From Leucothrix mucor (GTDB lineage Bacteria > Pseudomonadota > Gammaproteobacteria > Thiotrichales > Thiotrichaceae): a DNA stretch of 36,599 nt. The notes beneath the pieces were generated by a model. It saw nothing but the letters and a program-made list of their open reading frames with translations, had not been told where the DNA came from and did not search any database. The stretch is taken from assembly GCA_015663245.1 (NCBI GenBank), contig DQSN01000111.1, positions 1 to 36,599 on the forward strand, in the 5' to 3' direction. Positions 1 to 36,599 of this stretch are shown here, piece after piece; position 1 is the stretch's first letter; every line of letters starts with the position of its first letter. The translations under genes were made by a program, and so were the position numbers.

Positions 1-442
1 GAAAGTCGCCACGTTCGTCTAATGCCTTAACCACAAAAACAGTGCTTGAAAAAGACAATGCAAAACTAATAATTAAGGCACTTGTGATAGTTAGTTCGCT
101 AAACAGTGGAAAATTCAACTGTGTTAACAATAAAAATATTGCAACAGAAACTAGGGTGAAAATTAGCATATGCGAAAGTGCACTACCCCAAATTTCAACT
201 TTAAGTAAATCTTTTAATTTTAACTTTAAGCCAATGGTGAAAAGTAATAGGGCAATACCAAGATCAGCCATTTCATTAAGAAAGTGTCCACCAGTGACAC
301 CAAAAATATTCAATACGAACCCTGCTACCAGAAATACGACAAGTGGAGGTAAGCCTATGCCACGACTTAATGCGCCAAATAGAAAGGCAATAGAGATCCA
401 AATAGGATCTTTATAGTCAATTGATGAAAGAAATGATTCCAA
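1..442 (-). CDS. KefB/RosB-type CPA2 cation:proton antiporter, N-terminal part
   Basis: Partial gene running off the left edge; it is absent from the ORF track because its stop lies outside the window. Reading the minus strand gives an open frame of about 147 codons: it starts ESFLSSIDYKDPIWISIAF, continues through hydrophobic helices (IGLPPLVVFLVAGFVLNIFG, ADLGIALLLFTIGLKLK) and reaches ALSFSSTVFVVKALDERGDF. The SSTVFVVKxLxERG stretch is a signature of the monovalent cation:proton antiporter-2 family, inner-membrane proteins exchanging K+ or Na+ for H+. The start is a TTG at 442-440 preceded by AAAAAAGGAT. Regulatory TrkA-N domains, if present, would lie outside the window. The plus-strand ORF 42..416 is its shadow. 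Family is confident; substrate is unknown. Confidence 0.85.
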   Translation of the reverse strand, partial: MESFLSSIDYKDPIWISIAFLFGALSRGIGLPPLVVFLVAGFVLNIFGVTGGHFLNEMADLGIALLLFTIGLKLKLKDLLKVEIWGSALSHMLIFTLVSVAIFLLLTQLNFPLFSELTITSALIISFALSFSSTVFVVKALDERGDF

Positions 443-576
443 TTTTTATCCTTTTTTTATAAGGTTTATGTGAGCACAGTAAGTCTGATAAACGATAGCG
501 TCATCAGGCATGATATTAATTTTTTACTTAATTAAAGAGACTTCCTAGTCAAGCTTAGGACTCCTGCGCTGGAGAC

Positions 577-617
577 CTAGATTGGGCGGATTCTTTATAA
601 GCTTGGGAAATACAATA
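577..617 (+). repeat. Dispersed repeat, copy A (3' of ruvB)
   Basis: A stretch starting CTAGATTGGGCGGATT and ending AAGCTTGGGAAATACAATA recurs at 30507-30548 in the same window orientation. The core of 27 nt (591-617 against 30522-30548) matches at 23 positions, including 14 consecutive identical bases AAGCTTGGGAAAT plus its preceding A. Both copies lie just 3' of a gene (ruvB here, the pseudokinase there). Immediately left of this copy is a small hairpin-like sequence AGGACTCC-TGCGCT-GGAGACCT. Nature unknown: a REP-like or miniature-element fragment is possible. Confidence 0.5.
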
Positions 618-623
618 CAGAGA

Positions 624-1637
624 TCAATCAATGGTTTTTGGCGGATTAAGCCCAAAATACTGCCAAGCATAGCGTGTAGCAACTCGCCCCCTAGGTGTGC
701 GCATCAAAAAGCCTTGTTGAATCAAAAAAGGTTCTAATACTTCTTCAATTGTCCCACGTTCTTCTCCTATCGCGGCTGCTAGGCTGTTAGAACCAACGGG
801 GCCGCCATCAAATTTTTCCATAATGGCGAGTAGTAAGCGCCTATCCATATGATCTAAACCTTCGCTATCGACATTTAGCATGTTTAAAGCGTCATTTGCG
901 ATTGTGGCGGTAATATATCCATCTGCTTTTATTTGTGCAAAGTCGCGCACTCGGCGTAGTAAACGGTTGGCAATGCGTGGTGTTCCCCGCGAGCGACGTG
1001 CAATTTCAGCAGCTCCACCTTCGTCAATAGATACTTTGATAATACCTGCGGCGCGGTTGATGATGTAGCTAAGGTCTTCTACATTGTAAAATTCGAGCCG
1101 TTGCACGATACCAAAACGATCACGCAATGGAGCGGTAAGTAAGCCTGCTCTAGTGGTTGCGCCTACTAATGTGAAGGGGGGTAAATCTAATTTGATAGAG
1201 CGTGCGGCTGGGCCTTCGCCTATCATAATATCCAGCTGAAAATCTTCCATTGCAGGATATAAAATTTCCTCGATTGCAGGGCTTAGGCGATGAATTTCAT
1301 CAATAAATAATACGTCGTGTGGTTCTAAATTAGTCAGTAGTGCGGCTAAATCTCCCGCTTTTTCTAACACAGGCCCTGAGGTTGAGCGCATATTTGCACC
1401 CAACTCATTAGCAATGATATGTGAAAGCGTGGTTTTTCCTAATCCTGGAGGGCCAAAAATAAGCACATGATCTAAGGCTTCACCACGTGCTTTTGCGGCG
1501 GGGATAAATATCTCCATTTGCTCGCGTACCACGGGTTGCCCAATATAATCATCTAGATACTTGGGGCGAATGTGTTCTTCGGTGAGTTCATCTAGCCCTG
1601 CAATGGGTGAGATAATACGGTCGCTATCATCAATCAT
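624..1637 (-). CDS. ruvB: Holliday junction branch migration helicase RuvB
   Basis: RuvB is the hexameric AAA+ motor that, loaded by RuvA, drives branch migration of Holliday junctions during recombinational repair. The 337-residue protein has the family's normal length. Walker A (GPPGLGKTT) is at residues 62-70, Walker B (LFIDEIHR) at 110-117, sensor/GATTRAG near 159-165, and LRDRFG with the putative arginine finger near 171-176. The C-terminal winged helix ends in [15 protein letters not shown]. The start overlaps the ruvA stop by 4 nt (ATGA), so ruvA-ruvB are translationally coupled. No ruvC lies upstream, unlike the common ruvC-ruvA-ruvB arrangement. Identification is very secure. Confidence 0.98.
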
Positions 1638-2236
1638 GACAAACTAGCCTTGAGTGCTAGGCGGATCATTTCTTCGGCAGATAAGTTTTCAGTGCTGATT
1701 GATGTCACCATGCGGCTAGCTTGTGGTGGTTTATAGCCTAAAGCGAGTAGGGCGGTAATGGCTTCGGCTTCGAGCTGTTTTTGTGAGGGCGTATGTGTGG
1801 ACGAGTCCGAAGTAGTGGCGTCATCACCATCAATTTCTGGTAATCGATCGCGCATTTCAATAATTAAACGCTCTGCCGTTTTCTTGCCAACTCCAGGTAG
1901 GCGAGTCAGTGCGACTACATCATCGGCACGAACAAATTGTGCGAACTCGCTCACAGTCATTCCAGAAACAATTGCTAATGCCATTTTAGGCCCTACACCA
2001 TTTACTTTTAATAAGGTGCGAAACAGAGAGCGTTCGTTTTTGGAGCTGAAAGCATACAGTGTTTGTGAATCTTCACGGACGATAAAGTGGGTAAATAAAA
2101 CGGTTTCTGATTCTAGCTCAGGCAAATCAAGAAAAGTGGTCATGGAGGCTAGCAATTCATAGCCAACTCCATTCACATCCAGCATGATTTCTGGGGCTTG
2201 TTTGTAGATGAGTTTACCGCGAAGTTGTCCGATCAT
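1634..2236 (-). CDS. ruvA: Holliday junction DNA-binding protein RuvA
   Basis: RuvA tetramers bind four-way junctions and recruit RuvB. The 200-residue length is typical. The N-terminal OB-fold begins [28 protein letters not shown]. Two helix-hairpin-helix segments follow: [19 protein letters not shown] near residues 70-90 and [23 protein letters not shown] near 105-130. An acidic linker ([13 protein letters not shown]) precedes the RuvB-contacting C-terminal domain ([20 protein letters not shown]). It is the first gene of a ruvA-ruvB operon; the upstream region 2237-2333 is short and a promoter is not obvious by eye. Confidence 0.98.
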
Positions 2237-2333
2237 ATTGTGGCATCCAAAAATTATTGTCCGAGGAACGTGTACGGAATAAGTCCCCGAAGTATGTGCA
2301 AATAGATGCAGCTAATCAAGAGCCGTTGTTACT

Positions 2334-2798
2334 TCAAAAATTGATAGCGTTTAAGACGTAACCCTGCCAACGCTCATCATGGTAAGCATCAAACTGTTGA
2401 TAGAATCGTTGGGCAGGCTTGTTGTCTACTAATACATCCCATTTTATTCTACCGCACTGATATTTTTTAGCATCCGCCACCGTTGCTTTCATTAATTGTG
2501 ATCCAATATTTTCACCTCGAAACTCCTCATCCACCCAGAGTTCTTTGATAAATAAAGTGGGTTTTAAGTCGTAGCTAAAGGGGATCAGATAATAAACGAG
2601 ATAGGCGACTAGTTGTCCCGAGGCTTCGGCGACAAGTGACGTGTAGCTTGGTTTATCTTGAAATCCATGCTGCATAAGTGCTGACTCGCTGACTTTGAAA
2701 TCATCAATATAACCTTCAAAAACGGCCAGTTTTTTCATGAGTGATAATAGCTGTGGGCAGTCCTTTACAATCGCAGGACGAATGGTGATAGGTTTCAT
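2334..2798 (-). CDS. GNAT family N-acetyltransferase
   Basis: A 154-residue acetyl-CoA-dependent N-acetyltransferase fold. Visible features are an N-terminal beta strand plus helix (ITIRPAIVKDCPQLLSLMKKLAVFEG), a central FIKELWVDEEFRGENIGSQLMKAT segment that matches the acetyl-CoA-binding motif A (R/Q-x-x-G-x-G/A: RGENIGS), and a C-terminal VLVDNKPAQRFYQQFDA (motif B). The substrate cannot be read from sequence; small amines or amino acids are possible. The start overlaps the upstream rhodanese gene stop by 4 nt (ATGA), so the two are co-translated. The pair is divergent from an AraC-type regulator, which is the obvious candidate controller. Confidence 0.88.
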   Translation of the reverse strand: MKPITIRPAIVKDCPQLLSLMKKLAVFEGYIDDFKVSESALMQHGFQDKPSYTSLVAEASGQLVAYLVYYLIPFSYDLKPTLFIKELWVDEEFRGENIGSQLMKATVADAKKYQCGRIKWDVLVDNKPAQRFYQQFDAYHDERWQGYVLNAINF

Positions 2799-3187
2799 TG
2801 GATTAGCTCAAAACCTTCATCAATCCAACCTGTCACACCGCCAATCATTTTCTTCACAGGTCGACCCATAAGAGCTAGGTGTAGAGCTGCTTTATCTGCG
2901 CCATTGCAATGCGGACCTGCGCAATAAACTACAAATAAAGTATCTTTATCATATTTGCTTAGGTTTTCTTTTTTCACTTTCCAGTTAGGCAGGTTGATTG
3001 CTTGGGGAAGGTGTCCCGCAGCGTAAGATTCTTCTCCACGTACATCTAATAATACAAAGTCTTGTCGATCATTGTTAATGGCGTGATTGACATCCCAGCA
3101 GTCAGTTTCGAGAGCGAGTAAGGATGAGAAGTATTTGAGAGCTTCTTCAGGAGAGGCGGCAGATACTCGAGAAACAGCAGATGACAT
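2795..3187 (-). CDS. Rhodanese-like domain protein (regulator-associated type)
   Basis: A single-domain rhodanese fold of 130 residues without a signal peptide, so probably cytoplasmic. The LLDVRGEESYAAGHLPQAINLP segment (residues 46-67) is the typical CH2A-like region. The active-site loop is YCAGPHCNGADKAA, with the candidate nucleophile Cys89 and a second Cys94. The GPHCNGA loop resembles rhodaneses that I recall next to FtrA/GlxA-type regulators. A GGAG ribosome site lies 6 nt upstream of the ATG (tctggagcacaccATG). It overlaps the downstream GNAT gene by 4 nt and is divergent from the DJ-1/AraC regulator at 3299. The sulfur acceptor is unknown. Confidence 0.9.
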   Translation of the reverse strand: MSSAVSRVSAASPEEALKYFSSLLALETDCWDVNHAINNDRQDFVLLDVRGEESYAAGHLPQAINLPNWKVKKENLSKYDKDTLFVVYCAGPHCNGADKAALHLALMGRPVKKMIGGVTGWIDEGFELIQ

Positions 3188-3298
3188 GGTGTGCTCCAGA
3201 TATTTGGTAAGGTGTGATTATAGTAAAAGAATGCTGTTATATTGCCTATTGGCTTAATTGACATTATCCGTTAATATCAAGCCAGATAGAATTAAAAT

Positions 3299-4270
3299 TT
3301 GTGGGTAGTTATAGTGAGACAGCAAGAAAAAAAATTACGTGTTGCGATATTGGCGTATGAAAACTTAAGCTTTTTTGAGTTTGGCTGTGCCTTGGAGCTG
3401 TTTGCTTTAGATCGACCTGAGTTGTTAACTTGGTATCAAACGGATATTTTGTCGTTAAATAATAAAGTACCACTATCACCAATTTCGGGTCTTAGTGTGG
3501 AATGCTCAAAGTTGTTTCATAGTCTGCAAGCTTACGATCTACTTATTATTCCAGGTTGGACAGGAGTTGATGACGCACCTCCTGAGTATTTACTGGCAGA
3601 AATAAGAGCCTTGCATAAGAGAGGAGGGCGCATCGCATCATTTTGTTCGGGTGCGTATGTTGTCGCAGCAAGTGGCTTGTTGGATGGTGCTAAGGCAACA
3701 ACGCATTGGCAGTATGAGGAGCATTTTAGTGGGAAATTTTCACAGATAGAGTTTGTAGAAAATGTTCTGTATACAGATAGTAATAGGGTTTACACCTCAG
3801 CGGGCAGTGCTGCTGGATTAGATTTAGGGATATATATTATCCGTCAGGACTTTGGTGAAAGTATTGCTAACCATGTGGCTAAGCGCCTTGTTATATCGGC
3901 TTCACGGGAGGGTGGTCAAGCGCAGTATAGCGAGCAAAAAATACAACAAATGCCTGATCGACTGGGCAATACGATAGATTGGGTGAAATCGAACTTGAAT
4001 AAAAATATTAAGGTGCAGGAAATGGCTGATCATGCTTGTTTATCGCGGCGCAGCTTTGACCGTAAGTTTCAGTTTTTGATAGGGTGTAGTCCAAAGAAAT
4101 GGCTGATTCAACAAAGGTTATATCTTGCAAGAGAATATCTCGAAAGTAGTCAGCTTAGTATTGATATGATCGCAGAAAAATCAGGTTTTGGTACTGCGAT
4201 GAATATGAGGCATCATTTCTCAAAGTTACTAGGGGTTTCACCTCAGCGTTATAGGCTACAGTTTTTATAG
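3299..4270 (+). CDS. DJ-1/PfpI-AraC (GlxA/FtrA-like) transcriptional regulator
   Basis: A 323-residue two-domain regulator. Residues about 12-190 form a class I glutamine amidotransferase-like (DJ-1/PfpI) domain, with LLIIPGW and the nucleophile-elbow-like ASFCSGAYVVAASGLLDGAKATTHW. The last 110 residues form an AraC-type double helix-turn-helix: VQEMADHACLSRRSFDRKF and SIDMIAEKSGFGTAMNMRHHF, ending VSPQRYR. In this family the DJ-1 domain senses a ligand rather than acting as an enzyme. The start is uncertain: the track uses TTG at 3299, GTG at 3314 is an alternative, and neither has a strong ribosome site. It is divergent from the rhodanese-GNAT pair, which it probably regulates (inference). 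Confidence 0.92.
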   Translation: MWVVIVRQQEKKLRVAILAYENLSFFEFGCALELFALDRPELLTWYQTDILSLNNKVPLSPISGLSVECSKLFHSLQAYDLLIIPGWTGVDDAPPEYLLAEIRALHKRGGRIASFCSGAYVVAASGLLDGAKATTHWQYEEHFSGKFSQIEFVENVLYTDSNRVYTSAGSAAGLDLGIYIIRQDFGESIANHVAKRLVISASREGGQAQYSEQKIQQMPDRLGNTIDWVKSNLNKNIKVQEMADHACLSRRSFDRKFQFLIGCSPKKWLIQQRLYLAREYLESSQLSIDMIAEKSGFGTAMNMRHHFSKLLGVSPQRYRLQFL

Positions 4271-4371
4271 ATAATTTGATGAAATGTATAAATACTCTGC
4301 TAGTCGGTAATGTTGTACATATCCCATTTTTCATGGTTTAAATACAACAAAAAATAAAAATATTATTAGAC

Positions 4372-4377
4372 TATAAT
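4372..4377 (+). promoter_or_regulatory. Candidate -10 box upstream of the DUF1800 gene
   Basis: A perfect TATAAT lies about 90 nt upstream of the DUF1800 start within an A-rich tract (caacaaaaaataaaaatatt). No good -35 hexamer is visible at 17 nt, so this is a weak call. The ribosome site of the gene itself is clear (agagagTAAGGAacactATG, 4450-4469). Confidence 0.35.
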
Positions 4378-4466
4378 CTTTTGGCTTGGAATCGTATCTA
4401 TACGGTTGTCCACGCAAGCACTAAAAATAATCGAAGCAATCACCTTTTAAGAGAGTAAGGAACACT

Positions 4467-5750
4467 ATGGCAAAATTAGGCTTTGTTGAAGCCAGACATT
4501 TGGTCTCAAGAACTGGGCTAGGGGCAGAATGGAATGAGATTAATCGCGTTAGTCAACTTTCTATGCATCAGGCTATTGCTCAGTTACTTAAACAGAACAA
4601 CCAGCGTGTACCTGCAATGCCTCGGTTTAGCTCTTGGCGAAAAATGAGTAGCTTATACAATAATCCAGCACGTAGGAATATGGTGCAGCGGATTGCGAAA
4701 GTTGAAGGGAAAGGCTTGCAAACGTGGTGGGTTAAGCATTTGTTGACGACTAAAACGCCTTTTTTAGAACGTATGACCTTGTTCTGGCATAACCATTTTC
4801 CGTCTTCTATCGAAAAAACTAAGCAGGCTAACTTCCTTTATCAGCAAAATATTCTATTTCGTAAACATGCTTTAGGAAATTATGGAACATTATTGCGCGC
4901 CGTCGCAAAAGATCCCGCAATGCTGTTGTATTTAGATGGACACTTGAATACTAAGGAAAACCCAAATGAAAACTTTGCACGTGAAGTGCTAGAGCTATTT
5001 ACGCTAGGTCGAGGGAAATATAAAGAATTTGATATTAAAGAGGCTGCTCGTGCCTTTACTGGTTGGACGGTGAGTGCTCAGGGAAAGTTTGTTAATAATA
5101 GGGCTGATCATGATAATGGTGTAAAAACATTTTTAGGACAACGTGGCAACTTTAATGGTGATCATATTATTAATATTCTTCTAAAGCAGCCACGTACAGC
5201 GGAAGTTGTTGCCGAGAAAATGTGGCATGAGTTTATTAATATCTCTCGTCCCAATCTTCGGATCATAAAGCAGTGGGCGCAGGTTTTTCGTAACTCCAAC
5301 TATAGTACGCGTAAATTGTTACAAACAGTTTTGACCAGTAAAGAGTTCTGGGATAAGCGTAATCGTGGGGCGCTCATTAAGTCGCCGATAGATTTAGCCA
5401 TTGGAACCCTACGCACACTACCTTATAAACTACCTCGGCGTGGTATTGAGCATCGTCTTAATATTTTAGGGCAGGGCGTGTTTAAACACCCAAGCGTCAA
5501 AGGTTGGGTTGGTGGTGCCGATTGGATTAGCACACAGTCTATTTTATTGCGAACCGCTTTGATGAATGATTTGAGCGGTGGGCATTTTCGTGCTAAAGGT
5601 GGTGTTTCGCAAGGCTTGCCTGATACCACTGGAAAACGCATGCAAGAGTGGTTGTTAGCAACAAAACCATTACAACCCATTGATCTGAAATTAGGAAAGC
5701 AACGTCTTGTACGTGCGCTTGTTTTAGATCCTGCTTATCAAGTTAATTAA
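4467..5750 (+). CDS. DUF1800 family protein
   Basis: A 427-residue protein of the DUF1800 family (PF08811), biochemical function unknown. Hallmarks are RMTLFWHNHFPSSIEKTK (residues about 103-120) and YLDGHLNTKENPNENFAREVLELFTLGRGKYKEFDIKEAARAFTGWTV (about 150-200), matching the conserved NPNENxAREVLELFTLG core. No N-terminal signal peptide or membrane segment is visible, although the downstream partner carries a Tat-like signal. It is followed after 11 nt by the DUF1501 gene, the usual pairing of these families. A good ribosome site (TAAGGA) precedes the ATG. It is shorter than many family members, lacking long insertions but with the conserved core intact. Confidence 0.9.
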   Translation: MAKLGFVEARHLVSRTGLGAEWNEINRVSQLSMHQAIAQLLKQNNQRVPAMPRFSSWRKMSSLYNNPARRNMVQRIAKVEGKGLQTWWVKHLLTTKTPFLERMTLFWHNHFPSSIEKTKQANFLYQQNILFRKHALGNYGTLLRAVAKDPAMLLYLDGHLNTKENPNENFAREVLELFTLGRGKYKEFDIKEAARAFTGWTVSAQGKFVNNRADHDNGVKTFLGQRGNFNGDHIINILLKQPRTAEVVAEKMWHEFINISRPNLRIIKQWAQVFRNSNYSTRKLLQTVLTSKEFWDKRNRGALIKSPIDLAIGTLRTLPYKLPRRGIEHRLNILGQGVFKHPSVKGWVGGADWISTQSILLRTALMNDLSGGHFRAKGGVSQGLPDTTGKRMQEWLLATKPLQPIDLKLGKQRLVRALVLDPAYQVN

Positions 5751-5761
5751 GGAATGACACG

Positions 5762-6919
5762 ATGGACCGTCGAGATTTTTTAAAATATAGCAGTTTAGTC
5801 ACGGCTGCAGGGGCACTTCCAGAGTTAGCTTTTGCAAAAGGTAATCCTAAGCGTCAAGATAAAATATTGGTTTTAGTTGAACTAAAAGGAGGTAATGATG
5901 GTTTCAATACATTAGTTCCTTATAGTGATGAGCGTTATGGTAAATATCGTGGAGCACTTGCGTTAAAAGAGCGTAGCCTAATTAAGCTAAAAGACGGAAA
6001 AGGGTTAAACCCTAGTCTAAAAGCAATCGCACCGCTATGGGAAGCAGGGCAAATGGCATGGATAGAAGGTGTTGGTTATCCGCATACTATACTTTCACAT
6101 TTTCGCTCAATAGATGTTTGGGAGACAGCTTCCAGTGCGAATCAAGTATTAGATAATGGTTGGTTGTCCAGAGTATTACCACAATATAAGGAAGGCTTAC
6201 ATGGTATTGCACTTAGTGCAGGACAGGTTAGTCTAGGGCCTCTCGATGGTACAAACCTTAACTGTGTCACGATGCAAAACCCTCAAAGTTTTCTTCGCCA
6301 GTCACGCTATATTAAAGATGTGGCACCTTCACATCAAACGGCTGCCTTAGCGCATATCACCAATAAGCAACATCAACTGCATGATGTGGGAAAGCAAATT
6401 GCTGATCGACTAGGTAAAGGAGGATCTCGTTATAGAGCAAATTTTGCAAAAGGAAAGTTAGGGCATAGCTTACAATCTGTCACTGAAATGATTTTGTGTG
6501 GGGTAGAAGCTCCCGTATATAAAGTTACTCAAGACGGTTTTGATACCCACGCTAATCAACTAGGCGCACAAAACAATGCTCTCTTTCAGTTGTCACATGG
6601 TTTAAAAACCTTTGCAGATGCCATGAAGAAACACAATATGTGGGATAAGGTCTTAGTTGTGACTTATTCTGAGTTTGGACGACGGGTAAAGGTTAATAAA
6701 AGTGGCGGTACAGACCATGGTACAGCATCGGCACATATGGTTTTAGGTGGAAAAGTAAATGGTGGTCTATATGGCAAACATCCAAATTTTGCGCGTTTAG
6801 ATGACAATGGTAATGTCCATCACACCACTGATTTTCGCTCTATTTATGCTACCATCGGAAAAAATTGGTGGGGACAAAAAACACCGTGGCAAGGATATGG
6901 TACGATTCCCTTTGTTTGA
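5762..6919 (+). CDS. DUF1501 family protein with Tat-type signal
   Basis: A 385-residue DUF1501 protein (PF07394), a family related to the alkaline phosphatase/sulfatase superfamily and of unknown substrate. The N-terminus MDRRDFLKYSSLVTAAGALPELAFAKG carries a twin-arginine motif (RRDFLK), a mild hydrophobic stretch and an A-x-A cleavage site, so export in folded form through Tat is likely. The core LVLVELKGGNDGFNTLVPYSD (about 35-55), TQDGFDTHANQ (about 255) and VTYSEFGRRVKVNKSGGTDHGTASAHMVLGG (about 300-330) are the conserved family blocks with candidate metal-binding Asp/His. It is co-transcribed with the DUF1800 gene (11 nt gap) and precedes the ybaK-like gene by 19 nt. Confidence 0.92.
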   Translation: MDRRDFLKYSSLVTAAGALPELAFAKGNPKRQDKILVLVELKGGNDGFNTLVPYSDERYGKYRGALALKERSLIKLKDGKGLNPSLKAIAPLWEAGQMAWIEGVGYPHTILSHFRSIDVWETASSANQVLDNGWLSRVLPQYKEGLHGIALSAGQVSLGPLDGTNLNCVTMQNPQSFLRQSRYIKDVAPSHQTAALAHITNKQHQLHDVGKQIADRLGKGGSRYRANFAKGKLGHSLQSVTEMILCGVEAPVYKVTQDGFDTHANQLGAQNNALFQLSHGLKTFADAMKKHNMWDKVLVVTYSEFGRRVKVNKSGGTDHGTASAHMVLGGKVNGGLYGKHPNFARLDDNGNVHHTTDFRSIYATIGKNWWGQKTPWQGYGTIPFV

Positions 6920-6938
6920 TTATTAGTATTTTCGCACC

Positions 6939-7421
6939 ATGACAACACCCGCTGCTCAAGTCGCCAAAAAAGCAAACATCGCTTATACTCTCCACAAGTA
7001 TAAGCATGATCCCCACAATAAATCTTATGGCGAAGAAGCTGCAAATTTATTAGATTTAAATCCAGCTCAGGTTTTTAAAACTTTGCTGCTATCACTGAAT
7101 ACTCAAGCCAATCAACTTGCCGTTGCGATCCTTCCCGTTAGTCGTCAACTAAACTTCAAAGCCTTCGCTAAAATCATCAAAGCCAAAAAAATAGCAATGG
7201 CAGATCCGCAAAAAGCTCAAAATGTTACAGGCTACTTATTGGGTGGTATTAGCCCACTAGGACAGAAAAAACGACTACCGATGATTATTGATGAAACGGC
7301 TTTCGGGTTTGAGACTATTTATGTGAGTGCAGGAAAGCGGGGCTTGGAAATTGAACTGAGTGCGGATGACTTGGTATTGATAACAGGGGCGAAAACAGGA
7401 CTTATTACAGTGGGAAAATAA
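6939..7421 (+). CDS. ybaK: YbaK/EbsC-type Cys-tRNA(Pro) deacylase
   Basis: A 160-residue member of the YbaK/ProX editing family, which hydrolyses Cys-tRNA(Pro) mischarged by prolyl-tRNA synthetase. Length fits the E. coli protein. Diagnostic pieces are AQVFKTLLL (the conserved catalytic-site Lys, about residue 46), the glycine loop NVTGYLLGGISPLGQKKRLPMIID (about 99-121) and VSAGKRGLEIELSADDLV near the end. Cytoplasmic. It follows the DUF1501 gene by 19 nt and could be co-transcribed, but no functional link is evident. The deacylase activity is inferred from the family. Confidence 0.92.
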   Translation: MTTPAAQVAKKANIAYTLHKYKHDPHNKSYGEEAANLLDLNPAQVFKTLLLSLNTQANQLAVAILPVSRQLNFKAFAKIIKAKKIAMADPQKAQNVTGYLLGGISPLGQKKRLPMIIDETAFGFETIYVSAGKRGLEIELSADDLVLITGAKTGLITVGK

Positions 7422-8007
7422 CGGAGTATCGTGTTAAATTTAGGCGGTTTTAGGCAGTCTACCCGTATTTTACAGGGCTATCAAAGCTAATTCTCCTTTC
7501 TACATCTCCTTATGCATCGCTTTTTAAGATCCTTAGTCTACATTTTTAGTTGTTGAGCTATTTCTTGCTTCAGATAAATAAAAAATTGAACTTTATACTA
7601 CATTTCTCCAGTTCAAAATCATAAATCTCATTAGAGAAGTCACCAGTCTTGCTGTATTTGACATCTAGCGATAGCGCTCAATAAAAACGCTTGGGGTATT
7701 TAGCGGTATTCCAATTTCGTTGAAATAGTTGATTGTAGCGGCGGATTACTTCTTTTTTGCAGCTTAGTGCAAAGGAGTTTCTATTTAGAACGGAGACAAC
7801 TAAGTCACCAATGATAGTAAGTGTTATGCCGCTACGTTTAAGCCTGTCGTTCGTCCAACCTCTATTGTGTGTGTACTTTTCTGTATGACGATTACTAAGC
7901 CAGATGGTGAGGTAGTGGTTACTAAGGAGCTTAAAACATCTAAGAAAATAAAAAAGCCCCATGAGTATATTTCATGAGGCTTTTTTTGTATTAGAAAGAA
8001 TGTAATT
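7422..8007. other. Gene-poor region of about 590 bp
   Basis: No convincing gene. The minus ORFs 7678..7962 (94 aa) and 7824..8051 (75 aa) lack good starts, recognisable motifs and ribosome sites; the second also overlaps the real gene at 8008. On the plus strand a stop-free stretch from 7804 to 7975 ends MTITKPDGEVVVTKELKTSKK, which reads like the end of a coding fragment but has no start signal. The only firm feature is the terminator at 7951-7987. The region may hold decayed genes. Confidence 0.4.
7951..7987 (-). terminator. Rho-independent terminator after the 83-aa membrane protein gene
   Basis: AAAAAGCCCCATGA, a 7-nt loop and TCATGAGGCTTTTTT form a stem of about 14 bp with one mismatch and A/T runs on both sides, so it can act bidirectionally. 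It begins about 20 nt beyond the stop of the minus-strand gene at 8008. Confidence 0.8.
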
Positions 8008-8259
8008 TTAAGGTTTTTCTTCCAAGAATTTTTTGCGCAATAAATCAACACGACTAACAGGTGGTGTTTTAGGTTTTAGGTGCACAATAATTGAGAAAGG
8101 CAGTGTGATGATTGCAAAACCAACAGCAGCTATTGCGAACATGCCAGTATATTCATCAGCACCCATTAATTTTGTTACTGCGACCATAATAGAGCAAAAT
8201 AATGCTCCAAACATCAAGAATGAAATAAAACTGATGCGCTTTTTATTTTGGTTTTCCAT
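8008..8259 (-). CDS. Small two-helix membrane protein, unknown function
   Basis: An 83-residue protein I do not recognise. Two hydrophobic segments are visible, about residues 10-29 (ISFISFLMFGALFCSIMVAV) and 40-60 (GMFAIAAVGFAIITLPFSIIV), with a basic, proline-containing C-terminus (HLKPKTPPVSRVDLLRKKFLEEKP). An inner-membrane protein with both ends in the cytoplasm is plausible from the charge distribution. It is probably real: a strong ribosome site (AGGGGAG, 7 nt before the ATG), a promoter-like sequence upstream and a good terminator 20 nt downstream make it a single-gene transcription unit. The two overlapping plus and minus ORFs here are shadows. Confidence 0.72.
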   Translation of the reverse strand: MENQNKKRISFISFLMFGALFCSIMVAVTKLMGADEYTGMFAIAAVGFAIITLPFSIIVHLKPKTPPVSRVDLLRKKFLEEKP

Positions 8260-8292
8260 CGAGTGACTCCCCTACTAATCATTTGTTTAATT

Positions 8293-8320
8293 AGTATACA
8301 TCATAAAAATATTTTATCCA
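8293..8320 (-). promoter_or_regulatory. Candidate sigma-70 promoter for the 83-aa gene
   Basis: On the minus strand TGGATA (4/6 match to the -35 consensus), a 16-nt AT-rich spacer and TATACT (5/6 match to the -10 consensus) lie about 35 nt upstream of the start. Read by eye only. Confidence 0.45.
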
Positions 8321-8376
8321 TAAGTTAATCATATTGTTTGGATAGTTTTAAATTATGGCTAACTTAGTATAGTTTT

Positions 8377-9753
8377 TCAATCAACAGATTGAGGGCAGTG
8401 CTTTTGGATGAGAGCTTTGATGCGTTCTATGCGGTTTGTATTTTGAGTCGGTGCGAGTGTGTTCTGGCTTTCCTGCCAGTACTTACAGGCTTTTTCGTTT
8501 TTATCCCATGCTTGATAGAGAAAGCCGAGATTGGTCTGCTGTTGGGAAATAGCTTCTGTATGGGACAGTTCTTGATATATTTTTAAAGACATCAAATGAG
8601 ATGATTCGGACTCTAATAGGTTGTTTTGTGAGCGATGTAATATACCGAGGTTGCCGTATTGATCGGCAATACCTTTTTGTGATTTGATTATTTTATTGAG
8701 CTCAAGTGATTGCTCAAACAATTCCTTTGCTTTGCTTGCTTGCCCCTGCTGCTGGTTGATAATGCCAAGGTTGCTATAGCTACTTGCAGTTTTTGTCTGA
8801 TTGTTACGTTCTAAGTAAATATTTAATGCAATTCGATGGTGTTTTTTAGCTTTTTCAAGTGCTTTGTGTTGATGATAAAGGCTAGCTAGCGATGTTTGCA
8901 GTTTGGCTATTTGCTCACTTTTTTCGAGTGTTTTGTAATGTGAGAGGGCAATTAGATAATATCTCTCAGATGCTTCAAAGTTCTTTTTTTGTTTGTAAAT
9001 TATGGCAAGGTTCTCTGCATTAGAAGCAAGGCTGGGAGTATTTTTTTGTGCATCATTGATTTCTAGTGCTTTTAAATAGGCGGTCTCGGCTTGTTCAAAT
9101 TTAGATTGTGCCTGATATAACAAACCAAAATTAGCATGGGCAACCGCGAGTGTTGTACTTGTATCACCTGATGACTGTAAAACATGATTATAAGCATTTT
9201 CTGCCAAGGCGAATTGTTGTTGTCTGCGGTAATAATGACCAAGTCTATTCCATGCACTAATATTTTTGTTATCAAGTTTGCTGGCTTTTTTATAAGCGTA
9301 TAGAGCAAGTTGTGATGATTGAAGTTGTTGTAGGTTTCCTATATCAACCCATGTTTTAGCCGCTTCTCGTGATTTTTCTTCTAGTTTGACAGATTCGGTC
9401 AGGGTGCTTATTGCGGCATTTAGCTCTAATGCCTGTAAGTTTTGCAAGGCTGGTTGCTTGTTGGTGTCCTGTAAATGTTGAAGTGTATTTTTTACAGCTT
9501 GTAATATATTGCTTCTTTCTTTCTGTGGGATATTGCTAGCAGTGTGTTTGTTCACCAATGTGTTTGCTAAGTCATTGATAGAAAAAATATTTACAATAGA
9601 TTCCGATTCGTTTTTTGTAAGGTCTTTAGAGGAGGGTGGATGTGTTCCTGCTATATCGGAAAGTACCCAGAGAATTGTACCAACAGCCGAAATCAGCAGA
9701 ATGGACAATAAAATACTTGACCAGCTGATATTGGATTTATGTTTTGAAGCCAT
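8377..9753 (-). CDS. Membrane-anchored TPR protein
   Basis: A 458-residue protein with an N-terminal membrane anchor (residues about 10-32, WSSILLSILLISAVGTILWVLSD) and a large, presumably periplasmic, helical domain. From about residue 160 to the end it is built of tetratricopeptide repeats; at least seven can be counted, for example AWNRLGHYYRRQQQFALAENAYN, ANFGLLYQAQSKFEQAETAYLKAL and SNLGIINQQQGQASKAKELFEQSL. The repeats resemble the kinesin-light-chain/NPHP3 class with 40-residue spacing. TPRs are protein-binding scaffolds; the partner is unknown. It lies 34 nt downstream of the degenerate DEAD-box gene on the same strand. The start has no good ribosome site (the upstream sequence is C-rich on this strand). 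Confidence 0.85.
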   Translation of the reverse strand: MASKHKSNISWSSILLSILLISAVGTILWVLSDIAGTHPPSSKDLTKNESESIVNIFSINDLANTLVNKHTASNIPQKERSNILQAVKNTLQHLQDTNKQPALQNLQALELNAAISTLTESVKLEEKSREAAKTWVDIGNLQQLQSSQLALYAYKKASKLDNKNISAWNRLGHYYRRQQQFALAENAYNHVLQSSGDTSTTLAVAHANFGLLYQAQSKFEQAETAYLKALEINDAQKNTPSLASNAENLAIIYKQKKNFEASERYYLIALSHYKTLEKSEQIAKLQTSLASLYHQHKALEKAKKHHRIALNIYLERNNQTKTASSYSNLGIINQQQGQASKAKELFEQSLELNKIIKSQKGIADQYGNLGILHRSQNNLLESESSHLMSLKIYQELSHTEAISQQQTNLGFLYQAWDKNEKACKYWQESQNTLAPTQNTNRIERIKALIQKHCPQSVD

Positions 9754-9787
9754 AGTAGTAGGGGGGGTAATATGTAAGGCTAATGAT

Positions 9788-11362
9788 TTATTTTAGTAGG
9801 CTACGCTTACTGTCTTTATAGCGGATTACAACACGCTTTGCAGGAGTCGCAGTACGTTCTTTGGGTTCTGCAAAGTCAGATTGCCAGTTATCACTTTTAG
9901 TCTTATTTGCAGGTCGTACATGTTTTTTACGTTTGCGTTGAGCGCCGCCATCTAGTCTTCCATGTGGGCCTTTGCGAATACGTTTCTTGCTATTATCTTG
10001 AGGCTTATTGCGTGTGCTTTTCCCTTGTTGACTATTTTTATTACTGCTTTTGTGGTTGGTGTTTTTTTGATTAGTTGGGCGTTGAGAAACAAAAGGCTTG
10101 AGCGGTTCTAAACCTGGAACGGTTTGTTGTTCTAGGGGAGTGCCTAAGCTCTTTTCAATTGTTTTTAAAGTATTGTAGTCGCGACCATCGGCAAGAATGA
10201 TCGCAGGATCATCACGTTCACTAGCATGTTTTTGTAGTCGTTGTTGATACTTTTCAATTTTATAGGGCAGTTCAAAATGCAACAAATGCTGTGAGCAACT
10301 CTCGGGAGGGTTTACCGTGCATTGGTCGCTGATGATCAATGTAGCGTTATCTGGAGATGACATTTCATCGTTTGATAAGTTCTTTGCTAATTCTGCATTA
10401 TGTCCATGATTGGCAAGGTTATCTAACAGCTTTTCGGCCGACTTTTGTGTAGAAGTATGGATAATGGTGGGTTCCCCCGCGAACTCATCAAGAAAATGAT
10501 CCATTAGTGCTATTTTATGGGTGTAGTCATCTGCAACGTGGACAATATGTGGTGTATTAGGTAGTTGAATTTTTTGTACTTGCTTTGTAATAGGTTTTTT
10601 ACGAGTATCTTTGTCATTTGTTTTTTGTTCGACTTTTCTGGTGGGTTTCTTGCGCTGTTCTTGTGGCTTCTTTGTTGCTGCTTTTGGTTTGTTTTCCTCT
10701 GCTACTTTTATTTCTTCGGCATTTGGGAATAGCTTACGAACATAAGGTGTGACTTCTTTGTCGTCACGAACAAATGCAATAGTGGGGCAGTTATCACCTG
10801 TTTGGCTAAGAATTTTATCCAGTAAGGTTTGCATGCTTTTGTGATAAATAGTTGTTAAATCATCAACAATGAGCATTTCAAGCTTTGAAAAATCGGCTTT
10901 GTTATTATCAATAAGATCGTTGAGTCGTCCAGGTGTTGCGATCATGAGATCAAGAGGGCGGCGCATCAAACGCATTTGAGGTTGGTACGGGCGACCACTG
11001 ACGACAAAACCAAAACGCATATTGTGATTGAGCGTTAGGCGTTTGAGTGTGTAATTAATTTGGCTTACTCTGTCGCGTCTTGATGTGAGTATTAAAATGC
11101 GCGCTCCACGCTTTTCTTCAACGGGGTTAGCAAGAATATAATTAATTGCAGGTATCAAAAAAGCACCTGTTTTTCCTGCGGCAGTTTGACTCCAAACGAG
11201 TATGTCTTTTCTGTCTGCGACTAGAGGAATAAGCGAGGACTGTAGCTCAGTTGGTGACTGATAACCTGCTTTCTCTATAGAGGCAACAAAGTCTTCTTGT
11301 AGTTTTAATTCTGAAAATGACAAGGGCAGGCTCCCCCAGTCTCGTAATGTATGACGAGGCAT
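9788..11362 (-). CDS. Degenerate DEAD-box helicase-like protein (probable pseudohelicase)
   Basis: A 524-residue protein with a DEAD-box layout: Q motif (LSFSELKLQEDFVASIEKAGYQSPTELQ, residues 14-41), motif I-like SQTAAGKT (58-65), motif Ib ATPGRL (142-147) and two RecA-like regions. Several catalytic motifs have changed: motif Ia PTREL is TSRRDR, motif II DEAD is VDDLT (166-170), no SAT is visible, and the HRxGRxxR of motif VI is missing from the expected place (YQQRLQKHASERDDP). A lysine-rich insert (about 222-265) separates the lobes, and a basic, Asn/Gln/Lys-rich tail of about 120 residues follows, as in RhlB/RhlE-type RNA-binding tails. Probably binds RNA or ribosomes without normal ATPase-driven unwinding (inference). 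Confidence 0.8.
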   Translation of the reverse strand: MPRHTLRDWGSLPLSFSELKLQEDFVASIEKAGYQSPTELQSSLIPLVADRKDILVWSQTAAGKTGAFLIPAINYILANPVEEKRGARILILTSRRDRVSQINYTLKRLTLNHNMRFGFVVSGRPYQPQMRLMRRPLDLMIATPGRLNDLIDNNKADFSKLEMLIVDDLTTIYHKSMQTLLDKILSQTGDNCPTIAFVRDDKEVTPYVRKLFPNAEEIKVAEENKPKAATKKPQEQRKKPTRKVEQKTNDKDTRKKPITKQVQKIQLPNTPHIVHVADDYTHKIALMDHFLDEFAGEPTIIHTSTQKSAEKLLDNLANHGHNAELAKNLSNDEMSSPDNATLIISDQCTVNPPESCSQHLLHFELPYKIEKYQQRLQKHASERDDPAIILADGRDYNTLKTIEKSLGTPLEQQTVPGLEPLKPFVSQRPTNQKNTNHKSSNKNSQQGKSTRNKPQDNSKKRIRKGPHGRLDGGAQRKRKKHVRPANKTKSDNWQSDFAEPKERTATPAKRVVIRYKDSKRSLLK

Positions 11363-11386
11363 GGGTCGTGAATATAAGTTTAAGAA

Positions 11387-11427
11387 AAAGCTTTTGATGA
11401 ATATATTGGGTTTAAAATCAAAGCTTT
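11387..11427. repeat. Inverted repeat upstream of the DEAD-box-like gene
   Basis: AAAGCTTTTGAT and ATCAAAGCTTT form 11 paired bases with one bulged T around an 18-nt AT-rich loop. It sits 25 nt upstream of the minus-strand helicase-like gene, in its 5' leader or promoter region. It could be an operator or RNA hairpin; no T-run follows, so it is not a standard terminator. Confidence 0.4.
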
Positions 11428-11645
11428 GCAGATAAATCTAAGATGTCTATAACCCCAGTTATAATTTTTTTGACATCGAAACACCCTAATAGGTGTGGGC
11501 TGTATGAAAAAGCGATCTCAAGCGATCAGCAAGCCTACGAGGAAATTTATAGCATTCCTGTATTTGAGTCAAGCCTAGCAGGATGCATGGTTGAATTTTA
11601 TTCTATATTTGTCTATCGCCTGCTAAGGCTTTATTCAGAACTCCC

Positions 11646-12425
11646 TTAAGCAGGAGGTGTGAAATCTTCTTCGTCTCGAAGTGTTAAAACTTCAACGCCT
11701 GTTTTGGTGACTAATAATGTATGTTCCCATTGTGCAGATAGAGAGTGGTCTTTTGTGACTACCGTCCACTTATCTGGCAGTTGTTTTACGTGACGTTTGC
11801 CAACATTAATCATTGGTTCAATGGTGAAAGTCATACCTTCTTTTAAAACTACCCCTGTGCCTGCTTTTCCATAGTGTAGTACTTGGGGTTCTTCATGGAA
11901 TTTCTCTCCAATGCCATGCCCGCAGTACTCTCGAACAACTGAGCAGTATTGAGCTTCGGCGAAGGTTTGGATAGCGTGACCAATATCGCCTAAGTGAGCT
12001 CCAGGCTTTACCAAGCTTATACCAATATAGAGTGACTTGTGGGCAATATCGCAGATGCGTTTAGCTGCAACATTTGGCTTGCCGATAAAAAACATTTTGC
12101 TGGTGTCACCGTGAAAGCCATCTTTAATAATGGTGATATCAATATTGATGATATCACCTTTTTTTAGTTTTTTTGAACTAGGGATTCCGTGACAGACTTG
12201 GTGATTGACTGAGGTGCAAATTGATTTTGGAAAGCCATGGTAGTTTAGTGGTGCAGGGATGGCATCTTGGATATTGACAATATAGTCATGGCAAATTTGA
12301 TCTAGTTCATCGGTGGTGATTCCTGTTTTTATATACGGCTCAATCATCACAAGTACATCAGCAGCTAGTTTGCCTGCTATGCGCATTTTATCAATTTGTT
12401 CTTCATTTTTAATGGTAACGGCCAT
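11646..12425 (-). CDS. map: Methionine aminopeptidase type I
   Basis: Removes the initiator methionine from nascent proteins. Starting at MAVTIKNEEQIDKMR gives 259 residues, close to E. coli Map (264). The ORF track begins 46 codons upstream, but that extension (MKQIINYHLTKICKK...) resembles no Map N-terminus. Metal ligands of the pita-bread fold are visible: the two Asp in DITIIKDGFHGDTSKMF, the His in YCGHGIGEKFHEEP, the Glu in FTIEPMI and the Glu in WEHTLLVT. It is divergent from rpsB with about 256 nt between starts, the arrangement common in gammaproteobacteria. The ribosome site is weak (CTGGGAAACTC before the ATG). Confidence 0.96.
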   Translation of the reverse strand: MAVTIKNEEQIDKMRIAGKLAADVLVMIEPYIKTGITTDELDQICHDYIVNIQDAIPAPLNYHGFPKSICTSVNHQVCHGIPSSKKLKKGDIINIDITIIKDGFHGDTSKMFFIGKPNVAAKRICDIAHKSLYIGISLVKPGAHLGDIGHAIQTFAEAQYCSVVREYCGHGIGEKFHEEPQVLHYGKAGTGVVLKEGMTFTIEPMINVGKRHVKQLPDKWTVVTKDHSLSAQWEHTLLVTKTGVEVLTLRDEEDFTPPA

Positions 12426-12644
12426 GAGTTTCCCAGTTTCGTCTGAAAGTTTATTGTGCGGATGATAACAGGAAAGTGGTGTCAATGAATAAATTGTGGT
12501 ATAAAGCGCGCGCAATATTTTTTTGCAAATTTTTGTGAGGTGGTAGTTTATTATCTGCTTCATTTATTTCACACGCGTATCGACACATATAGCAGGGTGC
12601 TGATTATTTTACCTATTAAAGGGTGATGTAACTGGTTGTTAAAT

Positions 12645-12666
12645 GGGGTGCGCGGAGGTCTAACCC
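12645..12666 (+). promoter_or_regulatory. Candidate rpsB leader RNA element
   Basis: GGGGTGCGCGGAGGTCTAACCC forms a small stem (GGGT with ACCC) enclosing a G-rich loop, immediately upstream of the AAAGGAAAG ribosome site and 15 nt before the rpsB ATG. In E. coli, S2 represses its own rpsB-tsf mRNA through a structured leader. The position and G/A-rich conserved look fit such an element; identity as the S2 target is inference. Confidence 0.45.
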
Positions 12667-12681
12667 AGAAAGGAAAGTATC

Positions 12682-13527
12682 ATGGTAAAAGTCACAATGC
12701 GTCAAATGTTAGAGGCGGGTGTTCATTTCGGACATCAAACTCGTTATTGGAATCCAAAAATGGCTGAGTACATTTTTGGTGCTCGTAATAAAATTCATAT
12801 CATCAACCTTGAGCAAACATTGCCAATGTTCAATGATGCGTTGAATTTTGCAGGTAAAATTGCATCTAAAGGCGGCAAAGTAATGTTTGTGGGTACTAAG
12901 CGTGCTGCACAGAACACAGTAAAAGAAGAAGCACTTCGGTGTAAAATGCCGTTTGTTAATTTCCGCTGGTTAGGTGGTATGTTGACTAACTACAAAACGG
13001 TTAAACAGTCTGTGCGTCGTTTACATGACCTAGAAAAAATGCAGCAAGATGGCTCTATGGATCGTCTTGGCAAAAAAGAAGCGTTAATGCTCACTCGTGA
13101 GCAAGAAAAACTAGAAAAAACATTGGGTGGAATAAAAGAGCTTAAGAGGCTTCCAGATGCATTGTTTATTCTTGATGTGGGGCATGAAGATATTGCGGTT
13201 AAAGAAGCTAAAAAATTAGGTATCCCAATTATTGGTATTGTTGATACTAATAACTCTCAAGCTGATATTGATTATGTTATTCCTGGTAATGATGATGCGA
13301 TTCGTGCGCTTCAACTTTATACAACGGCAATGGCAGATGCGATTGCAGATGGTCATCTAAGTGCAGCAACTACTGCGGCAGATATGGAAGCAGCTACGGA
13401 GCAAGTAGCACCAAAGGCTGAGCAACCAGCAGCAAAAATTGAAGAGCCAGCAGCGACAGAAGCGAAAGTTGATGAAGCAAAAGTAGAAGAGAAAAAAGAA
13501 GAGATTGCTAAAGTAGAATCAAAATAA
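12682..13527 (+). CDS. rpsB: 30S ribosomal protein S2
   Basis: S2 binds the 30S head-body junction late in assembly and helps recruit S1. The N-terminus [46 protein letters not shown] is unmistakable, and the core continues through [17 protein letters not shown] and [32 protein letters not shown]. At 281 residues it is about 40 longer than E. coli S2; the excess is a low-complexity Ala/Glu/Lys tail from about residue 232 ([17 protein letters not shown]...[14 protein letters not shown]). The gene opens the translation/envelope cluster, and tsf follows after a 219-nt structured spacer. Confidence 0.98.
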
Positions 13528-13550
13528 TACACATTGTTGTATTTAGCTTG

Positions 13551-13575
13551 CCATTCCTCCACTTGTGGAGAGTGG
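13551..13575 (+). repeat. Hairpin in the rpsB-tsf spacer (first)
   Basis: CCATTCCTCCAC-TT-GTGGAGAGTGG forms a strong imperfect hairpin 23 nt after the rpsB stop. It lacks a downstream T-run, so it may be an attenuator or an RNA-stability element setting the rpsB:tsf ratio rather than a complete terminator. Confidence 0.55.
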
Positions 13576-13596
13576 TAAGTTCATAAATTAATTATA

Positions 13597-13631
13597 AATT
13601 TGCTTGCTCTATTGTAGTTGTTAAGCAAATT
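13597..13631 (+). repeat. Hairpin in the rpsB-tsf spacer (second)
   Basis: AATTTGCTT and AAGCAAATT are a perfect 9-bp inverted repeat around a 17-nt loop, 21 nt after the first hairpin. It lies about 115 nt upstream of tsf. Function unknown; a processing or regulatory site is possible. Confidence 0.45.
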
Positions 13632-13746
13632 GGTAGGTTAAGTTACGAATATTTATAGAGTTGCTAGGGGTGTCCTACTTGCTCATCTAAGCATCTGAAT
13701 TTACGTATACGTTAACTATGTAACATATATTAGGGAATATTAGATT

Positions 13747-14631
13747 ATGGCTATTACAGCAGCAATGGTAAAAGAGTTACGAGAGCGTACTGGCGCAGGT
13801 ATGATGGACTGCAAAAAAGTGCTTGTTGAGACTAATGGCGACTTAGAAGCTGCTATCGATACGATGCGTAAGTCAGGAGCTGCTAAAGCTGACAAAAAAG
13901 CAAGCCGTGTTGCGGCAGATGGAAAAGTTGTTATTGCTATTTCTGACGATGGCAAAGAAGCTGCTATCGTTGAAGTAAACTGTGAAACAGATTTCGTTGC
14001 AAAAGATGATAACTTTATAGGGTTTGTTGATGCGATTGCGGCACGTGTTTTAGCTGATAAGCCAGCAGATATTGCAGCATTATCTGCTTTACCTCTAGAT
14101 AGTGGCGAAAGTGTTGAAGAAGTTCGTGCTAACCTTGTTGCCAAGATTGGTGAGAATATTCAGTTACGCCGTTTTGAGTTAGTTACATCAGCGGAAGGTC
14201 AGGTTCATTCATACAATCATGGTGTACGCATAGGTGTTGTTGTGGCAATGTCGGGTGGTGATGAGGCGCTTGGTAAAGATGTTGCAATGCATGTTGCTGC
14301 GAGTCGTCCTATTTGTGTTGCAGAAGCAGATGTTCCTGCGGAAGAGCTAGCAAAAGAAAAAGAAATCCTTATTGCTCAAGCAGAAGGCAGTGGTAAGCCC
14401 GCTAACATTATTGAAAAAATGGTTGAAGGCCGTATCAAAAAATATTTGGCAGAAATTACATTGCTTGGTCAAGACTTTGTTAAGGACTCCGATACTACGG
14501 TTGCTAAGTTGCTTGAAGGCGCTAATGCAGAAGTTTCAGGCTTTGTACGTTACGAAGTTGGTGAAGGTATAGAGAAGAAACAAGAAGACTTTGCAGCTGA
14601 GGTTATGGCTCAAGTTGGTGGTTCTGCATAG
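13747..14631 (+). CDS. tsf: Elongation factor Ts
   Basis: Guanine-nucleotide exchange factor for EF-Tu. The 294 residues include the N-terminal UBA-like module with the signature [32 protein letters not shown], the core [16 protein letters not shown] contacting EF-Tu, and the C-terminal ISPCQ-like coiled region ([43 protein letters not shown]). The length matches typical gammaproteobacterial EF-Ts (about 283-295). It is followed by a strong terminator at 14661, so rpsB-tsf form a unit largely separated from pyrH. The minus ORF 13740..14144 is a shadow. Confidence 0.98.
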
Positions 14632-14660
14632 TTAAAATACTATAGTGGTATCAATATTTA

Positions 14661-14689
14661 AAAGGAGCGTGGAAACGCTCCTTTTTTTT
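14661..14689 (+). terminator. Rho-independent terminator after tsf
   Basis: AAAGGAGCGT, a GGAA tetraloop and ACGCTCCTTTTTTTT form a perfect GC-containing stem followed by eight T, 30 nt after the tsf stop. A textbook intrinsic terminator separating rpsB-tsf from pyrH. Confidence 0.92.
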
Positions 14690-14698
14690 GCCTATAAT
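14670..14698 (+). promoter_or_regulatory. Candidate pyrH promoter overlapping the tsf terminator
   Basis: A perfect TATAAT at 14693-14698 has TGGAAA (4/6 to -35 consensus) exactly 17 nt upstream, the latter inside the terminator loop. It lies about 50 nt upstream of pyrH and would restart transcription after the tsf terminator. Confidence 0.5.
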
Positions 14699-14748
14699 TA
14701 GGTGCTTCGTATTTCTGATTCTAAATAATAAAGAGAGAATTCTCCAAA

Positions 14749-15468
14749 ATGTCTGAAACTCAAAATGTAAAGCGTGTTTTATTAAAGTTAAGTGGTGAAG
14801 CTTTGATGGGGCAACTTGATTTCGGGATTGATCCTGAAATACTAAAACAAACAGCGGCTGATGTAGTTGAGCAACAAAAAAAAGGGGTAGAGTTAGCGCT
14901 AGTTATTGGAGGGGGGAATATTTTTAGAGGTGCGGGTTTAGCGCAAAGTGGCATAGACCGCGTGAGTGCGGATCAGATGGGAATGTTAGCAACAGTAATG
15001 AACGCCTTGGCAATGCAAGACGCAATAAATAAGCAGGGTGTAAAATGTCATGTAATGTCTGCATTAGCGATTGATCAAGTAGGTGAGCCTTACTCTGCGA
15101 TGCAAGCCCGAGACTACTTAGACCAAGGTGATATTGTTATCTTTGCAGCAGGAACAGGCAATCCTTATTTTACAACGGATACAGCTGCGAGTGTGCGTGC
15201 AATTGAGATACATGCTGATCTGTTACTGAAAGCAACCAAGGTAGATGGTATCTATGATTCCGATCCCATGAAAAATAAAGATGCTAAGCGTTATGATAGT
15301 CTAAGTTATGATGAGGCAATTAGACTTGAATTAGGCATAATGGATTTAACCGCAATGGTATTATGTCGTGAAAATAAAATGGCGTTAGGTGTTTTTAAGT
15401 TGTTTGATAAAGGGGCTTTGTCCGCCATTATTGCGGGAAAGGCTGTTGGGACACGCGTCTCATTATAA
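14749..15468 (+). CDS. pyrH: UMP kinase
   Basis: Phosphorylates UMP to UDP with ATP; bacterial UMP kinases are hexameric, belong to the amino-acid-kinase fold, and feed pyrimidine and UDP-sugar pools. The 239 residues match the family length. Visible blocks are VLLKLSGEALMG (residues 10-21), VIGGGNIFRG (ATP/phosphate loop, about 52-61), DQMGMLATVMNALAMQD, FAAGTGNPYFTTDTAASVRA and KATKVDGIYDSDP (nucleotide binding). It is 24 nt upstream of frr, with which it is co-transcribed. Confidence 0.98.
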   Translation: MSETQNVKRVLLKLSGEALMGQLDFGIDPEILKQTAADVVEQQKKGVELALVIGGGNIFRGAGLAQSGIDRVSADQMGMLATVMNALAMQDAINKQGVKCHVMSALAIDQVGEPYSAMQARDYLDQGDIVIFAAGTGNPYFTTDTAASVRAIEIHADLLLKATKVDGIYDSDPMKNKDAKRYDSLSYDEAIRLELGIMDLTAMVLCRENKMALGVFKLFDKGALSAIIAGKAVGTRVSL

Positions 15469-15492
15469 TAAAAGAGTTACGAGGTATAAACT

Positions 15493-16050
15493 ATGATTGA
15501 TGAGATTGTTGAAGATGCAGAAGATAGAATGAAGAAGTCTATTGAGTCTTTGAAAGTGGATTTAACTAAAATACGCACAGGTCGTGCTCATCCTAGTATA
15601 TTAGATCATATCACGGTTGATTATTACGGTGGTCAAGTGCCATTAAATCAGGTGGGTAATGTATCCATTGAGGATGCTCGTACCTTGAGTATTTCTGTGT
15701 GGGAAGCGCCTTTAGTTCCTGTTATTGAAAAGGCAATTATGATCTCAGATTTGGGTTTAAATCCAATGAGTGCAGGTACTGTTATTCGTGTGCCAATGCC
15801 ACCGTTAACGGAAGAGCGTCGCAGAGACCTTGTTAAAGTTGTTAAAGGTGAAGGTGAAGGTGCTAAAATTGCAGTGCGAAATATTCGTCGCGATGCTAAT
15901 TCTGATTTCAAATCAATGCAAAAAGATAAAGATATTTCCGAAGATGATGAGCGTCGCGGGCAGGCAGAAATCCAAAAAATAACGGATCAGTATGTGAAGG
16001 AAGTGGATGCTCAAGTTGATAAAAAAGAAAAAGAGTTAATGGAAGTTTAA
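15493..16050 (+). CDS. frr: Ribosome recycling factor
   Basis: RRF splits the post-termination 70S ribosome together with EF-G. The 185-residue length is canonical. Signature segments are [24 protein letters not shown] (residues about 24-48), [16 protein letters not shown], and the [36 protein letters not shown] block before the second half of the long three-helix bundle. It follows pyrH by 24 nt. A 90-nt spacer with an imperfect inverted repeat separates it from uppS. Confidence 0.98.
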
Positions 16051-16057
16051 GTCCGTA

Positions 16058-16123
16058 GGGAATCTCGAATAAGCTATAAGTATCAACTTATCTCATTCAA
16101 GGCTTTTCGAGTTTTCCTTTAAG
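16058..16123. repeat. Imperfect inverted repeat between frr and uppS
   Basis: The left arm GGGAATCTCGAATAAGCTATAAGT mirrors the right arm, whose reverse complement reads AGGAAAACTCGAAAAGCCTTGA...ATAAGT. The centre is a perfect 6-bp stem ATAAGT-ATCA-ACTTAT (16076-16091). The outer GGAATCTC matches the start of the left arm of the element at 22753. It could be a small decayed miniature element or an RNA hairpin in the operon mRNA. Confidence 0.45.
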
Positions 16124-16140
16124 ATATCTATGGGGAAGCG

Positions 16141-16905
16141 ATGCTTAAAAAAATAAATAATAAAGACGATAGCACCGAAAATAAGGCCATTCCACGGCAT
16201 ATTGCTATTGTCATGGATGGTAATGGTCGTTGGGCTAAAGCAAAGCATCGCCCACGCTTGTTTGGACATCATAAGGGCTTGGAAACGGTTCGTGAAATGG
16301 TGCGAACTTGTAATACAATTGGTGTGGAGTGTTTGACACTTTTTGCCTTTAGTAGTGAGAACTGGCGTAGACCAGCAGAAGAAGTAAATGGTTTGATGAG
16401 CTTGTTTATGAATGCGCTTAAAAAAGAAGCTAAATCATTGGCTAAAAATGGCGTAAAATTACAACTTATTGGTGATAGAGACGCTTTTTCTGAAAAGCTA
16501 CAATTGAAAATAGAGGAAGTTGAAGCTTTAACTGCAAACGGCAATGGCTTGCGTTTATTGATAGCTGCAAACTATGGTGGTCGTTGGGATATATTACAGG
16601 CCGCAAAAAAAATGGCTCAGCAATATTCTGATACAAGCATAGATATGGACGAAGATACTTTCAAAGGGCTTGTCGCTACCAGTGATATACCTGATCCTGA
16701 TTTGTTCATAAGAACAGGTGGCGAACGTAGAATTAGTAATTTTTTGTTATGGCAACTTGCCTATACTGAACTTTATTTTACAGATGTATTATGGCCTGAT
16801 TTTAATAAGACTGAATTACACTTAGCAATGGATGATTTCTCTCGTCGTCAACGCCGCTTTGGCAAGACGGGCGATCAAATACAAGAGGATAAGAAGGATG
16901 CTTAA
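16141..16905 (+). CDS. uppS: Undecaprenyl diphosphate synthase
   Basis: A cis-prenyltransferase that extends farnesyl diphosphate with isopentenyl diphosphate to make the C55 lipid carrier used for peptidoglycan and LPS. The 254 residues include HIAIVMDGNGRWAKAKHRPRLFGHHKG (with the catalytic Asp and phosphate-binding residues, about 20-46), LTLFAFSSENWRRPAEEV and DLFIRTGGERRISNFLLWQLAYTELYFTDVLWPDF (C-terminal IPP-binding signature). Its last 8 nt overlap the cdsA start, so translation is coupled. Confidence 0.97.
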   Translation: MLKKINNKDDSTENKAIPRHIAIVMDGNGRWAKAKHRPRLFGHHKGLETVREMVRTCNTIGVECLTLFAFSSENWRRPAEEVNGLMSLFMNALKKEAKSLAKNGVKLQLIGDRDAFSEKLQLKIEEVEALTANGNGLRLLIAANYGGRWDILQAAKKMAQQYSDTSIDMDEDTFKGLVATSDIPDPDLFIRTGGERRISNFLLWQLAYTELYFTDVLWPDFNKTELHLAMDDFSRRQRRFGKTGDQIQEDKKDA

Positions 16906-17713
16906 ACAAAGAATGATTACAGGTATTTTACTTGCCTTAGCTGTCTTGCTGGGGGTTTTGTTATTACCTAGCTCTTTGTTTGCCGTCGTTTCTATGATTG
17001 TCTTGGTGTCTCTAGGTGGTTGGGAGTGGGCTAATCTTACGGGTTATAAAGCTGATAACTCTCGTATTATTCTTGTCGTGTCATTATTAGTTGTTGCTGT
17101 TATAAGCTATCTTTGGAAAGGCATTCATTGGCCGCTTATTATTGTGGGTGTGCTGTGGTGGGTGTATGCACTTAAACTGCTATTTAATTATAAGAAAGAT
17201 GATAATGGACTACAGGGAAAAAAATGGTTGCTACCAGCATCATCATTTTTGGTTTTAATTCCTGCTTGGCTTTCTCTTATTGAATTACATGCTAGATTAC
17301 CATTGCTGGTTTTATATTTGGTATTCCTCGTTGCAATTGCAGATAGCGGTGCTTATTTTGCAGGAAAAGCGATGGGGCTAACAAAGTTGGCACCTGACCT
17401 AAGTCCAGGAAAAACTATTGAAGGCTTCAAAGGAGGCTTGCTTGGAGCGGGTGTGTGGGCCTTTTTAGCAGCATGGTATTTTGGTCTGTCATCTGGCAAT
17501 GGCATTTTGTTCATATTACTATCTTTATTAGTTGCTGCTATTTCAGTGGGTGGAGATTTATATGAAAGTTTGCTGAAACGTGAGGCAAACGAGAAGGATA
17601 GCGGTACTTTATTGCCAGGACATGGCGGTATTTTGGATAGAATCGATGGGTTGCTAGCGGCTTTGCCTGTTTTCGCATTAGGTCTATTAATCGTTGGTGG
17701 TATTGGCGTTTAG
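16898..17713 (+). CDS. cdsA: Phosphatidate cytidylyltransferase (CDP-diglyceride synthase)
   Basis: An integral membrane enzyme making CDP-diacylglycerol from phosphatidic acid and CTP, the branch point of phospholipid synthesis. The start MLKQRMITGILLALAVLLGVLLL at 16898 is chosen, preceded by AAGAGGATAAGAAGG; the track's start 22 codons upstream lies inside uppS. The protein then has 271 residues and many hydrophobic helices. The family signature is complete: SLLKREANEKDSGTLLPGHGGILDRIDGL near the C-terminus, and APDLSPGKTIEGFKGGLLGA before it. Confidence 0.96.
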   Translation: MLKQRMITGILLALAVLLGVLLLPSSLFAVVSMIVLVSLGGWEWANLTGYKADNSRIILVVSLLVVAVISYLWKGIHWPLIIVGVLWWVYALKLLFNYKKDDNGLQGKKWLLPASSFLVLIPAWLSLIELHARLPLLVLYLVFLVAIADSGAYFAGKAMGLTKLAPDLSPGKTIEGFKGGLLGAGVWAFLAAWYFGLSSGNGILFILLSLLVAAISVGGDLYESLLKREANEKDSGTLLPGHGGILDRIDGLLAALPVFALGLLIVGGIGV

Positions 17714-17740
17714 CCATTACCTCACTCAATAAAATTATAA

Positions 17741-18928
17741 ATGAATAATATTATCAGTAAAGGAATTACGATTCTTGGTTCAACGGGAACCATTGGCGTT
17801 AATACCTTGGATGTGATTTCTCGGCATAGTAATCTCTATCATGTCATTGCCCTAAGTGCTAACTCTAATGTGGATAAGATGTTGGAGCAATGTCGTCAAT
17901 ATCACCCGCAATACGCAGTGATGGTTGATGAGCAGGCCGCTGATCAATTGTCGATAGCTTTGAAAAATGATGATATTGAAGTGCTTTCGGGCGCAAAGTC
18001 TCTGGCATTTATTGCCAAGCTAGAGCAGATTGATTATGTTATGGCTGCAATTGTGGGCGCTGCGGGATTGCTACCAAACCTTGCCGCAGCAAAGGCAGGA
18101 AAGCGGGTATTACTGGCGAATAAAGAGTCGTTAGTGATGTCAGGTAAGCTTTTTATGGATGCTTTGCATGAAAATAATGCGACTCTTTTACCTATCGACA
18201 GTGAACATAATGCGATATTTCAGTGTCTGCCAGTCTCTGGTCAGCAAGGTGTAACAAAAATTCTACTGACGGCTTCGGGAGGCCCCTTTCGTACTCGAGA
18301 TATTGACACCTTGCGCGATATAACACCTGAACAAGCGGTAGCACATCCAAACTGGGTAATGGGGCGGAAAATATCAGTAGATTCTGCTACGATGATGAAT
18401 AAAGGTTTGGAGGTGATAGAGGCATGTTGGTTGTTTGATATGCCAGCAGATAAAATTCAAGTCGTCATTCATCCTCAAAGTACTATTCATTCAATGGTAT
18501 CCTACAATGATGGTTCTGTTTTGGCGCAGTTGGGTAATCCTGATATGCGTACTCCAATTGCCTATGGTTTGGCTTGGCCAGAGCGTCTGGAGTCAGGTGT
18601 TGAGCAGTTAGATTTATTCAAAATCGCCCGTTTAGACTTTGAAAAACCAGACTTGCAACGTTTCCCCTGTCTGCGTTTAGCTTATGAAGCCCATCAGGCA
18701 GGTGGAAATACAACGATTGCTTTAAATGCTGCGAATGAAATTGCAGTAGACGCATTTTTAAATAAACAATTGCATTTTACTGATATTCCAAAAGTAATCG
18801 AAGCTGTTTTAGAACAGTCGATTAGCGGTACTCCTAATACGATTGATGAAATCATTGTTCAGGATAGAGTAAGCCGTAAACAGGCAACATTATGGATGCA
18901 TGAGAATTTGGAGACTTTACTCGTTTAA
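17741..18928 (+). CDS. dxr: 1-deoxy-D-xylulose 5-phosphate reductoisomerase
   Basis: Catalyses the second, committed step of the MEP isoprenoid pathway (DXP to MEP, NADPH dependent), supplying precursors for UppS. The 395 residues include the NADPH fold ITILGSTGTIGVNTLDVI (residues 8-25), LLANKESLVMSG, the metal and substrate site LLPIDSEHNAIFQCL, and TASGGPFRT plus HPNWVMGRKISVDSATMMNKGLEVIEA. All are family diagnostic. The stop codon lies inside a 24-nt repeat shared with the bamA-skp spacer, suggesting that a mobile-element end abuts the gene. Confidence 0.98.
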   Translation: MNNIISKGITILGSTGTIGVNTLDVISRHSNLYHVIALSANSNVDKMLEQCRQYHPQYAVMVDEQAADQLSIALKNDDIEVLSGAKSLAFIAKLEQIDYVMAAIVGAAGLLPNLAAAKAGKRVLLANKESLVMSGKLFMDALHENNATLLPIDSEHNAIFQCLPVSGQQGVTKILLTASGGPFRTRDIDTLRDITPEQAVAHPNWVMGRKISVDSATMMNKGLEVIEACWLFDMPADKIQVVIHPQSTIHSMVSYNDGSVLAQLGNPDMRTPIAYGLAWPERLESGVEQLDLFKIARLDFEKPDLQRFPCLRLAYEAHQAGGNTTIALNAANEIAVDAFLNKQLHFTDIPKVIEAVLEQSISGTPNTIDEIIVQDRVSRKQATLWMHENLETLLV

Positions 18929-18946
18929 GGACGCTCTGATCAAGTC
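18923..18946 (+). repeat. Solo copy of the MITE-like terminal repeat at the dxr 3' end
   Basis: GTTTAAGGA-C-GCTCTGATCAAGTC matches the reverse complement of 22935-22958 at 23 of 24 positions. It includes the dxr stop codon (TAA, 18926-18928). No matching opposite arm is seen before rseP. A separate palindrome GTTCAT...ATGAAC (about 18994-19015) lies further down the spacer. Confidence 0.7.
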
Positions 18947-19053
18947 TCAGCTCAGGTGGTAAATAAAATAATAATAAAAAACAATCAGGAGTTGTTCATT
19001 AAATTAGTGATGAACTTTCTGTTACATTTTTCTTTGTCGATACTAAATAAACT

Positions 19054-20424
19054 ATGAATATTTTAATCTCTATCATTGCCTTTATCGTTACGATTGGCGT
19101 CTTAGTTGCAGTACATGAATTTGGTCATTTTTGGGTTGCGCGCAAGCTAGGTATAAAAGTACTACGTTTCGCAATAGGCTTTGGCAAGCCCCTGTGGACA
19201 TATACCTCAAAAAAAGACGATAAAATAGAATATGTTTTAGCCGCTATTCCTTTTGGTGGTTATGTCAAAATGTTGGATGAGCGCGAGGGTGATGTTTCAG
19301 AAGATGAGGTACACCGTGCGTTTAATCGTCAGCCAGTTTGGAAGCGCTTTTTAGTTGTACTTGCAGGTCCTGCTTTTAACTTTATTTTTGCAATATTTGC
19401 ATTTTCTATTACCTACATGATAGGAATTAACTCGGTACAACCTTATGTTGGTTCGGTTGTTGCAGGAACGCCTGCTGCTCAAGCGGGATTTCAAGAAAAG
19501 GATAAAATTCTTGCCATTAATGGTGCTGATGTTGTATCCATGAGTGAAGTGCGTTTGTCTTTACTACACGAATACTTAGGTAATCCAGAGCTGGAGATTA
19601 AAGTCCAGACAGAGGGTAAGGAAGAAGTAACCCGACATCTTGATCTTTCATCTATTAAGCTGCTAGCAGATGATAAAGATTATTTTGCTAAAACAGGCAT
19701 GGGTTTTTGGCAGCCACCTCACCAATCAGTGGTTATGAGTGTTTTGCCTGATAGTGCAGCAGCAAATGCAGGTTTGCAAAAGAATGATATTATTTTGAGT
19801 TATGATGGGCAGTCTACCAAGTCAGTAGAGGCTGTTACCAAATATATTCAGCAACATGCAGGTGTTGAGGTAGAACTTCAAATAGAACGACAAAATAATG
19901 TACAGACTCTTTCTATCACACCTAAAGCCACGGAAGTGAAAGGTAAGAGCATCGGGCTAATGGGAGTCCACTTAGGTAAAAAGATGAGTATTAAAGATAG
20001 AGAAGACTTGCTCTTTGTACGTCACGCATCTTTAGGTGAAGCATTATCACGAGGCGTTGTTGAAACATGGAAAATGTCCGTAATGACATTGAAAGTAATG
20101 GGAAAACTGATTGTTGGTGAAGCTTCTCTTAAAAATATAAGTGGACCTGTCACCATCGCGAACTATGCAGGTATTAGCGCAAGTATCGGTTTTACTGTTT
20201 ATCTCGGATTTTTAGCAATCATTAGTTTAAGCTTAGGGGCTCTTAATTTATTACCTATCCCTATGTTAGATGGTGGGCATTTGTTCTATTATCTTATTGA
20301 AATTGTAAAAGGTAGTCCTGTTTCAGAAAAGTTTGAGGCAGTGGGATCTCAGGTAGGTATAGTCATGGTTGGTCTATTGATGATAGTGGCTGTATACAAC
20401 GACATAATGCGATTAGTTGGTTAA
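19054..20424 (+). CDS. rseP: Site-2 intramembrane zinc metalloprotease RseP
   Basis: Cleaves anti-sigma factor RseA (and remnant signal peptides) in the inner membrane during the envelope-stress response. The 456 residues show the catalytic LVAVHEFGHFWVARKLGIKVL (HExxH, about residues 18-38), a transmembrane segment after RFLVVLAGPAFNFIFAIFAFSITYMIG, two PDZ domains (YVGSVVAGTPAAQAGFQEKDKILAINGADV and VMSVLPDSAAANAGLQKNDIILSYDGQ), and the C-terminal LNLLPIPMLDGGHLFYYLIE with the third zinc ligand. It overlaps bamA by 1 nt (TAATG), a tightly coupled pair. Confidence 0.97.
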   Translation: MNILISIIAFIVTIGVLVAVHEFGHFWVARKLGIKVLRFAIGFGKPLWTYTSKKDDKIEYVLAAIPFGGYVKMLDEREGDVSEDEVHRAFNRQPVWKRFLVVLAGPAFNFIFAIFAFSITYMIGINSVQPYVGSVVAGTPAAQAGFQEKDKILAINGADVVSMSEVRLSLLHEYLGNPELEIKVQTEGKEEVTRHLDLSSIKLLADDKDYFAKTGMGFWQPPHQSVVMSVLPDSAAANAGLQKNDIILSYDGQSTKSVEAVTKYIQQHAGVEVELQIERQNNVQTLSITPKATEVKGKSIGLMGVHLGKKMSIKDREDLLFVRHASLGEALSRGVVETWKMSVMTLKVMGKLIVGEASLKNISGPVTIANYAGISASIGFTVYLGFLAIISLSLGALNLLPIPMLDGGHLFYYLIEIVKGSPVSEKFEAVGSQVGIVMVGLLMIVAVYNDIMRLVG

Positions 20425-22727
20425 TGATTATGATAAAAAGAAGTATTCAACTTTCACTCGCAGGCTGTTTGTTTGCTGTTAGTCAAGGTGTTTGGGCGGC
20501 AAACTTTGTCCTTCAAGATATTGAAATTAAAGGCTTAGAACGTGTTGCGGCAGGTACTGTTCTTAGTCATCTTGCGGTGAGTGTCGGCGATACTTACGAC
20601 GATCGTATGTCGGCTCAAATGGTGGGTTCTTTATATAAAACAGGTTTGTTTGAAGATATTAGTCTCTCAAAACGAGGCAATATTCTTGTTGTTAATGTAA
20701 AAGAGCGTGCTGCGGTTGGAGAGATTAATATCTCAGGCAATCATGTTATTGAAACAAAGCCAATTTTAGCTGCTTTGAAAAGGGCAGGGGTTGCCAAAGG
20801 TCGTCCTTTAAATAAAGCGGCTCTTGTGCGAATTCAGCAAGAAATTAAACGCCAATATTTAGCACGAGGCAACTATGCGGCAGATGTACAGGCGAAGTTA
20901 CAACCTTTGTCACGTAACCGTTTAGCCGTAAATATCAAAATAAAAGAAGGCAAAGTTGCACGCATAAAGAAAGTTCGTATTAGCGGTAATAAAGCATTTC
21001 CTGAGTCAACTTTAAAGGCATTATTAGAAACAGGAACTTCTAGTTCATTATCCTTTTTTAGTAGCAGAGACAAGTATTCAAAACAAAAATTAGTGGGGGA
21101 TCTTGATAAACTTACCGCATTCTATAAAGACCGTGGTTATTTGAAATTTGAGGTTAGTTCAACTCAAGTTTCTTTGTCAAAAGATAAACGCTCAGTATTT
21201 GTGAATGTGAATGTTCATGAAGGTGATCAGTATCGTGTTGGTAAAATAGATTTATCTTCTAACTCACAGGCCTCTCAACAGAAGTTAAGACGCTTAGTGC
21301 ATTTAAAAGAAGGGCAAGTCTTCTCACAAAGGTTGCTAGAAAAAACTCGTAAAGCCCTTAAGGCTCAAGTTGGAAAAGAAGGGTTCGCCTTTTCTAAATT
21401 AGGTATAGCACCTCAGTTTGATGATGTGAGAAAGGTAGTAAATATCTCCTTCCAGCTTGATAAAGGCCAGCGTACTTATGTACGCCGTATCAATATTCGC
21501 GGTAATTATCGTAGTAAAGATGAGGTGTTTCGTCGTGAGATGCGTCAGCTAGAAAGCTCATGGTATTCCAAAGAAAGAGTTGAGCGTTCAAAAATTCGTC
21601 TTCAACGCCTTTCTTTTGTTGAAAGTGTCAATATTAGCACTTCCCCTGTGGCTGGAGCACGTGATCAGGTTGATTTAGATGTCACCATCAAAGAGCGTTC
21701 TTCCAACCAGTTTACAGCAGGTGTAGGTTACTCCCAAAGTGAAGGTCTACTGTTTAACGTAGGGCTTTCTCAAAACAACTTTATGGGATCTGGTAAGAGT
21801 CTTTCTATTGCAGCTGAAAATAGCGCCTCAAAGAAAAACCTACGTATCAGTTACAATAATCCTTACCATACCGTTGATGGTATTGGGCGTGGTTTTAATG
21901 TTTTTTATAATAAAACCAATGCGGCAGAAACAGATATTACTGACTATCAATCAGACTCTTATGGAGCTGATGTCAACTACACCATTCCCTTGGGTGAAGA
22001 TAACTCTTTACGTTTCAGTGTAGGTGGTGAGCATCGTACCATTAAGACATCTGCGGCAAATACGCCTGACTATATCAAGCAATTTGTTGCTGATCATGGG
22101 AAGAGCTACAATCAATTATTGGGATCTGTTAGTTATATACATGACACCCGTAATAAAAGTCTATTTCCAAATAAAGGTCAGCATCAAAGCTTATCTTTAC
22201 AGCTAGGTTTACCAGGAAGTGATTTACAATTTTACAAGCTAAGATACCGTGGTACGGTCTATCAGCCTATTACTGATAATATAACCTTTGCGCTTAAAGG
22301 TGGTGTTTCATATGGCAAAGGGTTAGGTAAAAGTAAAGAGCTACCTTTCTATGAAAGCTTCTACGCAGGTGGTATTGGCTCGGTGCGTGGATATGATCAC
22401 AATAGCCTTGGTCCAAAAGTATTGTCAGGTCCAGGAATAGGAGATTCAATAGGTGGTAATTTAAGTACAACAGTAACAGCTGAAGTACAGTTTCCGATGC
22501 CGTTTTTGTCCGATGTTAAAGGTTTAAGAGCTAGCGCATTTGTTGATGGCGGTAACGTCTTTGACGGCGATTTCGATGCTGCTGAAATGCGCTACTCCGC
22601 AGGTGTAAGTGCAACGTGGATGACACCATTAGGCGTGCCATTAACCGTTAGTTACGCTAAACCACTGAATGCGAAAGATGGAGATGAGACAAGTAAGGTA
22701 CAGTTCTCTCTTGGTGCTACTTTCTAA
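20424..22727 (+). CDS. bamA: Outer-membrane protein assembly factor BamA
   Basis: The central Omp85 subunit of the BAM complex that folds beta-barrels into the outer membrane. A signal peptide (MIMIKRSIQLSLAGCLFAVSQGVWA) is followed by five POTRA domains to about residue 425, then a 16-strand barrel. Visible landmarks are NFVLQDIEIKGLERVAAGTVL (POTRA1), VRRINIRGNYRSKDEVFRREMRQLE (POTRA5), the FTAGVGYSQSEG barrel start, the conserved loop-6 VRGY in YAGGIGSVRGYDHNSLGP and a terminal aromatic VQFSLGATF. At 767 residues it is close to E. coli BamA (810). A second ATG two codons in is an alternative start. Confidence 0.98.
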   Translation: MIMIKRSIQLSLAGCLFAVSQGVWAANFVLQDIEIKGLERVAAGTVLSHLAVSVGDTYDDRMSAQMVGSLYKTGLFEDISLSKRGNILVVNVKERAAVGEINISGNHVIETKPILAALKRAGVAKGRPLNKAALVRIQQEIKRQYLARGNYAADVQAKLQPLSRNRLAVNIKIKEGKVARIKKVRISGNKAFPESTLKALLETGTSSSLSFFSSRDKYSKQKLVGDLDKLTAFYKDRGYLKFEVSSTQVSLSKDKRSVFVNVNVHEGDQYRVGKIDLSSNSQASQQKLRRLVHLKEGQVFSQRLLEKTRKALKAQVGKEGFAFSKLGIAPQFDDVRKVVNISFQLDKGQRTYVRRINIRGNYRSKDEVFRREMRQLESSWYSKERVERSKIRLQRLSFVESVNISTSPVAGARDQVDLDVTIKERSSNQFTAGVGYSQSEGLLFNVGLSQNNFMGSGKSLSIAAENSASKKNLRISYNNPYHTVDGIGRGFNVFYNKTNAAETDITDYQSDSYGADVNYTIPLGEDNSLRFSVGGEHRTIKTSAANTPDYIKQFVADHGKSYNQLLGSVSYIHDTRNKSLFPNKGQHQSLSLQLGLPGSDLQFYKLRYRGTVYQPITDNITFALKGGVSYGKGLGKSKELPFYESFYAGGIGSVRGYDHNSLGPKVLSGPGIGDSIGGNLSTTVTAEVQFPMPFLSDVKGLRASAFVDGGNVFDGDFDAAEMRYSAGVSATWMTPLGVPLTVSYAKPLNAKDGDETSKVQFSLGATF

Positions 22728-22729
22728 AT
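22719..22729 (+). repeat. Possible flanking direct repeat, left copy
   Basis: ACTTTCTAAAT at the bamA stop recurs exactly at 22957-22967, right after the inner-element end. It could be a target-site duplication, but this copy lies 23 nt outside the left arm, so the relation to the element is unclear. Confidence 0.3.
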
Positions 22730-22752
22730 TTTTCAGGTTCAAGGAAGTTCTA

Positions 22753-22958
22753 TTTAAGGAATCTCTGGCTAAGTCGATTAGAATTAGGCTGAGATAGAAT
22801 TTTCTGATTTCTCACGAAATGAGCAAGAATAGTCGCTCTGCATGTGCTTTTAAGTTATTTGCAAGTAAAGCACTAAACCTTGTTGTGATTTTCTTGGAAA
22901 ATCAGAGTGATTCTAGCCAGCAATAAAATAATTGGACTTGATCAGAGCCTCCTTAAAC
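22753..22958. mobile_element. MITE-like element with long imperfect inverted arms
   Basis: The outer 23 nt of the left end (TTTAAGGAATCTCTGGCTAAGTC) and of the right end reverse-complemented (TTTAAGGAGGCTCTGATCAAGTC) agree at 18 positions. Similarity continues inward for about 80 nt per side (shared GCTG, TAGAAT, CTGATTT, AAGAATAG/AACAAGG-like blocks), so the 206-bp stretch is a large imperfect palindrome with no ORF. The right 24 nt recur almost exactly at 18923. This is how a non-autonomous miniature inverted-repeat element looks; its parent IS was not identified. Confidence 0.65.
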
Positions 22959-22997
22959 TTTCTAAATGTATAGGATATACATAAATTGCAAAGGAAT

Positions 22998-23624
22998 ATG
23001 TCTTTTTCAAAGCAAAGCTTAGGTTTGTTTCTCAGAGGACTTGATAGAGTGAACTTTTATCAAAGTCTCTGGGGAGGATTGCTAGGCTTTTTTCTATTTT
23101 TATCTTCTCCCGTGATGTCTGCTGAGATAGTTTCGATTGGTGTCGTTAATGTTCGTTCTTTGATGGAAAATGCTCCACAAGCCCGAAATTCAAGTGCTAA
23201 GCTCAAGGCGAAGTTTTCTCCCACAGAGCAAGCCTTAGCAAAACAACTTGAGGAGATAAGGCAGCTCGAAGAGAAAAAAAACTCAAATGAAATTCTGGGC
23301 TCTACTGTCAAAAAAGTACAGCTAGAACGTGATATTCGCATCCGAAAAAGAGTACATAGCCGTGCTTTGGAAGATTTTCGTGAAGAGTTGCGCTTTGCTC
23401 GTGATACAGCCCTAGATAAAGTGCAACAAGAAGTCTATGAGGCAATCGCAACAGTTAGAGCTCAACGAGGCATCGATATTATTATTCAAGAGTATGTTTC
23501 TGCGAGCAAGCGTGTTGATATTACAGATGGGGTTTTGGAATACCTACATGCAAAAATCAAGAAAACCAATAGAAATAACGGTAAGCTAAAAAAAGGTAAT
23601 GATGGTAACTTTATCCCTCGGTGA
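22998..23624 (+). CDS. skp: Skp/OmpH periplasmic chaperone
   Basis: A periplasmic trimeric chaperone holding unfolded outer-membrane proteins on their way to BamA. The OmpH core is VSIGVVNVRSLMENAPQARNSSAKLKAKFSPTEQALAKQLEEIRQLEEKK, followed by a long Arg/Lys/Glu-rich coiled coil and IDIIIQEYVSASKRVDITDGVLEYLHAKIKK. The hydrophobic stretch SLWGGLLGFFLFLSSPVMSA is a signal peptide. The start is uncertain: the track uses TTG at 22986, ATG at 22998 is given here, and GTG at 23049 has a better ribosome site (AGAGGA, 9 nt) and yields a normal signal MNFYQSLWGG. The basic tail overlaps lpxD by 26 nt. It lies immediately downstream of the MITE-like element. Confidence 0.88.
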   Translation: MSFSKQSLGLFLRGLDRVNFYQSLWGGLLGFFLFLSSPVMSAEIVSIGVVNVRSLMENAPQARNSSAKLKAKFSPTEQALAKQLEEIRQLEEKKNSNEILGSTVKKVQLERDIRIRKRVHSRALEDFREELRFARDTALDKVQQEVYEAIATVRAQRGIDIIIQEYVSASKRVDITDGVLEYLHAKIKKTNRNNGKLKKGNDGNFIPR

Positions 23625-24627
23625 GCTAGCGGAGATAACAGGGGCAAAGTTGCAAGGTGATAAACATTTGCAGCTTAATCACGTATCTTCATTAAGTGAT
23701 GCAAAGCAGGGCGATATTAGTTTTGCAACAGGGAAAAAGTATCTTTCTCAACTCTTAGCATGCAAAGCCTCCGCTGTTATTATCACGCCTGATTTAGCCG
23801 TCCTTTATGATGGTAATTGTTTGATTATCCAGTCGCCTTATTTTGCATATGCGCAAGTCGTTGCCGCTTTTTATCCAGAGTCTCATCTAAAAGCTGATAT
23901 TCATCCATCTAGTATTATTGATCCAAGTTCAGAGATTGCCAGCACCGCTTTTATAGGAGCAAATGTTGTTATCGGTAAAAATGTTCAGGTAGCCGACGGG
24001 GTCGTCATCGAGGCGAGTTGTGTTGTTGGCGATGATTGTAGTCTTGGCGAAAATACCCACCTTCATGCCAATGTAACGCTCTATACAAAAACTCAAATAG
24101 CTGATAACTGCCGTTTGCACTCAGGTGTCGTGATAGGAGCTGATGGATTTGGTTACGCGCCAAATCAAAATAAATGGTATAAAATACAGCAAGTGGGTAA
24201 TGTTGTATTAGGCAGTAATGTAGAAGTTGGTGCAAATACAACGATAGACCGCGCAGCGCTGGGCAGCACCATGATAGCAAATGGGGTAAAGCTAGATAAC
24301 CTCATCCAAGTTGGTCACAATGTAACAATCGGAGAACATACTGCAGTTGCAGCTTGTGTAGCGATAGCTGGTAGTGCTCATATTGGCAAGCGTTGTCAAA
24401 TAGGTGGTGCTAGTGCTATTGCTGGTCACTTAAGTATTGCAGATGATGTTATTGTTACGGGGATGTCGATGGTGATTAGCTCAATAGATACCTCAGGTGT
24501 TTATTCATCGGGAATGCCTGTTAAAGAAAATCGCAAATGGCGAAAAAATATTATTCGTTTTGCACAATTAGATAAAATGGCACAAAAAATACGTGCCCTT
24601 GAAAAACAATTTAAAGATAAAGCCTAG
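23599..24627 (+). CDS. lpxD: UDP-3-O-(3-hydroxyacyl)glucosamine N-acyltransferase
   Basis: Third step of lipid A synthesis: transfers a 3-hydroxyacyl chain from ACP to the glucosamine amine. The 342 residues match the family. An N-terminal uridine-binding domain (SLGELAEITGAKLQGDKHLQLNHVSSLSDAKQGDISF) precedes a left-handed parallel beta-helix of hexapeptide repeats (IGANVVIGKNVQVADGVVIEASCVVGDDCSLG) and ends in a helical tail. GVVIGADGFGYAPN and the catalytic His in LDNLIQVGHNVTIGEHTAVAA are diagnostic. Two adjacent ATGs (23599, 23602) are possible starts. It overlaps skp and sits 9 nt before fabZ. Confidence 0.98.
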   Translation: MMVTLSLGELAEITGAKLQGDKHLQLNHVSSLSDAKQGDISFATGKKYLSQLLACKASAVIITPDLAVLYDGNCLIIQSPYFAYAQVVAAFYPESHLKADIHPSSIIDPSSEIASTAFIGANVVIGKNVQVADGVVIEASCVVGDDCSLGENTHLHANVTLYTKTQIADNCRLHSGVVIGADGFGYAPNQNKWYKIQQVGNVVLGSNVEVGANTTIDRAALGSTMIANGVKLDNLIQVGHNVTIGEHTAVAACVAIAGSAHIGKRCQIGGASAIAGHLSIADDVIVTGMSMVISSIDTSGVYSSGMPVKENRKWRKNIIRFAQLDKMAQKIRALEKQFKDKA

Positions 24628-24636
24628 GGGAAAATA

Positions 24637-25086
24637 ATGAGTTTAATGAACGTAAAAGAAATCCGCAGATTTTTAGCGCACCGTTACCCGATGCTATTGG
24701 TTGATCGAGTAACACAGTTTGAATCAGGGAAATCACTCACGGCTATCAAAAATGTCACTATCAATGAACCATTTTTTAATGGGCATTTTCCTGATGAGCC
24801 AATTATGCCAGGGGTGTTAATTGTTGAGGCAATGGCGCAAGCGACAGGTTTATTGGGGTTTCGCACCATGAGTGCCGAGCCGCAACAAGACACACTATAT
24901 ATTTTAGTCGGCATTGATAAAGTAAAGTTTGTTAAACAGGTTGTTCCTGGAGATCAGCTGATCTTAACTGCAGAGGTATTGCGTCAAAAAGGTAAGCTTT
25001 GGATCTTCAAAACGGAAGCACATGTTGATGGCAAGCTAGCCGCAAAAGCAGAAATTAAGTGCGCAGCAGTGGGGACTGATGCTTGA
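24637..25086 (+). CDS. fabZ: 3-hydroxyacyl-[acyl-carrier-protein] dehydratase FabZ
   Basis: A hotdog-fold dehydratase of fatty-acid synthesis that competes with LpxA for 3-hydroxyacyl-ACP, balancing phospholipid and lipid A. The 149 residues include IRRFLAHRYPMLLVDRVTQFE, the catalytic NEPFFNGHFPDEPIMPGVLIVEAMAQATG (active-site His and Glu, about residues 45-72) and GIDKVKFVKQVVPGDQL. It lies between lpxD and lpxA as in E. coli, and its stop overlaps the TTG start of lpxA by 4 nt. Confidence 0.98.
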   Translation: MSLMNVKEIRRFLAHRYPMLLVDRVTQFESGKSLTAIKNVTINEPFFNGHFPDEPIMPGVLIVEAMAQATGLLGFRTMSAEPQQDTLYILVGIDKVKFVKQVVPGDQLILTAEVLRQKGKLWIFKTEAHVDGKLAAKAEIKCAAVGTDA

Positions 25087-25853
25087 TTCATTCAACTGCG
25101 ATTATTGAATCTGGTGCAGAAATAGCAGACGGGGTAAGCATTGGGGCATATTCCGTTATTGGTGCAAATGTTAAAATAGATAAAGGCACGTGGATAGGGC
25201 CGCATGTCGTTATTCAAGGTTATACCCGCATCGGTAAAGACAACAAAATCTACCAATTTTCCTCTATTGGTGAAGTGCCTCAAGATAAAAAATACGATAA
25301 CGAAGCTACTCAACTGATTATCGGCGATCGGAATGTTATTCGCGAGTGTTGTACCTTCAATACAGGCACATCACAGGATATTGGCAAAACGGTGCTTGGT
25401 GATGATAATTGGATAATGGCTTATGTGCATTTGGCACATGATTGTGTGATTGGTAATAATGCTATTTTTGCCAATAATGCGACTTTAGCAGGACATGTCA
25501 CCATTGGTGATCATGTTATCCTCGGTGGTTTCACTCTAGTTCATCAGTTCTGCCATATTGGGGAATACTCTTTTACAGGTATGGGAGCCGCAATTACCAA
25601 AGATTTACCGCCTTATATGGTTGCGGCGGGTATGCCAACAGAGCAGCATGGTATCAACAAGGAAGGTTTACGCAGAAAAGGCTTTGATGCTGAGGCACGT
25701 AAACGTATTAATGATGCACATAAAATTATTTATCGAAAAAATATGAAAATCAAAGATGCGGTAGAAATTTTGACAGAAAAATATGCTGATCAGCCTGATG
25801 TAATGTTGATGGTTGATTTTTGTTCGGGTTCAAAGCGCGGCATTCTGCGCTAA
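25083..25853 (+). CDS. lpxA: Acyl-[ACP]-UDP-N-acetylglucosamine O-acyltransferase
   Basis: First step of lipid A synthesis. The 256-residue trimer subunit is a left-handed beta-helix: MIHSTAIIESGAEIADGVSIGAYSVIGANVKIDKGTWIGPHVVIQG, then QFSSIGEVPQDKKY, YVHLAHDCVIGNNAIFANNATLAGHVTIGDHVILGGFTLVHQFCHIG with the catalytic His in HLAHDC, and the helical C-terminal domain EGLRRKGFDAEARKRINDAHKIIYR. The start is a TTG embedded in the fabZ stop (TTGA), with GGGGAC upstream; use of TTG suggests translation coupled to fabZ. lpxB follows after 16 nt. Confidence 0.98.
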   Translation: MIHSTAIIESGAEIADGVSIGAYSVIGANVKIDKGTWIGPHVVIQGYTRIGKDNKIYQFSSIGEVPQDKKYDNEATQLIIGDRNVIRECCTFNTGTSQDIGKTVLGDDNWIMAYVHLAHDCVIGNNAIFANNATLAGHVTIGDHVILGGFTLVHQFCHIGEYSFTGMGAAITKDLPPYMVAAGMPTEQHGINKEGLRRKGFDAEARKRINDAHKIIYRKNMKIKDAVEILTEKYADQPDVMLMVDFCSGSKRGILR

Positions 25854-25869
25854 GGACTGAGCAGGTATT

Positions 25870-27030
25870 ATGCGTATAGCAATTGTCGTTGGTGAGGCAT
25901 CAGGAGATATTCTTGGTAGTCGTTTAATACAAGCGTTGCGAGAGCAACAGCCTGATATCCAGTTTGAAGGAGTGGCAGGTGCAGAGATGATTGCCGAGGG
26001 TTGTGAGCTTCTGTACCCGATGGAAAAACTGGCAGTCATGGGGTTTAGCGAGGTACTGCCACGTTTACGTGAATTGCTGAAAATGCGTAAAGATCTCGTA
26101 CAACGCTGGCAGAGTAATCCGCCTGATTTATTTGTTGGTATTGATGCTCCCGATTTTAATCTAAAGCTAGAATCCTTATTGCATCAGCACAATATTCCCA
26201 CGGTGCATTATGTTAGTCCTTCTATTTGGGCGTGGCGGGAAAGTCGTGTGAAAAAAATTCAAGGCAATATTGATTTAATGCTGACCTTGTTTCCCTTTGA
26301 AGTTGATTTCTATAAGCGACATAACATTCCTGCAAAGTTTGTTGGTCATCCTCTGGCAGATGAGATTCCTCTGCACTCAGATAAACAGACCTTAAGAAAA
26401 AAATTAGGACTCAATCCTAACGCACACATTATTGCGGTTCTAGGAGGGAGTCGTGCGGGAGAGATTAAACGCATAGCGCCTGATTTTTTTCGTGGGCTGA
26501 AAAAAATTCACCAGCAGCATCCAGATTGGCAATTTGTTAGCCCATTGATTAATGTAGATATACACCAACAGTTTGAAGCATTAAAAAAGCGCATTGCTCC
26601 AGAGTTGCCGATGGTTTTAATTGATGGGCAGTCGCGTACAGTGATGGCAGCGGCGGATCAAATATTAATGGCATCAGGTACGGCTGTTTTGGAAGGAATG
26701 TTAATCAATCGTCCTATGGTGGCAGCATATCGAGTTTCCCCATTAACAGCTTTTATTATTCGCCGTTTTAACATGATTAAATCAAAATACTTCACCTTGC
26801 CTAATAATCTTTGTGGCGAGTTACTGGTTCCTGAGTTAATTCAAGAAGATATTACTGCTGAAAATATACAGCAAGTTATCGAAGAGCAGTTTAACCAAGA
26901 TAAGTCACAACGTGATTATGTAAAACAACGCTTTCATAATGTACATTTACAATTGCGGAAAAATGCTAGCCAGCAAGCGGCTAAAGCGATATTAGATGTT
27001 ATTAAATCCTCAGTCCTTGCTAAGAAATAA
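25870..27030 (+). CDS. lpxB: Lipid A disaccharide synthase
   Basis: A GT19 glycosyltransferase joining UDP-2,3-diacylglucosamine and lipid X to the lipid A disaccharide at the inner membrane. The 386 residues show IAIVVGEASGDILGSRLIQAL (N-terminal nucleotide fold), LAVMGFSEVLPRLRELLKMR, PPDLFVGIDAPDFNL, VHYVSPSIWAWRESRVKKI, KFVGHPLADEIP, VLGGSRAGEI and MASGTAVLEGMLINRPMVAAYRVSPLT. All are family blocks. It follows lpxA by 16 nt; the CobW-like gene follows after 21 nt, apparently in the same operon. Confidence 0.98.
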   Translation: MRIAIVVGEASGDILGSRLIQALREQQPDIQFEGVAGAEMIAEGCELLYPMEKLAVMGFSEVLPRLRELLKMRKDLVQRWQSNPPDLFVGIDAPDFNLKLESLLHQHNIPTVHYVSPSIWAWRESRVKKIQGNIDLMLTLFPFEVDFYKRHNIPAKFVGHPLADEIPLHSDKQTLRKKLGLNPNAHIIAVLGGSRAGEIKRIAPDFFRGLKKIHQQHPDWQFVSPLINVDIHQQFEALKKRIAPELPMVLIDGQSRTVMAAADQILMASGTAVLEGMLINRPMVAAYRVSPLTAFIIRRFNMIKSKYFTLPNNLCGELLVPELIQEDITAENIQQVIEEQFNQDKSQRDYVKQRFHNVHLQLRKNASQQAAKAILDVIKSSVLAKK

Positions 27031-27051
27031 TGTCCAAGCGTTGTGTAAACT

Positions 27052-27996
27052 ATGCCAGTAAAAATTATTCTAAATACTCCTACAAATATTATTATGGGAT
27101 TCCTTGGTGCGGGTAAAACCACTGCAATTCTTGATTTATTAAAGCAGAAGCCAGTAGGAGAAAAATGGGCTGTCTTAGTCAATGAGTTTGGTTCTATTGG
27201 GATTGATGGTGCAATTTACGCATCACAGGGTATAGCAGTCAAAGAAGTAGCAGGCGGGTGCATGTGCTGTGTCGCGGGTGTATCAATGCAAGTTGCTATA
27301 AATGCTCTATTGAAAGAATATCATCCAGATCGTTTATTGATTGAGCCGACAGGCTTAGGTCACCCTAAAAAAGTATTTGACACGCTAAAGGGAGAGGGCT
27401 TTCGCGACTCTTTGTGCTTGCAAGCCAGTATTTGTCTGCTTGACCCAAATCACCTCAAAAATTCGCAATACACAGAGCATGAGAATTTTATTGATCAAAT
27501 AGCACTGTGCGATGTATTGGTGGCGAATAAAACTGACTTGGCCGATGATGAAGCGTTGCGTCTATTTGATCAGTTAGCCGTTGTAAGCCATCCTCCTAAA
27601 CAGTTAATTGCTAAGACAGAGTTTGGAAAATTAGATATTAAGTGGCTTGATTTTGAGAGTGATATTAAACGTCGGGCGGTGTACGAAAATCATCATAACG
27701 TAGAAAATCACACTGATGATGGTTTTCAAACCTTGGCTTGGGTTTTTTCTAAGAGCAAAGTTTTTAGTCTATCAAAATTTAGGCATAGCTTAGAGAAACT
27801 TGGGTTAGAGCGTGCTAAGGCAGTGATAAAAACGGATGAGGGCTGGTTTATAGTCAATGCTCAAGCAGAGCGAGTGTCAGTAACCCCGATTTCTCAAAGT
27901 GCTGGTCCTATTGAGTCACGCATCGAGTTAATCCACCAGCAACTTGATAAACAGTTATTAGAACAAGCGCTTAATTTATATCAGGAGATTGATTAA
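27052..27996 (+). CDS. CobW/YjiA-type G3E GTPase, putative metallochaperone
   Basis: A 314-residue G3E P-loop GTPase of the CobW family, members of which insert or traffic metals (zinc, cobalt). Walker A is GFLGAGKTT (about residues 17-25), the Zn-binding GGCMCC (CxCC) is at about 69-74, [11 protein letters not shown] is the switch region, and NKTDL is the guanine-specificity motif. A C-terminal CobW_C-like domain follows ([19 protein letters not shown] ... [19 protein letters not shown]). It is wedged between lpxB (21 nt) and rnhB (2 nt). No His-rich metal tail is visible. The client protein is unknown; zinc enzymes nearby include RseP, and LpxC is the zinc enzyme of lipid A synthesis. Confidence 0.92.
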
Positions 27997-27998
27997 TA

Positions 27999-28568
27999 AT
28001 GTTGATTGCAGGAGTAGATGAAGTGGGGCGAGGGCCACTAGTCGGGGCAGTAGTCGCGGCGGCGGTCATTTTAGATCCAAATAATCCTATTAAAGGTTTG
28101 GCAGATTCTAAAAAATTGAGCGAGAAAAAACGTGAAGCGCTAACATTGGAGATTAAAGAAAAGGCTTTAGCATGGGCTTTAGGTCGTGCAGAGGCGGAAG
28201 AAATTGATGAAATAAATATACTACAAGCAAGCCTATTAGCGATGAAACGGGCGGTAGAAGCTTTATCAATTAAGCCTGACCACTTGCAAATTGATGGTAA
28301 TCGTTGTCCTGAGATGGACTACTCGATGGAGGCGATTATAAAAGGTGATAGTAAAATAGCAGCGATTAGCGCGGCTTCTATTATTGCCAAAGTATCTCGT
28401 GACCATGAGATGCAGGAGTTGGATAAACAGTATCCACAATATGGTTTTGCAGCACATAAAGGCTATCCAACGAAGCGGCATCGTGAGGCTTTACTTGAGC
28501 ATGGTGCAATATCAGAACATCGAGTTAGCTTTAAGCCCGTACGAGATGTGTTAATTCGTCGGGCATAA
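27999..28568 (+). CDS. rnhB: Ribonuclease HII
   Basis: Removes ribonucleotides from RNA-DNA hybrids and genomic DNA. The 189 residues match the family. The active-site block [25 protein letters not shown] supplies the Asp-Glu pair, DHLQIDGNR another Asp, and [24 protein letters not shown] the last Asp. [20 protein letters not shown] is the typical C-terminal segment. It ends the lpx cluster, as in E. coli (lpxB-rnhB, with dnaE beyond there but not here). The spacer after it has a weak hairpin (TTAAC...CTCT / AGAG...GTTAA) without a T-run. Confidence 0.97.
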
Positions 28569-28841
28569 TTAACTATGCTCTCTCTTCTAGAGTGTGTTAA
28601 GTGTTGGAAAATCGACTGCTATGTATGGTAGCTCTTAAAAACGATGATATTTCAATCAACCAGCCTAATATCGGGTGGGCAGAAGTTTTTTTCACTTTGT
28701 AGTAAAATATAAGCATAAATGAAGTCTTAATAAAAAAATTCTAATTTAGAACTTTATTTTAATGTGCATAAAGTCGCCAAAACTGTTTTGTTTATCCGAA
28801 TAGATTACTTAGTTCCTTTTTTATCCTGTTAGTGTGCTGAT

Positions 28842-29174
28842 ATGAGTAGAGAAGCTTTACATTCACAGCTTGTCATTAAACAAAAGATGATTCATTTACC
28901 ATTAGCAGCAAAGATCTATGGAGGTCTTTTTCTATTGCTTTTTGGTTTTTTTGTAGGGTGGTTATTTGTTTCCGTTTTTATATCAGGACAGCAGCCTGAA
29001 AACTTAGCAGCAAGCACAGAAAGGAACTCTCCAATGAAACGCTTGCCTATATTAATGGATAGAGTGGTGCGTGATTCATCCGCTTATGTTTATGTAAAGC
29101 ATGCTTCTATAAGGTCAGAGTTGGGAATACCTTGGGGTAAACCCATAGGCTTAGAAGAAAAAGATAAAAAATGA
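28842..29174 (+). CDS. Small single-pass membrane protein, unknown
   Basis: A 110-residue protein that I do not recognise. A cytoplasmic-looking N-terminus (MSREALHSQLVIKQKMIHLPLAAKI) is followed by one strong membrane helix (YGGLFLLLFGFFVGWLFVSVFISG, about 26-50) and a soluble, probably periplasmic, domain ending SAYVYVKHASIRSELGIPWGKPIGLEEKDKK. The start ATG at 28842 has no strong ribosome site (gttagtgtgctgat upstream). It precedes the pseudokinase by 88 nt, with a hairpin in between; the two may be functionally linked since both are membrane anchored (inference). The preceding 273 nt from rnhB hold nothing else that I can see. Confidence 0.65.
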   Translation: MSREALHSQLVIKQKMIHLPLAAKIYGGLFLLLFGFFVGWLFVSVFISGQQPENLAASTERNSPMKRLPILMDRVVRDSSAYVYVKHASIRSELGIPWGKPIGLEEKDKK

Positions 29175-29181
29175 GAGTTTA

Positions 29182-29221
29182 GGGCTGAGAGTTTATTGTG
29201 TCCGCCTACTCTACTTAGCCC
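29182..29221 (+). repeat. Hairpin between the 110-aa gene and the pseudokinase gene
   Basis: GGGCT-G-AGAGT and ACTCT-ACTT-AGCCC pair as two 5-bp stems with an asymmetric internal loop and a 15-nt loop. There is no T-run. It could be an RNA element reducing or processing read-through into the downstream gene. Confidence 0.4.
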
Positions 29222-29262
29222 CGTAATATTTAGTGCTTTGCTTACAAATGACTTAAAAGCAA

Positions 29263-30459
29263 GTGCAGAGTGTCAATCAAGACTTAGCTAAAGAGAATAA
29301 AGTGAAAATATCAAATAAAAAATATACTTTGGGCTCACGTTTGCTTTCGAGTACAACGGGTGATGTATATGCAGCATGGAGTGCAGATAAAGCTGAGCCT
29401 GATGATATGTATCAGCCGCCATTCTTTATTCAGTTTCTACCTGAAAATTACCCGCGTTCAGCAGAGTCAATGCAGGTGTTTAGTCAAGAAGTAGAGAGGG
29501 CAAAGGTGGGTTGTAAAACCTTCAATATTGTTGCTTTTGAACAAACAGGTGATCATGCCTATTTGGTATTTGAGCTTCCTAATGGAGAGTTTCTTAGCAA
29601 TAAAATATTACAAAAAGCGGTGTATGGTGACTTGTCAGATGTTTTATCTTTAGCTGAAAAAATAAAAAAAGCATTTGAGAATGTAAAAAACTGTGGTCTT
29701 GTTCACGGCTGTGTGGGGCTTGATTCAATTTATATCACCAAGAGTGGTGAAGTAATTCTTGTCGATAGTATTTATATTTCAGCAAAACAACACCAATTAG
29801 AAAAGGATATTGAGCATACGACGACAATACCTAATAGAGAGGCTATTTATGCTAGTCCTGATGTGTGTTTTGGTCGAGAGGTATCCGAGCAGGATGATGT
29901 TTTTTCTCTCGCCTGTATTAGTTATCATCTGCTAAGTGGTAGACATCCTTTTGCGGGTGAGAACAGTGTTGCTATCTTGTTAAATAAAACACGACCACAA
30001 CAAATAGATAGTTTAACAGATGCTCAATGGCAACACTTAGAGAATGGTATGTCATTGGTAAAGGAGAGTCGTTTAGAAACTGTTGATGATTTTATTAAAG
30101 GTTTTGATAATGCAGCACTTATAACAGTAAAGAGCTCTATTTCTGAGAGTGTTAATAAAGTGAAAAAAAATGTGCTGGCAAAAAAGCACATAAAGAGCCC
30201 TTTGAATAAGCATGAGCAGCAAAAAAAGCCAGTACGTTCGAGTGGGATAAATAGCTATAAAGAGAAACATAAGGTAGTTATTAATGTTCCACCACAGAAA
30301 AATAAGATGTTTTCTTTTGAAGGTTTACAAGCAAGCTTTCATGAATGGTCGTGGATACCTTTAAGTTTACTTGCTGGTATATTGTCAGGTGCAATTATTG
30401 CGGGGCTAGTGATAGAAATTTTTGGTGTTAATATTTTTTCACTGATGAGTTTTTTCTAG
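29263..30459 (+). CDS. Membrane-anchored protein-kinase-like protein (pseudokinase)
   Basis: A 398-residue Hanks-type kinase fold with a C-terminal membrane helix (WIPLSLLAGILSGAIIAGLVIEIFG, about 368-392). A P-loop-like LGSRLLSSTTGDVYAAW (23-39), the alpha-C Glu in FSQEVERA, and an excellent C-lobe (YASPDVCFGREVSEQDDVFSLACISYHLLSGRHPFAGE, 196-233) show the fold. Catalytic residues are lost: the VAIK Lys is Gln57 (FFIQFL), HRD reads HGC (148-150) with no catalytic Asp, and DFG reads DSI (168-170). A basic linker (KKNVLAKKHIKSPLNKHEQQKKP) joins kinase domain and helix. GTG at 29302 (AAAGAG upstream; MKISNKKYTLGSRLL) is a plausible alternative start. Probably a signalling scaffold. Confidence 0.82.
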   Translation: MQSVNQDLAKENKVKISNKKYTLGSRLLSSTTGDVYAAWSADKAEPDDMYQPPFFIQFLPENYPRSAESMQVFSQEVERAKVGCKTFNIVAFEQTGDHAYLVFELPNGEFLSNKILQKAVYGDLSDVLSLAEKIKKAFENVKNCGLVHGCVGLDSIYITKSGEVILVDSIYISAKQHQLEKDIEHTTTIPNREAIYASPDVCFGREVSEQDDVFSLACISYHLLSGRHPFAGENSVAILLNKTRPQQIDSLTDAQWQHLENGMSLVKESRLETVDDFIKGFDNAALITVKSSISESVNKVKKNVLAKKHIKSPLNKHEQQKKPVRSSGINSYKEKHKVVINVPPQKNKMFSFEGLQASFHEWSWIPLSLLAGILSGAIIAGLVIEIFGVNIFSLMSFF

Positions 30460-30474
30460 GTGTTACGTTAGATA
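30457..30474 (+). repeat. 18-bp direct repeat, copy 1
   Basis: TAGGTGTTACGTTAGATA begins at the pseudokinase stop codon and recurs with one mismatch exactly 90 bp downstream (30547-30564). The two copies bracket the dispersed repeat at 30507. Confidence 0.6.
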
Positions 30475-30506
30475 GTTATTAAGTGTCAACATAGAAGGAG
30501 ATTGGA

Positions 30507-30548
30507 CTAGTGTAGGATGGTTTCCTTAAAAGCTTGGGAAATGTAATA
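30507..30548 (+). repeat. Dispersed repeat, copy B (3' of the pseudokinase)
   Basis: Begins CTAGTGTAGGATGG and ends AAGCTTGGGAAATGTAATA; the 27-nt core matches 591-617 at 23 positions. It lies inside the interval bounded by the 18-bp direct repeats, as though inserted there. Confidence 0.5.
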
Positions 30549-30564
30549 GGTGCTACGTTAGATA
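30547..30564 (+). repeat. 18-bp direct repeat, copy 2
   Basis: TAGGTGCTACGTTAGATA, 17 of 18 identical to copy 1 at 30457. The sequences flanking the two copies are unrelated, so this is not a simple tandem duplication. Confidence 0.6.
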
Positions 30565-30580
30565 ATTTAAGAAAATAAAT

Positions 30581-30618
30581 CGCCAGTAGAGACGTTGCAG
30601 GCAATGCCCTAACTGACG
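30581..30618 (-). terminator. Candidate terminator after the rhodanese lipoprotein gene
   Basis: On the minus strand CGTCAGTTAGGGC and GTCTCTACTGGCG pair over about 13 positions with two mismatches and some G-U, enclosing an 11-nt loop, followed by ATTTATTTTC. It lies 18 nt past the stop codon. The T-tract is imperfect, so this is a moderate call. Confidence 0.5.
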
Positions 30619-30635
30619 ATATAAAAAATACTTAG

Positions 30636-31148
30636 CTATTTATAAGCTATAACAGGACGTTTTTCTGCAATCCAACCTGTAATGCCATGTGTTACGTTAT
30701 AAACCGTTTTATAACCCAATTGTTGTACTATCGCCTGACTAGCTGCGCGAGTACGGTTTCCTGTACGACAAATCAAAGCAACTGGCTGATCAGCTTTTGT
30801 GATAGCGTTAAATTCTGGAACAAAATTAGGGTTGATACTACCATTGCGATTAAAGAAGGTAATTGTCTTTGCTCCCTTTACGATCCCCGTTTGTTGCCAC
30901 TCTTCTTGACGACGAATATCTACTAACGTTACACCATCCTTAATCATTTTTTCTAATTGTGCATTATCAATATTACTATATCCACCTGATTGAGGAATCG
31001 GTGCAGCTACGGTTGCAGTGCTTGTTTTTGCCGCTTCTTGAGCAGGGGCTGTTGTCGTTGTGGTACTTGCCTGTTTATTTGTACCTGAGCCACATGCTGA
31101 TAGGAAAGAGGTTAATAGCGCGATAGATGTGTATTTAATAATATTCAT
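30636..31148 (-). CDS. Rhodanese-like lipoprotein
   Basis: A 170-residue exported protein. The N-terminus MNIIKYTSIALLTSFLSACGSG is a lipoprotein signal with lipobox LSAC, so it is lipidated at Cys19. After a Thr/Ala-rich linker comes one rhodanese domain: NAQLEKMIKDGVTLVDIRRQEEWQQTGIVKGAKTITFF and the active-site loop ALICRTGNRTRAASQAI with the catalytic Cys, then the GYKTVYNVTHGITGWIAEKRPV C-terminus. It is likely anchored on the periplasmic face of the inner or outer membrane (residue +2 is Gly, not Asp, which favours the outer membrane in enterobacteria). It stands alone on the minus strand. The sulfur substrate is unknown. Confidence 0.9.
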   Translation of the reverse strand: MNIIKYTSIALLTSFLSACGSGTNKQASTTTTTAPAQEAAKTSTATVAAPIPQSGGYSNIDNAQLEKMIKDGVTLVDIRRQEEWQQTGIVKGAKTITFFNRNGSINPNFVPEFNAITKADQPVALICRTGNRTRAASQAIVQQLGYKTVYNVTHGITGWIAEKRPVIAYK

Positions 31149-31281
31149 AGGGTTCTCTGAAGTGTGTTTTTTATGATGTCAGGTATTTGTATGAAAGTGT
31201 GGCAAGAAAACTCAAGATATTTTTGCTCACTTTGTTTCTCGTGCAAAGACCTTTGTATAGGTAGTAATTTTGGAGCGCACT

Positions 31282-31977
31282 CTACCATGGAATAATACTT
31301 CCATCTATATCATAGAAATTCCCACTGTCTTTCAGGCGAATGGATGCCAAAATTGCACGTAAATGTGCTACCGATTCTTGTGTGTTAATCTCCCCATGAG
31401 GTCCACCCATATCGGTACGCACCCAGCCAGGGTGCAGAATAACAGCACTGATTCCTGATGATTCCAAATCACGTGCGGCACTGACCATAATGGCATTGAG
31501 CGCCGCTTTCGTTGAGCGATAAACATAGCTTCCACCTGAGCCATTATCATCCATACTGCCCATTTTGCTACTCATACTGGCGATAACTTTCTTCTCACCT
31601 AAAGCAATATTATGAGCAAACAGCTCCATTATTTTCATCGGAGCAATGGTATTGATACGTAAAGCATCAAGCCATAGGTCTTCATCGGTATTACCAAAGG
31701 AAGCATTACTCTGCCCATAAACACCCGCATTATTTATCAGTATATCTAGAGGAATACCTTTTAGCTGATCAGCAAGTGTTTGGCGTTGCTCGCTATTAAT
31801 GACATCTAGCGTGTAAACTTTTAGATGGTTTGGATGATCAATAACAAGTTTTTGTAGTTCATGGGCATCTTGAGGCTGGCGAGCTGTGGCATAAACATCC
31901 CAGCCTTCAGCGAGATACTGGCGTACAAGTTCCAATCCAATACCACGGTTTGTACCTGTTATTAATATAGATGACAT
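31282..31977 (-). CDS. Short-chain dehydrogenase/reductase (C-factor-like)
   Basis: A 231-residue classical-type SDR. The NAD(P)-binding Rossmann motif is ILITGTNRGIGLELVRQY (TGxxxGIG, residues 4-21), DILINNAGVYGQ is the NNAG motif, and the catalytic SxxxYxxxK appears as GSYVYRSTKAALN. ILHPGWVRTDMGGPHGEIN is the PG segment after the active site. It is similar in layout to the CsgA/C-factor subgroup of SDRs; the substrate is not predictable. It is the last gene of the hslO-yicC-SMR-SDR run, 9 nt after the SMR gene. Confidence 0.9.
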   Translation of the reverse strand: MSSILITGTNRGIGLELVRQYLAEGWDVYATARQPQDAHELQKLVIDHPNHLKVYTLDVINSEQRQTLADQLKGIPLDILINNAGVYGQSNASFGNTDEDLWLDALRINTIAPMKIMELFAHNIALGEKKVIASMSSKMGSMDDNGSGGSYVYRSTKAALNAIMVSAARDLESSGISAVILHPGWVRTDMGGPHGEINTQESVAHLRAILASIRLKDSGNFYDIDGSIIPW

Positions 31978-31986
31978 AAATACCCC

Positions 31987-32313
31987 TTAGTGCGCGGCAC
32001 TACTCGAAAAAATACGAATGATGATGATACCTAAAAGAATTAAGCTCATACCAATGATGGCGGCTAAATCAGGTACTTCTTGATAACGTAAGAAACCAAC
32101 TACAGCGATTAAAATTATCCCTACACCCGCCCAGATGGCATAAGTGATTCCCATGGGAATTGTTTTTAAGGCAAGCAACATAAAATAGAAAGAAATTCCA
32201 TAGCCTACGGACATGATGATTGTTGGTATAATCTTTGTGAAACCACCTGCTTTTAAGGCAGTCATTGCGACAACTTCCATAATAATGGCAATGGATAAGT
32301 AGAAATATCCCAT
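31987..32313 (-). CDS. Small multidrug resistance (EmrE-like) transporter
   Basis: A 108-residue, four-helix SMR-family proton antiporter acting as a dimer in the inner membrane. TM1 is MGYFYLSIAIIMEVVAMTALK, with the essential Glu13 that binds substrate and protons. TM2 is SVGYGISFYFMLLALKTIPMGITYAIWAGVGIILIAVVGF, where YAIWAGxGIxLI matches the EmrE/Qac subgroup rather than guanidinium exporters (Gdx/SugE). TM4 is IGMSLILLGIIIIRIF. Cationic drug or betaine-like substrates are inferred from the subgroup. It lies 20 nt after yicC and 9 nt before the SDR gene. Confidence 0.92.
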   Translation of the reverse strand: MGYFYLSIAIIMEVVAMTALKAGGFTKIIPTIIMSVGYGISFYFMLLALKTIPMGITYAIWAGVGIILIAVVGFLRYQEVPDLAAIIGMSLILLGIIIIRIFSSSAAH

Positions 32314-32333
32314 ATTTCACAAGCTCCTTGTTA

Positions 32334-33218
32334 TTACTCTATATTTTGAATTTGCTCGCGCATTTGTTCAACTAATACTTTTAAATCAACCACTGCCTGT
32401 GCGGTAGCAGAGTCATTAGATTTTGATCCTAGAGTATTAACTTCACGATTCAACTCTTGCATCAAAAAATCTAAGCGCCGTCCCACCGCATCACTGCGTT
32501 GTAAAACCAGTTTTACTTCTTGAATGTGGGCGCTTAAACGATCAATTTCTTCGGTTACATCAAGGCGTTGTGCTTGGATAACTAATTCTTGTTCTAAACG
32601 GTTTTCATCAATGCTTAAATCAAGGCTAGCAATCCGTTTTAATACTTTCTCTCGTAAAGCGATTAACACTTCTTTACGACGTGCATGGATAGTTTTTACG
32701 ATGGCTTCGATTTCATCACAACGCAGACTAATAAAATGACTTAGTTGCTGTCCTTCTCGTAAGCGAGTTGCGACTAAATCATCAAGTGCTTTATCCAGCA
32801 AAACTTGGGCTTGCTCAATGGCATCCCCTAACTCAAGTGTTGGTGTTTCTACAACGCCTTGCCAACTTAGTATATCGATGGTAGATAATATGCTGGGTTT
32901 TTGTGATAACACCTCAATCTGTTTTCGGGCGTTCATCAAGGTCTTGACCTTAGACTCATTAATAATAATTTCATAAGTGTCATCAGCGCAGGATTCATAA
33001 TTTAACTTAGCTTCAATTTTCCCACGTTTTAATAGTTTACGTATCTGCTCTTTAAAATTATTTTGCTCGCTAGAAAAGGCATGAGGCAAGTGTAAACTAA
33101 TATCAAGATAGCGATGATTGACTGAGCGTAATTCCCATTCTAGGCTAAAGGCTTCAGTAGAGTAATAAGCACGCGCATAAGCCGTCATGCTTTTGATGGA
33201 TGTGGCTGGTGTCGTCAT
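32334..33218 (-). CDS. yicC: YicC family endoribonuclease
   Basis: A 294-residue YicC-like protein; the E. coli homologue is an endoribonuclease linked to small-RNA decay. Family landmarks are the N-terminal IKSMTAYARAYYSTEAFSLEWELRSVNHRYLDISLHLP and the C-terminal EEIDRLSAHIQEVKLVLQRSDAVGRRLDFLMQELNREVNTLGSKSNDSATAQAVVDLKVLVEQMREQIQNIE, the most conserved part. Cytoplasmic. yicC often neighbours gmk or rph, but here it is directly after hslO (3 nt gap), an arrangement that suggests co-expression. Confidence 0.95.
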   Translation of the reverse strand: MTTPATSIKSMTAYARAYYSTEAFSLEWELRSVNHRYLDISLHLPHAFSSEQNNFKEQIRKLLKRGKIEAKLNYESCADDTYEIIINESKVKTLMNARKQIEVLSQKPSILSTIDILSWQGVVETPTLELGDAIEQAQVLLDKALDDLVATRLREGQQLSHFISLRCDEIEAIVKTIHARRKEVLIALREKVLKRIASLDLSIDENRLEQELVIQAQRLDVTEEIDRLSAHIQEVKLVLQRSDAVGRRLDFLMQELNREVNTLGSKSNDSATAQAVVDLKVLVEQMREQIQNIE

Positions 33219-33221
33219 TGT

Positions 33222-34103
33222 TTAGTGAATGGTATCTATGGAAGGTATCGTTTTATCATTAAAAAGGTGTTCAACATCGAGTCGATCTAGCGCGTAATGA
33301 GTATTGCAAAACTCACAGTCTATTTCGATACTGCCTTGTTTTTCGATAATATCATGGGCTTCGCTTGTTCCCATTGATGTAATCATATGCTCAACCTTTT
33401 GTTGTGAACATTGGCACTTAAAAGTAATATGTTCTTGATTAAATACACGTAAATCTTCTTCGTGATACAAACGATGTAGGAGGATGTCTGCATCAAGTGT
33501 TAATAACTCTGCTGTACTAATAGTTTCGCTGAGCGCCAAAGTTCGATTCCAACTTTCATTCTCTGACTCTAGTAATAGATCATCACTATTAGGTAAGCGT
33601 TGCAGTAATAAGCCCGCCGCTTTTTCATCATCAGACGCTAGCCATAAGCGTGTTTGTAGTTGCTCTGACTCTTCAAAGTAGCTTTTTAAGCTGTCGGCTA
33701 AAGAATCACCGCTGAGTGCCACGATACTTTGATAGCGCTCGCCACCATCACTAGGCTCTACGGTAATAATAATACGCCCATCTTTAAATAAATCTTTGTA
33801 ATCAGCATTATCAGGGATTTCCTCATTCCAGCGTGCCAACCCGCGTACCGTCTTTTCAGATGTCGCTTGTACGACTAGCATGTGCACAGGGGCGGAGGCA
33901 TTAATCTGTAAAATTAAAGAACCCTTAAATTTTAATACCGTCGAAAGTAGTGATATTGCAGCCAAAGCCTCACCAAGTACTTTGCGAATGGGGGCAGGGT
34001 AGGAAGCAGTCGCTTGTAGCGCCTGCCATGCTTTATCTAACTGTACTAACTCACCGCGAACGTGAGTATTGTCAATTAAGAAGCGGTGTGATTTATCAGA
34101 CAT
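33222..34103 (-). CDS. hslO: Redox-regulated chaperone Hsp33
   Basis: A holdase switched on by oxidative unfolding. Starting at MSDKSHRFLIDNTHVRGELVQL gives 293 residues, equal to E. coli Hsp33 (292); the track start 12 codons upstream (34139) cannot be excluded since neither has a clear ribosome site. The zinc-centre cysteines are present as CQC in ITFKCQCSQQKVEHMI and CEFC in IEIDCEFCNTHYAL, the CxC-CxxC redox switch. The N-terminal domain has YPAPIRKVLGEALAAISLLSTVLKFKGSLILQ. It is the first gene of a four-gene minus-strand unit with yicC, SMR and SDR. Confidence 0.96.
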   Translation of the reverse strand: MSDKSHRFLIDNTHVRGELVQLDKAWQALQATASYPAPIRKVLGEALAAISLLSTVLKFKGSLILQINASAPVHMLVVQATSEKTVRGLARWNEEIPDNADYKDLFKDGRIIITVEPSDGGERYQSIVALSGDSLADSLKSYFEESEQLQTRLWLASDDEKAAGLLLQRLPNSDDLLLESENESWNRTLALSETISTAELLTLDADILLHRLYHEEDLRVFNQEHITFKCQCSQQKVEHMITSMGTSEAHDIIEKQGSIEIDCEFCNTHYALDRLDVEHLFNDKTIPSIDTIH

Positions 34104-34285
34104 AGTAAAGGCTTGGGTAGTGTGATTCAAAGAAGGCATATCTTACGCTTATCAGACTTACAAAGGAAATTGTCTGTTGAGGGGCGGGGTGTTTTGTGGT
34201 TCTGTATGGCCTCAAGGCTACTCAGTTAAGCTTTAGTCTAAATGCCAATTACAGTGGTCATTATTTGTTCCGATAAAAAAGATGT

Positions 34286-35164
34286 TTATAGTTCCCTTAC
34301 AATTCTAAAGCCAAGGTTTGTATCCATTTCATCGTCTAACCGCTTTTTACGTGATGCGCTTCTAGATAGCACGGCAGGGTCAAACCATGAACCGCCTTTG
34401 GTGACGTACCAAGGGCTTGCTGATGTATCGCTACTACTTCCGTCTCGATTTGAGTTTATATGGGAGTTTTTCCATCGAGTACTTGTGAACTCCCAAACGT
34501 TTCCATGTACTTCGTAGAGTCCCCAGCTATTTGCGGGCTTGCTACCAACAGGGATTGCTTTTGGCATTGGGAAGCAGCGCGGGAGAAACCATTTCTTTTT
34601 TTGTCGCGCCTCTTCGTAGGGAGCCGTAGAATCAAAATGAACTTCTTTACAACTGACCGTTTCTCCAAAATGAAAAGCGGTGCTTGTACCTGCTCTAGCT
34701 GCATACTCCCATTCTACTTCTGTCGGTAATCGATAAGTTTCTTTGGTTTGTTCGCTGAGCCATTTTAGGTATAGTTTCATGTCAGCAATTCTAATATTCA
34801 TAACAGGCTCGTCATCTCTTGCCCAAAGTAACTCTGGGCGACGATGCCACTCGGTATCCTTACGGAATTTCTCAAAATCTTTGCCCGTGACAGTATGTCG
34901 GCTTATAGCAAATGGTTTTTGTATCTGAATATAGTGTTGAGGATATTCTTCTTTATAGTGACCAAATTCATCACTGTTAGACCCCATTTCAAATAACCCT
35001 GATGGGATAATTGCTACTTCTGGGGCTGTATTTCCAATTTTCATTTTGTCAGAAAAATAAGGTGGTAAATCTAACTCTAAGCTTGTTTTATTTTGTAGAG
35101 CAATAATCTCTTTTGTTGTTAAGTCTGGTAAATATGAGGTCTTAGATGTGCGTGTGTCAGTCAT
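34286..35164 (-). CDS. FGE-sulfatase/SUMF1-fold protein lacking the catalytic Cys pair
   Basis: A 292-residue protein of the formylglycine-generating-enzyme fold (PF03781). Matches are VAIIPSGLFEMGSNSDEFGHYKEEYPQHYIQIQKPFAISRHTVT, the diagnostic YRLPTEVEWEYAARAGT and NSWGLYEVHGNVWEFTSTRW, and the C-terminal VTKGGSWFDPAVLSRSASRKKRLDDEMDTNLGFRIVREL. In true FGEs two cysteines lie after GGS; here the segment GGSWFDPAVLSRSASR has none, so sulfatase-activating activity is unlikely. No signal peptide is visible, so it is probably cytoplasmic. Such proteins can act as binding modules or oxidases with other substrates. It lies between hslO and the pil genes; role unknown. Confidence 0.88.
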   Translation of the reverse strand: MTDTRTSKTSYLPDLTTKEIIALQNKTSLELDLPPYFSDKMKIGNTAPEVAIIPSGLFEMGSNSDEFGHYKEEYPQHYIQIQKPFAISRHTVTGKDFEKFRKDTEWHRRPELLWARDDEPVMNIRIADMKLYLKWLSEQTKETYRLPTEVEWEYAARAGTSTAFHFGETVSCKEVHFDSTAPYEEARQKKKWFLPRCFPMPKAIPVGSKPANSWGLYEVHGNVWEFTSTRWKNSHINSNRDGSSSDTSASPWYVTKGGSWFDPAVLSRSASRKKRLDDEMDTNLGFRIVREL

Positions 35165-35195
35165 AATGTTTTCGTCTATTAGATTTTACTAATGT

Positions 35196-35462
35196 TTAGT
35201 ATAAAGCTAATAGTGTGATGATCAATAGAAATGGACAATATTTTATTGGTGTAAATGTGTCAAATATTTCTACCATTTGTCGATTAATTATCAAACAAGG
35301 TAGATAACTTCCTTCGTTTGTATATACTGGTTTGGCGTAGGTTTTTGGATGTATATTCACTACTTTGTGATTGTCTTTGAAATCTACTGTACTGCTTAGC
35401 ATTGTCATAAATATAAAAAATAACAGATATGACAAAGTAGAGTTGATGCTGCCTAGGAGCAA
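35196..35462 (-). CDS. Doubtful small ORF with hydrophobic ends
   Basis: An 88-codon ORF with TTG start and no ribosome site. The conceptual protein has an N-terminal hydrophobic stretch (LSYLLFFIFMTMLSSTV), a polar middle (DFKDNHKVVNIHPKTYAKPVYTNEGSYLP) and a C-terminal hydrophobic end (CPFLLIITLLALY). It resembles no family that I know. It lies 31 nt upstream of the FGE-like gene on the same strand. It could be a small secreted or membrane protein or chance; the sequence around it (35165-35593) holds nothing else except an inverted repeat near pilV. Confidence 0.3.
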   Translation of the reverse strand: MLLGSINSTLSYLLFFIFMTMLSSTVDFKDNHKVVNIHPKTYAKPVYTNEGSYLPCLIINRQMVEIFDTFTPIKYCPFLLIITLLALY

Positions 35463-35504
35463 TCAGTATTGCTATTAAGCTATTTTCCTAAATTTTAATT
35501 TTCA

Positions 35505-35552
35505 AACACTTAAGCCTAATTACTCATAAAAACTTGTATCAGATTAGGTGTT
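35505..35552. repeat. Inverted repeat upstream of pilV
   Basis: AACAC-TTAAG-CCTAAT and ATTAGG-TGTT form an interrupted stem around a 22-nt AT-rich loop, 42 nt before the pilV ATG. It could be a regulatory operator for the minor-pilin operon; there is no T-run. Confidence 0.35.
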
Positions 35553-35593
35553 CTTGGATATGTTAAGAGCGTGTGTATAGAGGTATTTTAGAA

Positions 35594-36139
35594 ATGAGAT
35601 GTTTCTCTTCTCAATCTCAATATGGATTCAGTCTAATAGAATCTATGATTGCCGCACTTATTATTTCAATTGGATTGTTAGGTGTTGCAGGTATGCAAAT
35701 AATTGCAATGAAAGGAACTAGTCATGCTTTTCAACAGGCTAAAGCTAGTGACTTAATGCATAGCTTATTAGAGCGTATGAGAGCGAATTCAGCAGGTGTC
35801 TACGCGGATGATTATAATATAGCGGATAGTACAAGTTTTAAATGCAGTGTTGCTTTAGCTAAAAATTGTGAAGATGGAGCGACATTATGTAATGCAGGAG
35901 AGCTAGCTACAAGTGACTTGTATCGCACTATATGTGGTGCAGGTTCAAGTTTTTCGGGAGGTTTAAAAGGGGAGCTACCAAATGGGTCTCTCTCAATTTC
36001 CTGTTTAGGAGGGCTTGGAACATGTGCATCGGGAATTAATTTTAAAATAAAATGGAATGAGAGAATTTTGGGAAAAGAGGGGGGAGGTAAAAAAATGCTA
36101 CCTCGTGAAATTAGTTTAAATACAGTGATAGCGCAATGA
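35594..36139 (+). CDS. pilV: Type IV pilus minor pilin PilV
   Basis: A minor pilin that primes type IV pilus assembly. The prepilin signature YGFSLIESMIAALIISIGLLGVAGMQIIAMK is present: cleavage after Gly, mature N-terminal Phe, Glu5 and a hydrophobic helix. The start ATG at 35594 (MRCFSSQSQ, short basic leader, AGAGGT 9 nt upstream) is preferred to the track's GTG seven codons earlier. Six cysteines lie in the C-terminal domain (FKCSVALAKNCEDGATLCN ... TICGAG ... SCLGGLGTCASG), probably disulfide-bonded in the periplasm. It is about 181 residues and overlaps pilW by 4 nt (ATGA). Confidence 0.93.
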   Translation: MRCFSSQSQYGFSLIESMIAALIISIGLLGVAGMQIIAMKGTSHAFQQAKASDLMHSLLERMRANSAGVYADDYNIADSTSFKCSVALAKNCEDGATLCNAGELATSDLYRTICGAGSSFSGGLKGELPNGSLSISCLGGLGTCASGINFKIKWNERILGKEGGGKKMLPREISLNTVIAQ

Positions 36140-36599
36140 AGATAACACAACAACAGGCAGGTTTGTCATTGATTGAAATGATGATTGCAATGGTGCTGGG
36201 CTTGTTCTTGCTTATTGCTACAACGATGGTTTATTTTAGCTCTCAACGGTCATCTGTTTCTCGAAGCGAGTATGCGGCTCTAGAGGATAATGGGCGCTCG
36301 GCTCTAGAAGTATTGACAAGAATTATTGAGCACACAGGCTATATTTCAAATAGTGCTACCCCCCTGGATGAGTCTTTTATAACCTCAGCTGTTATTGCGA
36401 CCAATTGTGGTGGCGCTAAAAATGTATTGAAACCTGCGTTATTTGGCACCATTTCTAATGGGGTTTCTGATTCGGTAGGCGTCGTATATATTGGAGATGC
36501 TAGCCTAAATAGAGATTGCTCTGGAGCACAGCTACCAGTGGTTTGTCAGGCTGGTGGGGTGGGCTCTGTGAACGCTTCAAAAATCTATAATTACTTCTC
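36136..36599 (+). CDS. pilW: Type IV pilus minor pilin PilW, N-terminal part
   Basis: Partial gene running off the right edge and so missing from the ORF track. ATG at 36136 overlaps the pilV stop (ATGA). The reading frame stays open to the end (about 154 codons). The N-terminus MKITQQQAGLSLIEMMIAMVLGLFLLIATTMVYF has the prepilin cleavage site (QAG/LSLIE; mature residue Leu, Glu5) and hydrophobic helix. The following LEDNGRSALEVLTRIIEHTGYISNSATPL is typical of PilW (N-GR-A-x-E-x-L-x-x-x-x-x-x-GY). pilX and pilY1 would be expected beyond the window, if the operon is canonical. Confidence 0.92.
   Translation, partial: MKITQQQAGLSLIEMMIAMVLGLFLLIATTMVYFSSQRSSVSRSEYAALEDNGRSALEVLTRIIEHTGYISNSATPLDESFITSAVIATNCGGAKNVLKPALFGTISNGVSDSVGVVYIGDASLNRDCSGAQLPVVCQAGGVGSVNASKIYNYF

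Follow-up and report, generated by a model that had tools for sequence, protein, structure and literature searches.

The window analysed here is a stretch of 36,599 nucleotides from Leucothrix mucor, and inspection of its sequence confirmed an uninterrupted open frame on the reverse strand (9788-11362) encoding a DEAD-box family protein with altered catalytic motifs, referred to below as the pseudohelicase (Table 1). The initial annotation placed its start at the ATG at 11362, giving 524 codons. We replace this start with the TTG at 11323-11321, codon 14 of that frame, and hence describe a protein of 511 aa (9788-11323), because this TTG is invariant in 35 of 35 orthologues, coincides with the start position of intact relatives (read from the residue as TTG, GTG or ATG) and is preceded by GGGGGAG. 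No conservation is seen 5' of the TTG, where an ATG is lacking in several orthologues. Residue numbers follow the 524-aa numbering (ATG at 11362).

Intact SrmB-side relatives (L079-L105) seemingly also have, for the most part, a TTG or GTG start at this codon, although these starts were read mostly from amino acids and codons were checked for L054 and L057 only; the pattern suggests a long-standing use of weak start codons in the SrmB-side lineage. The idea that the 5' leader holds a conserved hairpin with a regulatory role near the Shine-Dalgarno sequence was considered and dropped, as there was no family-wide excess of stability (mean z -0.3; 5/35 below -1). Small hairpins with differing arm sequences lie beside or overlap the Shine-Dalgarno sequence in genera g3 and g5 (L021-L023, L037, L051-L053). 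A scan with Rfam gave no match in the pseudohelicase leader, the t44 RNA of the rpsB leader being the only match.

Table 1. Features of the pseudohelicase gene and of other loci in the window.
Feature	Position	Strand	Conservation or remarks
Pseudohelicase gene, corrected start TTG	9788..11323	-	511 aa + stop; TTG invariant 35/35 orthologues; order-wide orthologues
Shine-Dalgarno GGGGGAG	11331..11337	-	from sequence; 7 nt upstream of TTG
Q motif GYQSPTELQ, intact	11240..11266	-	G, Y, P, T, L, Q invariant
Motif I / Walker A SQTAAGKT	11168..11191	-	GKT 35/35; TG(T/S) -> [ST]A[AS]
Motif Ia replaced: TSRRDRVSQ for PTRELAxQ	11060..11086	-	SR, RV, Q invariant
Best conserved stretch RFGF[IV]VSGRPYQPQMRLMRRPLD...ATPGRLNDL (GG doublet + motif Ib region)	10910..11017	-	24/39 residues invariant, residues 113-151
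Motif II position, VDDLT for DEAD	10853..10867	-	D 35/35, D 35/35, L/M/F, T/S/A
Variable lysine-rich insert, inter-lobe linker	10553..10687	-	0/45 invariant; absent in several genera
ADDYTHK box, start of lobe 2	10514..10534	-	D, H, K 35/35 in family and 25/25 in intact relatives
Motif V remnant ISDQ	10322..10333	-	Asp invariant; rest of motif V (ARG[LI]D) lost
Motif VI remnant Y..R	10238..10249	-	first Arg (R375) invariant; both arginine-finger positions lost
PGLEP box	10103..10117	-	common to family and intact relatives
Basic C-terminal tail	9791..10102	-	104 aa, 31 K+R, 7 D+E
Conserved tail box KGPHGRLDGGAQRK	9932..9973	-	family consensus KGPYGRLNGGxQRK
Conserved C-terminal box KRVVIRYKDSKRSLLK	9791..9838	-	family alignment; pattern VVIRYKD.KR
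Adjacent TPR protein	8377..9753	-	no obligate part; next to pseudohelicase in genera g1 and g8 only
DUF1800 + DUF1501 gene pair	4467..6919	+	DUF1501 with Tat signal
t44 RNA in rpsB leader	12552..12664	+	Rfam RF00127, 64.7 bits
Protein-kinase-like protein	29263..30459	+	Pkinase 3.3e-10; HGCVGLDSI for HRDLKPxN, DSI for DFG

Motifs were read from an alignment of 35 orthologues and 25 intact relatives, which bore out the earlier readings of SPTELQ, ATPGRL, SQTAAGKT, VDDLT and TSRRDR. Across the family, Walker A follows the pattern [ST]Q[ST]A[AS]GKT and motif Ia the pattern TSR[RK][DE]RV.Q. At motif II the first Asp is kept and the catalytic Glu is replaced by Asp (D-D-[LMF]-[TSA] in 35/35), and motif III (SAT) is lost throughout. 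The HRxGRxxR block had been described as missing; both arginine fingers are indeed gone, but the first Arg of the block survives without exception. Relative to an active DEAD-box enzyme, the orthologues depart at motifs II, III, V and VI, retain the Q motif and GKT and have an altered TG(T/S), and these losses are shared by all 35 orthologues read, from all eight genera. ATP hydrolysis depends on the motif II Glu and on the arginines of motif VI, and judged by these motifs its loss is very likely; the kept Walker B Asp and the conservative change of Glu to Asp may leave some residual ATPase activity. Motifs Ia, Ib and GG contact RNA in DEAD-box proteins, and the GG doublet with the motif Ib region is RNA-facing. 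In the pseudohelicases this region (residues 113-151) is the best conserved stretch and includes SGRPYQ.QMRL..RPLD and ATPGRL, the GG motif reading [SG]G and ATPGRL being invariant. As read from the alignment, the motifs for hydrolysis are lost while those predicted to contact RNA are kept in modified form, together with a putative adenine pocket (Q motif, GKT and first Asp).

The Pfam DEAD model (PF00270) matches lobe 1 only (83 bits), and Helicase_C matches weakly in 14 of 25 family members. The predicted structure has a mean pLDDT of 64, with lobe 1 at about 80, most of lobe 2 at about 60-75, and the insert and tail disordered; this is a model of moderate confidence in which the arrangement of the lobes is not reliable. 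Foldseek aligned it over about 420 columns (421) to two-lobed DEAD-box structures (E 1e-19). On the predicted model and the sequence, lobe 2 survives as a fold, and the protein belongs to the DEAD-box family by descent and by its two RecA-like lobes. The lysine-rich insert noted earlier between the lobes is present in the window protein but is variable and missing from several genera.

Orthologues were found in 61 of the 63 genomes of the order, which comprises eight genera of one family, Cocleimonas and Leucothrix among them. Single-contig complete genomes are among the carriers, and a few of the 61 orthologues are split or truncated where a contig ends; both genomes without a match are drafts (89% and 80% complete). 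No orthologue was detected in 366 genomes of the class outside the order, which yielded intact helicases only: nearly all members of the order scored 1e-190 or lower, against a best of 1e-88 in these 366 genomes, and all fetched class relatives from outside the order carry DEAD and HR[IV]GR. Among 399 genomes of the phylum, a sample that partly overlaps that of the class, only the window itself passed 1e-85 (none of the 398 others). Matches to PADLOC models were weak and generic to helicases, and a reading as a defence system was rejected.

In a maximum-likelihood tree the pseudohelicases formed one clade (100/100), placed among intact enzymes of the SrmB side and apart from RhlE, RhlB, DeaD and DbpA; its stem is very long, at 2-3 changes per site. 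Of the NCBIfam models, the window protein matches SrmB best (NF008394; 145 bits, below the cut-off of 507), and the nearest intact relatives match CsdA (NF053636) best, with SrmB second. In the free tree the clade was not grouped with E. coli SrmB; forced joining was not rejected (p-AU 0.41). The intact SrmB-side helicases of Gammaproteobacteria share with the pseudohelicases the start position, the Q motif, PY..Q....PLD, ATPGRL, ADD..HK, PGLEP and a basic C-terminal tail, and are likely to be the orthologous lineage, the nearest showing about 39% identity in lobe 1. They differ in having DEAD, PTREL, SAT, ARG[LI]D and HRIGRTGR (aligned set n=25; the Ser of SAT deviates in two). Trees of the DEAD-box proteins of five genomes added a separate SrmB-like helicase only for genus g2, whose genome G032 carries this intact helicase (L112) beside the pseudohelicase; the window genome is without one. 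An intact copy of the lineage of the pseudohelicase and its intact relatives was not found in the genomes of the order, where the best matches to the intact relative L054 were at the RhlE level (at most 389 bits, versus at least 429 bits for intact relatives). The parsimonious reading is that catalysis disappeared from the ancestral gene and not from a surplus copy next to a surviving active one. The loss is placed before the order diversified.

We consider it fairly probable that this protein is a clade-defining DEAD-box pseudohelicase acting as a non-hydrolysing, possibly ATP-binding scaffold for RNA or pre-ribosomes, and several other explanations must be weighed against this. At 2.7 Mb and 98% completeness, the window genome is a draft fragmented into 252 contigs, which would suit a decaying pseudogene or odd motifs that arose from faulty sequencing or assembly of a single draft. 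This explanation is refuted by the presence of the gene in 61 of 63 genomes, including complete ones, by 35 full or near-full frames and by pairwise dN/dS values of 0.03-0.15 overall (0.01-0.08 in the lobes), which rule out neutral decay; dS is saturated in several pairs, but those with the least divergence (dS 0.26-1.0) give the same picture. The protein combines a helicase fold with catalytic motifs lost clade-wide under purifying selection. The initial annotation had proposed a catalytically dead but retained protein, to be supported by an orthologous clade with the same losses and undermined by intact orthologues or by a decaying single copy without such a clade. The losses shared by 35 of 35 orthologues in eight genera, with dN/dS well below 1, strongly support that proposal and exclude the decaying copy, and the intact orthologues, seen outside the order only, point to the ancestor and leave the proposal standing. 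Alternatively, the protein could be a divergent but active remodeller whose ATP hydrolysis is weak or altered, with Asp-Asp serving for Asp-Glu and finger residues perhaps supplied by a partner. The invariant Q motif, GKT and Walker B Asp would be hard to explain without a bound nucleotide, but none of the orthologues retains motif III, either arginine-finger position or more than a remnant of motif V, and changing DEAD to AAAD in E. coli SrmB leaves about 1% of the ATPase activity (PMC6736130), so that we regard this alternative as unlikely.

Pseudoenzymes often regulate active paralogues, and the window genome retains six intact DEAD-box proteins, grouping with RhlE, RhlE-like helicases (two), RhlB, DeaD and DbpA. 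The pseudohelicase might therefore tune another DEAD-box protein (RhlE, RhlB or DeaD) or a degradosome component, or compete for their RNA, instead of scaffolding an RNP. We hold this to be doubtful, if less so than residual catalysis, given that the RNA-facing part of lobe 1 is the best conserved surface and that the tail is basic. Help from the adjacent TPR protein had also been suggested, and in the window the two genes lie on the same strand, 34 bp apart. They are, however, neighbours in only two of the six genera examined (g1 and g8), being separated in g2, g3, g5 and g6, and the N-terminus of the TPR protein resembles a membrane anchor (MASKHKSNISWSSILLSILLISAVGTILWVLS), in which case its repeats would lie outside the cytoplasm. 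The TPR protein is therefore no general partner, and a working pair of the two is highly improbable. Gene names read from the sequence define two neighbourhoods of the pseudohelicase, one with map / rpsB-tsf-pyrH-frr (g1, g5 and g8) and one with a radA-like gene (g2, g3 and g6).

The scaffold role, for RNA or the ribosome, is plausible because the RNA-binding surface of lobe 1 is the best conserved part of the protein and the tail is basic; RNA binding itself is likely, and a ribosomal role is a guess drawn from shared descent with the relatives. Under this proposal, an active SrmB-side helicase would have given up both ATP hydrolysis and the closure that separates strands ahead of the order's radiation, and would then have been retained as a non-catalytic RNA-binding protein. 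Lobe 1 may grip RNA through the surface of motif Ib and the GG doublet, with Ia in modified form; an adenine nucleotide may still be bound, unhydrolysed, by the Q motif and P-loop, and lobe 2 and the basic tail could supply further contacts with RNA or protein. The probable site of action would be large-subunit ribosome assembly or a ribosomal-protein mRNA leader, as for the intact relatives, where the protein would serve as a placeholder or chaperone and no motor. A more specific version, which we put forward tentatively and think more apt to be wrong than right, is that the order swapped its active SrmB-side assembly helicase for its own dead orthologue, which would bind ATP without hydrolysing it and sit on the nascent large subunit as a clamp on RNA or a placeholder.

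Comparison with known systems gives some guidance. E. coli SrmB, a large-subunit assembly factor and thus a functional guide, has a basic tail and an ADD.EHK-like box in common with the pseudohelicase, but all of its motifs are intact and its active ATPase is needed in vivo (PMC6736130). Its DEAD motif is required for growth in the cold, and the AAAD change gives a deletion-like cold-sensitive phenotype (PMC6736130); the pseudohelicase clade departs from that mechanism. Utp25/Def, a pseudohelicase of the eukaryotic small-subunit processome, likewise has a DEAD-box fold with motifs lost and is kept for ribosome assembly, but it belongs to a separate, eukaryotic lineage, is essential, and has remnants of Ia, a partial Q, IV, V and VI and no DEAD sequence (PMC9539457). 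PriA of Deinococcus radiodurans is a bacterial helicase family member reported to be a pseudohelicase in one lineage, though a DNA helicase of replication restart and no DEAD-box RNA helicase (PMC4504706). The literature searched, with most subscription journals outside its scope, contained no bacterial DEAD-box pseudohelicase and no paper combining Leucothrix and DEAD-box, and named a pseudohelicase in the title for Utp25 and Deinococcus PriA only. Documented pseudohelicases are few, and an order-wide case of single origin that has intact outgroups and hosts that can be cultured (Leucothrix) would allow a direct test of the role of a DEAD-box ribosome-assembly factor without ATP-driven unwinding. 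If a dead orthologue did replace the active helicase, this would be a natural experiment separating the binding function of such a factor from its motor function.

Elsewhere in the window, the protein-kinase-like protein carries a C-terminal membrane helix and is probably a pseudokinase, and a DUF1800 and DUF1501 gene pair was also observed (Table 1).
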